Assembly (NCBI RefSeq): GCF_000024425.1
Contig: NC_013946.1
Location: forward strand, 682,001 to 746,000
Length of the DNA: 64,000 nt
Reading direction: 5' to 3'
Origin: Meiothermus ruber DSM 1279
GTDB taxonomy: Bacteria; Deinococcota; Deinococci; Deinococcales; Thermaceae
This document shows, piece after piece, positions 1 to 64,000 of the stretch. The notes below the pieces were generated by a model, which had not been told where the DNA came from, made no database searches, and saw only the letters and a program-made list of their open reading frames with translations. The position numbers were made by a program, and so were the translations under genes. Position 1 is the stretch's first letter, and every line of letters starts with the position of its first letter.

Positions 1-1
1 C

Positions 2-655
2 ATGATTACCGAGAGCCTGGTGGGGGCCGGGCTGGTGCTTTTCCGGCTGGTAGGGGAGGACGCCAGCGTGGCCCGGGCCATTGTGGCCCCCATTCACCTC
101 ATCAACACCCTTTTCCTGATTGGTTCGTTGACCCTCACCGCCTGGTGGTCGCGCCACCCCGAGCACCGCCCGGTCTTGAAAGGCCAGGGGCTGGTGGGCT
201 GGGCCCTGGGCCTGGGCCTGGGAGGCATCCTGCTGGTTGCAGCGGCCGGGGCCCTGACCTCGCTGGGCGATGCTTTGTTTCCGGTGCGCAACACCGCCGA
301 AGCGGTGGGGCGGGCCCTCACCCCCGGTGAGCATTTCTTGGTGCAGCTTCGCATCTATCACCCCTTTATCGCGGTGGTGGTGAGCGTGTATGTGGTTCTG
401 GTAGCCAACCTGGTCGCGCTGCTGCGCCCCAGCCCCCACACCAAACTATTCGCCCGCATGGCCGGCCTTCTGTTTATCTTGCAGCTTGGGGTGGGATATC
501 TTAACGTGCTGCAGGCAGCACCGCTGTACACCCAGCTTCCTCACCTGTTGCTTTCCGATCTGGTCTGGGTGACCTGGCTCTTGCTCACGGTCTCGGCCCT
601 CAGCCTGGCCTACCCTGTGAGGCCATCCAGGGCCGAAGCGGCTAAAGCGAGGTAG
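2..655 (+). CDS. ctaA: Heme A synthase, C-terminal part (5' end outside window)
   Basis: Membrane enzyme that oxidises the C8 methyl group of heme O to a formyl group, giving heme A for cytochrome oxidase. Only about the last 217 residues are visible; the ATG at base 2 is an internal Met, because the family normally has a further set of helices upstream. The visible part has several transmembrane segments with the conserved heme-binding histidines, in APIHLIN, IYHPFIA and LPHLLLSD. It ends 6 bases before ctaB and lies upstream of the oxidase genes, so the block is a cofactor-plus-enzyme unit. The call rests on the helix/His pattern and the context. Confidence 0.85.
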   Translation: MITESLVGAGLVLFRLVGEDASVARAIVAPIHLINTLFLIGSLTLTAWWSRHPEHRPVLKGQGLVGWALGLGLGGILLVAAAGALTSLGDALFPVRNTAEAVGRALTPGEHFLVQLRIYHPFIAVVVSVYVVLVANLVALLRPSPHTKLFARMAGLLFILQLGVGYLNVLQAAPLYTQLPHLLLSDLVWVTWLLLTVSALSLAYPVRPSRAEAAKAR

Positions 656-661
656 ACTGCT

Positions 662-1552
662 GTGGTGGTTTCTATTGCTAACACCGAGCGCGCCACATGG
701 CGAGACTATTTTTGGCTAACCAAACCTCGAGTCATCAGCCTGCTGCTGTTCACCACCCTGGCGGCCATGTTCATTGCAGCGGGTGGGTGGCCGGGCCTGG
801 GCTTGTTCCTGGTGGTTTTTGTGGGCGGCTATATGGCGGCTGGTTCGGCCAATGTTTTCAATATGGTCATTGACCGCGATATTGACGGTCGCATGAAACG
901 TACGGCCCAGCGCCCTACGGTTACCCACAAGATTAGCAGCCGCGACGCCACCCTTTTCGCTACCGTCCTGATGCTGCTCTCCTTTGTATTACTCTGGTGG
1001 GGGGCCAACCTGACCACTGCGCTTTTGGCGATGGCCGGGCTGGGCTGGTACGTGCTGGTCTACACCCTCTACATGAAGCGCCGCTTCTGGAGCAACATCG
1101 TAATCGGTGGGGCTGCCGGGGCGTTCCCGCCCTTGGTTGGTTGGGCTGCTGTGACGGGGGAACTGAGCCTTTTTGCCTGGTATTTGTTCTTGATTATCTT
1201 TTTTTGGACGCCCGTGCATTTCTGGGCGCTTTCGCTCATGATCAAAGACGATTACGCCGCGGTGGGGGTTCCTATGCTCCCAGTGGTGCGCGGCGAGCGC
1301 GAGACGGCCTATCAGATAGGCCTCTATGCCATTCTGACCACTGTCATTACCCTTGTCCCGGTGCTGATGGGCGAGCTGCGCTGGGTGTATTTGCTGGCGG
1401 CGCTGCTGCTCAACGGCTGGCTTTTACTGTATAGCTGGCGCTTATACCAGACCCTGGAGCGAAACTGGACGCTTACGCTGTATAAGTACTCAATGTTATA
1501 CCTGGCATTACTGTTTGTCGCGATGGCCATAGACCGGGCCCTGTGGATGTAG
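662..1552 (+). CDS. ctaB: Protoheme IX farnesyltransferase (heme O synthase)
   Basis: UbiA-superfamily membrane prenyltransferase that adds a farnesyl group to protoheme to make heme O, the substrate of CtaA. The protein has 296 residues and about nine hydrophobic segments. The first Asp-rich motif is in [18 protein letters not shown] (around residue 70) and the second in [12 protein letters not shown] (around residue 200); both bind the Mg-diphosphate. The length is normal for the family. Translation starts at GTG, 6 bases after the ctaA stop, so the two genes are probably co-transcribed and translationally coupled. Confidence 0.93.
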
Positions 1553-1558
1553 CTAAAA

Positions 1559-1578
1559 TATCCTATCGGGATAGGATA
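1559..1578. promoter_or_regulatory. Perfect 9-bp inverted repeat between ctaB and coxB
   Basis: TATCCTATC and its exact reverse complement GATAGGATA are separated by GG, so the whole site is a 20-bp palindrome. A partial copy (gtatccta) follows near 1598. No U-run follows, so it does not look like an intrinsic terminator. It sits in the only sizeable gap between the heme A genes and the oxidase genes and is a plausible operator or RNA-processing site. The function is inferred. Confidence 0.4.
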
Positions 1579-1661
1579 TCGGATGCTTGGAGCCGGGTAT
1601 CCTAAAATGGTTCCAAATAAAATGCTATAGAATACCCCAAGACCAAGGGAGGATGCGAGGA

Positions 1662-5202
<3,541 letters not shown>

Positions 5203-5215
5203 TTTTGCTCGAACT

Positions 5216-5250
5216 CGAGGGCCGGCGCACCACCGGCCCTCGGCTTTTTT
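5216..5250 (+). terminator. Intrinsic terminator of the cta/cox block
   Basis: A perfect 10-bp stem, CGAGGGCCGG against CCGGCCCTCG, with a 7-base loop is followed by GCTTTTTT. It lies 13 bases after the coxA stop codon. Confidence 0.92.
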
Positions 5251-5267
5251 GCTGGTTGGGCGCGCTA

Positions 5268-5296
5268 TAGACAACTTCGGGCCATTTGCCTATAAT
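5268..5296 (+). promoter_or_regulatory. Promoter of tRNA-Lys
   Basis: The -35 box TAGACA (5268-5273) and the -10 box TATAAT (5291-5296) are separated by exactly 17 bases. The expected start point is about 5303, some 38 bases before the mature tRNA. Confidence 0.85.
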
Positions 5297-5340
5297 CTCT
5301 AAGGCTGCTGGGAGTTGTTTGCTCCGCAAGCCCAAAAAAC

Positions 5341-5416
5341 GGACCGCTAGCTCAGTTGGTAGAGCAACCGACTTTTAATCGGTTGGTCACAGGTTCGAGT
5401 CCTGTGCGGTCCACCA
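5341..5416 (+). tRNA. tRNA-Lys (anticodon UUU)
   Basis: A 76-base cloverleaf with acceptor stem GGACCGC/GCGGTCC, encoded CCA at 5414-5416, T-loop GGTTCGAGTCC, and anticodon loop CTTTTAA with anticodon TTT at 5374-5376. It has its own promoter and terminator. Confidence 0.97.
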
Positions 5417-5428
5417 GTCCAGGACGCA

Positions 5429-5465
5429 AAACCCGAGGGGGCAAATCCTCGGGTTTGTGTTTTGA
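5429..5465 (+). terminator. Intrinsic terminator of tRNA-Lys
   Basis: A perfect 10-bp stem AAACCCGAGG/CCTCGGGTTT with an 8-base loop is followed by the T-rich stretch GTGTTTTG. It begins 12 bases after the tRNA. Confidence 0.85.
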
Positions 5466-5544
5466 CCCCACGTTTTGACCCCAATAAAGTGTGAGGGGTT
5501 TATGAAAGACCGTCTTAATACCCTCCCTCATGCTACAGTCATGC

Positions 5545-6282
5545 ATGGAACTCAAGCGATCTGACCGACCAGGAATGGGCCATCCTGGCACCCCTGATGC
5601 CGCCCCCCATCGCCCCCGGGAGCATCCCTGGCGGGAAATCCTGAACGGCCTCTTCTACATCACCCGCGCCGGTTGCGCCTGGCGCATGATGCCCTGCGAC
5701 CTGCCCCTTCCGTTGGTGGCGCAAATCTGGTTTCCTGCAACAGATACACACCACCCTGCGCGAGAAAACCCGCCGCAAAGCAGGACGCCTGCCTGAACCC
5801 AGTGCGGGGATTCTGGACAGCCAGCGCGTGAAGACCTTGGGAAAAGGGGGGTCAGGGGTATGACGCGGGCAAGAAGGTAAAGGGGCGCAAACGGCATCTG
5901 CTGGTGGATACCCAGGGGCTGTCGAAGCGGTTATCGCGTCTGTTTGTGGATGGGGGCTACAAGCGCAGGTTCGAGGAATGGGTTCGGCGCACCTTGGGCT
6001 GGACGGTGGAGGTGGTGCGCAGGCCGGATGCCAACTTCAAGACCAGCCTCGGAAGAGGACGCGGGGGCATCGGGGGTTTGTGGTGATTCCCCGCAGATGG
6101 GTGGTGGAGCGCACCTTACGCAGACAAGCGTGCCTCCGCACACGGAGGCACGTCTGCTTGGCCCTGCCTGGCTCAGTTTCAGCCGCCGGCTGAACCGGGA
6201 CTATGAGCTTCTACCCGAGAGCTCAGAGACCTTCATCTACACGGCAATGATCCGGCTTATGGTCAGAAGATTGGCCTCCTAG
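5545..6282 (+). pseudogene. IS5-family transposase, multiply frameshifted
   Basis: Pieces of one transposase are spread over three frames: LTDQEWAILAPLMP at the start, HPWREILNGLFYITRAGCAW and WRMMPCDLP, then GRKRHLLVDTQG, then LFVDGGYK, VVIPRRWVVERT and LSFSRRLNRDYE at the end. These are the usual landmarks of IS5/IS427 transposases in the right order. Part of the middle, including the first catalytic Asp region, is missing, and a 38-base palindrome splits the VERTxAWLS motif. It cannot make an active protein. Confidence 0.85.
6120..6157. repeat. Small palindrome inserted in the transposase relic
   Basis: GCAGAC-AAGC-GTGCCTCCG, a CACA loop, then CGGAGGCAC-GTCTGC form a 15-bp hairpin with a 4-base bulge. 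It interrupts the codons of the conserved VERT/AWLSFSRRLNRD motif, so it is foreign to the transposase gene. A REP- or MITE-like origin is inferred. Confidence 0.6.
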
Positions 6283-6307
6283 AAAGTATTAAGACAGTCT
6301 CTAAGAT

Positions 6308-7197
6308 AACCCAAGTTGCCACCTACAAAATACTAGCCAGCCGCCTGAAGTTGTGGGCAAAGATGAAGCCCCACACCTTGAGCACAAAGCCCTGGAGGGT
6401 CGTGGCATGTATGCGCTTGGGGAATAGTTCCGTCAGGGCAGCACCCACCGACTCGATAATCTTCCTGCCCACGGTGGCTATGAACTGACCGGGTGGGTGG
6501 TAGCGCTTGGAGTTCCCCTTGCGGATGGCACGCAGCCGGATGCCCTCAGCCATGGCCAGGTCATCTTCGGCCTGATAGTCGGTGTACCCCCGATCCACGT
6601 ACAGCTCGCTTCCCTGCGGCAAGTCCAGCGGCAGCCGATACAACCCCTCCACGTCCGCGGTAGCGCCAGGGGTGAGGAGAACTTCGCTGATCCACTGGTT
6701 ATCCGTGCAGACCAGGTGGAGCTTGAGTCCGTGGAAGTAGCTGCGTTTGCTGGGAATGTAGCCCCGGTATACGCGGGCTGGGGCCAGGCGGCAACGGGGC
6801 GCGCGGATGTTTTCACAGACCGGCAGGGGTAAGGTGTCGAGGATGTAGTGCTCCACTGAGCTTAGCTGCTCCCATAAAGTCTTGCTCAGGGACAATAGCA
6901 GCGGTATCCAGTGGGCCAGGCTGTGCAGCCGTCGGCTGAAGCGGCTGGGGGAGGGGATGTAGCTGAAAAGACCCTGCTCTTTGGCATAGATCAGGGCGTG
7001 CTTGTGCTTTCCAGCGAAAGCCAGGGCGGCCAGAATCCAGAGGGTGAGGACGACGCTGGCGGGGGTCTTGCTCTGGGGGTCGTCCTTGTGTCCGAGGGTC
7101 TTGAGCAGATCGTCTATAATGCAGAAGGCCACTAGAACAGTCCAGTTCATAGTGGCCTTTATTTTCTGCGTAGTCAGGATAGGTGGCAACTTGAGTT
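6308..7197 (-). mobile_element. IS982-family insertion sequence with 5-bp target duplication
   Basis: The terminal inverted repeats AACCCAAGTTGCCACCTA (6308-6325) and the complement at 7180-7197 match at 17 of 18 positions. AAGAT occurs directly on both sides (6303-6307 and 7198-7202), the expected footprint of insertion. The element is 890 bp and carries one complete transposase gene, so it may still be active. It cuts off a gene on the right and touches the end of an older IS5-type relic on the left. Confidence 0.93.
6323..7150 (-). CDS. IS982-family transposase
   Basis: DDE transposase of the IS982 family. I start it at the ATG at 7150 (275 residues, MNWTVLVAFCIIDDLL), because the longer form would begin inside the terminal repeat. 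Family landmarks are LDTLPLPVCENIRAPRC (first Asp), GYIPSKRSYFHGLKLHLV, SELYVDRGYTDYQAEDDL (second Asp), and RKIIESVGAALTELFPKRIHA with the catalytic Glu. The stop codon lies inside the left inverted repeat. The reading frame is undamaged. Confidence 0.92.
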   Translation of the reverse strand: MNWTVLVAFCIIDDLLKTLGHKDDPQSKTPASVVLTLWILAALAFAGKHKHALIYAKEQGLFSYIPSPSRFSRRLHSLAHWIPLLLSLSKTLWEQLSSVEHYILDTLPLPVCENIRAPRCRLAPARVYRGYIPSKRSYFHGLKLHLVCTDNQWISEVLLTPGATADVEGLYRLPLDLPQGSELYVDRGYTDYQAEDDLAMAEGIRLRAIRKGNSKRYHPPGQFIATVGRKIIESVGAALTELFPKRIHATTLQGFVLKVWGFIFAHNFRRLASIL

Positions 7198-7972
7198 AAG
7201 ATATTGTCGTTGATCCGTTCGCGTGCCCAGACCGGCTCCAAGCCCCGCTCACTCGAAAGATAAACCCGGTCGATCTGCCAGGCCCGGTGCAGCTCCGGGT
7301 GGTCGTCCACCGTCCGCTCCTCCCGCACCAACACCATCGGCCCAGCGACGTAGATGGAGCGCTGGTTATCACTGGACGGCAGCAGCGCCATCACCTCCTC
7401 CATGCTGCGCGGCCGCAGGCCCTCGGAGAGCTGGGGATGGTTTTCTACAAAGCGCAGCATACCGGGCTGCTCCGAGTCGACCTGCAATCGCTCATTGGCC
7501 AGGACCACCTCCTGGCGGTCATGGTAGAGCTGGTAGGTCACGCTCTGCTGGCGCCGTACCAATTGTCCCTGTTCGACAAGAAGGGTGTCCTGGTCGGGGT
7601 ACAGGGCCACCACCTCCAACCGTGACTGCTTCCAGATCGGGATGTCCCGACCAAAGACCGGCTCCAGCTCGTTGATCTCCAACGAGCGAAAAGCCCGGGG
7701 TCCCTCCGAACCAAATCCGGTGGGAACCTCCCACCACCACCGGTCGGGATCGCGGGGGCCGGGCTGCTCCTCCAGGCCGTCAAAAAACTGCTGGCTGCGG
7801 AGTATCTGCAGGTGCCGATTGTACGGCTCCCAACATACCTCGTCGCGCCACTCGTAGCAAACCTCCGCGCCTGGCACCTCCACGTAGTTAATGAGTTGGT
7901 ACTCGCCGTAACCGTCCTTGTTGATATAACCCTTTAGGCGATAATATCCTGCAGCCGGATCGGTTCTTCCAT
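7198..7972 (-). pseudogene. Unknown protein, third gene of a decaying module, cut by IS982
   Basis: I do not recognise the family. The coding sequence starts best at the ATG at 7972 (MEEPIRLQ), needs one added base near 7950, and then reads GYYRLKGYINKDGYGEYQLINYVEVPG and on for about 250 residues until the IS982 end removes the rest. The protein is rich in acidic residues, Trp and Tyr, has no signal peptide or membrane helix, and looks cytosolic. It lies 45 bases after the second gene of the module, on the same strand. Frameshift plus insertion indicate loss of function. Confidence 0.6.
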
Positions 7973-8016
7973 GTGCGGAGGGTACTACAACCCCCCCTGC
8001 CGTGGGAAGAGGGGCG

Positions 8017-8575
8017 CTAGGCGCTGTGCGGCCCCTCCACCCGCCAGCGCTCCAGGCAGTACCGCCCGAACTCGGAGCGCTCGGCCATGGCCTCGAACAT
8101 CACCAGGCGCCAGGTAAAAGAACCCACCCACATCATGCCCCAGTCGAAAGCCCTCCGCACTGCGAAGGTGAAGGAGCTGCGCCGGATTGGGAAGTCGGCC
8201 TTGTAGCGCTGGCAGAAGCGCTCCACCTCCGGGGCCAGGGCCGGCTCGTAAATGGGCACGCGCCAGTTGTACTCAAAGGGCATCCGGGGGTCTTCCGTGG
8301 CGGCCAGGATGGCATCGCTGTAGTGAAGATGCTTCAAGGCCTGGTAGACCGGCTCGCGTTGGTGGTAGACGAAATCAAAGACCGAGGCCAGGAGCCAGCC
8401 CACCAGGCGGGCCTCGGCCAGGGCGGTGGGCCGGTGCTCCTCACAGCGCTGCAGGTGGCGCTGGAGCTTTGGGGTGGTCGTCCCAGCCGGGGCCGGTGGG
8501 GACGGGGTCGGCCATGTCCAGCGTCCAGTACTCGCCAGTAATTGGATTTTGGAAGGTGTATCCCTGTCTGATCAT
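8017..8575 (-). pseudogene. Unknown protein, second gene of the module, frameshifted
   Basis: I do not recognise the family. It starts at the ATG at 8575, only 3 bases after the stop of the first gene, with GAGGTGAGGT as ribosome site. The frame MIRQGYTFQNPITGEYWTLDM...GWDDHP runs into a stop unless one base is skipped at CCCAAAGCTCC (near 8466). After that the sequence continues LQRHLQRCEEHRPTALAEARLVGWLLASVFDFVYHQREPVYQ to the TAG at 8017. The rejoined protein would be about 185 residues, soluble and rich in aromatic residues. It could be a sequencing error, but the neighbouring gene is also broken. Confidence 0.6.
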
Positions 8576-8578
8576 ACC

Positions 8579-9148
8579 TCACCTCGCGATGAAACGGCGG
8601 TTAAGCCGGTAGATCCAGAGCCCGCGGTGGAACTCGGGGATGGACTGTTCGGGCAGCAGCAGCTGCTCTTTGCCCACCCGGTGGCCCGGGCCCAGGTGGG
8701 TGATCAGGTGGATGGGGTCAAGGCCACAGGGGATCTCGACCAGGAAGGCCCCCTCCGGGCCTTCCACCTCGTAGAGGCGGCGCTCCAGCAGGAAGAAGGG
8801 GTCCACCGGCAGGCCCAGGCCCTCCTGCAGCTGCCGGCAGGTCTGCTCAAACTCGAACAGGCTTGCGTGGCTGGAAAGCTTCACCAACTCCCCGCCCACG
8901 AACTTAAAGAGGGCCATGAAGAGCCGGTCCTCGGCCTCGATCTCGGGGGATGCCTTCTCAAAGATCGTGAAGCAACCTGGGGGCGGGGTGGTGATGGGTC
9001 GAGCGGCGGTGCGGTAGAGCACACCGTCCTCCAGCCGCCAGCCCAGGTCCTCCACCAGCCCCCTGAGCTTGTTCCAGGGGTTGGTCTCGGGCCGGTGCAG
9101 CAGACGGATGGCCCGGACATTATAGGAGAGCCGGTGTCGCGGATCCAT
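8579..9148 (-). CDS. Hypothetical protein, first gene of a three-gene module
   Basis: A 189-residue soluble protein that I do not recognise. I chose the ATG at 9148 (MDPRHRLSYNVRA) because a perfect TATAAT lies 6 bases upstream, the spacing of a leaderless mRNA; the longer ORF would start upstream of that promoter. The protein is mixed alpha/beta with no obvious catalytic motif; segments such as LYEVEGPEGAFLVEIPCGLDPIHLITHLG and FHRGLWIYRLNRRF look structured. Two broken genes follow on the same strand with almost no spacing, so this is the only intact member of a former operon. Confidence 0.7.
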   Translation of the reverse strand: MDPRHRLSYNVRAIRLLHRPETNPWNKLRGLVEDLGWRLEDGVLYRTAARPITTPPPGCFTIFEKASPEIEAEDRLFMALFKFVGGELVKLSSHASLFEFEQTCRQLQEGLGLPVDPFFLLERRLYEVEGPEGAFLVEIPCGLDPIHLITHLGPGHRVGKEQLLLPEQSIPEFHRGLWIYRLNRRFIAR

Positions 9149-9160
9149 AGCTGTATTATA
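9149..9160 (-). promoter_or_regulatory. Leaderless promoter of the three-gene module
   Basis: TATAAT at 9160-9155 (minus strand) is followed by six bases and then the ATG at 9148, so transcription should begin at or next to the start codon. No convincing -35 box is visible. Confidence 0.6.
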
Positions 9161-9185
9161 TGAGACCCGGGCCGTTGCTTTTCTC

Positions 9186-9539
9186 ATGAAGCCCGGGTTC
9201 TCATACACCCCCCTAAAGACGCTCAGCATCTGCGGCTTCCTATTTGTGGAAGCTCAAGGAGCGCCTGGGGAGCAGGGTCTATTGCGCCGTGTGCGCGCTG
9301 AGGTGGGGGATGAACCGGGTCGCTTCCAGGGTGTGCCAGCCCTGGCAGATAAGAGCTATCCTCCCCTGGCCAGCGCGGACTTCCCGGCCTATGTCCTGGG
9401 GGATCAGCTAAGGCAGGACGTGGGTCTCAAACAGGAAAGACCTCGCATGAAAGCCTGGTTTCAGGGGATGGTGCAACCCAAGCTGGAGGCTCGAAAGGTT
9501 ACGGCAGCGGAAGTGCTACCCTTGATTCAAACGTACTAG
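9186..9539 (+). CDS. Hypothetical protein, possibly a fragment
   Basis: An open frame of 117 codons starting MKPGFSYTPLK and ending EVLPLIQTY. I do not recognise it. It is divergent from the unknown module and is followed directly by a 9-bp hairpin, which supports a real gene end. The N-terminus overlaps the promoter area of the minus-strand module, and no ribosome site is evident, so the start is uncertain. The basic C-terminal half (RPRMKAWFQGMVQPKLEARKV) could bind nucleic acid, but that is a guess. It may be a relic like its neighbours. Confidence 0.35.
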   Translation: MKPGFSYTPLKTLSICGFLFVEAQGAPGEQGLLRRVRAEVGDEPGRFQGVPALADKSYPPLASADFPAYVLGDQLRQDVGLKQERPRMKAWFQGMVQPKLEARKVTAAEVLPLIQTY

Positions 9540-9560
9540 GCCTGGGTGTGTACCCAGGCC
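9539..9560 (+). terminator. Hairpin after the 9186-9539 ORF
   Basis: A perfect 9-bp stem GGCCTGGGT/ACCCAGGCC with loop GTGT overlaps the stop codon. A T-rich stretch follows only later (ctattttag), so termination may be weak. Confidence 0.5.
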
Positions 9561-9623
9561 CAGTCCTAAGCCTATTTTAGGCTATGAACCCACCGGGGTC
9601 AACGAGCCCTTGGACTTCCCGGG

Positions 9624-10241
9624 GGGTGCATCTCCAAAAATCCGTATGCCAGAATAGGGCATGAAAAACTGGAAAGCCAAAGCCCAACAAGCCTTTGAAC
9701 GCTACCTGGAAGACCTGGAACAGAGCCTGGCACCTGGCGTGGGCCTGGCCGGAATCGAAGCGGCCATGCTGCGGCATAATCCGGAGCTGCTCAGGGCAGT
9801 GATGCAAGGCTTGGCCGAAGAGACCCAGGCGCTTTCCCCCCCTGGAGATACCGCCGGGGTGGCGGAAGGTGGGGTTCGGTGGGTCGAGGTGCAGAGCCCG
9901 TGGGGAAGGATCCAGACCAGCGTACAGCGGCTGCGGGACGAGACCGGACGGGAACATAGCCGCCGGCTGGATACAAGCCTGGACAGTAGCGGGTATACCC
10001 CCTGGGCGCTGGAAATCGAGCGCAGTGGGCGAGAGGCTGGCCGATTGGGTCAGGGCAGGTGGAGGGCATGAACAAGCACGTGATTGGCGCCTGCATGAAG
10101 CGTTCGGGGATGCAGTGGAGCCGTCCAGGGGCCTCTCGCACCGCTGCCCACCGGGCCCAGCTCTGTAGTTCCAGGCCGCTTGTGGCCTTCGATACCCTAC
10201 GCTGGGAGGCTTTCCTGGTACGGAAACTCTGAGATGCACCC
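9624..10241 (+). mobile_element. Shrunken ISKra4-like element with 8-bp target duplication
   Basis: The ends carry inverted GGGTGCATCTC repeats (9624-9634 and the complement at 10231-10241), with a further TCCGTA match inside. TTCCCGGG occurs directly on both sides (9616-9623 and 10242-10249). The inside holds only the first and last parts of a transposase gene, so the element is about 618 bp, well below the size of a full ISKra4 element. It is a deletion derivative that may have moved with help from a full copy elsewhere. Confidence 0.8.
9661..10232 (+). pseudogene. ISKra4-like transposase with internal deletion
   Basis: The N-terminal part MKNWKAKAQQAFERYLEDLEQ...LAGIEAAMLRHNPELLRAVMQ resembles ISKra4-type transposases. 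The frame is then scrambled. The C-terminal part resumes at about 10068 as MNKHVIGACMKRSGMQWSR and ends FDTLRWEAFLVRKL, the usual end of these proteins, with its stop inside the right inverted repeat. The catalytic middle is absent. Assignment to ISKra4 is from recall of the family's end motifs. Confidence 0.7.
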
Positions 10242-10346
10242 TTCCCGGGATCCCGGGGGTTTTATCTTTACGAACGAGCGGCCCTGTGTTACTCTGATGA
10301 ACGGTCTTGTTGTTGGGTTCATTCCCACAACAGGAGCAACGCCAGC

Positions 10347-10422
10347 GGCCCCATCGTCTAGTGGCCTAGGACGCCGCCCTCTCACGGCGGTAACAGGGGT
10401 TCGAATCCCCTTGGGGTCACCA
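10347..10422 (+). tRNA. tRNA-Glu (anticodon CUC)
   Basis: A 76-base cloverleaf with acceptor GGCCCCA/TGGGGTC, encoded CCA, anticodon stem CCGCC/GGCGG, loop CTCTCAC and anticodon CTC at 10381-10383. It is 3 bases before tRNA-Val, in one transcript. Confidence 0.97.
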
Positions 10423-10425
10423 TAC

Positions 10426-10501
10426 GGGCGACTAACTCAGTTGGTAGAGTGCATCCCTTACAAGGATGAAGTCGGGGGTTCGAGTCCCTCGTCGCCCACC
10501 A
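10426..10501 (+). tRNA. tRNA-Val (anticodon UAC)
   Basis: A 76-base cloverleaf with acceptor GGGCGAC/GTCGCCC, encoded CCA at 10499-10501, anticodon stem CATCC/GGATG, loop CTTACAA and anticodon TAC at 10459-10461. Confidence 0.97.
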
Positions 10502-10514
10502 CGTACAGGACGAG

Positions 10515-10552
10515 AAACCCCCTTTATGCAAAGAGTGCATAAGGGGTTTTTT
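10515..10552 (+). terminator. Intrinsic terminator of the tRNA-Glu/tRNA-Val unit
   Basis: AACCCCcTTTATGCA pairs with TGCATAAGGGGTT (small bulge, loop AAGAG), followed by a run of six T. Confidence 0.88.
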
Positions 10553-10677
10553 GCTGCCACCAGGGTGCCATTGATTGACTGGCTAAAGAATCGCTCAATG
10601 CCAAAGTTAAGTTTTGCTGATGCGGGCTTCATGGCTGAGGGCTGCTCCTTTCCTACCCTTGAACCAGGAGGAGTGAG

Positions 10678-11541
10678 ATGAAGCGACTGATGGCAATGAG
10701 TCTGCTGGGGCTGGTGGCCTATGCCACGCCGGTACTGAACCCCCAGGGGATCATCGTCAACCCGGTGCCCACCGACCTCGAGGTGCAGACCTGGGTCGAC
10801 CGCGACCCCGCGGGCCTGGGCAATGCGACCTACTTCTTTGGCGACAGAATCAGGATTTACACCCGCGTCAACCAGAACGCCTATGTCTACCTGTTCAACA
10901 TCAACGCCGATGGGCAGATTGACCTGATCCTGCCCAATGCTTACAACCCCGGCAACTATTTGCGGGCGGGGGAGACCTATAGCTTCCCGGAACCTGGGGC
11001 GCGCTACGAGTTCACCATCAGCGGGCCCGCAGGAATAGATCAGGTTTTGGCAGTAGCCAGCCGCCAGCCGCTCTCGCTCGCGCAGATTGCCGATATTCGC
11101 AGCGGCCAGATGCGGGTGCAGGGGGCCAGCAACCTGGCCAGGGCGCTCTCGATTGTGGTCACCCCACTGCCCGACCGCGACTGGGTGAGCCATGCAGTGC
11201 GCTACAACGTGCAGCCCCGCCTGACGGTCAACCCGCAGCCCGTGGTGCCCAGGCCGCCCATCTACTTCATTTCTCCGGTGCCAGGGTACTGGGTGGCCTG
11301 GGAAGAGCGCGATGACACCGAGTACAGCGTGGCCTACCGCGGTGGCGATGTGGAGCAAATTTACAGCTACTACCACCGCGACCTGACCTCTAAAGGCTGG
11401 GTGAAGGTGCGCTTCAAGTCTAAAGGGGGCAAGAAGAACCTGGCTTACGAGGCGGAGTACCGCCGGGGTGGAGATAGGCTCGAGGTCAGGGTAGCCCCCC
11501 GTGGCGCCGAGATGATTGTCAGGCTGGAGTGGGGCAGGTAG
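10678..11541 (+). CDS. Exported DUF4384-domain protein
   Basis: A 287-residue secreted or periplasmic protein. A short signal peptide (MKRLMAMSLLGLVAYATP) is followed by a DUF4384-like domain at about residues 35-130, seen in VDRDPAGLGNATYFFGDRIRIYTRVNQNAYVYLFNINADGQIDLILPN; this beta-sandwich is typical of exported proteins of unknown role. The C-terminal half is basic and ends in beta-strand-like sequence (LEVRVAPRGAEMIVRLEW). The ribosome site AGGAGG lies 6 bases before the ATG. No neighbour points to a pathway; it stands alone between the tRNA unit and a terminator. Confidence 0.8.
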   Translation: MKRLMAMSLLGLVAYATPVLNPQGIIVNPVPTDLEVQTWVDRDPAGLGNATYFFGDRIRIYTRVNQNAYVYLFNINADGQIDLILPNAYNPGNYLRAGETYSFPEPGARYEFTISGPAGIDQVLAVASRQPLSLAQIADIRSGQMRVQGASNLARALSIVVTPLPDRDWVSHAVRYNVQPRLTVNPQPVVPRPPIYFISPVPGYWVAWEERDDTEYSVAYRGGDVEQIYSYYHRDLTSKGWVKVRFKSKGGKKNLAYEAEYRRGGDRLEVRVAPRGAEMIVRLEWGR

Positions 11542-11564
11542 CGCGCCCGGCCCCCACACCACAG

Positions 11565-11596
11565 GCCCCCGCTGGAGGCGCGGGGGCTTTGCTTTT
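11565..11596 (+). terminator. Intrinsic terminator after the DUF4384 gene
   Basis: GCCCCCGC pairs with GCGGGGGC (7-base loop), followed by TTTGCTTTT. The T-rich tail runs into the TATAAT box of the next small ORF. Confidence 0.82.
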
Positions 11597-11607
11597 ATAA
11601 TGACCCT
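11596..11607 (+). promoter_or_regulatory. TATAAT box for a leaderless small ORF
   Basis: TATAAT at 11596-11601 is followed by six bases and an ATG at 11608, the same spacing as at 9148. The -35 region is weak (TGGAGG at 17 bases). Confidence 0.5.
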
Positions 11608-11679
11608 ATGCACCCCTGGCTGGATATTCCAACCAAACAATTGCGCTTTGCCAGGGCCATTATTGCCGCGGGTAAATAG
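11608..11679 (+). CDS. 23-residue leaderless small ORF
   Basis: A short ORF encoding 23 residues (starting MHPWLDIPTKQLR, ending IIAAGK). It begins 6 bases after TATAAT and is followed 13 bases later by a hairpin with T-runs, so it forms a complete mini-transcription unit between the DUF4384 and Rieske genes. It could be a leader peptide controlling read-through into the Rieske gene, a stand-alone small protein, or a relic. The sequence is amphipathic and mildly basic. Supported only by signals and layout. Confidence 0.4.
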   Translation: MHPWLDIPTKQLRFARAIIAAGK

Positions 11680-11692
11680 AACCTCTTTTGCC

Positions 11693-11729
11693 CTCGTACA
11701 GTCGTGAGGCTGTACGGGTTTTGTCTTTT
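11693..11729 (+). terminator. Hairpin upstream of the Rieske gene (possible attenuator)
   Basis: CTCGTACAG pairs with CTGTACGGG (one G-U, loop TCGTGAGG), followed by TTTTGTCTTTT. It ends about 35 bases before the Rieske start codon, so it separates the small ORF from that gene. Confidence 0.65.
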
Positions 11730-11763
11730 GAGCCCCCGATTCCAAACGCCATAAGGAGCAAGC

Positions 11764-12852
11764 ATGAACAACTTTGAGGTTCACCCCGACATCGCCCAGG
11801 CCTCCACCCTTCCGGCCCGCTTCTACCAAGACCCCCAGGTATACGAAGCGGTCAAAGAAAAGGTGTTTGCCCGAAGCTGGCAGTGGGTGGGCGACACCGA
11901 CGATCTGAAGGCCCCCGGCACGGTCAAGCCCTTTACCCTGCTGGAAGGCTGCCTGGACGAGCCGCTGGTGCTAACCCGCGACCACCAGGATCAACTGCAC
12001 CTGCTCTCCAACGTCTGTACCCACCGGGGGATGCTGGTGGCTGAGACCGGCGACAACGCCCGCTACCTGCGCTGCCGCTACCACGGGCGGCGCTTTGGGC
12101 TGGACGGCTGCTTTCAGGCCATGCCGGAGTTCGAGGGGGTGGTGGGGTTCCCCAGCCCCAAGGACGACCTGCCCAGGGTGGCCTTCGAGACCTGGGGCCA
12201 GGGGAAGTTTTTGTTTGCCAGCCTGAACCCGCCGGTTTCGCTGCAAGAGGTGCTGCGCCCTGTGCAGGAGCGGGTGGGCTGGATGCCCTTTCGGGAGTTT
12301 TACTTCGAGCCTGCCCGCGCCCGTGACTACCTGGTGCGGGCCAACTGGGCGCTGTACTGCGACAACTACCTGGAAGGCTTCCACATCCCCTACATCCACG
12401 CCTCGCTCAATAGCGTGATTGACTACGGCAGCTACACCACCGAGGTCTACGACTGGTGCAACCTACAGCTCGGGGTGGCGGCCCCCGGCGAGCCTTGCTT
12501 CGACCTACCCAAAGACTCACCCGACCACGGCCAGCGCATCGCGGCTTACTACTACTGGGTTTTCCCCAACCTGATGCTGAACTTCTATCCCTGGGGCCTC
12601 TCGGTTAATGTGGTGCGCCCGCTGGGGCCCGAGCTCACCAAGGTCTCGTTTTTGCCCTATGTGTGGGATGCCAGCAAGCTGGAGGCCGGGGCTGGGGCCG
12701 CCCTCGACCGGGTGGAGCGCGAGGATGAGGTGGTGGTGGAGGCGGTGCAGAAGGGGGTCAAGTCGCGCTTCTACGACCGGGGGCGCTTTAGCGTCAAGCG
12801 GGAGCAGGGGGTGCACCATTTTCACCGGTTGCTGGCGCAGGCTTTAGGGTAG
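11764..12852 (+). CDS. Rieske-type non-heme iron oxygenase
   Basis: Oxygenase component (alpha-subunit type) of the ring-hydroxylating/choline-monooxygenase superfamily, 362 residues. The Rieske [2Fe-2S] motif is CTHRGM...CRYHG at about residues 86-107 (C-x-H and C-x2-H). The mononuclear iron site is shown by DNYLEGFHIPYIH at about residues 200-212, with two His and an upstream Asp. AAGGAGC precedes the ATG. No reductase or ferredoxin gene is adjacent, so the electron donor and substrate are unknown. The gene may be controlled by the hairpin upstream. Confidence 0.88.
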   Translation: MNNFEVHPDIAQASTLPARFYQDPQVYEAVKEKVFARSWQWVGDTDDLKAPGTVKPFTLLEGCLDEPLVLTRDHQDQLHLLSNVCTHRGMLVAETGDNARYLRCRYHGRRFGLDGCFQAMPEFEGVVGFPSPKDDLPRVAFETWGQGKFLFASLNPPVSLQEVLRPVQERVGWMPFREFYFEPARARDYLVRANWALYCDNYLEGFHIPYIHASLNSVIDYGSYTTEVYDWCNLQLGVAAPGEPCFDLPKDSPDHGQRIAAYYYWVFPNLMLNFYPWGLSVNVVRPLGPELTKVSFLPYVWDASKLEAGAGAALDRVEREDEVVVEAVQKGVKSRFYDRGRFSVKREQGVHHFHRLLAQALG

Positions 12853-12895
12853 TCGGAGCTGTCCTGGTATGATGAAGCAGCGTTTGGAGGAACCT

Positions 12896-13411
12896 ATGCA
12901 GCGACTGCTTGCTCTGCTCGTCTTGGTGATTGGTCTAGCCCTGGCCCAGGCCCCGGCCTACCCCGAGAACACCGTAGGGGTGGGTTTTGGGATTGGGCGT
13001 GGGCTGGTGGTACAGGGCAGCACGGGCCTGCCCTTCAGCCCGCTGGGAATCGACACGGGGCTGGATATGGAGGTCGTCGTACCCACCAGCTTTAATGCGC
13101 TGGAGGTCTGGGCGCTGTTCAAGGCCAACCTGCTGCCGGCCCTGACGGTGGCCGATCTTTCGCTCTCGGCGGGCCTGGGGCTGGATATGAGCTTTAACAC
13201 GGTTGGGAGCATTTTTGGTGTCCATCTGGGGCCGGTGGCCAGCCTCGAGATTCCCGGTGGGGCCATCTCGGGCTATGTGGGGCTGGGTATTGAAGGAGGG
13301 TTTAACCTGGCCTATGGCCTGGCCGGGCGGCTGTACCTTGACCCGGTGGCCCTCGAGGTGGGCCTTTCCGACCGCTACCCCTTCAAAATTGCCCTGCTCT
13401 ATCTGTGGTAA
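12896..13411 (+). CDS. Small exported protein, probably an outer-membrane barrel
   Basis: I chose the ATG at 12896 (171 residues) because TTGGAGG precedes it and a signal peptide ending ALAQAPA starts there. The mature part is almost all alternating hydrophobic/small residues with many Gly, as in VGVGFGIGRGLVVQG and ISGYVGLGIEGGFNLAYGLAGRLYLD, and ends in an aromatic strand (IALLYLW), like small outer-membrane beta-barrels. No family is recognised. It starts 43 bases after the Rieske gene with a TATGAT box in the gap, so it may have its own promoter. Confidence 0.65.
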   Translation: MQRLLALLVLVIGLALAQAPAYPENTVGVGFGIGRGLVVQGSTGLPFSPLGIDTGLDMEVVVPTSFNALEVWALFKANLLPALTVADLSLSAGLGLDMSFNTVGSIFGVHLGPVASLEIPGGAISGYVGLGIEGGFNLAYGLAGRLYLDPVALEVGLSDRYPFKIALLYLW

Positions 13412-13479
13412 CAGAGGCATAATCTACCCAGGGCTTTGAGGCCTTGAGCACACGGGGCAAGGTGGGCCGCAGTACACCC

Positions 13480-15006
13480 ATGCGCTGGATTGGAGCTCTG
13501 GTGGTTTTGCTGGGCACGGCCTGGGGGCACTCGGTTTTTGTGCTCACCCCCCAGGGGCGCCTTCAGGGTGGCTACAACCAGCAGGCCCGGGTGGCCTACT
13601 TTCTGGGCATCCCCTATGCCAGGGCCGAGCGCTGGAAAGCCCCGCAGCCGGTGATGCGCCTCGAGGGGGTGTTCCAAGCCACCCAGCCGGGCCCGGCCTG
13701 CCCCCAGCGCGGGGTCTTCACCACCCGCCTGGGGGGCTACCTCCCGCCCCAGAGCGAAGACTGCCTGAACCTGGGGGTCTGGATGCCCATGGCCGCCCCC
13801 CCGCCCGAGGGCTACCCGGTGATGGTCTTTATTCACGGGGGCAGCTACACCGGCGGTAGCTGGGCCGAGCCCCTCTACGACGGCACCTCGCTGGCCTCGC
13901 AGGGGGTGGTGGTGGTGGGGTTCAACTACCGGCTGGGCTCGCTGGGCTGGCTGGCCCTGCCCGCGCTGCAACAGGAAGACCCCCACGGCTCCACCGGCAA
14001 CTACGGGCTCTTGGACATGCTCGAGGCCCTGCGCTGGGTGCGGCGCAATATCGCCGCCTTCGGGGGCAACCCCGACAACGTAACCCTCTTCGGGCAGTCG
14101 GCGGGGGGGATGGCGGTCTGCACCCTGCTGGCCGCCCCGGCGGCCCGGGGCCTCTTCTACAAGGCCATTGTTCAGTCGGGGGGGTGCGAGTACGTGCGCA
14201 CCCTGGAGCAGGGCCTGGCCTGGGGCGTCCGCTGGGCTGCTCAGATGGGGTGTGAGGCGGGCGATCTGGCCTGTTTGCGCCGGATTCCTTTAGAGCGCCT
14301 CTTTCCCCCCGAAGACCGCAGCATCGGGGCGCTCTTGCAAAGGGTCGAGGCCGGGGAGTTTGCCGAAGTGCCCTGGAAGCCCCATCTGGACGGGGTCTGG
14401 TTGCACAAAATACCCCTCCAGGCCTTGAGAGAGGGAGATGCGGCGGGCGTTCCTCTGGTGGTTGGGGCCACCGCCCAGGAGACCTGGGGGGAGCGTTTTG
14501 TGGGCCCTGCGGACTGGGCGGGGTTTGCCCGGCGCGTGGAGGAAAAGCTGCCGGGGCAGGGGGCTCGAGCCGAGCAGCTTTACCGGGCCCGCACCGCTTT
14601 CCCCGCCGAGGCCTGGGCCTACTTCCAGACCGACCGGATTCTGCTCTGCCCCACGCTGGCCGCTGGGGTTGCCCAGGCCCCTCACGCGCCCAGCTACAGC
14701 TACCTGGTGGACTGGGCCTCGCCGGTGCTCGAGGGGCTGGGCAGCTTCCACGGGATTGAGCTGCCCCTGCTGTTTGGCACTGAGGCGAGCTGGCCCGCGC
14801 TGGCGCTGTTCCTGACCCAGGAAGCCCTGGAAAGCTCCCGCCCCCTGGCCCGGGCCTTGCAGGCCCAGTGGATCAACTTTGCTCGCACTGGTGCGCCTTT
14901 TTTGCTGGGCTGGCCCGAGACCAGGGCCGGCTATGCGATGGGCTTTTCCGCCCAGCCGGGCCGCATCCCCGACCCCTACCCCGAACGCTGTGGGTTGTTC
15001 CGCTAG
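13480..15006 (+). CDS. Secreted type-B carboxylesterase
   Basis: Alpha/beta-hydrolase of the carboxylesterase/lipase type B family, likely exported; it hydrolyses carboxylic esters. I chose the ATG at 13480 because a signal peptide ([16 protein letters not shown]) begins there; a TTG at 13444 is possible. Landmarks are the oxyanion-hole motif [12 protein letters not shown], the nucleophile elbow GQSAGG (GESAGG in most relatives) and the active-site His in [12 protein letters not shown]. The EDCLNLGVW motif is typical of the family. Length is about 508 residues. The natural substrate is unknown. Confidence 0.85.
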
Positions 15007-15029
15007 GCCCAAGCGAATAGCATAGAAGG

Positions 15030-15680
15030 GTGCCGGTGCTCCAGGTTTCCGCTGCTGATCAGTACCTTATTGCCAGCGGCGATACACCGTTGCTCGAGGT
15101 CTGGGCGGCCCTGCCCAAAGGGCTGTTTCCGCCCTTTCCCCCGGTGGAGCTGCCGGGGGGCCTGGACGGCCTGCTCAAGCGCGGCGGTTTTGCCCAGACT
15201 TTTTTTATGGGCAGCGAGGTGCTGGGACTCAGGTTTAAGTCGCCCAAGGGCCAGATTATACGAGCCGGTGGCCTCACTGTAAAAAACGTGCAGGGCTACG
15301 ACCTGGTGCGCCCCTTTGTGGGCAGTTTTGGGGCGCTGGGGGATGTGCTCGAGGTCACCCTGCGCCTGCGCCCTGGGCGGGCCTCGGTGTTTCTGCGCCG
15401 AACGGGTGAGTTTTCCATCCCCACCATCCAGCCCCGTTTCTTATGGCAGGCGCTGGCCCACACCTACGCTTTTCACTTCGGGCATCCCCTTGAGGTTCAG
15501 CACTTCGCGGAAACCTTTGGCGGAGAGAGCGTACAGGGGCTGCTGGACTATACCGGGCTGTTCCCCGAGGGTATGGGGGTGGGGCCGGGCAGCCTGCGCG
15601 ATCTGCGCTTTAGCTGGGCCAACGGTGGGGCCCGGCCCGAGCTGCCCGTGGCCTTCCGGCGCCTGGCGGAGGCGATTTAG
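15030..15680 (+). CDS. GlcE-like FAD-binding protein, short form
   Basis: Similar to glycolate oxidase subunit GlcE of the FAD-binding VAO fold. The clearest motif is [37 protein letters not shown] at about residues 80-115, where family members contact FAD. At 216 residues it is much shorter than GlcE (about 350), and the N-terminal FAD pyrophosphate loop is not visible, so it may be a divergent or degenerate member. It begins with GTG at 15030, and its stop is 6 bases before the next gene, suggesting co-transcription. Confidence 0.65.
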
Positions 15681-15686
15681 AAACCC

Positions 15687-16547
15687 ATGAGACCCAAATT
15701 TACTGTTCCCGATCATCTGAAGCCCTACCAGCGCCGGATGAGCGCCAACGGGGTGGGGCTGCACCTCTACGACTCGGGGCTGGCCCAGGCCCCAGACCCC
15801 ACCTTTTTGCTGATCCATGGCCTGGGCGACGAGGCCGATAGCTGGCGCAAGGTGTTCCCGCTGCTGACCGGACAGGGCCGGGTGGTGGCCCCCGACCTGC
15901 CGGGGTTTGGCCGTTCGGAGCACCCCCGGCGGGCCTACACCCTCAACTTTTTTGCCGATACAATGGCCGCCCTGCTGGAGAACCTGAAGGTTTCGCAGGC
16001 CGTCCTGGTGGGCAGCTCGATGGGGGCCGCGGTGGCCCTGCGGCTGGCCCAGCGGCGCGCCGACCTGGTGTCGCGGCTGGTGCTGGTGGGGGGGCCGCCG
16101 GTGCGGGGTCGGCTCAACCGGGTGCAGCTCATGTTCTTGATACCGGGCCAGGGCGAAAAGCTATACAACAGCTTCCGCCGCTCACAGGAGGCCGCTTTTG
16201 AGAGCCTGCGGCCCTACTATGCCAGCCTGGAGGCGTTGCCGCCGGAAGACCGCCAGTTTTTGCGGGAGCGGGTCTGGGATCGGGTCTGGAGCGACGACCA
16301 GCGGCGGGCCTACTTCTCCACCTTCCGCTGGATGGCGCTGGAGAGCCTGCTGGGCCGGGCCCGCTTAGGCCAGGTAAAAACCCCTACGCTGCTGGTTTGG
16401 GGCGAGCAGGACGCGGTAATTCCCCTCGAGGCCGCCAAAACTCTGCAAAGCTGGATGCCGGGCTCGCAGCTTCAGGTGATCCCCGGCTGCGGCCACCTGC
16501 CCCAGCAGGAAAAACCCCTCGAGCTCACCCGGCTTATTTTGCAGTAG
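15687..16547 (+). CDS. Alpha/beta-hydrolase
   Basis: A 286-residue hydrolase of the alpha/beta fold. The oxyanion motif is LLIHGLGDEADSW, the nucleophile elbow VGSSMGAAVAL, the acid GEQDAVIP and the His GCGHLPQQEKP, so the catalytic triad is complete. Such proteins hydrolyse esters, lactones or C-C bonds; the substrate cannot be told from sequence. Its last 14 bases overlap the convergent regulator gene on the other strand. Confidence 0.85.
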   Translation: MRPKFTVPDHLKPYQRRMSANGVGLHLYDSGLAQAPDPTFLLIHGLGDEADSWRKVFPLLTGQGRVVAPDLPGFGRSEHPRRAYTLNFFADTMAALLENLKVSQAVLVGSSMGAAVALRLAQRRADLVSRLVLVGGPPVRGRLNRVQLMFLIPGQGEKLYNSFRRSQEAAFESLRPYYASLEALPPEDRQFLRERVWDRVWSDDQRRAYFSTFRWMALESLLGRARLGQVKTPTLLVWGEQDAVIPLEAAKTLQSWMPGSQLQVIPGCGHLPQQEKPLELTRLILQ

Positions 16548-16932
16548 CAGCCTGGCAGGCCGGGCAGAGGCCTTGGTACTCGACCTGCACGTCTTCAATT
16601 ACAAAGGCGGGGTACTTGGCCTTGACCTCGCTCAGCAGGTCGGGCAGCGGGTGCACGATGTCAAAGAAGCGGTTGCACTTGCGGCAGACCATGTGCAGGT
16701 GGCCGTCCAGGTTGGCCTCGTAGCGCAGGGCCTCCCCGGGTCGGGCCAGGGGCACCAGGTAGCCCTCCTCGGTGAGCGCGTCCAGGGTGCGGTACACCGT
16801 GCCCAGGCTGATGCTGGGTACCTGCTTGCGCACTTCAGCATAGACCCAAGCAGCATCGGGGTGGTGGCCCTTGGCACTGCGAACCACCTCGAGCACGGCT
16901 TTGCGCTGCTTGGTTAGGCGTTTCATTCTCAT
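16534..16932 (-). CDS. Fur/PerR-family metalloregulator
   Basis: A 132-residue DNA-binding repressor of the Fur superfamily. The winged helix is seen in TKQRKAVLEVVRSAKGHHPDAAWVYAEVRK and SISLGTVYRTLDALTEEGYL, the metal site in DGHLHMVCRKCNRFFDIV, and a structural Zn site is completed by CPAC near the C-terminus. The short form and CxxC pairs fit PerR (peroxide sensing) better than Fur, but this is not certain. A palindrome lies about 50 bases upstream of the start and may be its own operator. Confidence 0.88.
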   Translation of the reverse strand: MRMKRLTKQRKAVLEVVRSAKGHHPDAAWVYAEVRKQVPSISLGTVYRTLDALTEEGYLVPLARPGEALRYEANLDGHLHMVCRKCNRFFDIVHPLPDLLSEVKAKYPAFVIEDVQVEYQGLCPACQAATAK

Positions 16933-16979
16933 AGCGGTTCTTCAGGGATGGGTCGGGGCGTGTGCGAAATCCCGACTAT

Positions 16980-16993
16980 TAAACTCAAGTTTA
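16980..16993. promoter_or_regulatory. Palindrome upstream of the Fur/PerR gene
   Basis: TAAACT-CA-AGTTTA is a perfect 6-bp inverted repeat in an AT-rich patch between the hemC stop and the regulator start. Fur-family repressors often bind such AT-rich palindromes and control their own gene; that role is inferred. Confidence 0.5.
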
Positions 16994-17035
16994 CAACAAA
17001 ACCCCTGGGGAAATTAAGCCGGCGCACAAAATGGC

Positions 17036-17935
17036 TCAGTGTTGCGGTGCAGGTACTGCGCTCAGCAGTTCCCGCCCCCCTTCGGCCAGCAAGTCCTGGG
17101 CCAGGTCGTGGCCCAGCTCGGCGGCTTCTTCGGCGTCGCCCTCGATCTCGGCCCGGATGAGTTCGTGGCCGTCGGGTGAGGCCACCACCCCTTGCAGCAG
17201 CAGGGTGTCGTCGCCCTCGAGGGTCGCCAGCGCGGCGGCAGCGCACCCGTCGCCCGCGCCCAGGGCCCTTAAGAAGGCCCGCTCGGCCGTTGTCCGGACG
17301 AAGGAGGCTCGGTGGTTGAGGCTGTAGGCCAGCTCCTCGGCCCAGTCGTCGCCCTGGCGCACCTCGAGGCCCAGGGCCCCCTGGCCGGGCGCGGGCAGCA
17401 TGACCTCGGGGTCTATAAGCTGGTCGATGCGGTTTCTCAAGTCCAGCCGCAGCAGGCTGGCCGCTCCGATGATCATGGCGTCGTACTCACCGGTGCCGAG
17501 GGCGCTCAGCCGGTCGTCCACATCGCCCTCGAGGTCGCACACATTCAGGTCGGGGCGGTGGGCCAGCAACTGGGCCTTGCGCCGCAGGCTGTTGACCCCC
17601 ACCACGGCCCCTTTGGGCAGATCCTCCAGGCGTTTGGCGCTGCGCCCGACCAGGGCCTCGCGGGGCTCCATGCGCTTGGGCACCGCCACCAGCCGGAGGC
17701 CGGGTGCTTCCTGGGTGGGTAGGTATTTGAGCGAATACACAGCAATATCCACTTCTCGCTTACCGAGGGCCTGTCGCAAGGCTTCAGCGGCGCTCTGCTC
17801 GGAGGCGCTTTTGGACTGTATGGTACGTATTTTGAACTCGGTTTCGGGCCAGTTCTCTTTGAGGCGTTCCACCACCCAGCGGGTCTGGGCTTGCGCCAGC
17901 AGGCTCGCCCGGGCCCCTATTACGATGACGCGCAT
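17036..17935 (-). CDS. hemC: Divergent porphobilinogen deaminase (hydroxymethylbilane synthase)
   Basis: Matches HemC over its full length (299 residues from the ATG at 17935). This enzyme joins four porphobilinogens into hydroxymethylbilane, the tetrapyrrole precursor of heme. Shared landmarks are [63 protein letters not shown] and [16 protein letters not shown]. Several near-universal residues differ: the catalytic Asp of HSxKD is Tyr71, the His is Tyr67, and the Arg of RGNV is Glu136. A Cys (Cys231) is near the cofactor-attachment position but the GGCQVPIG motif is gone. It may be a weak enzyme or a paralogue with another role. Confidence 0.8.
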
Positions 17936-17988
17936 AACGCCCAATATATTAGCCGGAAATTGCCCGCGGTGGTATGCGCAGCGGGCCT

Positions 17989-18231
17989 TTAGGGGCGGTA
18001 TGGCGGGGGGATACAGTCCGCCTCGAGCTCGAAATCGCCCTCCACGGCCCTGGCTTTGCCCGCTTGGGCCAGCAAATGCAGGGTTTGGCTGACATACTGC
18101 TGCACCCGCCGCAGCGGGAGGGTCTCGACGGCCAGCTCGGGGCGGTGCAGCTTGAGGAAGGCCCGGTGGAAAGCGGGCAGCTCGTTCAGCGGGAGAGCAG
18201 CCTCGAGGGCGCTCCAGCGCACGGTGCTCAT
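17989..18231 (-). CDS. Small hypothetical protein
   Basis: An 80-residue ORF starting [29 protein letters not shown] on the same strand and 53 bases upstream of hemC. It is predicted helical, without signal peptide or membrane helix. No family is recognised. The steady same-strand order with hemC and the exported protein upstream favours a real gene. Confidence 0.5.
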
Positions 18232-18264
18232 GAGGGCCAGCCTGTTCGCATAGCCAGCCCCGCC

Positions 18265-18693
18265 CTACCTGGCAACCCCGAAAGCAAAGACCAGCTCGTC
18301 GCCCTTGCGCACCACAAACAGAAGGGCGGCCCTGCCGGTCTCGTCCCGCAGGTTGTAGCGGGTGCGCACCTCACCTGCTACCTGGGTTTCCTGCTGATTT
18401 TCCACGAAGTAGCCAGCGGCGGCAAAGCCGGTCAGAATCTGCTGAACGAAGCCGGGTTGCAGCCGGGCCGCCACACCCCGGGCCGCGTAGACCTCCAGGT
18501 TGAACCGGCTGGCATCGGGGATGCGGGCCACAATGGCCTCACTGCCGCGCCCGGCCTTGAAGGAGCCCGAGGGAAAGCGCACGCTGGCATCCAGGCTGGA
18601 GGTGATGGCCGCCACCGCGGTCACCTCGACCAGGGTCTGGGCCAGGGCCGGAGCGCCCAGCAGGAGCAGCAAGCCAAGCAAAAGGGTCTTCAT
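18265..18693 (-). CDS. Small exported protein
   Basis: 142 residues with a clear signal peptide ([19 protein letters not shown]). The mature part looks like one alpha/beta domain with the strands [24 protein letters not shown] and [20 protein letters not shown] do not recognise the family. It lies in a run of minus-strand genes downstream of the UbiD gene. Confidence 0.65.
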
Positions 18694-18738
18694 GCCTCGA
18701 GCATATCGGCGAGCAGCGGGGCTGCTGGGTTATTTGCC

Positions 18739-20559
18739 TCAGGACTGGCCGACCGGGGTATCCCTGGGCGGCAACGGGGGCAGCCCCAGGCGGTTCCAGC
18801 GCTCGTCTACCCGGCGCACGATCTCGGGCGCCATCACGATTTTGGGCGGCCAGCGGCGGGTAAAGCCCTCCTCGGCCAGCTTGCGGGTGCCGTCCAGCAC
18901 CAGCACCGGGCCCTCCACCCCCGGCAACACCCAGGCGTCGCGCTCGGGGTCAATGTTGTTGAGCACTGCCCACATCACCTCGTCGAACTCGAGGTGGGTG
19001 TCGGCATCGGTCAGGAGCATCAGCCGAATGCCCGCACTCTGGGGGGCTATCAGCAGGCGCTCGGCAAGCTCTTTGGCCTGGTGGGGGCGGGTTTTCTCGA
19101 AGGTGACCATCCAGATGCCCGGCAGTTGCTTCTGCCGCACCCCCGGAATACCCGGCAGGCTGGGGTGGGCCCGGAGGGTAAAGGGCAGGGCGCCGCCTTC
19201 CTCCTCGAGCTTGGCCGTACCGTCCACAATCAGCTTGCCCCCGTAGCCCATGGCGCGGGAGGAATGGTCGAGCACGTCAATGGGGCCGCGCGAGATGAGG
19301 GTGTCGCGCCCCGGCACGGCGTGCTCGAGGGCTTTTTGCAGGGCCTCGGGCCCCTTCAAAGGAGCGCCCGCATCCAGCACCACGATCACCTTGGCAAACA
19401 TCATCTGGCCCAGCCCAAACAGGCCGTTGGCCACCTTGTAGGCCTGGCCGGGGTAGCGCTTCTCGATGCTCACGTTCACCCAGTTGTGGGCCACCCCGGC
19501 GGGCGGCATGTGGTAGTCGTGGATCTCCGGCAGGATGAGCTGGGCCGCGGGCAGAAAGAGCCGTTCGGAGGCCTCGATCAGGTAGGCGTCCTCCATGGGC
19601 GGGCGGCCCACGATGGTGGCCGGGTAGACGGCGTTTTTGCGGTGGGTGATGGCGGTGAGGTGGAAGCGGGGGTAGAGGTCTTCCAGGGTGTAAAAGCCGG
19701 TGTGGTCGCCGAAAGGCCCCTCCACTACCAGGTCTTCGGCGGGGTCGATGTAGCCCTCGAGCACGAACTCGGCCTCGGCGGGCACCGGCAGGTCTACCGT
19801 GACACCGCGGGTCAGCTCGACCGGCTGGCCCCGCAAGAACCCCGCCAGGTTGAACTCGTTGACGCCCGGAATGGGGGGCACAGGGGCGGTGGCAGCGTAG
19901 GTCAGGATGGGGTCGCCGCCCAGGGCCACCGCCACTTCCAGCCGCTTCCCCAGTTTTTTGGCTTTGTCGTAGTGCCGCCGACCCACCTTGTGCAATTGCC
20001 AGTGCATGGCGGTGCTTCGCCTGTCCAGCACCTGCATCCGGTACATGCCCAGGTTAAGCTCGTCCGTTTCCGGGTCTTTGGAGATCACCAGCGGCAGGGT
20101 GATGTAGGGGCCGCCGTCCAGGGGCCAGCACTTGAGGATGGGAATTCGGAAGAGGTCTACCTGGTCGCCTTTCCAGACCACCTCCTGCACCGGCCCGCCG
20201 CGCACTTTTTTGGGGAAGAAGCCCTTGAGTTCCCGCAGCTTGGGCAGCATAGCGAGGGCCGCCTTGAGGCCGCCCTTGCCGGGGTTGAGGTTCATCAGGT
20301 TGGCCACCCGCACCGCCAGGTCGTCCAGGCTTTTCACGCCCATGGCCCGCGCGGTGCGCTCGGCGGTGCCAAAACCCCCGATGAAAACCGGGAAGTCGCG
20401 CCCCTCTACATTCTCAAACAGCAGGGCCGGGCCGCCCGACTTGACCATTCGGTCGGCAATCTCGGTGATTTCCAGTTCGCAGGAGACCGGTTCCTTGACG
20501 CGAACGAGCTCCTGGCGGCGCTCGAGTTCGTGAATGAAGGCCTGGAGGTTCTTATACAT
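18739..20559 (-). CDS. UbiD-family decarboxylase
   Basis: Prenylated-FMN-dependent decarboxylase of the UbiD family, 606 residues from the ATG at 20559. Family landmarks are MYRMQVLDRRSTAMHWQ, the GGDP loop in VAVALGGDPILTYAA, and the active-site segment EGPFGDHTGFYT with the acidic residues near the flavin. In respiratory bacteria of this group such genes often act in menaquinone synthesis, a plausible role here, but UbiD relatives act on many aromatic acids. No UbiX partner is in view. The start is 10 bases after the stop of the gene upstream, so they share a transcript. Confidence 0.85.
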   Translation of the reverse strand: MYKNLQAFIHELERRQELVRVKEPVSCELEITEIADRMVKSGGPALLFENVEGRDFPVFIGGFGTAERTARAMGVKSLDDLAVRVANLMNLNPGKGGLKAALAMLPKLRELKGFFPKKVRGGPVQEVVWKGDQVDLFRIPILKCWPLDGGPYITLPLVISKDPETDELNLGMYRMQVLDRRSTAMHWQLHKVGRRHYDKAKKLGKRLEVAVALGGDPILTYAATAPVPPIPGVNEFNLAGFLRGQPVELTRGVTVDLPVPAEAEFVLEGYIDPAEDLVVEGPFGDHTGFYTLEDLYPRFHLTAITHRKNAVYPATIVGRPPMEDAYLIEASERLFLPAAQLILPEIHDYHMPPAGVAHNWVNVSIEKRYPGQAYKVANGLFGLGQMMFAKVIVVLDAGAPLKGPEALQKALEHAVPGRDTLISRGPIDVLDHSSRAMGYGGKLIVDGTAKLEEEGGALPFTLRAHPSLPGIPGVRQKQLPGIWMVTFEKTRPHQAKELAERLLIAPQSAGIRLMLLTDADTHLEFDEVMWAVLNNIDPERDAWVLPGVEGPVLVLDGTRKLAEEGFTRRWPPKIVMAPEIVRRVDERWNRLGLPPLPPRDTPVGQS

Positions 20560-20569
20560 CCATTCCAGC

Positions 20570-21096
20570 TTACGGCCTGAAGCGCCCACCGACTGTGGGT
20601 TCGCCCAGGGGTTGGGCCCGGCCCTGCAGGGTTTTGGGCTGGGGTTTGAGTGGCACTGCCACCGCGGCCAGTTCGGGCTCGAAGACGAAGGGCTGCTCGT
20701 AGTACAGCAGCCCTTCGGTGGTGCGCGCGTAGGGGGCCAGTGCCTCGCCGTAGCCCAGGCGGGCGGCCAGCTCGAGGCCGTCGTATTGCAGGTGCAGGCC
20801 CCGGCCCGGGTGCAGGGGGCCGGGGTGGCAGAGGGCCAGGGTTTTGCGGTCCTTCAGGCGGATGTACCCAACTTCCAGCAGCGGTACGGTTTTTTGGCCC
20901 TGCCACTGCAAGAAAAGCTCGAGGGCCGCACGGGCCGAAAGGGGCACGGGCGGGGTGAGCCGGGGACGCGAAAGGCTGGCCTGTGGTTCAGGTACAGCCA
21001 GATGCGGTGGGCTTGCAGGGTTTGTTCGGGCGGTGGCGCGGGCAACGCAGGGCCCTGGTGAAGCGCCCGCAGTTTTTTGATTAGTTTGCCCAGCAT
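20570..21096 (-). pseudogene. Hypothetical protein with apparent frameshift
   Basis: The minus strand reads MLGKLIKKLRALHQGPALPAPP from the ATG at 21096, but after about 45 codons the protein-like signal moves to another frame (near 20960-20990). It then continues as LSARAALELFLQWQGQKTVPLLEVGYIRLKDRKT to the stop at 20570. Joined, this gives about 175 residues of soluble protein; I do not recognise it. Either one base is wrong in the sequence or the gene is damaged. It lies between yraN and ubiD in a tight same-strand series. Confidence 0.5.
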
Positions 21097-21131
21097 AGAA
21101 GCCAGTATAGGGCGGGCTGGGTGGCCGTGCC

Positions 21132-21458
21132 TTAATCCAGGCGGAGGTGCTCGAGGCGGTGCTGCCGGGGCGTGCCGTAGACCAGGACGGCCTCGAGGCG
21201 CACCGGTAGGTCGTCCCGGCCCAACAGGTAAACCACCGACTGGTAGATGCGCCGGTACTTGGTAGGGGTGAGGGCCTCGAGGGGGGTGCCAAAGGCCCCG
21301 CTGCGGCGTTGCTTGACCTCGACCGCCACATAGGTGGGGCCGTCCTGCATCCAGAGGTCAATCTCGCCATAGGGGGTGCGCTTATTCTGCCCCAGCAACA
21401 CATAGCCCTTGGCCTGTAGGTGCTGGCAGGCCAGGGCCTCGGCCCAGGCCCCATTCAT
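21132..21458 (-). CDS. YraN/UPF0102-family nuclease-fold protein
   Basis: A 108-residue member of UPF0102 (YraN), with the restriction-endonuclease-like core [22 protein letters not shown], where Asp, Glu and Lys form the metal-binding motif. The role in bacteria is unclear, with a link to DNA or Holliday-junction processing suggested from the fold. The start codon overlaps the stop of the PASTA gene upstream (ATGA), so translation is coupled. Confidence 0.88.
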
Positions 21459-23080
21459 AACGGGCTTTCCAGCACCTGCTGCCCGTTGACCACCACCCGC
21501 AGCACCGCGCTGCCGCGCACCACAATCTCCTGGTTAAAGCTCCAGGGCTGCTGCACCGGCCCCTCAAACACCGTGTTGACCAGTACCTCGTCCTGTACGG
21601 TGATGATCACTATCGCGTTGGGGATGTCTTCTGGCAGGGTGTAGCTGACGTTGACCCTTCGCTCTTGCGGCCCGGTGGGGGTGGTGTTTGAGGTGGGTGG
21701 GCTTACCCCAGGACTGGAGGGTTCGGGGGTGGGGGTGGGTGTTGGCTCGGGGGGTGGGGGTGGCTCCAGGCGTGGGGGGGCGAAGGGGGCGGCTTTGGGA
21801 AGGGTGGCCACCGGCTGGGCAGCGACCAGGACGCGCACCACTGCCTCGCGGGGCAGCACCACGCCGGGGCCGGGCTCCTGCCCCACCACCAGCCCGTCGG
21901 GCGCGCCCGAGGCCACCTGCACCACCTGGGCCTGGAGTTCGGCCACCGTCAGGATGTAGCGGGCCTCCTCTTCGGTTAGCCCGGTGAGGTCGGGCAGCAG
22001 GGTCTCGCGCACCGGTGGGCGGGTTCCGGTGGAGACCAAAAGCCGCACCCCCTCGCCGGGGCGCAGGGGCTGGCCCTCGCTGGGGATGCTGGCTAGAACG
22101 GTATCGGCGGTGTCACCCGAAGCGATGCGGGTAATGGTGGCAACGCGGTAACCGGCGGCCTCGAGGGCCTGTCGGGCATCCTCGAGGGAACGCCCACTTA
22201 CGGTGGGTACGCTGCCAAGGCGGGGTTTGTTGACCACCAGCTCCAGCCTGCGCCCCGGCTTGACACGGGTGCCGGGGTCGGGGGTTTGCTCCAGAATCTG
22301 ATCCTTGGGCAACGAAACATCGCTGCCCTCGGCAAACTCCACCTTCAGCCCGTACGCGTGCACGGCCTCCAGGGCCTGCCGGGGGGTTTTGCCCACCAGG
22401 TCGGGCAGCACATACTCCGGCGGGTTCAGGTAGCGGTTGGCGGCCTGCCAAAGGGCCAGACTGCCCAGGGCCAGCATCAGCAGGCCCGGAAGCCAGCCGG
22501 GCCAGCTTCCAAGATGGAGGCGCTGCGGGGCGCGGGCCTTGGTTTCGGGGTGGGCGTGGGGGGTGGGTTTGTGAGGCATCTCGATCCTGGGTGAGGGTTC
22601 TTGAGGCCGCACGGTGGAGGGGTCGATGGGAAGAGGCGGCGTTTGGGGGTTTTGCTCGCTGCGGCTTGAGCTGGTAGAGGCTGGGGCAAGCTGCGGGTAT
22701 AGCCTCCCTACCAGGGGCCGCCCGCTCACTTCGGTGGCCTCGAGGTCGCTCTCTTGGTAACCAAAAGGCTCAAGAAGCTCCAGAATGGGCTTGAGCCGCC
22801 GGGGTTTGGGCGCGGCTTTGGGCTGCTCGGGCCAGAAGACATAGTAGCGCCCCGGATTGGCCGAGACCAGCACCCCTTGCGGTAAAAAGCCCTGGTTTTC
22901 TAGCCGGCGAATTGCGTTTTTGTAGCGGTGGAAGGCGGTGCGGGCCTCGGGGCTATGCACTTCGAACCAATACAGATGCCCTTTCAGGCCCTCGAGGGTC
23001 TGAACCTGATAGGTATGCAAAAAGCCCTGCGAAGGCTCCTCGCTAAGAATGGTGAACTTATCGTCCAGCAACGACACCAC
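21455..23080 (-). CDS. Membrane PASTA-domain protein with kinase-like N-terminal remnant
   Basis: 541 residues: a cytoplasmic domain (1 to about 130), a Pro-rich linker, one membrane helix at about 195-215 ([19 protein letters not shown]), then three PASTA repeats ([56 protein letters not shown]), a Pro/Thr linker and a C-terminal beta domain. PASTA repeats normally sit on PknB-type kinases that sense cell-wall fragments. Here residues 7-100 follow the outline of a kinase N-lobe, but the glycine loop, catalytic loop and DFG are missing, so it would be a sensor or scaffold without kinase activity. Starts at GTG behind a leaderless promoter. Confidence 0.75.
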
Positions 23081-23091
23081 AAGCGATTATA
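23081..23091 (-). promoter_or_regulatory. Leaderless promoter of the PASTA/yraN/ubiD series
   Basis: TATAAT at 23091-23086 (minus strand) is followed by five bases and then GTG GTG, so the mRNA should start at or very near the start codon. Confidence 0.6.
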
Positions 23092-23251
23092 CAGACCCCC
23101 TCAAAGGCATTATGAGGGCCGGCTCAAGCCGGTGAACACAGGCGGCCAGGTTGCTTTACTGGATGGTCAAAGCCCAAAGGTCACACTCGAGCCGACCGCT
23201 TCGCGGTATGATTTGCAATTTTAACCTGCATTGCTATCATTAAAACCGAGC

Positions 23252-24046
23252 ATGACTTCTCATTTTAGCCGGGTCGCCTTTACCTACGACCGAACGCGGT
23301 ATCATCCTCCCGAGGTTTCCGGTCGTATCGCAACTGCGCTCACAGCACCCGTCGAGAAGCTATTCCGCGACCCTTTATTTCTGGAGATTGGGGCGGGTAC
23401 TGGCCGGATTGCGGTGCCGATTATCGCCCGTGGATACCGCTATATTGCCCTGGATAACAACCCGGCCATGCTCGAGGTGCTGCGGCAAAAGGTGGCCGGG
23501 GTGGCCCGTAAAGCCCGCCTGGTTGAGGCCGATGCCCGCGAGCTACCCTTTGAACGGGCCAGCCTCCATGCGGTGATTGCGGTGCACTTCTGGCACCTGA
23601 TAGAAGGCTGGCGGCAGGCCCTGCAGGAGAGTCTGCGGGTGCTGCGCCCGGGGGGTTTTTTGTTCGAGGGCTGGGATCAGTCCAACGGGGAAAGCGAAGA
23701 CTGGCGCATCCAGCAGAAGTGGCAGGAAATCCTGGCTGGCCTGGGCTATCGGCTGGTGCGGGGCCGGCACCAGGCCCGCCTGGAGGAGGTGGAAAAGGAG
23801 CTGGTTCGCTATGGCCTCGAGCCCAGATCCAAGACCGTGGCCGAGTGGGTTGAGCTGCGCAGCCCCCGTACCAGCCTGGAGATGCTGCTGGAACGCATAT
23901 ACTCCTTTACCTGGGATGTCCCCGAGGAGGTGTTCAGACCCTCTGTGCTCGAGCTGACCCGCTGGGTTGAGGCCACCTATCCCGACCCCGATGTGGAGTA
24001 CCCGATCCACTGGCAATTTGTGGTGCGCAGCAGCCGGGTTCCCTAG
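23252..24046 (+). CDS. SAM-dependent methyltransferase
   Basis: A class I methyltransferase of 264 residues from the ATG at 23252 (MTSHFSRVAFTYDRTRY). The SAM site is seen in FLEIGAGTGRIAVPII (motif I), ALDNNPAMLEVL (acidic residue after strand 2), EADARELPF and VLRPGGFLF. It has the YDRTRYHPP start and the domain order of UbiE/Methyltransf_11 proteins; the substrate cannot be named. A TATCAT box lies 11 bases before the start codon. It diverges from the PASTA series. Confidence 0.85.
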   Translation: MTSHFSRVAFTYDRTRYHPPEVSGRIATALTAPVEKLFRDPLFLEIGAGTGRIAVPIIARGYRYIALDNNPAMLEVLRQKVAGVARKARLVEADARELPFERASLHAVIAVHFWHLIEGWRQALQESLRVLRPGGFLFEGWDQSNGESEDWRIQQKWQEILAGLGYRLVRGRHQARLEEVEKELVRYGLEPRSKTVAEWVELRSPRTSLEMLLERIYSFTWDVPEEVFRPSVLELTRWVEATYPDPDVEYPIHWQFVVRSSRVP

Positions 24047-24092
24047 CATCCGAAGGATCGGCTGGCAGCCGCTTTCACCGAAAAGGTCGACA

Positions 24093-25046
24093 TTACCTGT
24101 GGACAAAACCAAACTGCTGGAGGCGTCGCTTGATTTCAGCGTCCATGGGTGGGCGGGCCCCAAACCGCCCAATCACCCAGCCCGCTACCTGCACCGCGAG
24201 CTGCCCGGCCGCCAGGGCATCTTTAGAACGCAGGTAATGCCCCAGGAAGGCCCCCCCAAACGAATCCCCGGCCCCGGTGGCGTCTACTGGCTGGTCGCGG
24301 GTGGCCGGAAGTTCGATGAGCTGGCCCCGATCGAGAATCAGGGCTCCATCGGCGGCCAGCTTGAGCAGAATCATGGCCTCGGGGTAGAGCTTTTGCAGCA
24401 CCTCGAGGATGTCCTTGGGGTCTTGGGCCCCGGTAAGGGCCTGGCCTTCGTCCAGGTTGGGAAAGACAAAATCCAAGGAGAGATCACGGGTCATGCGGCG
24501 GAACTCCTCGCGCCCAATTTCCCGGATCATCTGGAACGAGGCTGGGTCGAAGGAGACCGTCACACCGGCCTCGCGTGCGGCGTGCACGGCCTTGAGGGCG
24601 GCCTGGCGCGGCGGGTCGGTAAAGAGCGACCAGGCCGTCACATGCAGGTGTCCGGCTTGCCGAATCACCTCTACCGGTACTTCCTCCGGGCGTAGTTCGA
24701 AGTCGGCCCCCTGGGAGGTGAGCATGGAGCGCTGTCCGGCGGCGTCAATCAGCACCAAAATCACGCTGGTAGGAGTGTTGCTGTTCCAGATGATGTGGGG
24801 CTCTACACCCTCTTCGGCCAGCTCCTGTACCGCAAACTCGCCGAAGCGGTCGCGCCCAACCTCCCCGATAAATCCCGCTGGGTAGCCCACCCGGGCCGCC
24901 CACACCGCCACGTTGGCCGCACTACCGCCGCCCATCAGCAAAACCCGTCCGGTGGTATCGCCGCCGGGCAGGAGCAGGGTATTGGGTTTGGCCAGCACAT
25001 CCCAGGTGAGGTCGCCCAGGGCAACGAGGGGTTTGAGGGTAGTCAT
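24093..25046 (-). CDS. PfkB-family carbohydrate kinase
   Basis: Ribokinase-fold sugar or nucleoside kinase, 317 residues. Landmarks are GGGSAANVAVWAARVGYPAGFIGEVGRDRFGE near the N-terminus (substrate site) and DATGAGDSFGGAFLGHYL near residue 260, with the catalytic Asp. This motif pair is diagnostic of the family; the sugar is not determinable. It is divergent from the tRNA-Trp promoter. Confidence 0.88.
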   Translation of the reverse strand: MTTLKPLVALGDLTWDVLAKPNTLLLPGGDTTGRVLLMGGGSAANVAVWAARVGYPAGFIGEVGRDRFGEFAVQELAEEGVEPHIIWNSNTPTSVILVLIDAAGQRSMLTSQGADFELRPEEVPVEVIRQAGHLHVTAWSLFTDPPRQAALKAVHAAREAGVTVSFDPASFQMIREIGREEFRRMTRDLSLDFVFPNLDEGQALTGAQDPKDILEVLQKLYPEAMILLKLAADGALILDRGQLIELPATRDQPVDATGAGDSFGGAFLGHYLRSKDALAAGQLAVQVAGWVIGRFGARPPMDAEIKRRLQQFGFVHR

Positions 25047-25075
25047 CGGGCCGATTCTACCCTGGCCCGCCCCGG

Positions 25076-25104
25076 TTGTCGGTTCTCTGTCCCTGTGCTA
25101 CAAT
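25076..25104 (+). promoter_or_regulatory. Promoter of tRNA-Trp
   Basis: The -35 box TTGTCG (25076-25081) and the -10 box TACAAT (25099-25104) have 17 bases between them and lie just before the tRNA. Confidence 0.8.
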
Positions 25105-25119
25105 CCGATGCGCCAGTGT

Positions 25120-25196
25120 GGGCCGTTAGCTCAGCCCGGTAGAGCACTCGTCTCCAAAACGAGGTGTCGGAGGTTCGAATCCTTCACGGCCCGCCA
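25120..25196 (+). tRNA. tRNA-Trp (anticodon CCA)
   Basis: A 77-base cloverleaf with acceptor GGGCCGT/ACGGCCC, encoded CCA at 25194-25196, anticodon stem CTCGT/ACGAG, loop CTCCAAA and anticodon CCA at 25154-25156. Confidence 0.97.
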
Positions 25197-25224
25197 GCAT
25201 CGCAAAAATTGAACTTGGCAGCAT

Positions 25225-25261
25225 AAGCCCTCCTCACGATGTCTCCCAAACAGGAGGGCTT
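25225..25261 (+). terminator. Hairpin after tRNA-Trp
   Basis: AAGCCCTCCT and AGGAGGGCTT are perfect 10-bp inverted repeats with a 17-base loop. There is no long T-run, so this may be a weak terminator. The rest of the gap up to the rarA stop (25450) holds only an unconvincing short ORF. Confidence 0.5.
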
Positions 25262-25449
25262 CATGCTTGAAGTAGAAACCCGGCCTCACCCCGAGAACGT
25301 CTACCCCCTCGAGCCTGCTCGAGGCCGAGGGGGGTCAAGAATACTTCGCAACTACGACCGTGCCCTGAGCTGGGTGCAGCACAGGACAGGGGCTTTATTC
25401 GACCCGGGGCGGAGGGTATCTGTTCGCGCTTTCCAGGCGATCCATCGCC

Positions 25450-26715
25450 TTAGCGGCTCGTTTTTCCCCCCAAGGCAAACCGCGCCCGCAGGGTTTTGAG
25501 CCGCTCACGCACCCGCTCTTCCCAGCCCTCACCGGTGGCCTGGTAGAGCTCGAGGCCCTCCAACGCTTCGGGCAGATACCGCTGGGCGAAGCTGCCCTCG
25601 GGGTCGTCGTGGTAGTAGGCGTAGCCCCGGCCATAGCCCATCTGTTGCATGAGCGTGGTGGGGGCGTTGCGGAGGTGCAGGGGAATGGGGGCGGTAGGGT
25701 GTTCGCGGGCGGCCTCCTGGGCCTTGTGCCAGGCCACATAGACGCTGTTGGACTTGGGGGCCAGGGCCAGGTAGACCACCAGCTCGGCCAGGGCCAGCTC
25801 GCCCTCGGGGCTCCCTAAAAAATCGTAGGCCTCCTTGGCGGCCATAGCCAGGCGCAGGGCGTTGGGGTCGGCCAGGCCCACGTCCTCCACAGCCATGCGG
25901 GCCAGCCGGCGGGCCAGGTAGAGGGGGTCGGCGCCGCCCTCGAGCATGCGGGCCAGGTAGTAAAGCGCTGCATCCACATGGTTACCGCGCACCGATTTGT
26001 GCAGGGCCGAGATCAGGTCGTAGAAGTGCTCGCCCCCTTTGTCGAAGCCCAGGGTGCCACGGCCCAGGGCTTCGCGGGCCGCTGCCACGCTGACCTGCCC
26101 CTCGCCCAGGCTGGCCGCGAGCTCCAGCGCCGACAGGGCCCGCCGGGCGTCGCCCATGGCAGCCTGGGCGATCAGGTGCAGGGCTTCCGGCTCGGCCTGG
26201 GCTGGCAGGCCCTGGGGGTGGTGAAGCGCTCGCTCCAGGAGCCTCTGGATGGCCTCCTGGCCCAGCGGCTCGAGCACGTAGACCCGGGCGCGGGAGCGCA
26301 GGGCCGGATTCACCTCGAAGGAGGGGTTCTCGGTGGTGGCCCCAATCAGGGTCAGGAGGCCCGACTCCACGTGGGGCAGGAGCGCGTCTTGCTGGGCCTT
26401 GTTGAAGCGGTGGATCTCGTCGAGGAAGAGCACCAGGCCGCCCTGTTCCTGGGCCTGGGCCACAACCTCCTTGATGTCCTTGAGGCCGGCGTTGACCGCT
26501 GAAAGCGCCACCATCGCCCGCCCCACACCCTGGGCCATCAAGCGGGCCAGGGTGGTCTTGCCGCTGCCGGGCGGCCCCCACAAAATGAAGGAGGAAAGCC
26601 TTTGGGTCTCCAGCATCCGTCGCAGGGGTTTCCCCGGCCCGGTGAGGTGTTCCTGGCCCACCACGTCGTCTAGGGTTGTGGGGCGTAGCCGTTCGGCGAG
26701 GGGCGCTATGCTCAC
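25450..26715 (-). CDS. rarA: Replication-associated recombination ATPase
   Basis: RarA/MgsA/WRNIP1 family AAA+ ATPase that acts at stalled replication forks. From the GTG at 26715 ([24 protein letters not shown]) it is 421 residues. Walker A is [13 protein letters not shown] (around residue 50), Walker [23 protein letters not shown], sensor 1 [11 protein letters not shown], followed by the C-terminal tetramerisation domain ([18 protein letters not shown]). I prefer this GTG because [12 protein letters not shown] is the usual N-terminus and TACGAT lies 6 bases upstream, consistent with a leaderless start. Confidence 0.93.
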
Positions 26716-26795
26716 AGCATAATCGTACCAGAGGAGGGGGCCTGCCACCCCTGGCCGCTGGTTATTCTTGGCACGGCCTGGTGGGTCGCAACCGT

Positions 26796-27539
26796 ATGCT
26801 GTGGGCTATGTGGTTATCGCTACTGCCCTGGGGCTTTGTCCTGCTGGGCCTGCTGCCGCTGTGGTGGTTTCCCCGGCAGGCGAGCCTTTATCCCGGTCTG
26901 GTGTTCTTGCTGGCTGCCCTGGTGCTGGCTGCCGCGGCCAGCCTGTACGCCCGCGCGCCGCTGGGGCCGCTGGTGCGTTTTTTCTGGGTGCTGGGTCTGG
27001 GTCTGATGGGCAGCGTGATGGCGGTGATGGCCAGCCGCGACCTGGCCCAGGTTCCCGACGATCTGGCGGTGATGGCCTCGGTGGCGAGTTTGATGGGGGC
27101 TTGCGGGTTCTTGATGGGGCTGCTTTTCTTGCTCCGGCGGGAGACCCCCGGCCTGCCGCTGCCGACCCAGCTCGGCTTCCGTTCTGAGGGGGGGGTTCTG
27201 CCCCAGTCGGCGCTGCAGGCCCTGGCCCCCAGCCTCGAGACCCTCTCCGCGGTGCGGCCCGTAACGCTTTTGCTGCTACACACCCACACCGACCAGGTGG
27301 GGGCCGAGCTTGTGCAGTACCTGCGCCAGCCTGATATGGTCTTTCAGCTTGGGCCGGGCCAATTCCTGATTGTGTTGCAGGGTAGCAACCTCGAGGGGGC
27401 CCAGGCCGTCTTCCGTCGTATCCGCCAGAACCTGGCCATCCGGGCCTACGGGGTGCTGCCCTTGCAGGGCACCAGCGTTCAACAGGCGCTCACCCAGCTT
27501 GAGGGGGAGCTGCAGCACTACTACCTGACCCAGCACTAG
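26796..27539 (+). CDS. Membrane protein with degenerate GGDEF-like domain
   Basis: 247 residues from the ATG at 26796. About four transmembrane helices fill the first 115 residues. The cytoplasmic part (about 150-245) follows the fold of a GGDEF domain, in [42 protein letters not shown] and [15 protein letters not shown], but the signature RxGGDEF is replaced by QLGPGQF, so no diguanylate cyclase activity is expected. It could be a receptor or an inactive sensor. It ends 4 bases inside the convergent aminotransferase gene. Confidence 0.65.
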
Positions 27540-28651
27540 AAGGCCACCAGGCCCAGCCGTTCCTCGAAGGCCCGCTCGAGGCCGCTCTTGCCCAGCACCT
27601 CGCCCAGGGCCTTGAAGAACACCCGGTAGTGCTCGGGCCGTGCGCTTTCGCCCATCAGCCCAAGCCGCAGCACCTTACCAGCGGTAGGGCCGATACCCCC
27701 GGCCACCGAGACCCCCCGCGCATACAGCCCCTTGCGGATCTCGGCCTCGTGCAGGCCCTGGGGTGGGCGCACCACCAGCACCGTCGGCAGGCGGGCTCCT
27801 TCGGCGGCATAGGCGCTGAAGCCCAGCTCTTCCAGGAGCGACAGCACCGTGGCATATAAGCTTTCGGCGCGCTTCTGGCGGTGCTCCAGGCCTTCCTCGA
27901 GAGCCAGCTTGAGGGCCTCCTCGAGGGCGTAGTGCAACAGCACCGGCGAGGTGCAAAAGTAGCCCTCCTGTTCCCAGTAGACCGCCACCCGCGACAGGTC
28001 GGAGTACCAGCCCCGCACCTGCCCCAGGCACTCGCGCCCCCGCTGAGAAAGGGCAAAGGGGGCCAGCCCGGGCGGGGCCGAGAGGCATTTCTGGCTGCCG
28101 GTGAAGGCGTAGTCCACGCCCAGCTTCTGCATCGAAAGCGGCATCATGCCGGCGGTGGTCACGGCGTCCAGCATGAACAGCGCCCCGTGGGCCTGCACCA
28201 GTGCGGCAATCTCTTCTACCGGGTTGAGCACGCCGGTGCTGGTCTCGCCGTGCACCAGGGCCACCAGCTTGTAGGGGCGGTGGTTCAGCTCCTCGGCCAC
28301 AGCCTGGGGGTCGATGGGATGGCCCGGCTCGGAGCGCAACACCTTGTAGTTGAACTGATAGGCATGAGCAATCTCCACCATGCGCTCGCCAAAAGTGCCG
28401 CTCACCAGGAGTAGCACGGCGTCCCCTTCGTCGGCCAGGTTGGTGAGGCCGGCTTCCATCCCCAGGCTTCCCGAACCGGGCATGGCGGCCAGCAAGGCGC
28501 CGGGGCCGGGGTCGAAGAGCTTGTTGAGGTGCTCGCGAATGCGGCGGTTGGTGGCCAGCACCTCGGGGTCGAGATGGCCGCGCATCTCCTTGCCGAGGGC
28601 GGTCTGTACCCTGGGGTGGATGGGGGTGGGGCCGGGGGTCAAGAGAACCAT
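27536..28651 (-). CDS. Class V aminotransferase (alanine-glyoxylate/serine-pyruvate type)
   Basis: PLP-dependent aminotransferase, 371 residues, of the AGXT/serine-pyruvate group. It starts MVLLTPGPTPIHPRVQ, has MPGSGSLGMEAGLTNL for cofactor phosphate binding, HGETSTGVLNPVEEI, the Asp in FMLDAVTTAG, and the Schiff-base Lys in FTGSQKCLSAPPG (around residue 197). It probably moves an amino group between alanine or serine and glyoxylate or pyruvate. TTTGGAGG precedes the ATG. The gene has a strong promoter, an operator-like palindrome and a roughly 100-base structured leader, so it is tightly regulated. Confidence 0.87.
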   Translation of the reverse strand: MVLLTPGPTPIHPRVQTALGKEMRGHLDPEVLATNRRIREHLNKLFDPGPGALLAAMPGSGSLGMEAGLTNLADEGDAVLLLVSGTFGERMVEIAHAYQFNYKVLRSEPGHPIDPQAVAEELNHRPYKLVALVHGETSTGVLNPVEEIAALVQAHGALFMLDAVTTAGMMPLSMQKLGVDYAFTGSQKCLSAPPGLAPFALSQRGRECLGQVRGWYSDLSRVAVYWEQEGYFCTSPVLLHYALEEALKLALEEGLEHRQKRAESLYATVLSLLEELGFSAYAAEGARLPTVLVVRPPQGLHEAEIRKGLYARGVSVAGGIGPTAGKVLRLGLMGESARPEHYRVFFKALGEVLGKSGLERAFEERLGLVAF

Positions 28652-28666
28652 GGGTTTCCTCCAAAC

Positions 28667-28749
28667 AAAAAAGAGATTCCCCGCTGGGCAAACCCCTACG
28701 GCCTCTTCCGAAGAAGAGCGCCGTTAAAGGGTAGCTCGTGCGGAGAATC
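28667..28749 (-). ncRNA. Structured leader RNA upstream of the aminotransferase
   Basis: In the untranslated leader, GATTCTCCGC (28749-28740) can pair with GCGGGGAATC (28684-28675) over 10 bp including one U-G. This encloses a long inner hairpin, ACGGC-CTCTTC against GAAGAG-GCCGT with a UUCG tetraloop. The closing stem is followed directly by UC and six U (28672-28667), so it could act as an intrinsic terminator before the ribosome site. The arrangement is like a riboswitch or attenuator; it does not match any aptamer I know. Confidence 0.6.
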
Positions 28750-28761
28750 GCATCTGGTTTG

Positions 28762-28790
28762 AATATACAGGGGTATATTGGTTTTGTCAA
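28762..28790 (-). promoter_or_regulatory. Promoter with overlapping operator-like palindrome
   Basis: On the minus strand the -35 box is a perfect TTGACA (28790-28785) and the -10 box TATATT (28767-28762), 17 bases apart. AATATAC-AGGG-GTATATT (28762-28779) is a perfect 7-bp palindrome covering the -10 box and most of the spacer, a typical repressor site. Transcription should start near 28755, leaving about 100 untranslated bases. Confidence 0.8.
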
Positions 28791-28859
28791 AAACCGGGCC
28801 GCGCCGCCTCGTGTTTAAAACCACAAGAAAAATACCTAAGCCTGATAGACTAAACTTCG

Positions 28860-29927
28860 ATGAACGACTACTACGCAACCCTGGGGGTAGATCGAAACGC
28901 GAGCGCCGAGGAGATCAAGAAGGCCTATCGCAAGCTGGCCCTCCAGTACCATCCCGATAAAAACCCCGGTAACAAGGAGGCCGAGGAGAAGTTTAAACAG
29001 ATTAACGAAGCCTACGCGGTGCTTTCCGACCCCGAAAAAAGGGCCCACTACGACCGCTATGGCACGGCCACACCAGGTAGTGTGGGGGGCAATTTTGGCG
29101 ACATCTTCGACCTGTTCGAGCAGGTTTTTGGTTTCCGCACGCCGGGGGGGGCGGGCCGCGCACCGCGGGGGGAGGATCTCGAGGCCGCGCTCGAGCTGGA
29201 GCTGGTGGAGGTATTGCACGGCGTGCAGAAGGAGCTCGAGTATGACCGCCTGGTGCTCTGCGAGACCTGTGGCGGGCAGGGGGGTAAGCGCCAGACCTGC
29301 CGTTCATGCGGGGGGCGGGGCACCCTCGAGCAGATCCAGCGCACCTTTTTTGGCAACATGGTGACCCAGGTGCCCTGCACGGCCTGCCGGGGCCGGGGCT
29401 ACACCCTTTCCGAGACCTGCTCCACCTGCAAAGGCCAGGGCCGGGTGCGGCGCAGGGAAAGGATACAGATCAACATTCCAGCCGGCATTGATGAGAACCA
29501 GCTCCTGCGGGTCTCCGGGATGGGCAACCTGGGGCCGGGCGGGCCGGGCGACCTGTTCGTGCGCCCGCAGATCCACCCCCACCCCCAGCTCAAGCGCGAG
29601 GGCTCCAATCTGATTTACGAGCTACGGCTGGGGCTGGCCCAGGCTGCGCTGGGGGCCAGGGTGCTGATACCGGCGCTGGAGGGTGACCTCGAGCTCAGCA
29701 TCCCCCCCGGCACCCACGATGGCGAGGTCTTCGAGCTCGAGGGCCAGGGCCTGCCCCACCCCGGTAGCCGCAGCCGGGGCAAGCTACAGGTGATCACCCA
29801 GATTGCCGTGCCGCAGAACCTTTCCAAGAAAGCCCGTGAGCTTCTGCGCCAGTACGCCCAGGAAGTGGGCGAAGAAGTTGCACCCGAGGGCTTCTGGGAC
29901 AAGGTGAAGCGGGTGTTTAGGGGGTGA
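28860..29927 (+). CDS. dnaJ: Chaperone DnaJ
   Basis: Type I J-protein of 355 residues, co-chaperone of DnaK. The J domain with the HPD motif ([11 protein letters not shown]) is at residues 1-70, followed by a short Gly/Phe-like linker, then a zinc-binding domain with four CxxCxGxG-like repeats ([32 protein letters not shown]) and the C-terminal client-binding domains. All four zinc repeats are present. No dnaK or grpE gene is next to it. It begins about 70 bases from the divergent aminotransferase promoter. Confidence 0.93.
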
Positions 29928-29972
29928 AAGTGAGCTTGCTGAGTACTAACTCTAAATGCTGCGCATAGGGGT

Positions 29973-30950
29973 GTGTTCAACTTGACTGACGCAGAAAAGC
30001 TTTTTAAGAAACTATTGGAGTACCGAAACTCTGAAAGCGATTTTGTGCGCTTCTGTAAAGATACCCTAGGCGGGGTTGAACGAACGCATTTTGACTTCAA
30101 GGAAAAGCAAGACGCGCGAGACGGAAAACTCGGAGACCGTGATAAGAAAAATCTTGCCAAGGCTGTCTCTGGTTTTGCTAATTCTGGTGGCGGAGTATTG
30201 ATCTGGGGTTTCAGGGATGGGACTCTGGAAGAAAAACCCATCAACGAGATTCAAGAGTTCGTCAATAGTCTTTTGGACTTGGCTCCAAATACTACGGATC
30301 CATTTGTTCATGGTATTGACGGAGCCTGGATTTCCAACGACGGTAATACTGGTTATGCCTTGGTATACATTCCAGAGAGTACTTTACCACCACATAGAGT
30401 AGTGCTAAAGGGGGATATTCAGCAGCACTATTATGTTCGGACGGGAAGCTCTTTCGTGATTGCAACCCACACCATGCTCGAGGACATGTTTGGGCGGAGG
30501 CCCAAACCACAGATTGAAGTAATTGCGGATTTACTTCCAGTTACTGGAGTTGGAACATTATTTGTTATCAATATACTTATCAGTATCATCAACAAGGGAC
30601 GAGGCGTGGCCAAAGGTCCTTACTTGGCTTTACATATACCGGAACCATACAAGAAAAGCAAATATGGAATAGACGGAAACGGTGGAAGGGGATTGCAACC
30701 ACTTCCAAGCCCAAGAAACGATTTTGTATGCAGGTACGGCTCCCAAAATAGTATCTTGATCCACTCAGGTATAAAATGGCCTGTAGATACAATCGAAGGA
30801 GAATTCCAGAACACAACAGACTTTGCTATCCTGGGCGATGTGGAGATCCCATACACGCTGGCTGCTGAAGGGGTGAGGCCGCTCGAGGGTGTACTACGTA
30901 TATCATCGGTGGAGATTGCACGCACCGTAGAAGAATACAGGGGTAAATAA
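29973..30950 (+). CDS. AlbA_2/Schlafen-like putative DNA-binding protein
   Basis: 325 residues. The N-terminal half carries the AlbA_2 (divergent AAA_4, Schlafen-type) core: HFDFKEKQDARDGKLGDRDKKNLAKAVSGFANSGGGVLIWGF, with the usual KAVSGFANSxGG signature. The rest is beta-rich and unknown. Base composition and codon use are clearly AT-richer than the neighbours, which suggests recent transfer. Start is GTG at 29973 without a clear ribosome site. Proteins with this domain occur in bacterial defence and regulatory loci, but nothing next to it shows a defence operon. It is a single gene between dnaJ and mmsA. Confidence 0.7.
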   Translation: MFNLTDAEKLFKKLLEYRNSESDFVRFCKDTLGGVERTHFDFKEKQDARDGKLGDRDKKNLAKAVSGFANSGGGVLIWGFRDGTLEEKPINEIQEFVNSLLDLAPNTTDPFVHGIDGAWISNDGNTGYALVYIPESTLPPHRVVLKGDIQQHYYVRTGSSFVIATHTMLEDMFGRRPKPQIEVIADLLPVTGVGTLFVINILISIINKGRGVAKGPYLALHIPEPYKKSKYGIDGNGGRGLQPLPSPRNDFVCRYGSQNSILIHSGIKWPVDTIEGEFQNTTDFAILGDVEIPYTLAAEGVRPLEGVLRISSVEIARTVEEYRGK

Positions 30951-30981
30951 CCCCTGTACACGCAAAATGAGCTTTCGTGAG

Positions 30982-32502
30982 TTACCGCACCTGCGGGAAG
31001 CCCAGATCCACCTTGCTGGTGCTGGGGTCGGGCCAGCGGCTGGTGACCACCTTGGCGCGGGTGTAGAACTGCACTCCTTCGGGGCCGTACATGTGCAGGT
31101 CGCCGAACAGGCTGGCCTTCCAGCCACCAAAGCTGTAGTAGGCCACCGGTACCGGGATGGGTACATTGATGCCCACCATGCCGGCTTCCACGTCGAACTG
31201 GAACTGCCGGGCGGCCCCACCGTCGCGGGTGAAGATGGCCGTGCCGTTGCCGTAGGGATGCTCGTTGATGAGCTTCAGGGCCTCGTCGTAGGTCTTGACC
31301 CGCACCACGCTGAGCACCGGGCCAAAAATCTCGTCGTCGTAGCACTTCATGCCGGGCTTAACGTGGTCAATCAGGCTGGTGCCCAGGAAAAAGCCCTCGG
31401 ACTGGGCGATGGGATCCTGCCGGCCGTCCACCACCACGGTGGCCCCTTCCTTGGGGGCGTTTTCGATGTAGGAGGCCACCTTGTCGCGGTGTTCGCGGGT
31501 AATCAGGGGGCCCATCTCCACGCCCTCCTCGAGGCCCGGCCCCACCTTGATTTTGGGCATCCGCTCCTTGATGGCAGCAATCAGGTTATCGGCGGTCTGG
31601 TCGCCCACCGCTACCACCACCGAGATGGCCATGCAGCGTTCGCCCGCTGAGCCATAGGCTGCGCTCACGGCGGCGTCGGCGGCCATGCCGATATCGGCGT
31701 CGGGCAGCACCACCATGTGGTTTTTGGCCCCGCCCAGGGCCTGCACCCGCTTGCCGTGTTTGGTGCCGGTCTCGTAGATGTACTTGGCGACCGGGGTAGA
31801 GCCCACAAAACTAACGGCCTTTATATCGGGGTGCTCGAGGATGCGATCCACCGCCACCTTGTCGCCCTGCACCACGTTGAACACCCCATCGGGGAGCCCG
31901 GCTTGCTGCAGGAGTTCGGCCAGGAAGAGGCTGGGGGAGGGGTCTTTTTCCGAAGGCTTCAGGATGAAGGTGTTGCCGCAGGCGATGGCATTGGCGAACA
32001 TCCACATGGGCACCATGGCCGGAAAGTTGAAGGGGGTAATGCCCGCCACCACGCCCAGCGGCTGGCGAATCTGGTACACGTCCACCCCCCGGCTGGCCTG
32101 CTCGGAGAAGCCCCCCTTCAAGAGGTGGGGGATGCCGGTGGCGAACTCCACGTTTTCCAGGCCCCGCGCCACCTCGCCCAGGGCATCGGCCAGGGTCTTG
32201 CCGTGCTCGAGGGTAATCAGCTCGGCAATTTTGCGGCGGTTCTGGTCTACCAGATCGCGGAACTTGAACATGATCTCGGCCCGGCGCGAGAGGGGGGTCT
32301 GCCGCCAGGTTTTGTAGGCTTCCTTGGCTACCGCCACCGCCGCATCGAGTTCCTCCACCGAGGCGAAGTCTACGGTGGCCTGCGGCTGCCCGGTGGCAGG
32401 GTTCCAGACCACGCCGCTCCGCCCAGACCTGCCCTCGACCAGCTTGCCGCCGATCCAGTGCGAAACGCGCTTCAGGGTGACTTGGGGTTCCTTGACTGCC
32501 AT
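30982..32502 (-). CDS. mmsA: Methylmalonate-semialdehyde dehydrogenase (CoA-acylating)
   Basis: An aldehyde dehydrogenase of 506 residues that converts methylmalonate semialdehyde or malonate semialdehyde to propionyl-CoA or acetyl-CoA with NAD and CoA, in valine, thymine or inositol breakdown. Landmarks are WNPATGQ, ITPFNFPAMVPMWMFANAIACGNTFILKPSE, FVGSTPVAKYIYETG and the active-site Cys in GSAGERCMAISV. The latter two are typical of MmsA/IolA. No other valine-pathway genes are adjacent. Confidence 0.93.
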   Translation of the reverse strand: MAVKEPQVTLKRVSHWIGGKLVEGRSGRSGVVWNPATGQPQATVDFASVEELDAAVAVAKEAYKTWRQTPLSRRAEIMFKFRDLVDQNRRKIAELITLEHGKTLADALGEVARGLENVEFATGIPHLLKGGFSEQASRGVDVYQIRQPLGVVAGITPFNFPAMVPMWMFANAIACGNTFILKPSEKDPSPSLFLAELLQQAGLPDGVFNVVQGDKVAVDRILEHPDIKAVSFVGSTPVAKYIYETGTKHGKRVQALGGAKNHMVVLPDADIGMAADAAVSAAYGSAGERCMAISVVVAVGDQTADNLIAAIKERMPKIKVGPGLEEGVEMGPLITREHRDKVASYIENAPKEGATVVVDGRQDPIAQSEGFFLGTSLIDHVKPGMKCYDDEIFGPVLSVVRVKTYDEALKLINEHPYGNGTAIFTRDGGAARQFQFDVEAGMVGINVPIPVPVAYYSFGGWKASLFGDLHMYGPEGVQFYTRAKVVTSRWPDPSTSKVDLGFPQVR

Positions 32503-32674
32503 CTGCTACCTCCGTATGGGCTGGGCAATGAAACAGGGTTGAGGCCCGATAGGTTCATGGTAGGAGCCCGGGCCCTATAAGGCAATGGACAGTCTGTCTA
32601 AAACGGTGGGCCGCGTGTTTGTGCAGCTCAAGGCCTTGGTGTTGCCTTGTACGAAAAGTTGCTGGCAACTGCTG

Positions 32675-32869
32675 TTAGAACTTTTTGGGCAGCCCGGCCT
32701 GCTTGAGTACCCCATTAGCGGTATGACGGGATTTGATGGCGCTATCTACCGGAAAATAACGGTTCGTAATGGGGCTGTACCAAATTTCATGGTCGCCCTT
32801 TCCTTGTCGGTGGAAGCGGCAGCCTGCCTCTGTCAGCAGTTGCTTGAGTTCGCGGGTGTAGTCGGCCAT
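32675..32869 (-). CDS. hicA: HicA-type mRNA interferase toxin
   Basis: A 64-residue protein of the HicA (YcfA) family, a small double-stranded-RNA-binding-fold toxin that cleaves mRNA. The core ELKQLLTEAGCRFHRQGKGDHEIW contains the catalytic His in the GDHEIW segment, and the C-terminus (HTANGVLKQAGLP) is typical. Its ATG overlaps the stop of the antitoxin gene (TAATG), giving antitoxin-first order and translational coupling. Confidence 0.85.
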   Translation of the reverse strand: MADYTRELKQLLTEAGCRFHRQGKGDHEIWYSPITNRYFPVDSAIKSRHTANGVLKQAGLPKKF

Positions 32870-33087
32870 TAGCTAAAGGCCAGCTCGCGCTCGGCGGTTA
32901 GGGTAAAGGTGCCTTTGCCGCTGCTTTGGCCCAGGTTTAGCTCGGCTAACTCGGGAACCAACACGCTGAGTTTCTTAAGCAAGTCTTCTACTGTACCGGC
33001 CTCGGCCACCAGTCCGGGCAGGTCGTCGCTCTCGGCCACCCAGACCTGGGCTTCGTCATCCCAGCGCGCGTGCACATGAAACTGCAT
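32869..33087 (-). CDS. hicB: HicB-like antitoxin
   Basis: A 72-residue protein with the partial RNase-H-like fold of HicB/DUF1902: FHVHARWDDEAQVWVAESDDLPGLVAEAGTVEDLLKKL. It is expected to neutralise HicA and perhaps repress the pair. It lacks the extra DNA-binding domain of longer HicB proteins, so autoregulation is uncertain. It is directly upstream of hicA. Confidence 0.82.
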   Translation of the reverse strand: MQFHVHARWDDEAQVWVAESDDLPGLVAEAGTVEDLLKKLSVLVPELAELNLGQSSGKGTFTLTAERELAFS

Positions 33088-33134
33088 AGCCTAAGTGTAG
33101 CAGGACGAAGCACCTGCTGGGGGTAGATTGAGTT

Positions 33135-34910
33135 TCACTTCGCGTACTCCACGGCCCGGCTTTCCCGCACCACCGTGACCTGCACCTGACCGGGGTAGTT
33201 CATATCGCGCTCGATGCGCCCGGCAATCTCGCGGGCCAGCAGGGTGGCCTTGGCGTCGGAGATGCGGTCGGGTTTCACAATCACCCGCACCTCGCGCCCG
33301 GCCTGCACCGCGAAGGCGTTGTCCACGCCGGGGAACGACAGGGCGATGCGCTCGAGCTGCTCCAGGCGCTGGATGTACTCTTCCAGGCTCTCGCGGCGGG
33401 CGCCGGGACGGGCCGCGCTGATGGCATCGGCGGCGGCGGCCAGCACCGAGTAGAGGGTCTCGCCGTTTTCCGGGTCGTGGTGGTGGGCGATGGCGTCAAT
33501 TACCTCTTTGGGCTCGCCGAAGCGGGTGGCCAGGGTAACGCCGATCTCCACGTGGGTGCCCTCGATCTCGCGATCCACCGACTTGCCCAGGTCGTGCAGC
33601 AGCCCGGCCCGGCGGCCCAGGGCGGCGTCCAGGCCCAGCTCGGCGGCCATGATGCCGGTCAGGTGGGCCACCTGCACCGAGTGCTTGAGCACGTTCTGGC
33701 CGTAGGAGGAGCGGAAGTGCAACCGGCCCAGCAACTGCACCAGGCCCGGCTTGAGGCCCACCACGCCCGCTTCCAGGGCGGCCTCCTCGCCGCGCTCGTA
33801 GATGAAGGTTTTCATCTCGTTTTTGGCCTTTTCCACCACCTCCTCGATGCGGCTGGGGTGGATGCGGCCGTCGGCCACGAGCTGCTCGAGGGCCATTCTG
33901 GCGATCTCGCGGCGCATGGGGTTGAAGCTGGAGAGCAGCACCGCCTCGGGGGTGTCGTCGATGATCAGATCCACCCCGGTAAGGGCCTCGAAGGTGCGGA
34001 TATTGCGGCCCTCGCGCCCGATGATGCGGCCCTTCATGGCGTCGGAGGGGATGGGCACCACCGAGACGGCCAGGGCTGCGGCGGTCTCGGAAGCCTGGCG
34101 CTGGGCGGCCTGGGCCAACAGCTTCTGGGCCTCGCGCTTGACCTCGAGCCGGATGCGCTCGAGGTTGGCCTTGACCCGCAGGGCTTTTTCTTCCTCCAGT
34201 TCGGCGTCCAGGCGCGACAAAAGCAGGTTCTGGGCCTCCTCCCGGCTCATCCCGGCCACCTCCTGGAGCTTGAGGTCGATCTGCCGTTCGCGCTGGGCCA
34301 GCTCGGCCTGGCGGGCCTCGAGGGTCTTCTCCAGGGCGTCGAGCTTTTCCTCCTGCTCGTCGAGCTTGGCCGCGCGGGCGTCAAGCTGCTCGCCCCGCCT
34401 TGCCAGGCGCTCGGTCTCGCGCTTGAGCTCCTCCCGCTCAGCCCGGCTGGCCTGGAGGTCGGCCTGCAAGCGCTCACGTTCAGCCTGGATGGAGGCGCGC
34501 TCGCTCATCAGGGCCTCGCGTTCGGCCTGGAGGCTGGCCTGCAGGCGCTCGCGTTCCTCCCGGAGCTGCTGGCGCAGGCGCTCCTCACCTTGCTGACGGA
34601 GGCGCTCGAGCTCGACATGGGCGTTTTGCCGCAGGTTTTGTATCTCGGTCTGGGCGTTTTGCCGCAGGCTCTGGGCCTCCGCACGGGCGGCCTCGAGCAG
34701 GGCCTGGGCCTGATTCTGGGCCTGCTCGAGGGCGGTCTGGGCCTGGCGGCGGGCGGCTTCCAGGGTCTGCTGGGCCTCGCGGCGGGCGGCCTCGAGTTCG
34801 CTTTTGCTAACTTCGGTCTGGCGGTTGCTGCGCTGCAAAAGCACCACCACCACCACCGCCAGCACAACCACGATCAGGGTGAGTATCAAATCTAGGGGAG
34901 TAAAGGCCAT
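33135..34910 (-). CDS. rny: Ribonuclease Y
   Basis: Membrane-anchored endoribonuclease that starts mRNA decay. I chose the ATG at 34910 (591 residues, MAFTPLDLILTLIVVVLAVVVVVLL) because CTTGGAGG precedes it and the membrane helix follows at once. A long Ala/Glu/Arg coiled coil (about 30-280) is followed by a KH domain (GRIIGREGRNIRTFEALTGVDLIIDDTPE) and an HD hydrolase domain with LLHDLGKSVD and HHHDPENGE. The length is slightly above the usual 520, owing to the long coiled coil. Confidence 0.95.
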   Translation of the reverse strand: MAFTPLDLILTLIVVVLAVVVVVLLQRSNRQTEVSKSELEAARREAQQTLEAARRQAQTALEQAQNQAQALLEAARAEAQSLRQNAQTEIQNLRQNAHVELERLRQQGEERLRQQLREERERLQASLQAEREALMSERASIQAERERLQADLQASRAEREELKRETERLARRGEQLDARAAKLDEQEEKLDALEKTLEARQAELAQRERQIDLKLQEVAGMSREEAQNLLLSRLDAELEEEKALRVKANLERIRLEVKREAQKLLAQAAQRQASETAAALAVSVVPIPSDAMKGRIIGREGRNIRTFEALTGVDLIIDDTPEAVLLSSFNPMRREIARMALEQLVADGRIHPSRIEEVVEKAKNEMKTFIYERGEEAALEAGVVGLKPGLVQLLGRLHFRSSYGQNVLKHSVQVAHLTGIMAAELGLDAALGRRAGLLHDLGKSVDREIEGTHVEIGVTLATRFGEPKEVIDAIAHHHDPENGETLYSVLAAAADAISAARPGARRESLEEYIQRLEQLERIALSFPGVDNAFAVQAGREVRVIVKPDRISDAKATLLAREIAGRIERDMNYPGQVQVTVVRESRAVEYAK

Positions 34911-35246
34911 CGGTACCTCCAAGGGTTGCATGGAGGTTCTCACAGTTTCTGATCGGCGTTTGGCTAAATACGTGTTCCAGTTTTCTTAGGCATACCCCTG
35001 TACTGAACGGCTCTTGAAAACAGCCCACGCACCAAGCGGGGTTGCTTTGAAAGACCCACCGCGCCCATCCCGCAGGGCCCAGCGGGGACCGTAATCAGAC
35101 TGGCCCAAGTCCGACGCCAAACCAGAAGTAGACCATTACCAAGCTCTACAGCGCACCGCCCCCTGGCCCAAAGCGCCATCGGACGGATACTGAGCATCTG
35201 GGTTGCCTGGCCTTTCATACTGGGAGAACCCCACCTAGCAAGCAGT
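34911..35246. other. Intergenic stretch between rny and recA
   Basis: 336 bases downstream of recA and upstream of rny (both minus). I see no conserved gene. An 84-codon minus-strand frame (34964-35218) has composition unlike the neighbours and is probably chance. The stretch must hold the rny promoter, but no box pair stands out. Confidence 0.5.
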
Positions 35247-36296
35247 CTATACCTCGGCAGCCACAGCGGAAGACTCTTCGTCCTCTCCGGAGGGTGCCAA
35301 TACCGATAGCTTACCAGCTTGGGCCAAAACTTTCTCGCGGATCTCCTGAACCAGCCGCGGCTCGCCCCTCAGGAACTCGGCGGCCTTCTCCTTGCCCTGG
35401 CCCAGCCGGGTGTCGCCATAGGAGAGCCAGGAACCCGATTTATCAATCACCTCGGTGGCGATGGCTACCGTCACCAGGTCGGCCAGGGGGTCAATGCCCT
35501 TGCCGAAGTACAGCTCGATCTCGTGCTCGCGGAAGGGCGGGGCCAGTTTGTTTTTGGTCACCTTGACCCGCACCCGGTTGCCCACCGCGTCGTTGCCCAC
35601 CTTGATGGGCTGGCCCTGCTTGCGCACATCCAGCCGCACCGAGGCATAAAACTTGAGGGCCCGCCCGCCAGGGGTGGTCTCGGGGTTGCCGTACATCTGC
35701 CCCACCTTTTCCCGGATCTGGTTGATGAAGATGGCAGCGGTGTTGCTTTTGGAAAGCGCCGCCGTGAGCTTGCGCAGGGCCTGGCTCATCAGGCGGGCCT
35801 GGATGCCCACGAAGGCGTCGCCCATCTGCCCCTCGATCTCGGCCTGGGGCACCAGGGCCGCCACCGAGTCAATCACGATGACGTCTATCGCGCCGCTACG
35901 GGTGAGGAGCTCCACAATTTCCAGGGCCTGTTCGCCGGTGTCGGGCTGGGAGACCAGGAGGTCGTCGATGTTGACCCCCAGGCTTTTGGCGTAGATGGGG
36001 TCGAGGGCGTGCTCGGCGTCCACGAAAGCCGCCACCCCCCCGGCCTGCTGGGCCTGGGCGATGATGGAGAGGGCCAGGGTGGTTTTGCCGCCCGATTCGG
36101 GGCCGTAGATCTCGATGATCCGCCCTTTGGGAATTCCCCCGATGCCCAGGGCCATATCCAGGCCCAGGCTGCCGGTGGGAATGACGTCCACCTGCTGTCT
36201 GGGGGCCTCGCCCAGGCGCATGACAGCCCCTTTGCCGAACTGCTTCTCGATGGATTTCAGGGCTCCTTCCAGCGCTTTTTGCTTGTCTTTATCCAT
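35247..36296 (-). CDS. recA: Recombinase RecA
   Basis: DNA strand-exchange protein and SOS coprotease, 349 residues from the ATG at 36296, which has AGGAG five bases upstream. Landmarks are [13 protein letters not shown], Walker [35 protein letters not shown], loop L2 region [35 protein letters not shown], and the C-terminal domain with the acidic end [11 protein letters not shown]. Third gene of a cinA-thpR-recA series on one strand, an order common in Gram-positive and Thermales genomes. Confidence 0.97.
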
Positions 36297-36321
36297 ACAC
36301 ACTCCTACGACCAGAGGCTAT

Positions 36322-36834
36322 TCAACGTAGTGGAAACTGCTCCAAAACACGGTACTGCGAACCTGAGCGCTCCAGCTTGGACTCTACCAAGCATACCGCT
36401 TGAACCGGGAAGCGGATATTCATCACCAGGGGCCCCACGCGGGGGGCTGGGCCTTTTTTGCGGGCCAGGGTCAGGTGGGGCTTGAAGGGGGCCGCCTCGA
36501 TGTCCGGCAGGGCTTGCTGCAGTCCCTGGGCCAGGGCCTCGAGCCCCTCCCCGCTGGCCTTGACGAACCAGACCCGGGGCCCACCGGTGGGGGGAAAGTA
36601 GCCGGTTCCACCCAAGGTCACCTCAAAAGCTTTGACGCGGGAGGCCACCTCGCGCCCGATGCGGCGGAACTCCGGCAGGCGTTCCGGGGGCTGCTCCCCC
36701 AAAAAGAGCAGGGTGATGTGAAGCTGGTGGGGGGGGCTGGGCTTCCAGCCCCGGTAGCTGCGCACTCGAGCCTGGGCTTCGGCGAGGGTGGCCTGCACCT
36801 CGCGGGGGGGGAAGATGGCATAAAAAAGCCTCAT
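36322..36834 (-). CDS. thpR: RNA 2',3'-cyclic phosphodiesterase (LigT/ThpR)
   Basis: A 170-residue two-histidine (2H) phosphoesterase. The two catalytic HxTx motifs are HITL (residues about 38-41, in PPHQLHITLLFLGE) and HLTL (about 120, in FKPHLTLARK). The start overlaps the stop of cinA (ATGA), and recA follows after 25 bases. Confidence 0.93.
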   Translation of the reverse strand: MRLFYAIFPPREVQATLAEAQARVRSYRGWKPSPPHQLHITLLFLGEQPPERLPEFRRIGREVASRVKAFEVTLGGTGYFPPTGGPRVWFVKASGEGLEALAQGLQQALPDIEAAPFKPHLTLARKKGPAPRVGPLVMNIRFPVQAVCLVESKLERSGSQYRVLEQFPLR

Positions 36835-38033
36835 CGTAGCTCACTCACCAGAAAAGCCAGGGCCGCGTGGGCTGCGCGCTGGCGTATCATTTCACGGCTG
36901 GCCCCCGGCAGCCGGAAGTGCCGGGAGCGAACCCCCTCGGGGCCGGCCAGGCCCACGAACAGGGTGCCCACCGGCTGGCCCTCCAGGGTTTCGGGGCCGG
37001 CCACGCCGGTGGTGGAGAGGCCGTAGGTGGCCCCCAGCAGGCCGCGGGCTGCCACGGCCATGGCCTCGGCAAAGGCCGCCGAGACCACCCCGTGCTGGGC
37101 TGCGACCTCGAGGGGGATGGGGAGCTGGGACTTGGCCTCCAGGCTATAGGAGACCAGCCCCCCCAGGTAGTTTCTGGAAGCGCCCGGTATCCCGGTCAGG
37201 AGCGCCCCCAGCACCCCCCCGGTCATGGACTCGAGGGTGGCCAGGGTGGCTTTTCGGCCTTCCAATAGCTGCAGGGCCAGCGCCGGGAGGGTATCGCCCT
37301 CCTGGCCCCAGACCGCCTCGCCCAGCAGGGGCCGGATCTGCGCGGCCAGCGCCTCGACCGGGCCGGGCTCCCCCCGCACCACCACCGCCACCCCGTCCAT
37401 CTTGGCGTAGGTGCCCACCTCCACCGCCCCGTTGCGCTGGAACAGATCGCCCAGCAGCTCCACAATGCGCGACTCGCCCAGGCCAAAGGTTTTGAAGGCC
37501 ACCTGCCGGTAGGGTTTTGCTGGCAGCCCCAGCCTGGGCAGCAGCTCGGCCCACATCGGGCGCCACTCGGCGGGCGGGCCGGGCAAGGAGACCAGGTCTT
37601 TACCTTCCCGGTGCACCCACCAGCCGGGCGCGGTGCCGCGGGGGTTGGCGATCCAGGTGGCCGAAGGAATCTTAAGGGCCTGCTTGCGGTTGGCCTGGGG
37701 CATCTTCCAGCCCCGATCCGCAAAAATGCCCTCCAGCCAGGCCAGCACCTGGGGGTCAATTTCCATGCGCTCGCCCAGGGCCGCTGCGATGGCCTCGCGG
37801 GTGATGTCGTCGGGGGTGGGGCCCAGCCCGCCCGAGAGCACCACCAGTCGGGCCTTCTGCCAGGCCTCGCGCACGGCCTCGGTCAGGGCCTCGAGGTGGT
37901 CGGCCACCCGCAGGGTGCGGCGGATCTCGAGGGCATAGGGCTGGAGGCTAACGGCAATTTCGGCGGTGTTGGTGTCCACCGTTTCGCCGTATAGCAGCTC
38001 ATCCCCCACGCCGATTATTTCTGCTAAAAACAT
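36831..38033 (-). CDS. cinA: CinA-like competence/damage-inducible protein
   Basis: 400 residues: an N-terminal molybdopterin-binding-like (MoCF) domain (IIGVGDELLYGETVDTNTAEIA and VVLSGGLGPTPDDITREAIAAALG) and a C-terminal CinA domain (LESMTGGVLGALLTGIPGASRNYLGGLVSYSLEAK, TTGVAGPETLEGQPVGTLFVGLAG), which in relatives is an NMN deamidase. TAGGAG precedes the ATG. A TTGACG box is at 38074-38069, but the -10 box is poor. First gene of the cinA-thpR-recA unit. Confidence 0.95.
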   Translation of the reverse strand: MFLAEIIGVGDELLYGETVDTNTAEIAVSLQPYALEIRRTLRVADHLEALTEAVREAWQKARLVVLSGGLGPTPDDITREAIAAALGERMEIDPQVLAWLEGIFADRGWKMPQANRKQALKIPSATWIANPRGTAPGWWVHREGKDLVSLPGPPAEWRPMWAELLPRLGLPAKPYRQVAFKTFGLGESRIVELLGDLFQRNGAVEVGTYAKMDGVAVVVRGEPGPVEALAAQIRPLLGEAVWGQEGDTLPALALQLLEGRKATLATLESMTGGVLGALLTGIPGASRNYLGGLVSYSLEAKSQLPIPLEVAAQHGVVSAAFAEAMAVAARGLLGATYGLSTTGVAGPETLEGQPVGTLFVGLAGPEGVRSRHFRLPGASREMIRQRAAHAALAFLVSELR

Positions 38034-38122
38034 AATAACTCCTATACGTTACAACATCTTATTAAAAACGTCAAAGGCCCGCATCTTCATCATACGGGCT
38101 GGCCTCGAGGCCGCGAACGCTT

Positions 38123-39100
38123 TTACGGCATGGGCAGGCCTGAAACAGTGGCCGACCAACCCTCGACGTGTACCTGGTCGCCGGGGGCCAGCTCCTTGCG
38201 CAGCAGGGCCAGTGCGATGGCCCCAAGCCGGGGCGACTCCACGGCGGTGCCCACCCTGCCGACGCGCTTGCCCTCGCGGAAGATTTCGGCTCCACTGGGG
38301 AGTTCCTTCTGACCCAAAAGCCCCATGAGCTGGTAGCGGGTGTTGCCCCGGGCCTCGAGCCGGGCCATAATTTCCTGGCCCAGATAGCAGCCTTTCTTAT
38401 AGCTCACCCGGCCCTCCAGCCCCGCTTCCTGGGGCAGCTCACCCAGGGCCTCGGGCAGGTCGGGGATGCCGCGCTCGACCCGCCAGATGTGCCAGGCCTG
38501 GTGTCCTACCGGACTGGCCCCGGCCTCTAGCAGCCGCTGGGCCAGTTGGTAGGCCTGGCTGGCGGGCACCAGGAACCACAGGCCGAATTCGTCGCGCGCC
38601 AGCACCAGGTGTGGGGTCTTGACGAGGCCCCAGCGCGGGGGGAGGGCGGTGAGCTGCTGGGCTACCGCCTCGGCACCCGGGCCGTGCAGGCGCAGCAATG
38701 ACCAGGGCAGCGCTTCGATCTCGACCTGGTCGAACACAATAAACTTGCGAAAGCGCTCGGCCAGGGCCCTGGCGCTGGGGGAGCTAACCCAGAAGGAGTT
38801 GCCCAGGTTGAACACCAGGCCCAGGTGCTCGATCTGGCCTCGAGCGCTCAGAAAGAGGGTCTCGAGCCAGCTATCCGGCAACATTGCGCGGATATTGGAG
38901 GTGCACTGGTTGTGCAGGAACTCGGTTCCATCGGGCCCTCTAAGCTCCAACAGACCATGATTGGAGAAGTCCAGCAGGGCTGCGCCTTGCTGGAGGGCCT
39001 CGAGCTCGGCCTCCACATTACCGTAGTGCCACGGGATTTGAAATTCATCCTGGGTGCGCCAGGTAACCTTCAACGATTCGTGTAGGTCTTGTAACACCAC
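38123..39100 (-). CDS. ygfZ: YgfZ/GcvT-like folate-binding protein
   Basis: 325 residues, with the T-protein fold and the YgfZ signature KGCYLGQE (in VSYKKGCYLGQEIMARLEARG), which is needed for iron-sulfur cluster maintenance. The N-terminal GcvT-like domain has GAALLDFSNHGLLELRGPDGTEFLHNQ. It starts at GTG behind TAGACT-N6, another probable leaderless start. No glycine-cleavage genes are near, which favours YgfZ over a real aminomethyltransferase. Confidence 0.88.
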   Translation of the reverse strand: MVLQDLHESLKVTWRTQDEFQIPWHYGNVEAELEALQQGAALLDFSNHGLLELRGPDGTEFLHNQCTSNIRAMLPDSWLETLFLSARGQIEHLGLVFNLGNSFWVSSPSARALAERFRKFIVFDQVEIEALPWSLLRLHGPGAEAVAQQLTALPPRWGLVKTPHLVLARDEFGLWFLVPASQAYQLAQRLLEAGASPVGHQAWHIWRVERGIPDLPEALGELPQEAGLEGRVSYKKGCYLGQEIMARLEARGNTRYQLMGLLGQKELPSGAEIFREGKRVGRVGTAVESPRLGAIALALLRKELAPGDQVHVEGWSATVSGLPMP

Positions 39101-39230
39101 GATACCAGTCTAAAACCAGACCCATCGGAGCCTTTGGAGTGAGGGTTAGGTTTCACCACGTACCCGGCCGATGATTTTCCCTCATCCTGGGCTAAAAGCA
39201 CACGGTTTGCCATAAAGGGCCCGGGGGTGC

Positions 39231-42200
39231 TCAGTTCACCTGCACCCGGTACACGAAATACCCTCCCTGACCAGGCAGCAAGGCCGGGGCGCTACCCCCG
39301 CCGGGCTGGGGAGCGGTGGGAAGGGTGCAGAGTGCGGCCAGGTTCAGGCTGATGCTGTTGGTGTTGCCCAGGTCGGGCCGCACCACCGCGCCGTTTGGAC
39401 AGACCAGCTCCACCTCGCCGGTGCCGCCGTAGGCGTTCTGCACCAGGGTGCTGAAGAAGGGGATGGGGTCGTAGAGCACCACGTTGAAGATGGGCTGGCT
39501 GCCGATGTTCTGATACTGGATGCGGTACTCCAGCACCTCGCCGGGGCGGCCCTGGGCGCTGGCCGCAAAAGCGGTGTTCTGGCTTACGTTGCGCACCTGC
39601 TTTTCCAGCCGCAGCTCGCCGCCGCGGATAACGGTGGTGGCATCGGTCAGGCCGCGGGTTTCCTGAACGGCCGGGTTGTTGCTCCAGGCCAGGCTGGCGC
39701 TGAGGCTGGCGATATCCACCTGGCCGGCGCTCACCCCTGCGGGCACCAGCACCTGCACCTCGAGGGCGCAGGCCGCCAGGCTGCCGTCCGGCTCCCGCGG
39801 CCAGCTAGAACCCACGCTAAAGCTCTGCGGTAGTCCCTGGAAACCCTCGCCGGCGTCGTCGAAGTCGCCGTCGCAGTTCACATCGCGGCGGAGCTGGTAG
39901 CCAAACTGCGGGGTGTTGACCAGGGCCAGGCTGACCGTGCCCAGGCTGCCGGGCTTGAACTGGTGCAGGTAGCGCACCACCCCGGGGCTGGTGGTCTGGC
40001 CCGACTGGTCGGGCCGGAAGAGCGAACTGCGCACCACCCCAAAGTTGCGGGTAAGGCTGGAGCCGGCCAGGCTGCTGGCCGAACCCAGGCTGACCACGGC
40101 ACCAGCGGAGGTGGGGCCTGTGGCGTCGGCCCAGCTTCCCACCAGGGTGGCGGTGCTGCCGTTGTTCCAGCCGGTGGCCGGGCGCAGGGGGTGGGAGAGG
40201 CTGACGCTGCTCCAACTGGCGGGTACATACAGGTAGTAAAAGCCGTTGCCATCGGTGCTGGTCGTGCGACTAGAGGTACCGTCGCTGGCCGTGATCACCA
40301 CACCGCCCACGCTGCGCTCCTGGCCATCCTGCAGGGCATTGTTGGCGGTGCCGCCGCTCTCGCCATCGTCGTAGAAGACCCGGCCCTCTACCCTGAACCC
40401 CCGGAAGAGGCCGAAGTCCTGGTTCAGAAGGTTGCTGGAGGTCATGGTGATGGCCCGGCTTCCAGTGGCAGGGTTGATCAAAAGCCAGCCAGTGGGGGCG
40501 GTGGGGGTGGTATCGGCGGTGCTGTTGTTGTTGTCCAGCACCAGGGTGTAGCTGCCGGGAACGACGCCGCTAAAGGTGTAGCTGCCGGTTCCGGGGTTCA
40601 CGGTCTGGACGGCCACCACCGTGCTGCCCTGTACCAGCTTCACGTAGACTGTAACCCCGTCCGACCAGTCCTCGCCGTTCCTGGCCCCGTTGGGTTCGCG
40701 GTCGTGGTAAATCTGGCCGGAGATGTCGAGGCCCACCACGGTTAGCACCGCGCTGGCTGGGCTCTGGTTGCTGCCGTAATTGGTCTGGAGGGTGCCGGCG
40801 GCCAGGGTGTTGGTGTAGCTCCCTGGTGTGCTGGCGGTTACATTTACGCTAACGGTGCAGCTCCCGTTGGCCGGAATCTGGGCTCCGGCGGCCAGGGTTA
40901 GGCTGCCGCTGCCGGGCGTGGCGCTCAGGCTGCCGCTGGGGCAGGTGGTGCTGGCGTTGGTTGGGCTGGCTATCACCACCCCAGCGGGCAGGTTATCCAC
41001 CAGGGCCGCGCTCAGGGTGGCGGTGGTGGGGTTGGGGTTGCTGAGGGTCAGGGTCAGGGTGCTGCTGCCGCCAGCCTGGATGCTGGCCGGGGCGAAGGCT
41101 TTACTCAGGGTGGGGGGATTGGAGACCTGGCTGTTGGCCGAGGTGCTGGCGCTCTGGCTGAAGCTGGTGCCCAGGGTCTGGCTGTTGTAGTTGATCTGGG
41201 CGGTGTTGGTGATGGTTTGCCCGCCGGCGCTGGGCAGCACCTGTACCCGGAAGCGCACGCTGGCACCCTGAGTCGGTAGGATGAGCCCGCCACTCGTGGC
41301 GTTGGCCCCGGTGCCCAGGCGGAAAACCACCCGGTTGTTGGCGCTATCAAACTCGGCGATGTCGTCGCCGGCGGCATCGGTAAAGGAGCCGGTGGGGGCA
41401 CCGATGGCGTTGGTGAGTACCTGCAGGCTTCCCGGTACGTACTGGGTGCCAGCAGGGATGGGGTCGCGCACGACCACATTGGTGGCCCCATCCAGGCCGG
41501 TGTTGGAAAAACTCAGGGTGTACTCGAGGATATCGCCCACCACCAGGTTGCCCCCGTTGATGTCCTGTCCGGTTTTGCTGAAAGAACTGGTGAGATCGGG
41601 AAGGTAGACCTGGGTGGCAAAGGTCAGCACGGTGGGGAAGTAGACGTCTTGAGAGGAGGTGAACTGAATGGTTGCTGAAGTGGCTCCATTGGGAATGCGA
41701 CCCGTGGCGTCCACCAGGTCTACGTCCACCGCCATCTGGTTGAGATAGTTGGGGTTTTTGGCGGTGAAACGGGTACCGAGCTGCGACACAGAGCTGTTGA
41801 AGAAGTTGTCGCTAGGGTTTTGTGCATCGCTAAGCGCTACCTCATTTAGCACCAATTGGTCACCTGTGATGCCCCCATCCCCCTCAAAAGCCACCGCTCC
41901 CAGATAGGCGGTAAAGGAGCCTGTGTAGGGGGTCAGGAAGCCGCTGGGGGTGATGGTGACGTTGTTGCCGTTGCTTACCGAGGCCAGACCATCGTAGATC
42001 GTGAGGTTGCGGAGGGGCTCGCTGGATAGCCGGTAGACCACCACCAGCGACCAGCCGGCGTAGAAGCCCAGACTATCGTTTCCGGTGGCGGCCAGGATAC
42101 CCCCTACCCAGTAGGGGCCGCTGCCGCTGGTTTGAACGAGGCTGGTTACGTCGGCAAAGGCGGTGTAAGGGCGGGTGGTATCGGTGCCCTGGTTTGTGAT

Positions 42201-42620
42201 GGTGCCAAGGAGGGTGCCGGTGAGGGATTGGTAGGCTGAAGCCCCAGGGGGCTTGATGGAAATCTGGTTGCGCCCCGAGGTGCTGGGGTCGACCCGCGCC
42301 CCCCAGTAGAGCCCGGCCCACAGCACCTGGGCCCCGGTGGGGAGGGAGAGGGTTGCGCTGCTGCTTCCCCCACGGCCCGAGGGCCAGGTAGGGTTGGCCG
42401 GGTCGGCGTTGATGAAGATCATGTTTTGGTTGTTGTTGGCATTGGGGTTGTTCATTTGGGTTGTGTTACAAGTACCCATGCTTACAGCGCACATCAGGGT
42501 GTTGCCCACCAGGGTGATATTGCCGTTGGTGGTGTTTTGGTAGCGGATGCTAAATGAGGTCACCACCTGGGCCTGGGCCAGACCCAGCAAGAGCAGCATG
42601 AAAAACAGCGCGCGTTTCAT
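39231..42620 (-). CDS. Large exported DUF11-type repeat protein (surface operon gene 5)
   Basis: 1129 residues with a signal peptide (MKRALFFMLLLLGLAQAQ). Residues about 60-350 look like a DUF3344-type domain (TGAQVLWAGLYWGARVD, DVTSLVQTSGSGPYWVGGI). Then come DUF11-like Ig repeats (LTSSFSKTGQDINGGNLVVGDILEYTLSFSNTG; TLSKAFAPASIQAGGSSTLTLTLSNPN), two SdrD_B-like domains (LDISGQIYHDREPNGARNGEDWSDGV; VEGRVFYDDGESGGTANNALQDGQERS), and a last DUF11 repeat ending YFVYRVQVN. The protein stops at the end of a beta-strand, with no anchor or sorting motif. Likely a secreted fibrous or adhesive protein. Its ATG overlaps the stop of the barrel gene. Confidence 0.82.
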   Translation of the reverse strand: MKRALFFMLLLLGLAQAQVVTSFSIRYQNTTNGNITLVGNTLMCAVSMGTCNTTQMNNPNANNNQNMIFINADPANPTWPSGRGGSSSATLSLPTGAQVLWAGLYWGARVDPSTSGRNQISIKPPGASAYQSLTGTLLGTITNQGTDTTRPYTAFADVTSLVQTSGSGPYWVGGILAATGNDSLGFYAGWSLVVVYRLSSEPLRNLTIYDGLASVSNGNNVTITPSGFLTPYTGSFTAYLGAVAFEGDGGITGDQLVLNEVALSDAQNPSDNFFNSSVSQLGTRFTAKNPNYLNQMAVDVDLVDATGRIPNGATSATIQFTSSQDVYFPTVLTFATQVYLPDLTSSFSKTGQDINGGNLVVGDILEYTLSFSNTGLDGATNVVVRDPIPAGTQYVPGSLQVLTNAIGAPTGSFTDAAGDDIAEFDSANNRVVFRLGTGANATSGGLILPTQGASVRFRVQVLPSAGGQTITNTAQINYNSQTLGTSFSQSASTSANSQVSNPPTLSKAFAPASIQAGGSSTLTLTLSNPNPTTATLSAALVDNLPAGVVIASPTNASTTCPSGSLSATPGSGSLTLAAGAQIPANGSCTVSVNVTASTPGSYTNTLAAGTLQTNYGSNQSPASAVLTVVGLDISGQIYHDREPNGARNGEDWSDGVTVYVKLVQGSTVVAVQTVNPGTGSYTFSGVVPGSYTLVLDNNNSTADTTPTAPTGWLLINPATGSRAITMTSSNLLNQDFGLFRGFRVEGRVFYDDGESGGTANNALQDGQERSVGGVVITASDGTSSRTTSTDGNGFYYLYVPASWSSVSLSHPLRPATGWNNGSTATLVGSWADATGPTSAGAVVSLGSASSLAGSSLTRNFGVVRSSLFRPDQSGQTTSPGVVRYLHQFKPGSLGTVSLALVNTPQFGYQLRRDVNCDGDFDDAGEGFQGLPQSFSVGSSWPREPDGSLAACALEVQVLVPAGVSAGQVDIASLSASLAWSNNPAVQETRGLTDATTVIRGGELRLEKQVRNVSQNTAFAASAQGRPGEVLEYRIQYQNIGSQPIFNVVLYDPIPFFSTLVQNAYGGTGEVELVCPNGAVVRPDLGNTNSISLNLAALCTLPTAPQPGGGSAPALLPGQGGYFVYRVQVN

Positions 42621-45600
42621 CGGCTACCTCCCAGGAAGTCGAGGCGCAGGTAGAAGCCGGGGGCGGTGTCGGGGGTGAGGCCGCTGAAGCCGCCGAAGGT
42701 GTAGCCCGCGTTGAGCCACAGGCCCTCTACGACCCGGAAGCTGGCCTCGAGCGAGAAGGCAGTGGCGCTGGTCTGGGTGCCCGGCTGGAACTGGTAGTAG
42801 GCAGCGGCCCCCAGGCCCAGCCAGTCGGTGAAGTAGTAGTTGCCGCCCAGGCCGAGCTGGTAGGTGTGGCCGGCGGGGTCGTCGAGCTTGAGGCGGTAGG
42901 CGGCGCTGGGGCGGAGCTGGAGGCTTGGGCTGGGGTGGTAGCTGGCGGCCAGGGCCCCCTCGAGGACAAGCTCACCCACGGTGCTCAGGCGGTGGTAGGT
43001 GAGCACAGAAGCCTCGCGCCCGCGCAGGGCGTAGGCCAGGGTGAAGCGGCCCTCGGCGGTGGGTACGATCTGGTAGTTGGCATCCAGCGAGAGGGTCTGC
43101 TGCTCGTCGAGCTGCCCGCTGGCCCCGGCCCGCAACACCACCTTGGGCTGGCCGGCGCTCCAGGCGGTCTCGGCCCCCAGGGTGGCGGTGAAGCCCTGGG
43201 CCTGGTAGCGCAGGGCCAGGCCAAAGGCACTCTGGTCGGCGCCGCTGGTGAGGCTGCGCTCGTAGCCGGCGCTGGCGTTCAGGCTCCAGTTTTCGGACAG
43301 GGGGAGCGGGGCCTCCAGGCCAAAGCGGGCCCGGTTGCCCTCGCCCGCCGCGCCCGGCAGTTGGTAGGCCAGCGAGAGGTTGGCCCCGGCCAGTTGTTGC
43401 TTGAGGCCCACCACGCCGCTAAAGCCCAGGCCCCAGGTCTGCACCAGGTCGGCCTCGGCGGTGAGGTTGGCATCGAAGGCGTAGCTGCTGCGGAGGCGGG
43501 TGGAGGCGCTCTGGCTCAGGCTGAAGGGCTGGGCGTGGGTCAGTTCGGTGCTGAGCGGGCCGCTCTTGAAGCCCAGCCGCCCCAGGCTGGCCCAGGCCGC
43601 TTCCTCCCAGGTGTAGCCCAGCCCGCCCCCCACCGAGAAGCTGGGGGAGAGGCGGCGGGTGTAGAGCAGGCCGGTGCGGTTGTTGCTGCCGGTCTGGTGC
43701 TCGAGGCTGAGCTGGTCGGCCTCGCTCAGGTTGTAGGCCACCTGGGCCTGGCCCTGCAGCTTGCCCTCGTAGAAGAGGTTGGCGCTCGACTCGAGGGGGC
43801 CCTGTTTACCGGAGACCTCGAGGCCGTAGCGCTCGGCGCTGCCCCGGCTGTAGCTCACCTTTACGCCAAAGCCGGGTAGCTGGTAAGCGGCCTCGGCCCC
43901 GTAATGCCAGCCCTGGGCGGGCAGGTAGGCTGCGCCCAGCCCAATGCTGAAATCGCCCAGCTTCCAGCGGGCCCCGGCCCCGTAGCCCAGCGCGCGGTGG
44001 CCGCCCTGGGGGGCGTAGGTGACCTCGAGCAGAACCGGCTGGAAGTCGGGGTCGCTGGGCCAGAGCGGACGGCTGAGGGTGAGGAGGCCGGTATCGGCGT
44101 CCAGCACGTAGTCTTTGAGGCGCTCGAGGCGGCTCTGGCTGGAACCCACCCAGAGCACCACCTGTTCGCTGCCGGGCTCGGCTGGGCCGCTTAGCCTATA
44201 AAAGCGGGTGCCGTCGGGCACGATGCGCTCGCTTCTGCTGCCGGCGGGTAGGTAGCCCACGAAGCCCTGCAGGGCCAGCTCGCCACCCGGTGCACTGGCG
44301 GAGCCCGTCCCGAGAGGGGATCGTCCGCGGGTTTCCAGGCGCAAAGCGGTGCCCTGGGGCAGCCCGTCCAGGCCAAACACCCCCAGCTTGTCAGCGTAGT
44401 AGCCCAGGCTGAAGGCCTCCTGGTCGTAGCGCAGAGCAAAAGGCTCATCCGAGCGCAGGGGCAGGGTGGCCTCTTGGCCGCTGCCGGTGAGAGGGAAGCG
44501 CCCGGTGGGGTCGGGCTGGTCGCGCAGGCCGGTTTGCAGCCGGGGCTGGCCCGCCTCAAAGCGCAGCGAGCCGTCCAGCGCGCCTTGCAGGAGGCCCGGG
44601 CCCAGGGGGCTTTCCAGGTAGCCCCGGCCCAGCCCAAATACCTGAAGGCTATCCCCAAGGCGCACCCCCAGGCTCCCCTGAAGCTGCCACAGGGTGCTCT
44701 GGCGGCCCAGTACGAAGAACTCGGCCTGTGTTTGCAGCTCCCCGGTCGCCAGCCGCAGGCGCAGGGGGGTGGGGGTGGCGGTGGGCTTCAGGTAGAGCCG
44801 GGCCACTCCATCCTTTAGCAGCACCTGATACCCCGAGAGCAGGGGGAAGGCGTCTTCCTCCAGGGGCTCCTGGGAGGCTTCTACGGTGAGGGGGCCGAAG
44901 CCCGAGGCCAGGCCCAGCGCATCCACCGCCCGCACCTCCAGCTCCAGCGGGGTGCGGCCATCGGCCAGCAGGCGCAGCGGACGTACCTCCAGCCGCACGG
45001 GGTTACCGGCCAGGAAGACCTCCACCCGATCCGAGCCCAGAGGGGTCTGCACCTCGATCAGGTTGCGGCCTGGCTGGAGCGGCAGGCCGTAGTACTCCAG
45101 GCGCTGGAGGCCGAGGGCGCTGTCGTAGGTGGCCTGGCCCAGGAACCTGGAGTCTATGGGGCTTCCGTTCACGCTCAGGCGGGTCTCGAGGCCGTTGGGG
45201 GTTTGCAGCACCACCCGGGCTTTATCGCTGCGGAACACGCTGCCGGGCAGGGGCTCCTGGATGAAGCCGTCGCGGGTATTAACCACGATGGGCTGGGCTT
45301 TTTCCAGGTCGGCCAGGCGCTGCTGGCCCTGCAGGTAGACCTCCCGGTCGCCTACCTGCGCGGTCAGGGTGGGTTCGGGTATGGGGCCCAGGGCCTCGCG
45401 GTGACGGAGCTGGTAGGTGAGCTGGCCCTGGCGCTGGTAAGGCAGCTCGAAGTAGAGGCGGCCCTTCTCGTCTTGGCGGGGGTCGGGGAGGGGGCGGCCA
45501 TCCAGCCGGGCCGAACCGGGCTCATAAGCGCTCTGGGCAGGGGGCAGGTGGGTGAGTAGCAGGCGCTCGAAGGGGGCGCTGCCCTTTACCGCAAAGTCCA

Positions 45601-48205
45601 GGGTGACGGTGGAAAGCCGCCGGGGCTCGAGGATGGGCAGGGCCAGCAGGGTGGCCCTGGCCGGGAGGGAGGCTGGGGTGCTGCCCACAAAGGCCGTGAC
45701 CTGGTTGTCGAGCGGGCCAACCCGTTCGGCCTGGGCCTCCAGCTTAAGCTCGCGCACCTCGCCGGGCTGTAGCCTGAATTCCAGGCTTTCCGGCAGGGTC
45801 ATCCGTAGGCCCTCGGCGGGCGACTCCTGCAGGCGCAGGTTGAGCGGGTGATCGGTGGGGTTGCCAACCCGGACGGTAAAAAGGCCCGAACCGCCCACCA
45901 GCACCCGGCCCGGCTCGACGCTTTTCTCGAGCTGCACCAGCACCCGCTGGAGGGTGTCGGGCGCGCTGGGGTGGCCGCCGTTGGAGGTGAGCTGGGCCAG
46001 GAACGGGCCCTCGGCCGCCGGGCCGAAGCGCACCCGGGCGGTGTAGGAGTGGGTGGCGCTGGCCCCGGGGGCCAGTTCGCCGCTAAAGACTGGGGTCTGC
46101 GCCACCTCGAGCCACTCGGGGTAGCTGTCGCGCAGCTCGTAGCGCAGGGGGGCCTGGCCGGTGTTGCGCACCACCAGGCGCACCTCTACTTCCTCCCCCG
46201 GCACCACCCGGCGCTTGTCCAGCGTGCGCGAGAGCTCGGCCACCGGGCGCAGCACCCGCACCTCGGCCTGGGCTTCGCGGAGGGGTTGATTGCTTTCGCT
46301 GAGCAGGCGGGCGGTGTTGATCACCACCGCAGGGGCCTCGGCGGTTACGCGGGCCTGCACCTCGAGCACGCGTTTGGCTCCGGCCGGAAGCTCGAGCACC
46401 TCGTCGAGGGTGGGGCCCTGCAGTCCTTGGGTCAGGCTGTCCTGGAGGCGCACCCGGCCCGCCTCGTCGCCGGTGTTCTGCACCCGCAGGCGGTACACCA
46501 CCGTACCGCCCACCGGGGCCGTGGGTGATAGGGCCTCCTTCTGCAAGGTGAAGGTGGCTGGTTGGATGATTCTCAGCTGGGCGCTGGTTTTCTGGCCCCA
46601 GGGGCTCAGGGTGGCCCCAACCTGGGGCTCGCCTCTGCACAGGGCCCTGGCCCGTACCTGCAACACGGCCTCGCGGCCCTGGGCGATGGGGGCCGCCAGG
46701 CGGGGGGTCTCGAGGGCTTCCAGGCAGGGGGGCAGTTCAAGCTCGAGGTCGGCGGGCAGCAGGCGCGGGAAGGCGGTGCGGGCCCGGGCGGTTAGAAGGG
46801 TTTCCTCCCCCACGCGTAGCGTAGTGGGAGCGGCTTCCAGGGTGAGCTGGACTTCTGGGTAGACCCTGAAGCGCACCGTCTGGTGCTGGCCGTTTGTTAG
46901 CGTGACGGCCTGGGGCCCCTCGATCCGGGCCCCGCCCAGTTGGGGCGCGAGGGAATGGGTGCCCGGCGCCAGGCTCAGGCGGGCCCGGCCCTGCTCCAGC
47001 ACCACGGGCTGATCGTTTACCGTGAGGGGTAGGTCGAAGGGCTGTTCGCCTTCCGGCAGCACCAGCACCGCCTCGATTTCCAGGGTGGACGCGGGTGGGG
47101 CCGGCGCCGGTTTTTCCACCACATAGCGCACCAGGCCGCCTGCACAGCCGAAGCGGGCGGTCTGGGCATCCAGGGCCTCCCCGCCTTCCACCTCCATCCG
47201 CAACAGCCGGTAGCCCTCGGGCAGGGCCGGCAGCCGGAGGGTGCGGACTTTGTCGCCCTCCACGGCAGGGGTGATATCGAGCGGCTGGCCGCTGCTGTCC
47301 TGCACCAAGGCCTGCACCGGGCGCGGGGGTATCACCCGGAAGGCTGCCGGCTCCACCTCCATACAAGCATCCACCCGGAAGCCGATGGTGTTGGAGTACT
47401 GGGTGGCAGTCTTGGGCTGGCGGAAGCCGAAGGTGATCAGGCCGGGCTGTCGAATCTCGTAGTAGGCCCAGCTCCGGTCGCCGGAGACAGGGCGGCGCTC
47501 CTGGGTTCCGTCGGGCAGGCGCACCCGGCCCTCCATCTCCTTTGCGCCGTCCTCGTCGTAGAAGCCCACGCGCAAGGGCAGCACCTCGGGGCTCACGTTG
47601 AGCACGAAGGGCTCGAGCCAGTCCTGCCCCCGGATGGTGGCTACCGAGAGCGGGTTCACTGCCTGAAAAGGCCGCACATCGTAGAGCTGCAAGGTGGGGT
47701 CAATCAGCAGCTCAGCGGCCCCCGGCACGCTGGTCTGGATGCGGTAGCGGAAGGCGTTTTTGCCCAGCCCGACCAGTCGGCTCTTGAGCAGGTAGACCCC
47801 TGGCTCCACCTGTCCCCGGAAGAACAGCACCCAGCGGTGGGGCTCCACGCTAAAGTTCTCCTGGGCCAGCACCTTTCCGTCCCGGATCAGCACAAACTCG
47901 GCCAGCATCTGACCCCGCCCCTTGTCGTAGCGTTCGTCGCCCAGCTCCTCCTGGCCCTTGAGGGCCCGGCGGTAATCGGTGGGGTCGAAGCCGGGGGAGT
48001 AGATCTGCAGGTTCAGGATGGTGGGTTTGTGCACCACCACGCTTGAGCGCAGCTCCTGGATTTCCCAGCCCAGCGCATCCCCCGGCACGATGCCCTTGAG
48101 GTCGGTGCGGACCTGGCCCAGCGCTGCCGAAGAAAGCAAGAAGACAAGTGAGCAAAGCCCGCGCCAAGCCAGCGCCAGGGTGTGGGGGGTTCTTCCGAAC
48201 ATCAC
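42617..48205 (-). CDS. Giant outer-membrane protein: Ig-like repeats plus beta-barrel (surface operon gene 4)
   Basis: 1862 residues. A signal peptide (ending SSAALGQ) is followed by an N-terminal beta domain (to about 300), then several Ig/DUF11/CARDB-like repeats to about 1200. From about residue 1240 to the end the pattern changes to dense alternating amphipathic strands with aromatic girdles (LGYGAGARWKLGDFSIGLGAAYLPAQ, YQLGLGGNYYFTDWLGLGAAAYYQFQPG), ending GFYLRLDFLGGSR. This is the pattern of an outer-membrane beta-barrel of more than 20 strands. It may anchor or export the repeat proteins encoded around it; it is not a classical fimbrial usher. ATGA overlaps with both neighbours show strict co-translation. 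Confidence 0.8.
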   Translation of the reverse strand: MMFGRTPHTLALAWRGLCSLVFLLSSAALGQVRTDLKGIVPGDALGWEIQELRSSVVVHKPTILNLQIYSPGFDPTDYRRALKGQEELGDERYDKGRGQMLAEFVLIRDGKVLAQENFSVEPHRWVLFFRGQVEPGVYLLKSRLVGLGKNAFRYRIQTSVPGAAELLIDPTLQLYDVRPFQAVNPLSVATIRGQDWLEPFVLNVSPEVLPLRVGFYDEDGAKEMEGRVRLPDGTQERRPVSGDRSWAYYEIRQPGLITFGFRQPKTATQYSNTIGFRVDACMEVEPAAFRVIPPRPVQALVQDSSGQPLDITPAVEGDKVRTLRLPALPEGYRLLRMEVEGGEALDAQTARFGCAGGLVRYVVEKPAPAPPASTLEIEAVLVLPEGEQPFDLPLTVNDQPVVLEQGRARLSLAPGTHSLAPQLGGARIEGPQAVTLTNGQHQTVRFRVYPEVQLTLEAAPTTLRVGEETLLTARARTAFPRLLPADLELELPPCLEALETPRLAAPIAQGREAVLQVRARALCRGEPQVGATLSPWGQKTSAQLRIIQPATFTLQKEALSPTAPVGGTVVYRLRVQNTGDEAGRVRLQDSLTQGLQGPTLDEVLELPAGAKRVLEVQARVTAEAPAVVINTARLLSESNQPLREAQAEVRVLRPVAELSRTLDKRRVVPGEEVEVRLVVRNTGQAPLRYELRDSYPEWLEVAQTPVFSGELAPGASATHSYTARVRFGPAAEGPFLAQLTSNGGHPSAPDTLQRVLVQLEKSVEPGRVLVGGSGLFTVRVGNPTDHPLNLRLQESPAEGLRMTLPESLEFRLQPGEVRELKLEAQAERVGPLDNQVTAFVGSTPASLPARATLLALPILEPRRLSTVTLDFAVKGSAPFERLLLTHLPPAQSAYEPGSARLDGRPLPDPRQDEKGRLYFELPYQRQGQLTYQLRHREALGPIPEPTLTAQVGDREVYLQGQQRLADLEKAQPIVVNTRDGFIQEPLPGSVFRSDKARVVLQTPNGLETRLSVNGSPIDSRFLGQATYDSALGLQRLEYYGLPLQPGRNLIEVQTPLGSDRVEVFLAGNPVRLEVRPLRLLADGRTPLELEVRAVDALGLASGFGPLTVEASQEPLEEDAFPLLSGYQVLLKDGVARLYLKPTATPTPLRLRLATGELQTQAEFFVLGRQSTLWQLQGSLGVRLGDSLQVFGLGRGYLESPLGPGLLQGALDGSLRFEAGQPRLQTGLRDQPDPTGRFPLTGSGQEATLPLRSDEPFALRYDQEAFSLGYYADKLGVFGLDGLPQGTALRLETRGRSPLGTGSASAPGGELALQGFVGYLPAGSRSERIVPDGTRFYRLSGPAEPGSEQVVLWVGSSQSRLERLKDYVLDADTGLLTLSRPLWPSDPDFQPVLLEVTYAPQGGHRALGYGAGARWKLGDFSIGLGAAYLPAQGWHYGAEAAYQLPGFGVKVSYSRGSAERYGLEVSGKQGPLESSANLFYEGKLQGQAQVAYNLSEADQLSLEHQTGSNNRTGLLYTRRLSPSFSVGGGLGYTWEEAAWASLGRLGFKSGPLSTELTHAQPFSLSQSASTRLRSSYAFDANLTAEADLVQTWGLGFSGVVGLKQQLAGANLSLAYQLPGAAGEGNRARFGLEAPLPLSENWSLNASAGYERSLTSGADQSAFGLALRYQAQGFTATLGAETAWSAGQPKVVLRAGASGQLDEQQTLSLDANYQIVPTAEGRFTLAYALRGREASVLTYHRLSTVGELVLEGALAASYHPSPSLQLRPSAAYRLKLDDPAGHTYQLGLGGNYYFTDWLGLGAAAYYQFQPGTQTSATAFSLEASFRVVEGLWLNAGYTFGGFSGLTPDTAPGFYLRLDFLGGSR

Positions 48206-50931
48206 GGATACCTCCAGCGCACCTGTGGATCGGTCAGTTGAGGGGCCCGGGGGCTGTCCAGGTCGTAGGTCAGGGTCTGGCGGCCCTGGAACAGCGCAAA
48301 CTGGAAGACCCGCTCACCGCCGCCGGGGAGGGGGTCGGTGAGGGTCAGGTCGGTGAGGGGCTCGGCGGATTCCAGTACCAGCACCACCCGGACTCCAGCG
48401 GGGAGCGGCAGCAGCTTTTTGTGCAGGGTGAGCGGCCCGAATTCCAGGGTGGTTTCGCGCTGGGCGTGGGCCAGACCCGCGGGGCGCTCGAGGGGGAAGT
48501 CGCTCACGGTCAGGCCCTCCACCCGCACCCGGTGGCGGTAACCCGCCCCCTGGGCCTCGGGGTGGGGGAGGGGCGGGAAGGGGGCCGAGGCCGGCTCGAG
48601 CATCACCTCCCACACCCCACCCGTCAGGTTGCGGAAGCTGTAGCGGCCTTCGGCATCGGTCAGGGCCTGCCAGCCGTTGCTGAGGATAACCCGGGCCCCC
48701 GGCAGCGGCACATCCAGGCCGGCGGTGTACAGGCCGTCGCGGTTGGTATCCAGGAAGACCCGGCCCATCAGCAGGTGGGGTGCGGCCAGCACGCCCTGCT
48801 CGACCTGTACCGCAGCCGAGGCCACCGCGCTGGCTACCGCGGTTCCGCTTGCGCTGTCCCCGGTGGCCTGCACGGTATTTTTCAGTTCGCTACCGGCTCC
48901 CGCCAGCACCCGCATACGGTAGCGGATCTCCATCCGCTCCCCTGGGGCCAGGGTGAGGTTTTCCCAGATGAGGCGGCTGTTTTGCAGAACGGGTTCGGCG
49001 GGGCTGGCGCTGCCGGCATGGTATTGCAGGTGGGGGTCGGGGGTGTCCTCGAGGCGCACCGTGAGGGGAACCTGCCCCACATTGGCCACGGTCAGGGTAT
49101 AGGTGAGCAGGTCACCCACCCTGACCTTTCTGGGCTCCACCCGCTTTTCCAGAAGCAGGGCCGCCGCCTGCACCCGCAAGGTGACGCTATTGGAAACCAA
49201 TGGGTTGCCAATCTCGGCAGAACGCAGGCTGAAGCGGTTCACGATGGTCACATTGTCGGGCGCAGCGGTGCTAACCCGCACCCGCAGGCGCAGGGTAAGG
49301 GTGCTCCGGGCTGCCAGCGTCAGGTTCCAGCGCACGGTGCGGGTTCCGGGGTCGAAGACCCCCCCGTCGGAGGCCGAGAGGAACTCGAGGTGGGCATCCA
49401 GGGTGTCTTCAATTTGCACGTTGGAGATGGTCAGGGGCAGCGGGTTCTCGACCTGCAGGGTGTATTCCACCCCCTGCCCAGGACTCGCGGTGGGCCCGCT
49501 CGAGCTGCTTTTGAACAGGACGATCTGAGAAAGATCCCAGACCTGCGCAACGCGGTCCACGGTGGGGTCGGCGTTGCCGGTGCTCCCCGAACGGGCCAGC
49601 AGGCTGAACTCAAAGGCGGGCGTACCGGGGGGCAGGGCCGATACACAGGCCTGGAAGTCCAGGCTGTGGCCCGCGGCCAGGGTGATGGGGGTGGGCAGGC
49701 TGCCTCCGCCCATGGTGCGGTAGGTCAGGTTCACACCGCTGGGCAGCCCAAGGGCCTCCAGGGTGTAGGTGTCGGGGGCGTTGCCGCTGTTGAGCAGGGT
49801 ATGGCTAAAGCAGTAGGGCTGCCCGGCCAGCACCTCGGCCTCCTGCCGGTCGGCGGTGCCCGCGGCCTGCGGGTTGCCGATGGGCCCCAGGGCGTGGGCG
49901 TACTCGGCGGCAATTTGCAGGGAAGCCTGGGTCTGGGCGCTGCCCTCGCTTGAGCTGACCTGGGCCAGGTTAACCCGCTCGCCCGGCGCAGCATCGGCGG
50001 CCACCTGCATCCGGAAGCTAAAGATGGCCTCCTCCCCGACCTCGAGGCCGTCCAGCACCAGCCGGATACCCCGCACGAGGGTGGGCTCGAGGCTGCCCCA
50101 GTTGGCCCCATCGAAGTACTCCAGGCGGCCTTTGACCGTACTTGCAGAGCCGGCCAGATACGCCAGGCCATTCAGTCCGGGTATATCCAGACGATCTTCC
50201 ACATAAACTGGGCCCATAGCGCGCGCGCTGCCCAGGTTCTGTACCCGCAGGGTGAAACCCACGGTCTGGTTTTGTCGAACTGGATTCGCATCCACCGACT
50301 TGACCAGGCTCAAAGCCGGCCCGCTGCCGATGCGAATAGAGCTAAAGTTATCCTCATCGCGCGTACCATCGGGGCAGGTAGCCACGGGGCTAATCAAAAG
50401 CTCGCCGCTGGCCGAGGGTGGGGTCTGTACGGCCAGAATCAGATGGGCTTCCTGGCCCATATCCAGGCTGAGGCTGCTGACCTCCGGCTCGCCGGGGTCG
50501 AGCTGGGCGTTGGCATTGGTGTCCAGATAAAAACGCACGGCGCTGGGTGTCCAGGAGGCCCCATTTTGCAACCAGCTCAGGTTGAACAGAAAACTTTGAT
50601 TTCCACTGTTTTGCAGGCGATAGCTAAAATAGGCGGTTCCACCGGCTGGAGCAGTGGTGCGCTGGCCGGGGCTGGCAAGACTCCCATTGGGGGTCATGGC
50701 CGGAACGCACACCGCCTGTACCCGGGTTTCCACCTCGTTGGATAGATATATCTGGCCGTTTACAATGGCTGCAGCCTGGTTGCGAATTACCGTCCCGGCG
50801 GGTGCAGCCCAGGCCAGGTGAAGCCAAAACAAGGCCCACACCAGAACTGCCCAGAAGGCAGAACCCCGGTTCTTTTGCTTAAAGAACCTCTTAACCCTGG
50901 GGGCAGTTGGTGTGGGCGCTTGAGTTTGCAT
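48202..50931 (-). CDS. Large exported DUF11-type repeat protein (surface operon gene 3)
   Basis: 909 residues with an unusually long basic N-region before the signal helix (KRFFKQKNRGSAFWAVLVWALFWLHLAWA). The mature part is a chain of DUF11-like Ig repeats, such as ALSLVKSVDANPVRQNQTVGFTLRVQNLG, IVLFKSSSSGPTASPGQGVEYTLQVENP and LLEKRVEPRKVRVGDLLTYTLTVANVGQVP. An SdrD_B-type domain near 720-790 (MGRVFLDTNRDGLYTAGLDVPLPGARVIL) carries a calcium-loop-like Asp pattern. No sorting motif is present. The stop overlaps the start of the barrel gene. Confidence 0.82.
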   Translation of the reverse strand: MQTQAPTPTAPRVKRFFKQKNRGSAFWAVLVWALFWLHLAWAAPAGTVIRNQAAAIVNGQIYLSNEVETRVQAVCVPAMTPNGSLASPGQRTTAPAGGTAYFSYRLQNSGNQSFLFNLSWLQNGASWTPSAVRFYLDTNANAQLDPGEPEVSSLSLDMGQEAHLILAVQTPPSASGELLISPVATCPDGTRDEDNFSSIRIGSGPALSLVKSVDANPVRQNQTVGFTLRVQNLGSARAMGPVYVEDRLDIPGLNGLAYLAGSASTVKGRLEYFDGANWGSLEPTLVRGIRLVLDGLEVGEEAIFSFRMQVAADAAPGERVNLAQVSSSEGSAQTQASLQIAAEYAHALGPIGNPQAAGTADRQEAEVLAGQPYCFSHTLLNSGNAPDTYTLEALGLPSGVNLTYRTMGGGSLPTPITLAAGHSLDFQACVSALPPGTPAFEFSLLARSGSTGNADPTVDRVAQVWDLSQIVLFKSSSSGPTASPGQGVEYTLQVENPLPLTISNVQIEDTLDAHLEFLSASDGGVFDPGTRTVRWNLTLAARSTLTLRLRVRVSTAAPDNVTIVNRFSLRSAEIGNPLVSNSVTLRVQAAALLLEKRVEPRKVRVGDLLTYTLTVANVGQVPLTVRLEDTPDPHLQYHAGSASPAEPVLQNSRLIWENLTLAPGERMEIRYRMRVLAGAGSELKNTVQATGDSASGTAVASAVASAAVQVEQGVLAAPHLLMGRVFLDTNRDGLYTAGLDVPLPGARVILSNGWQALTDAEGRYSFRNLTGGVWEVMLEPASAPFPPLPHPEAQGAGYRHRVRVEGLTVSDFPLERPAGLAHAQRETTLEFGPLTLHKKLLPLPAGVRVVLVLESAEPLTDLTLTDPLPGGGERVFQFALFQGRQTLTYDLDSPRAPQLTDPQVRWRYP

Positions 50932-50951
50932 GGGCTCTCACTTGGTTTATT

Positions 50952-50981
50952 CCCTACGAGGGCTCAAAGGCCCTCGTAGGG
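50952..50981 (-). terminator. Perfect 12-bp hairpin between surface genes 2 and 3
   Basis: CCCTACGAGGGC and GCCCTCGTAGGG pair perfectly around a 6-base loop. The transcript continues AAUAAACC without a U-run. It may reduce read-through or protect the 3' end of the upstream mRNA, so genes 1-2 could be made in excess of genes 3-5. Confidence 0.6.
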
Positions 50982-51002
50982 ATTGGGTGATCAATTCCTG
51001 GC

Positions 51003-53696
51003 TTACTGCACCTGCACACGGAAGCTGAGGGTGATGGTAGCCCCCGGTGGCAGGGTGTCGGCGCTGGTGATAGTGTTGTCGCCGTTGGTGTCCACGGCCA
51101 CGTAGAGGGTCTGGCCCGAAGCCAGGGCGGTTGGGGCCGTGGTGCTCCAGGTGCTGCCATCGGTGGAGTAGAGCACAGTACCACTGAAGCCGCTGATGCT
51201 GGCGCTGGCGCTGACAAAGCTGGTGTAGCTGGGCAGCGGATCGCTCACCACCACCTGGGTCAGGTTGCCCGTACCAATGTTCTGGGCTACCACGGTGTAG
51301 AGGATCTGGTCGCCGGGCAGGGCCACCGCCGCGTTGGCATCCCGTACGGTGGTGCTGCTACCCACATAGCTCACCGCGCTCTTGGTCAGGCGCAGGTCGC
51401 CGCCCACCACGGTGGTGGTTTCCGAGGCCGTGGCGGTGACGCTTGCGCTGGCAATGGTGCAGCTTGCGGTCAGGGTATTGACGTCGGTGCGCCCGATGGG
51501 CTGGCCGGCCGGGGTCAGCACCCGCACATACACCACCTGGCTGCCGCCGTTGGCCGCCACCGTGATGCTGCTCAGGCTGGAGGCCCAGGTGCTGCCGTCC
51601 AGCGAGTACTGATAGGTCCAGCCGAAGCTCCCGCCGCTGCCGGAGATGCTGCAGGTCGCACCGCTGTTGGAGTTGTTGGTCAGGGTGTGGGTGTACTGGA
51701 GGGTGCCGGGGCTGGTGATGGTGCCGCTGCGGTTGGGCGTCAGGCTCACCTGGGCTACCAGGTTTACATCCACCGCGCCGGCAATGGTATCGCTTACACC
51801 GGCCAGGGTGGTGCTGGTAGCGGTGAACTGTACGTTGTCGTTGGTGCCTGCGGTGACATCCACCGGAGCAGCACCAGCGGGCACCTGTACGGCTGCGATG
51901 AAGCAAACAGTGGCACCAGCGTTGATCAGGCCAGTGCTGCTCACCGGGGCCGGGGTGGGGGTGTCCATCACGCCGTTGCAGTCGGTATCGGGGTAGAAAA
52001 CCGCCGTCCAGCCCGAAGGCAGGTTGGAGGTGAGGGTGTAGCTATCGGGGTTGGCCCCAGTGTTGTGTACCTCGAAGGGGAAGTAGGCCACACCGCCGGG
52101 GTTGACCGCGGGGTTGTAGCCGGGGCGGGTGTCGTTGGCGGGGTCGGCGCCTTCGCCGCCAGCAGCCCCGTTGGTGTTGTGGGCGACATCCAGGCTGTAG
52201 CCCGAGACCACGTTGGTCACGGCCAGGGTGGTCGCATCCACCCCGTCCAGCAGGGTGCCCACGCTACCACTGGGGTTGTTCACCGAGGTTGCGGTCAGGG
52301 TGACGCTGCCGCCGGTGGTCTGGCTGGCCGGAATAGCGCAGCGCACCACCACGTTGTAGGTTGCACCAGCCGCCAGCGGGCCCACCGGGCCGGAAAGCGG
52401 GGTCACGCCGTCGGATTGCAGGATGGTGCAGGTGCCCAGGGTGCTGGTACCCAGGCTGAGGGTGAAGCTATCGGGGGCGTTGCCGGTGTTTTGCAGGGTG
52501 GAGTTGAAGGTCACTGTGCTGCCGGAAGTGGCGGTAGCAATGGTCTGGGTATCGGCCCCGTCTATAGCGCTGGCCCCGGTGCCGCCGATGGCCACGCTGT
52601 AGCGGCTGGCCGCGGTGTTGTTGGTGGTGTTGGAGGTGGTGGTCTGGTTGGCGGTTCCGTCGTTGTACTGGACGGTGGCGGTGTTGGGGTAAGCGGTGCC
52701 GGCCGGGGCGTTGGCAGGTACGGTGGCCTGGAAGCTGAAGGTGTACGAGGCGGTCTGGGGGAAGAAGGCCCCACTGCCGCTGATGAACATACCCACCCGG
52801 TTGGAGCCGTTGCCCACGAAGGGGAAGGTGGGGGCGGTGGTGCTCCAGGAGGTGCCGCCGTTGGTGCTGTAGACGATCTGGACGGTGCCAGCCCCAGCGC
52901 TGCCGGTGGGGGCAGCGGGCACGCTCAGGCCGGTGGGGATGGTGTCCGAGATCAGGATGCCGGTACCGGTGAGGCCGCTCACGCTCACGCCGCTGGCCGC
53001 GCTACCGCCGGTGTTGGAGCCGGAGATGGTGTAGGTGATGGTGCTGCCAGGGGTGACGGGGCCGGCCGGGCTGGCCGACTTGGTGGCGGTCAGAATGGCT
53101 GCGGTGGTGGCGGTGGCGCGGGCCCAGTTGTTGTTATCGGTGGTGCTGGGGCTGCCCGCCGAGGTGCCCACCAGGTTGAGGTTGCCAAACTGACCGCTGG
53201 TAGCCGAGGCGGGAATAGTACCGGCCACGATCACGCAGGCGCTGGCACCCGGAGTGCCCTGGCGGCTCAGGGTGACGCTGGTGATGGGGGAGGTTTCACC
53301 CGAGTCGAGCGTGCCGTTGCAGTTGGCGTCCAGGTAGCGGGCAGTCCCGCTCAGATCGAAGTTGTCGCCCGTGTCCTGCGCCAGGGTCAGGTTGATGGTA
53401 TCTGTGCCGTTACCGGTATTGCTGACCGTGTAGCTGAAGTAGACCGGGGCGCCAGCCAGGGCTGTACGGGTCTGGCCCGGGGCGGTGGTGCTGCCGTCGG
53501 GGGTGATGCTAAAGCTGTAGACCTGCTGCACCACCGTAATGACCTGGTTGGAGGTGGTTGTTCGGGGCTGGCCGGCTGAGTCGATGTAGCTGGCCGAGGC
53601 CTGGTTGGAGATGTTGGTGCCGGCGGGCGTCTGCTGGGCCAAAGCCAGGCCCAACAGCAGTATCGCCGCAAGCAAGATGGGATGGGTTCTCTTCAT
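51003..53696 (-). CDS. Large exported DUF11-type repeat protein (surface operon gene 2)
   Basis: 897 residues from the ATG at 53696 (AGGAG five bases upstream), with a signal peptide ending LALAQQ. It is rich in Thr, Ser, Asn, Gly and Ala and poor in charge, with repeats each starting near a sequence such as YSFSITPDGSTTAPGQTRTALAG, LTATKSASPAGPVTPGSTITYTISGSN and VSLTPNRSGTITSPGTLQYTHTLTNN. Cys pairs occur in several repeats (ASACVIVAG, GTCTILQ). It ends TLSFRVQVQ, on a beta-strand. Composition suggests an abundant surface or fibre protein. It follows gene 1 after 16 bases. Confidence 0.82.
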   Translation of the reverse strand: MKRTHPILLAAILLLGLALAQQTPAGTNISNQASASYIDSAGQPRTTTSNQVITVVQQVYSFSITPDGSTTAPGQTRTALAGAPVYFSYTVSNTGNGTDTINLTLAQDTGDNFDLSGTARYLDANCNGTLDSGETSPITSVTLSRQGTPGASACVIVAGTIPASATSGQFGNLNLVGTSAGSPSTTDNNNWARATATTAAILTATKSASPAGPVTPGSTITYTISGSNTGGSAASGVSVSGLTGTGILISDTIPTGLSVPAAPTGSAGAGTVQIVYSTNGGTSWSTTAPTFPFVGNGSNRVGMFISGSGAFFPQTASYTFSFQATVPANAPAGTAYPNTATVQYNDGTANQTTTSNTTNNTAASRYSVAIGGTGASAIDGADTQTIATATSGSTVTFNSTLQNTGNAPDSFTLSLGTSTLGTCTILQSDGVTPLSGPVGPLAAGATYNVVVRCAIPASQTTGGSVTLTATSVNNPSGSVGTLLDGVDATTLAVTNVVSGYSLDVAHNTNGAAGGEGADPANDTRPGYNPAVNPGGVAYFPFEVHNTGANPDSYTLTSNLPSGWTAVFYPDTDCNGVMDTPTPAPVSSTGLINAGATVCFIAAVQVPAGAAPVDVTAGTNDNVQFTATSTTLAGVSDTIAGAVDVNLVAQVSLTPNRSGTITSPGTLQYTHTLTNNSNSGATCSISGSGGSFGWTYQYSLDGSTWASSLSSITVAANGGSQVVYVRVLTPAGQPIGRTDVNTLTASCTIASASVTATASETTTVVGGDLRLTKSAVSYVGSSTTVRDANAAVALPGDQILYTVVAQNIGTGNLTQVVVSDPLPSYTSFVSASASISGFSGTVLYSTDGSTWSTTAPTALASGQTLYVAVDTNGDNTITSADTLPPGATITLSFRVQVQ

Positions 53697-53712
53697 GTAC
53701 ACTCCTATCGAT

Positions 53713-54231
53713 TTATCGCACGATTACGCGAAGTGTGAGGGTAAGGGTCTGTTGAGGCTCCATTTGCGGAATAATCCAGCGGGCATGGGTGTATTCTTCA
53801 GGCTTGACTTCTACTTCCTTTTCTACCTCCTTGCCGTTTTCCACAACTTTGAGTTTTCGCTTGAGGGGGGGATGGCCGTAGCTTTTCCCTCCATCGAAGC
53901 TAAACTCGGGAACAACCAGGGTATCTCCCAGGCGCAAAGGCAGCGCGCTTTGGGCCTGGTAGGCGGTGGTGGGGGGTATGGGTATCACCAGGGCTACCCG
54001 ACGGAGTGGGCTGGTGAGGGTGTTCAGGGCGGTGAGTTGATACTGGATAACCTGACCTGGCTTCGCATCCAGGGCGGGCTCGAGCCGCTCGACGGTACGG
54101 TTTTGCTCCTGTACGCTCACGACCCGGAAGGCCTTGAGATCAAGCCGTATGTCACTGCTGGCCTGAGCCAGGGCCAGACCAATCAGGCACAGTAGACCTG
54201 TTGCAAACCGCCACCCAAAGTGTTTCATCAT
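53713..54231 (-). CDS. Small exported beta-domain protein (surface operon gene 1)
   Basis: 172 residues from the ATG at 54231, with GAGGAG seven bases upstream. A signal peptide (ending GLALAQA) is followed by one DUF11-like Ig domain: TVERLEPALDAKPGQVIQYQLTALNTLTSPLRRVALVIPIPPTTAYQ. A charged insertion follows (KRKLKVVENGKEVEKEVEVKPEEYTHARWIIPQ), and the protein ends TLTLRVIVR. Being small and first, it could be a pilin-like subunit, a tip or a chaperone for the bigger proteins; this is inference from position. It is preceded by a structured leader. Confidence 0.75.
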   Translation of the reverse strand: MMKHFGWRFATGLLCLIGLALAQASSDIRLDLKAFRVVSVQEQNRTVERLEPALDAKPGQVIQYQLTALNTLTSPLRRVALVIPIPPTTAYQAQSALPLRLGDTLVVPEFSFDGGKSYGHPPLKRKLKVVENGKEVEKEVEVKPEEYTHARWIIPQMEPQQTLTLTLRVIVR

Positions 54232-54244
54232 CCTTGCACTCCTC

Positions 54245-54341
54245 AAAAAAAGCAACGACCGACTCAAAAAAAGAGCCGGTCGCGCCACTGGCTACCTCCA
54301 TCCCCATGGCGCCCGTGTGGGGGACTGGAGGTCATCACCTC
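54245..54341 (-). ncRNA. Pseudoknot-capable leader RNA with terminator before the surface operon
   Basis: On the minus strand, ACCTCCA and TCCCC (54332-54320) pair with GGGGA and TGGAGGT (54305-54294) to give a 12-bp stem with one bulged G. Its loop contains GCGCCA (54312-54307), which is complementary to TGGCGC at 54287-54282, giving a pseudoknot. Immediately after comes a terminator stem GACCGGCTC/GAGTCGGTC (54281-54257) followed by seven U (54251-54245), 6 bases before the GAGGAG site. ACCTC can instead pair with an upstream GAGGT (54341-54337), so two exclusive folds exist. Ligand unknown. Confidence 0.6.
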
Positions 54342-54552
54342 TCAAAGGGGCAGTTTAGTGGAGATTTTTGTAACGTTTGTGCGCAATAACCATAAACTTT
54401 TGGATGGGCTATAAGATGCCGTTCTGGGCGCGCTTTTCTACCCAACGGATTCGCATACCATAGGTGGGTATACTATCTGATGCGCAATCCAGAACCTGTA
54501 ACCAACAGAAAACAGCCTGGTCTGGAGCCGGCAGGCCCTGTCCTGGGAGGTG

Positions 54553-55035
54553 TTACGGAACGAGGGCCACCCGTGCGATCATGTTGCGAAACTGCATGGT
54601 GCCGCTGGTGAACAGGCCGCTATCCAGCCGCACCCCTATCCAAAGATTGCCGCTGTTGATGCCGCTGGTTAGTTGATTGCCGATCAGCTTCAGGGGCTGG
54701 GTAGAGCCGGACTGGAAGTCGGCCGTGCCGATTTGTTCAAATTTCGAGCTGGGGTCGCATAGATAGTATGCACCGCTCCGGGTGTTGCAGGGCTCGGTGT
54801 CGCTGGCAAAGAAGCTAAAGGTGAACCCGGTTTGGTAGGTCAGGCTGCCCTCGAGCTCGACCCTGCTCAGGCTCACTGGGGGTCGGTCGAAGCTTTGCTT
54901 CACAAACACGATTTTGTTGCTTTGAACAGCGGCCACATCCACATCAAAATCGCGCAAAGCCACGCTCAGGGGTGCGTTGCTACAGCCGAACAAAAGACCA
55001 CTAAGAACAAGAAGCAGCAGCGGAAACGAACGCAT
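54553..55035 (-). CDS. Lipoprotein of unknown function
   Basis: 160 residues. The N-terminus MRSFPLLLLVLSGLLFGCSN has a lipobox (LLFG-C) with the lipidated Cys at about 18, so the protein should be anchored in a membrane. The mature domain is beta-rich (VALRDFDVDVAAVQSNKIVFVKQSF, VELEGSLTYQTGFTFSFFASD) and may be a sandwich similar to DUF11/CARDB units, with a Cys pair in PCNTRSGAYYLCDP. It lies just upstream of the surface operon on the same strand and may belong with it. Confidence 0.7.
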   Translation of the reverse strand: MRSFPLLLLVLSGLLFGCSNAPLSVALRDFDVDVAAVQSNKIVFVKQSFDRPPVSLSRVELEGSLTYQTGFTFSFFASDTEPCNTRSGAYYLCDPSSKFEQIGTADFQSGSTQPLKLIGNQLTSGINSGNLWIGVRLDSGLFTSGTMQFRNMIARVALVP

Positions 55036-55079
55036 AGCACCTCGAGTTTAAGTCAGTTTCTGAGTGAAGCATTTATACC

Positions 55080-55100
55080 GGGGCCGGGTTACCCGACCCC
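55080..55100 (-). terminator. Hairpin overlapping the pyrC stop codon
   Basis: GGGGTCGGGT and ACCCGGCCCC pair over 10 bp (one U-G) and include the TAA of pyrC. No U-run follows; a TATAAA sequence and the lipoprotein gene come next. Confidence 0.45.
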
Positions 55101-56408
55101 TGCACCCTCCATGGCCCCAAACACCATCCGTCCTTCTACCCAGGTGCACACCGGCCAGCCCTGTAATGCCCAGCCAGCCCAGGGGCTGAACCTGGCCTTG
55201 GAAGCAAAGGTCTGGGGCTCCACCGGACGCTGGGTATTCGGATCCCACAGCACCAGGCTGGCCTCGGCCCCTTCCTCCAGGTGCAGCGGGGGAAGGCCCA
55301 GGATGCGCCGGGGGCCGTCGGTGAAGCGGGCTACCAGCACCTCCAAAGGAAAGCCCCGCTTCTCTACCAGCTCGGTGTACAGAAGCGGCCAGCAGACCTC
55401 GAGGCTGGGGATGCCAAAGGGGGCTCGCAACAGGTCGAGTTCCTTTTCATCCTGGGTGTGGGGCGCGTGGTCGGTGCCGATGCAGTCGATGCTGCCGTCC
55501 AGTAGTCCTTCGATAAGGGCTTCCACATCGCGCTGGGTGCGCAGCGGCGGGGCTACTTTGTAGATGGGATTCAGCCCGTTCAGGGCCTCGTCGGTCAGGG
55601 TTAGGTGGTGGGGCCCAACCTCGGTGGTGACGGGCAGCCCCTCTTGCTTGGCCTGGCGGATGAGCTCGAGGCCCCGTTTTGTGCTGAGGTGCTGGATGTG
55701 CAGCAGGCTTTGCGCTGATACGTCGTTAGCCAGCCGATCCCGCACATAGCGCACGACTTCTAAGTCTCTGGCGATGCGCGCGCTCTCGGCGTAGCTGGTG
55801 TTGCCGGGCAGGCCCAGGCGGAACGAGACCTCCCCTTCGTTCATCACCCCGTTCCGCCGCAGCCCCGCGTCTTCGGCATGCACCGAGACCACCAGGCCCC
55901 AGGAAGCCGCATACAGCAGACCCTGAGCCAGCACACCGGCGTCTTCGTTGGTTCTGCCGTCGTCGGTGAGCATGACGGCCCCGGCTGCCTGTAGCAGATG
56001 GGCCTCGCTCAGGACTTTGCCCTCCTGGCCCTGGGTGAGGGCCGCGGCGGGGTGTAACCGGGCCTGCCTGATCTGGGCCGCTTTTTTCTTCAAGGCCGCT
56101 ACGATCTCGGCGTTATCCACCACCGGGGTGGTGTTGGGCATGGAGACTATATCGGTATACCCGCCTCGAGCCGCCGCGGTCAGGCCGCTTTGCAGGTCTT
56201 CTTTGACTTCCTGACCGGGCTCGCGCAAGTGGGCGTGGGGATCAAAAAACCCCGGCGACAAAATCATCCCGGTCGCATCCATTTCCGTTTGGGCCTCACC
56301 CCCGGAGAGCGAAAGAATGCGCCCCTCGCCAATCAGCACATCGGCGCGGCCGTGTAGGCCACGTCCATCGACCAGCTTTACATTTTTGATTAGAATCTCG
56401 CCCTTCAT
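55089..56408 (-). CDS. pyrC: Dihydroorotase
   Basis: Zinc amidohydrolase of 439 residues that closes carbamoyl-aspartate to dihydroorotate in pyrimidine synthesis. The ATG at 56408 ([17 protein letters not shown]) has AAGGAG just upstream. Landmarks are [13 protein letters not shown] (HxH metal ligands), [20 protein letters not shown], and the Asp/His of [14 protein letters not shown]. Type I, as in other Thermales. It is 14 bases after pyrB. Confidence 0.95.
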
Positions 56409-56422
56409 GTGGCTCCTTGCAA

Positions 56423-58031
<1,609 letters not shown>

Positions 58032-58091
58032 TCGTTCTCCTTTCCGACCTCGCGGGATCGGGTTAAAGGTGCGGGGTAAACCCCGCCGGCT

Positions 58092-58121
58092 ATGCTACGC
58101 CCTGGGGATGGGGTGGGTCAA
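58092..58121 (-). promoter_or_regulatory. Promoter of the pyr operon
   Basis: Minus-strand -35 TTGACC (58121-58116) and -10 TAGCAT (58097-58092) are 18 bases apart. Predicted start near 58085, giving a leader of about 190 bases up to pyrR. Confidence 0.65.
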
Positions 58122-58124
58122 GGG

Positions 58125-58154
58125 TAAAAAATATGGCTCCCGGGTTCGGGAGCC
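58125..58154 (-). terminator. Terminator of the aldolase gene
   Basis: Minus strand: a perfect 8-bp stem GGCTCCCG/CGGGAGCC with loop AACC, followed by ATATTTTTT. It lies 20 bases after the aldolase stop and just upstream of the pyr promoter. Confidence 0.88.
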
Positions 58155-58174
58155 ACCCACTATCGATTGATTGA

Positions 58175-59179
58175 CTAGCCCCGGGCAGCCTCCAGGCTCC
58201 CGTAGAGCGTCCACCAGGGTTTGGCACCTTTAGCCAGCACCTGGTTGAGCAACTGGATGTTCTTCACGCCCTGATCCGATAGCCAGGCCTCGAGGGCCTC
58301 CAGGCCCTGTTTGGCATAGACCGGAATCCCGTCCTGCCAGGTGGCCCGCCCACACAGCACCCCGCTGAAGGGCACCCCGGCCTCGGCGGCCATCTCCAGC
58401 GACTCGCGGAAGACCGCATCGCTGACCCCCGCCGAGAGGTAGATGAAGGGCTTGCCGGCAGCGCTGGCGGTGTCTTTGAGGAACTGAAGGGCCTGGGCGC
58501 GGGTGTAGGCTTCCTCGCCCTTAAAGCCCAGGGTGCCGCTGGTATAGGCGATGTTGAAGGGCAGCTCCACCTTGAGCACGTCCACCCCGTAGCGGTCTTT
58601 GGAGAACTCCTCCATGTACTTGGCTACGTAGCGGGGCTTGACCTTGGCGAACTCAAGGCCCTCGCCCAGCTGGTCGTTGTAGGCGATGGGCTCCAGGAAG
58701 AAGGGCACCTCCAGTGCGGCGCACTCGGCCCCGACCCGCTCGATAAAGGCGTGCTTGATATTGTTGATCTTGGGGTCGTCCTCGGGGTTGTAGTAAAGCA
58801 GAATTTTGACCGCATCCCCCCCAAGCTCCACAATCCGCCGCACGCTGAGGTCGGGCAGCAGGTCGGGCAGGCGGCCCGGGGTGCTGGTGTCGTACCCCGA
58901 TTTCTCGTAGGCCAGCAGCACACCGGTGCCAGGGGCTTTGTGCTTGAGCGCCGGCAGCCCGTACTCGGTGTCCATCAGGATGGCCGAGGCGTAGGGGGTG
59001 AGGATCTTGACCACCGCGGTTTTGAACTCGGTCAGCTCGGCGTCGCTCACCTCGGCGCCGCGGGCCTTGGCAATGGCTTTGCGCAAGGAGCCCCGCTGAT
59101 CCATAGCAGCGGCTGCAATCACACCCCGGTCGTCGGCACAGGCCTGTATCCGTTCAAACTTTCCTTTGCTGAGTCCCAT
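58175..59179 (-). CDS. Tagatose-1,6-bisphosphate aldolase-like (LacD family) class I aldolase
   Basis: 334 residues from the ATG at 59179, with TGGAGAAAACT upstream. It resembles the LacD/class I aldolase family: AADDRGVIAAAAMDQRGSLRKAI near the start, MDTEYGLPAL, VDVLKVELPFNI with the probable Schiff-base Lys, and FIYLSAGVSDAVFRESLEMAAEAG. Family members split tagatose- or fructose-bisphosphate and related ketose phosphates. A divergent sugar kinase gene starts 102 bases away, so the two may act in one sugar pathway. Confidence 0.82.
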   Translation of the reverse strand: MGLSKGKFERIQACADDRGVIAAAAMDQRGSLRKAIAKARGAEVSDAELTEFKTAVVKILTPYASAILMDTEYGLPALKHKAPGTGVLLAYEKSGYDTSTPGRLPDLLPDLSVRRIVELGGDAVKILLYYNPEDDPKINNIKHAFIERVGAECAALEVPFFLEPIAYNDQLGEGLEFAKVKPRYVAKYMEEFSKDRYGVDVLKVELPFNIAYTSGTLGFKGEEAYTRAQALQFLKDTASAAGKPFIYLSAGVSDAVFRESLEMAAEAGVPFSGVLCGRATWQDGIPVYAKQGLEALEAWLSDQGVKNIQLLNQVLAKGAKPWWTLYGSLEAARG

Positions 59180-59281
59180 AGTTTTCTCCACCCACAAGTC
59201 TACCCTACCGGTGGGCTTTTGCTGGAGGCGTGGAGGGCGTGGGCCTGTTAGACTCTTCATTAAGTTTTGGCGGGAGGAAGC

Positions 59282-60202
59282 ATGCTGATTGTTGCTGGTG
59301 AAGCGCTGATCGATATGACCCCCGTAGCACACAACGGCGGTACCGCCTATGTGCCGCACCCCGGGGGTTCCCCTTACAACGTAGCCATGGGCGCGGGCCG
59401 TCTGGGTACGCCCACCGCGTTTCTGGGATGTATCTCGCAGGATGCCTTTGGGCAGCGCCTGCGAAGCCACCTGGCCGCCAGCGGGGTCAGCCTGGAGTAC
59501 GTAAAAGAAAGCGAGCACCTGACCACCCTGGCCCTGGTGACCCCTTCCGAGTCGGGTGAGTTTTTCTCGTTTTACTGCGAAAATACCGCCGACCGTTTGC
59601 TCTACCCCGAAGACCTGCCAGCGGCGCTACCGGCCAATGCAGCCCTGCACTTTGGCTCGTATTCGCTGGTGCTGGAGCCCGGGGCCTCGAGCCTCGAGCT
59701 CCTCATGCGGCGCGAGGCCCGCCGCCGGCTGATCTCGCTCGACCCCAACGTGCGGCCCTTTTTGATCCCCAACCGCGAGGCCTACCTCGAGCGCCTCCTG
59801 GCCTGGCTCGAGCAGGTCGACCTGGTCAAGGTGAGCCAGGCCGACCTCGAGTGGCTCTACCCCGGGGCCGACCTGGAAAGCATCGCCCAGGAGTGGAAAC
59901 AGCTAGGCCCGGCCCTGGTGGTCGTAACCCAGGGCGGTCGGGGGGCTTTGGCTGTGACCGGGCAGGCCGTCCTGCGCGTGCAGGCCCCCCAGGTGGATGT
60001 GGTGGACACGGTGGGGGCTGGCGATGCCTTCATGTCGGGCGTTTTGAGCTGGCTGTGGCAGCACGGCGCCTGGTCGCGAGCAGCGCTGGAGTCGCTAACG
60101 GGTGAGCAGGTTACAGACCTGCTGAACTTCGCGGCTAAAGTTGCGGCCATCACCTGCACCCGGGCCGGGGCCAACCCGCCCTGGCGGGCCGAGCTGGCCT
60201 AG
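59282..60202 (+). CDS. Fructokinase-like PfkB sugar kinase
   Basis: 306 residues from the ATG at 59282, with GGGAGGAAGC upstream. Landmarks are GEALIDMTPV and PGGSPYNVAMGAGRLGTPTAFLGCISQDAFG (substrate side), SLDPNVRP, and VDTVGAGDAFMSGVLSWL with the catalytic Asp near residue 245. These fit fructokinase better than ribokinase. It diverges from the LacD-like aldolase, suggesting kinase and aldolase act in sequence. Confidence 0.85.
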   Translation: MLIVAGEALIDMTPVAHNGGTAYVPHPGGSPYNVAMGAGRLGTPTAFLGCISQDAFGQRLRSHLAASGVSLEYVKESEHLTTLALVTPSESGEFFSFYCENTADRLLYPEDLPAALPANAALHFGSYSLVLEPGASSLELLMRREARRRLISLDPNVRPFLIPNREAYLERLLAWLEQVDLVKVSQADLEWLYPGADLESIAQEWKQLGPALVVVTQGGRGALAVTGQAVLRVQAPQVDVVDTVGAGDAFMSGVLSWLWQHGAWSRAALESLTGEQVTDLLNFAAKVAAITCTRAGANPPWRAELA

Positions 60203-60210
60203 ACGGTATT

Positions 60211-60615
60211 TCACAGGCGATACTGCTCGTCCGAGACTGGCTCGAGCCAGTCGGTGCTCACCCCCTCCACCGCGGCCTGCATAGCCAGGTGAACCATGGC
60301 GTGGGTGGGGCTGGCCCCGTGCCAGTGCTTTTCGCCGGGGGCAAAGTAGATGGTGTCGCCGGCTTTCATCTCACGCACCGGCTCACCCCAGCGCTGGAAC
60401 CAGCCAATCCCCGCCTCCACGTGCAAAACCTGCCCTTGGGGGTGGGTGTGCCAGGCGGTGCGGGCCCCCGGCGCAAACATCACCCGCAGCAGGTGCAGGT
60501 GCATGGGGGCGGGCGTGACCACCAGCTCGCTCAGGTACACCGTGCCGGTAAACCACCCGGGCTTGCCCAGGCGGGTAGGGGCCTGGGGTACGAAGGTTTT
60601 CCACGGGTTTTCCAT
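60211..60615 (-). CDS. Cupin-domain protein
   Basis: 134 residues from the ATG at 60615. A single beta-barrel cupin fold with the metal motif in RTAWHTHPQGQVLHVEAGIGWFQRWG and the second His motif in GEKHWHGASPTHAMVHLAM. It belongs to the small cupin_2 group near carboxymuconolactone-decarboxylase-associated or quercetinase-like proteins; substrate unknown. Convergent with the kinase gene, 8 bases apart. TAAACT lies 7 bases before the ATG. Confidence 0.82.
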   Translation of the reverse strand: MENPWKTFVPQAPTRLGKPGWFTGTVYLSELVVTPAPMHLHLLRVMFAPGARTAWHTHPQGQVLHVEAGIGWFQRWGEPVREMKAGDTIYFAPGEKHWHGASPTHAMVHLAMQAAVEGVSTDWLEPVSDEQYRL

Positions 60616-60643
60616 GGCTTTAAGTTTACGGCCTCGAGGCCGC

Positions 60644-61690
60644 CTAGAAAGCCCGCTCATACTGCACCGGCCAGACCCTGGTGCCCAGGGCCTGGGCGGC
60701 CCGGTAGGGCCAGTACGGCTCCCGTAGCAAGACCCGGCCCAGAAGAACCAGGTCGGCCTGGTTTTCCTGAAGAACAGCCTCGGCTTGTAAGGGCTCGGTA
60801 ATGAGACCCACCGCCCCTGTGGACAAGCCTGTGGATAAGCGCACCTGAGCGGCAAAGGGCACCTGGTAGCCGGGGCCAACCGGAATCTTCACCCCCGCTA
60901 CAGCCCCGCCCGAGGAGCAGTCCAGCAAATCTACGCCGCGCTGCCGCAATTCCCCGGCAAAAACCACCGTGTCGGTGATGTCCCAGCCCCCTTCCACCCA
61001 GTCGCTGGCCGAGACCCGCACCAAAAGCGGCAGCTCGGCGGGCCAGACCTCCCGCACCGCCTCTGCGACCTCGAGCGGGAAGCGCATGCGGTTTTCACGA
61101 CTGCCCCCGTAGCGGTCGGTGCGCTGGTTGGTGAGGGGCGACAAAAACGAGTGCAGCAGGTAGCCGTGGGCCATGTGAATCTCCAACACTTCAAACCCTG
61201 CCGCCAGGGCCCGCCGGGCCGCTTGCCGAAAGGCCTGGCGTACCTCGTCCAGGCCTGCTTCGTCGAGGGCTTGGGGTATGGGCCAGCCCTCTTGAAAGGG
61301 CAGGGGGCTGGGGGCTACCGGTGTCCAGCGGTGAAGGGGCTTCCCCCCCTGCCACGGACTGGCCGTACCTGCCTTGCGCCCGGCATGGGCAATCTGGATG
61401 CCCGGCACCGCCCCGGCGTAGCGGATGCGCCGGGTAAGCTCTTTTAGCCCGACGACGTGCTCGTCCGACCAGAGGCCCAGGTCGTCCGGGCTGATCACCC
61501 CCCGGGCCTCCACCGCGGTGGCCTCCACGATCACCAGCCCCACCCCCCCGATGGCCCGGGTGGGGTAGTGCAGCAGATGCCAGTCGGTCACGTGCCCATC
61601 CTGGGCCGAGTACTGGCACATGGGTGACATGGCGATACGGTTTTTGAGAGAGACAGAACGCAGTTGCAGGGGGCTAAAGAGCAGGCTCAT
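60644..61690 (-). CDS. Old-yellow-enzyme family flavoprotein (YqjM-like)
   Basis: FMN-dependent NADPH:enone reductase, 348 residues from the ATG at 61690. The YqjM-type N-terminus [32 protein letters not shown] includes the Cys that tunes the flavin. Further motifs are [63 protein letters not shown] and [21 protein letters not shown] lies 7 bases before the ATG, consistent with a leaderless mRNA. Confidence 0.92.
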
Positions 61691-61835
61691 AGCGCGGATT
61701 CTACGCCCTGGGCGGGCCGGGTTTGTGGACTTCAATACATAACGCTTTTTCTTCACCGGGCGAGTGATACGATAGACGAGAGTGGAAGAAAAAAGTTATA
61801 CTAAGTACAAGAAGTTTTGTAAGGAGGTGAAGCAA

Positions 61836-61895
61836 AAGCCGAATGCCAAAAGCCAGATGCCAAAAACTGTAGCGGCTTTGGGCCTTCTGCTTTCA
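61836..61895. repeat. Small imperfect repeats before the acyl-CoA dehydrogenase
   Basis: The stretch holds two tandem-like copies (GAATGCCAAAAGCC, CAGATGCCAAAAACT). A partly complementary segment (GGCTTTGGGCCTTCTGCTTT) could fold back on them. Its simple composition differs from the flanks. It may be a dispersed repeat, or a leader controlling the gene; a strong AAGGAGGTGA site upstream precedes a 9-codon frame. Confidence 0.35.
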
Positions 61896-61898
61896 GCC

Positions 61899-63044
<1,146 letters not shown>

Positions 63045-63124
63045 CTTGTAGGGGCAGCCCTGGTGGCTGTTTGCTCGCAGCCAGGGTGCAGAAGCTAAGA
63101 GTTTTTGCACGATATGGAGGAGAG

Positions 63125-63871
63125 ATGAAGTTCATTGCGGTTATTCGACAGGTTCCAGACGGTGAGTCCCGCCTCAAGATCGAGGGGGGTAAGGTAGACC
63201 TGGGCGGGGTCACCATGATCCTCGATCAGATGGACGAGTGGGCGGTGGAGGAGGTCATCCGGCTACAGGAGAAGCACGGGGGCGAGAGCGTGGTGGTGGC
63301 CCTGGGCCCCGAGCGCTTTGAGGAGGCCATCCGCACCGCACTGGCCATGGGCATTGACCGGGCCATCCACCTGGTGGCCGAGGGCTACCTTGATCCCATC
63401 TCGCAGGCCGAGGCCCTGGCCGAGGTCATCCGGGCCGAGGCCCCCACCCTGGTCTTTACCGGCGGGCAGCAGGCCGACTGGGACTCGCAGGCCCTGGGGC
63501 CGGCCCTGGCCGAGGCCCTCTCGTGGCCGGTGGTGAGCTGGACGACCCAGATCGAGCTGGAAGGCGAGACCCAGGCCAGAGCCAGGCACGACCTTGACGA
63601 GGGCGCCGAGGTGGTGCGGGTGGCCTTGCCGGCGGTATTTACCAGCCAGCAGGGTCTGAACGAGCCGCGCTACCCCACCCTGCCCGGCATCATGAAGGCC
63701 AAACGCAAGGAGCTGAAAAAGGTTCCGGTGAGCGCTGGCAGCAAGGTGGAGATTCTGGAGCAGGCCATCCAGGAGAAAAGCCGCCTGAACAGGATGATCG
63801 ACGGCAAAGACCCGGTGGCCGCTGCCCACGAGCTGGTGCGGCTTTTGCACGAAGAGGCCAAGGTTATTTAA
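63125..63871 (+). CDS. etfB: Electron transfer flavoprotein beta subunit
   Basis: 248 residues from the ATG at 63125, with ATGGAGGAG upstream. It starts MKFIAVIRQVPD and has the ETF-beta outline ILDQMDEWAVEEVIRLQEKHGG, ALAMGIDRAIHLVAEG, FTGGQQADWDSQALGPALAEAL and LPGIMKAKRKELKKV. With the alpha subunit it carries electrons from acyl-CoA dehydrogenases to the quinone pool. etfA starts 22 bases later. Confidence 0.94.
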   Translation: MKFIAVIRQVPDGESRLKIEGGKVDLGGVTMILDQMDEWAVEEVIRLQEKHGGESVVVALGPERFEEAIRTALAMGIDRAIHLVAEGYLDPISQAEALAEVIRAEAPTLVFTGGQQADWDSQALGPALAEALSWPVVSWTTQIELEGETQARARHDLDEGAEVVRVALPAVFTSQQGLNEPRYPTLPGIMKAKRKELKKVPVSAGSKVEILEQAIQEKSRLNRMIDGKDPVAAAHELVRLLHEEAKVI

Positions 63872-63893
63872 ATCGAGCCAATTGGAGGAGCGC

Positions 63894-64000
63894 ATGATTC
63901 TAGTTGTCCTGGAACACGACGGCCAGCGCCTGCGCAAAGGCGCTCTGGAAGCCATCAGCCGGGCCCGGCAGCTCAGCGCTTTGGGCCCCGCCGCAGGGGT
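63894..64000 (+). CDS. etfA: Electron transfer flavoprotein alpha subunit, N-terminal part
   Basis: The ORF begins at the ATG at 63894 behind TTGGAGGAGCGC and continues past the window end. The visible start (MILVVLEHDGQRLRKGALEAISRAR) matches the usual ETF-alpha N-terminus. Only about 35 residues can be seen; position after etfB supports the call. Confidence 0.9.
   Translation, partial: MILVVLEHDGQRLRKGALEAISRARQLSALGPAAG

Follow-up and report, generated by a model that had tools for sequence, protein, structure and literature searches.

A predicted c-di-GMP-II-type riboswitch with a variant pocket ahead of a surface operon in Meiothermus ruber

The window analysed here is a 64,000-nucleotide stretch of Meiothermus ruber DSM 1279 (NC_013946.1, positions 682,001 to 746,000), and all coordinates refer to it. 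Five genes on its minus strand are read in the same direction from 54231 to 39231 (∼ 15 kb), and the last two junctions overlap. The first gene (53713-54231) encodes a 172-residue secreted protein, an orthologue of which, from another family, weakly resembles DUF11. Domain matches identify the second gene product (51003-53702) as an 899-residue DUF11 protein and the third (48202-50931) as a 909-residue protein with several DUF11 domains. The fourth (42617-48205) is an 1862-residue DUF11 protein, the C-terminal part of which resembles an outer-membrane beta-barrel at a score below the Pfam cut-off, and the fifth (39231-42620), the start of which overlaps the stop of gene 4, is a surface protein of 1129 residues. 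The operon is preceded by a leader element on the same strand, reading from 54343 to 54245, and the Shine-Dalgarno sequence of the first gene (GAGGAG, 54239-54244) is kept in four genomes. A candidate -10 box, TAAACT (54352-54357), would place the start of transcription near the first base of the aptamer described below. No consensus sigma-70 promoter was found, and we counted this against our main reading. Meiothermus leaders also share a conserved block, TTATGNTTATTTTGCACA (window 54400-54380).

The whole window was searched with Infernal against all Rfam models. The sole riboswitch match is to RF03169 (c-di-GMP-II-GAG) at 54343-54273 on the minus strand, with 47.3 bits (E = 3.7e-6 for the whole window), above the gathering score of 40 bits. 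The same segment scores 34.5 bits against the canonical family RF01786 (gathering score 53.5) and 34.3 bits against RF03170 (c-di-GMP-II-GCG; gathering score 47.9), and so lies below threshold for both. RF03169 belongs to clan CL00127 (c-di-GMP-II), and the P1-P2-P3 arrangement with a pseudoknot that marks this clan is present in the window aptamer and backed by covariation. An expression platform that overlaps the aptamer, also tested as a trait of CL00127, is found as well; such overlap is a general feature of riboswitches. The leader as a whole folds more stably than expected by chance (z = -3.68; none of 200 shuffled sequences was equally low). A sequence-only reading of this DNA had held that the leader did not fit the c-di-GMP consensus and was an uncharacterised sensor, and had allowed that an Rfam match to a known class would end its novelty. 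The RF03169 match contradicts the first two statements and brings about the third. Judged by its sequence, the leader belongs to the c-di-GMP-II riboswitch type as a pocket variant and is not a new kind of sensor.

Neither Rfam variant family, however, fits the window aptamer fully, because nucleotides 67-69 read GCG whereas the best-scoring model has GAG. The aptamer shares the overall fold and consensus of RF03169, including C37 and G69, but has G40-C68 where the RF03169 consensus has U40-A68 (GAG at 67-69). With RF03170 it shares GCG at 67-69, which we read as the meaning of that family's name, but its score is below the gathering value. From canonical RF01786 and the 3Q3Z structure it retains P1, the bulged A13, P2, P3 and the pseudoknot, with G39, A61, C68 and A70-G73 unchanged, and differs in having C for U37 and G for A69.

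The aptamer (54273-54343) begins with the P1 5' strand GAG (54341-54343), which pairs with CUC at 54275-54273; the corresponding columns 16-18 and 89-91 of our alignment A3 covary. P2 (54339-54337 with 54292-54290; overall 54290-54339) encloses P3, which consists of 54330-54326 with 54300-54296 and further inner pairs; both rest on the RF03169 match, covariation and the fold. The 12-bp stem noticed earlier is this P3 region, although it is interrupted, with 7 and 5 bp separated by a small internal loop. The loop sequence GCGCCA (54312-54307) is perfectly complementary to TGGCGC (54287-54282), as had been noticed, and this pairing is the pseudoknot of the c-di-GMP-II class. Its core, GCGCC (54312-54308) with GGCGC (54286-54282), is paired in 100% of 78 sequences, with compensatory changes at two pairs. 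Both of the competing partners proposed for ACCTC exist, but the second, GAGGT at 54341-54337, is not conserved among relatives, and we rejected its pairing as a functional stem.

RF03169 matches occur in 74 of 111 Deinococcota genomes, often in several copies, and RF01786 matches in 77 of 111. Covariation in relatives, which the sequence-only reading had proposed as a check, is strong. Counted over 78 aligned Deinococcota copies and a named structure of 20 pairs (1559 cells), 94.2% of cells are paired and two-sided, compensatory changes occur at 16 of the 20 pairs. The covariation score is 0.512, compared with 0.188 after shuffling and no more than 0.108 when the structure is slid; none of 500 shuffles scored as high. 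The leader of the relative G043 is 98% identical to that of the window. Our pattern-based detection at first missed aptamers with short P3 loops, and many matches of the collection-wide pattern scan are chance; of the matches in the loci concerned, the covariance model retains 39.

Nucleotide numbers are those of 3Q3Z, transferred to our copies with the help of the 3Q3Z sequence, in which each of the thirteen contact letters matches the published list. These contacts to c-di-GMP are A13, A14, U37, G39, U60, A61, C68, A69, A70, C71, C72, G73 and A74 (PMC7288161). According to the alignment, covariation count and fold, two of them are exchanged in the window: nucleotide 37 (54315), canonically U, is C, and nucleotide 69 (54281), canonically A, is G. 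Further departures from 3Q3Z, at positions 14, 60 and 74, are mostly shared by canonical Deinococcota copies. Among the 78 copies the pair 37/69 is U-A in 46 and C-G in 32 and never mixed, and visual reading adds two more C-G copies. Of all columns, 69 is the one with which nucleotide 37 shares most information. Contact positions 39, 61, 68 and 70-73 are invariant throughout, C-G copies included. C37/G69 would be an equivalent substitute for the interacting bases U37 and A69. Two pattern detections with other letters at 37/69 lack an aptamer fold and were counted as chance. Outside the phylum, a c-di-GMP-II-like aptamer of Rubrobacteraceae (L161:3981-4079, L209:5949-6047) appears to combine U37 with G69 and is a possible intermediate between the pocket types. 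The C-G type also occurs with a much longer P3 region, in Microthrix and in another actinobacterial copy (L164:123-249, L185:4888-5014).

An intrinsic terminator stem-loop (54255-54283) follows and partly coincides with the aptamer. The stem, described earlier as 9 bp, comprises 10 bp with one G-U pair (54282-54273 and 54265-54256) and extends to 11 bp if a terminal G-U is counted. Its loop contains seven U, and UUGC separates the stem from a tract of seven U (54245-54251) that was correctly noticed. The tract directly adjoins the Shine-Dalgarno sequence (54244-54239), so that the gap of six bases previously placed before the ribosome site does not exist. The terminator scan found two terminator-like sites in 501 bases, compared with a mean of 0.5 after shuffling, and the one described here is the stronger. 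The 5' arm (54282-54273) corresponds to aptamer nucleotides 68-77, a stretch that runs from the final base of the pseudoknot through the ligand-binding strand to the P1 3' strand. In each of the three further Meiothermus genomes with the element (L043, L016, L036) the leader is laid out alike and aptamer and terminator overlap. The 5' arm lies inside the aptamer in the window, in these three and in L008, with terminators of -15.2 to -20.8 kcal/mol, and also in L064, a copy of the canonical U-A type that shows the same terminator logic as the window leader. The proposed layout of a transcriptional riboswitch ahead of the 15-kb surface operon therefore stands, given the Rfam match, covariation, terminator overlap and gene order, and a transcriptional riboswitch with a pseudoknot and terminator at this place is well supported.

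Because the terminator 5' arm is the ligand-binding strand, the bound aptamer and the terminator are mutually exclusive, and ligand should therefore prevent termination, as in an ON switch. The unconstrained minimum free energy is -45.5 kcal/mol with the terminator, compared with -22.8 kcal/mol when the aptamer helices are enforced and the pseudoknot is not counted; the ligand-free default is therefore predicted to be OFF. Without ligand, the terminator would form as the thermodynamic default and transcription would halt before the first gene. The time for a decision would be that needed to transcribe the ∼ 17 nucleotides by which the finished terminator 3' arm lies beyond the finished aptamer. 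If c-di-GMP were bound within this interval, P1, the pseudoknot and the pocket would sequester the ligand-binding strand, no terminator would form and the five-gene surface operon would be read. We conclude that the leader is probably a c-di-GMP-II-type riboswitch that turns transcription on and that, despite C37/G69, still has c-di-GMP as its ligand.

The same architecture and ON logic could serve a different ligand in the C37/G69 pocket, such as c-AMP-GMP, pGpG or a further dinucleotide that contains guanine. Nucleotides 37 and 69 are both ligand contacts in the canonical structure (PMC7288161), and Rfam keeps RF03169 and RF03170 as separate variant families. Pocket changes have altered the ligand in c-di-GMP-I variants, rare forms of a cyclic-dinucleotide riboswitch that respond to c-AMP-GMP (PMC7266159); this is a precedent for a changed ligand, but the fold is unrelated, and in the c-di-GMP-II copies 37 and 69 change as a pair while orthologous leaders switch between types. 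Canonical and variant copies coexist in the M. ruber genome. In family-f4 genomes, two divergent genes each have their own switch at a constant position, one of the U-A and one of the C-G type. This could mean that the two switches respond to different signals, and it counts against our main reading. In spite of these points we regard a changed ligand as unlikely, for reasons that come from orthologous leaders and from the second-messenger genes.

One argument is provided by gene B, which encodes a secreted protein of about 200 residues in Thermus and a sister genus. Its leaders are of the C-G type in G047, G057, G064 and G071 and of the U-A type in seven others, and one more is a decayed U type. 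The gene-B tree requires three type changes throughout the bootstrap range, at least two of them forced by well-supported branches. On this tree G049 (U-A) and G064 (C-G) are sisters with support of 100/99, and the P3 and loop of their leaders are near-identical save for 37 and 69. An RNA tree from which columns 37 and 69 were left out gives eight type changes (eight to nine in bootstraps, at least two forced). Orthologous leaders have thus switched type with little other change, and a ligand that stays the same is the easiest reading of repeated exchange ahead of one gene. Furthermore, the orthologue of the window's own first gene at L064 is headed by a canonical U-A aptamer. A doubled box like TTTCACACGGCTTTCACAC precedes 10 of 12 Thermus gene-B leaders (L102-L112) and is possibly an activator site.

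The inventory of synthases also argues against another dinucleotide. Every one of the 111 Deinococcota genomes searched encodes GGDEF domains, with 17 matches in the M. ruber genome; the 12 with a readable motif all keep the Asp that marks canonical diguanylate cyclases, and none is of the type that makes c-AMP-GMP. The M. ruber genome has no SMODS domain, which led us to reject SMODS-made dinucleotides as ligands, and neither SMODS nor the 12 readable GGDEF motifs offered a source of c-AMP-GMP in this genome. The c-di-AMP cyclase domain DAC, present in 92 of 111 genomes across the phylum, is absent from 18 of 18 Meiothermus genomes, and c-di-AMP was therefore rejected as a ligand in this genus. 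The pattern suggests a genus-wide loss of c-di-AMP synthesis, as nearly all other Deinococcota have DAC.

Both the U-A and the C-G pocket, to judge from these comparisons, most likely sense c-di-GMP. It is doubtful that the C37/G69 copies are a riboswitch class of their own whose ligand is neither c-di-GMP nor c-di-AMP; if they were, a single Meiothermus genome would use two closely related RNAs to read two signals.

An aptamer that no longer binds ligand, leaving a constitutive or differently regulated attenuator, would account for the low score of 34.5 bits against the canonical model, and the relative G062 does have a visibly decayed leader. We consider this very improbable, since C-G copies show no variation at the remaining contact nucleotides, the pseudoknot is paired in every one of the 78 sequences and aptamer and terminator are retained together in four Meiothermus genomes. 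An OFF switch, in which ligand binding promotes termination and the further pairing of GAGGT (54341-54337) with ACCTC acts as the competing stem, is the least probable reading of all, since the binding strand itself supplies the terminator 5' arm, so that a bound aptamer excludes the terminator, and since that competing stem is not conserved in relatives.

If the leader is a c-di-GMP-responsive ON switch, as we prefer, a large and otherwise uncharacterised Meiothermus DUF11 surface operon would be tied to second-messenger control. In twelve other Meiothermus genomes the first operon gene is without a detected aptamer, and riboswitch control of the operon is therefore lineage-specific. The orthologous Thermus leaders, much alike save for 37/69, are natural mutants that make the ligand of the variant directly testable. 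What may be added here is modest, an evolutionary argument on the pocket of a known riboswitch type; the kind of sensor itself is known.

Pairs of divergent genes with a U37/A69 riboswitch on one and a C37/G69 riboswitch on the other, a few hundred bases apart, were seen at L009, L012, L017, L018, L055 and L056. The canonical c-di-GMP-II copy of the M. ruber genome (63.7 bits against RF01786; G000:C1:2770688-2770773, in L001 and at L071:6689-6774) heads genes for a subtilase, a 236-residue protein and a GAF-GGDEF-like protein, and a divergent gene for an HD-GYP response regulator adjoins it. Subtilase, GAF and HD-GYP were assigned by reading the sequences and GGDEF by domain search. At this subtilase/GAF-GGDEF operon, c-di-GMP may regulate its own synthesis.
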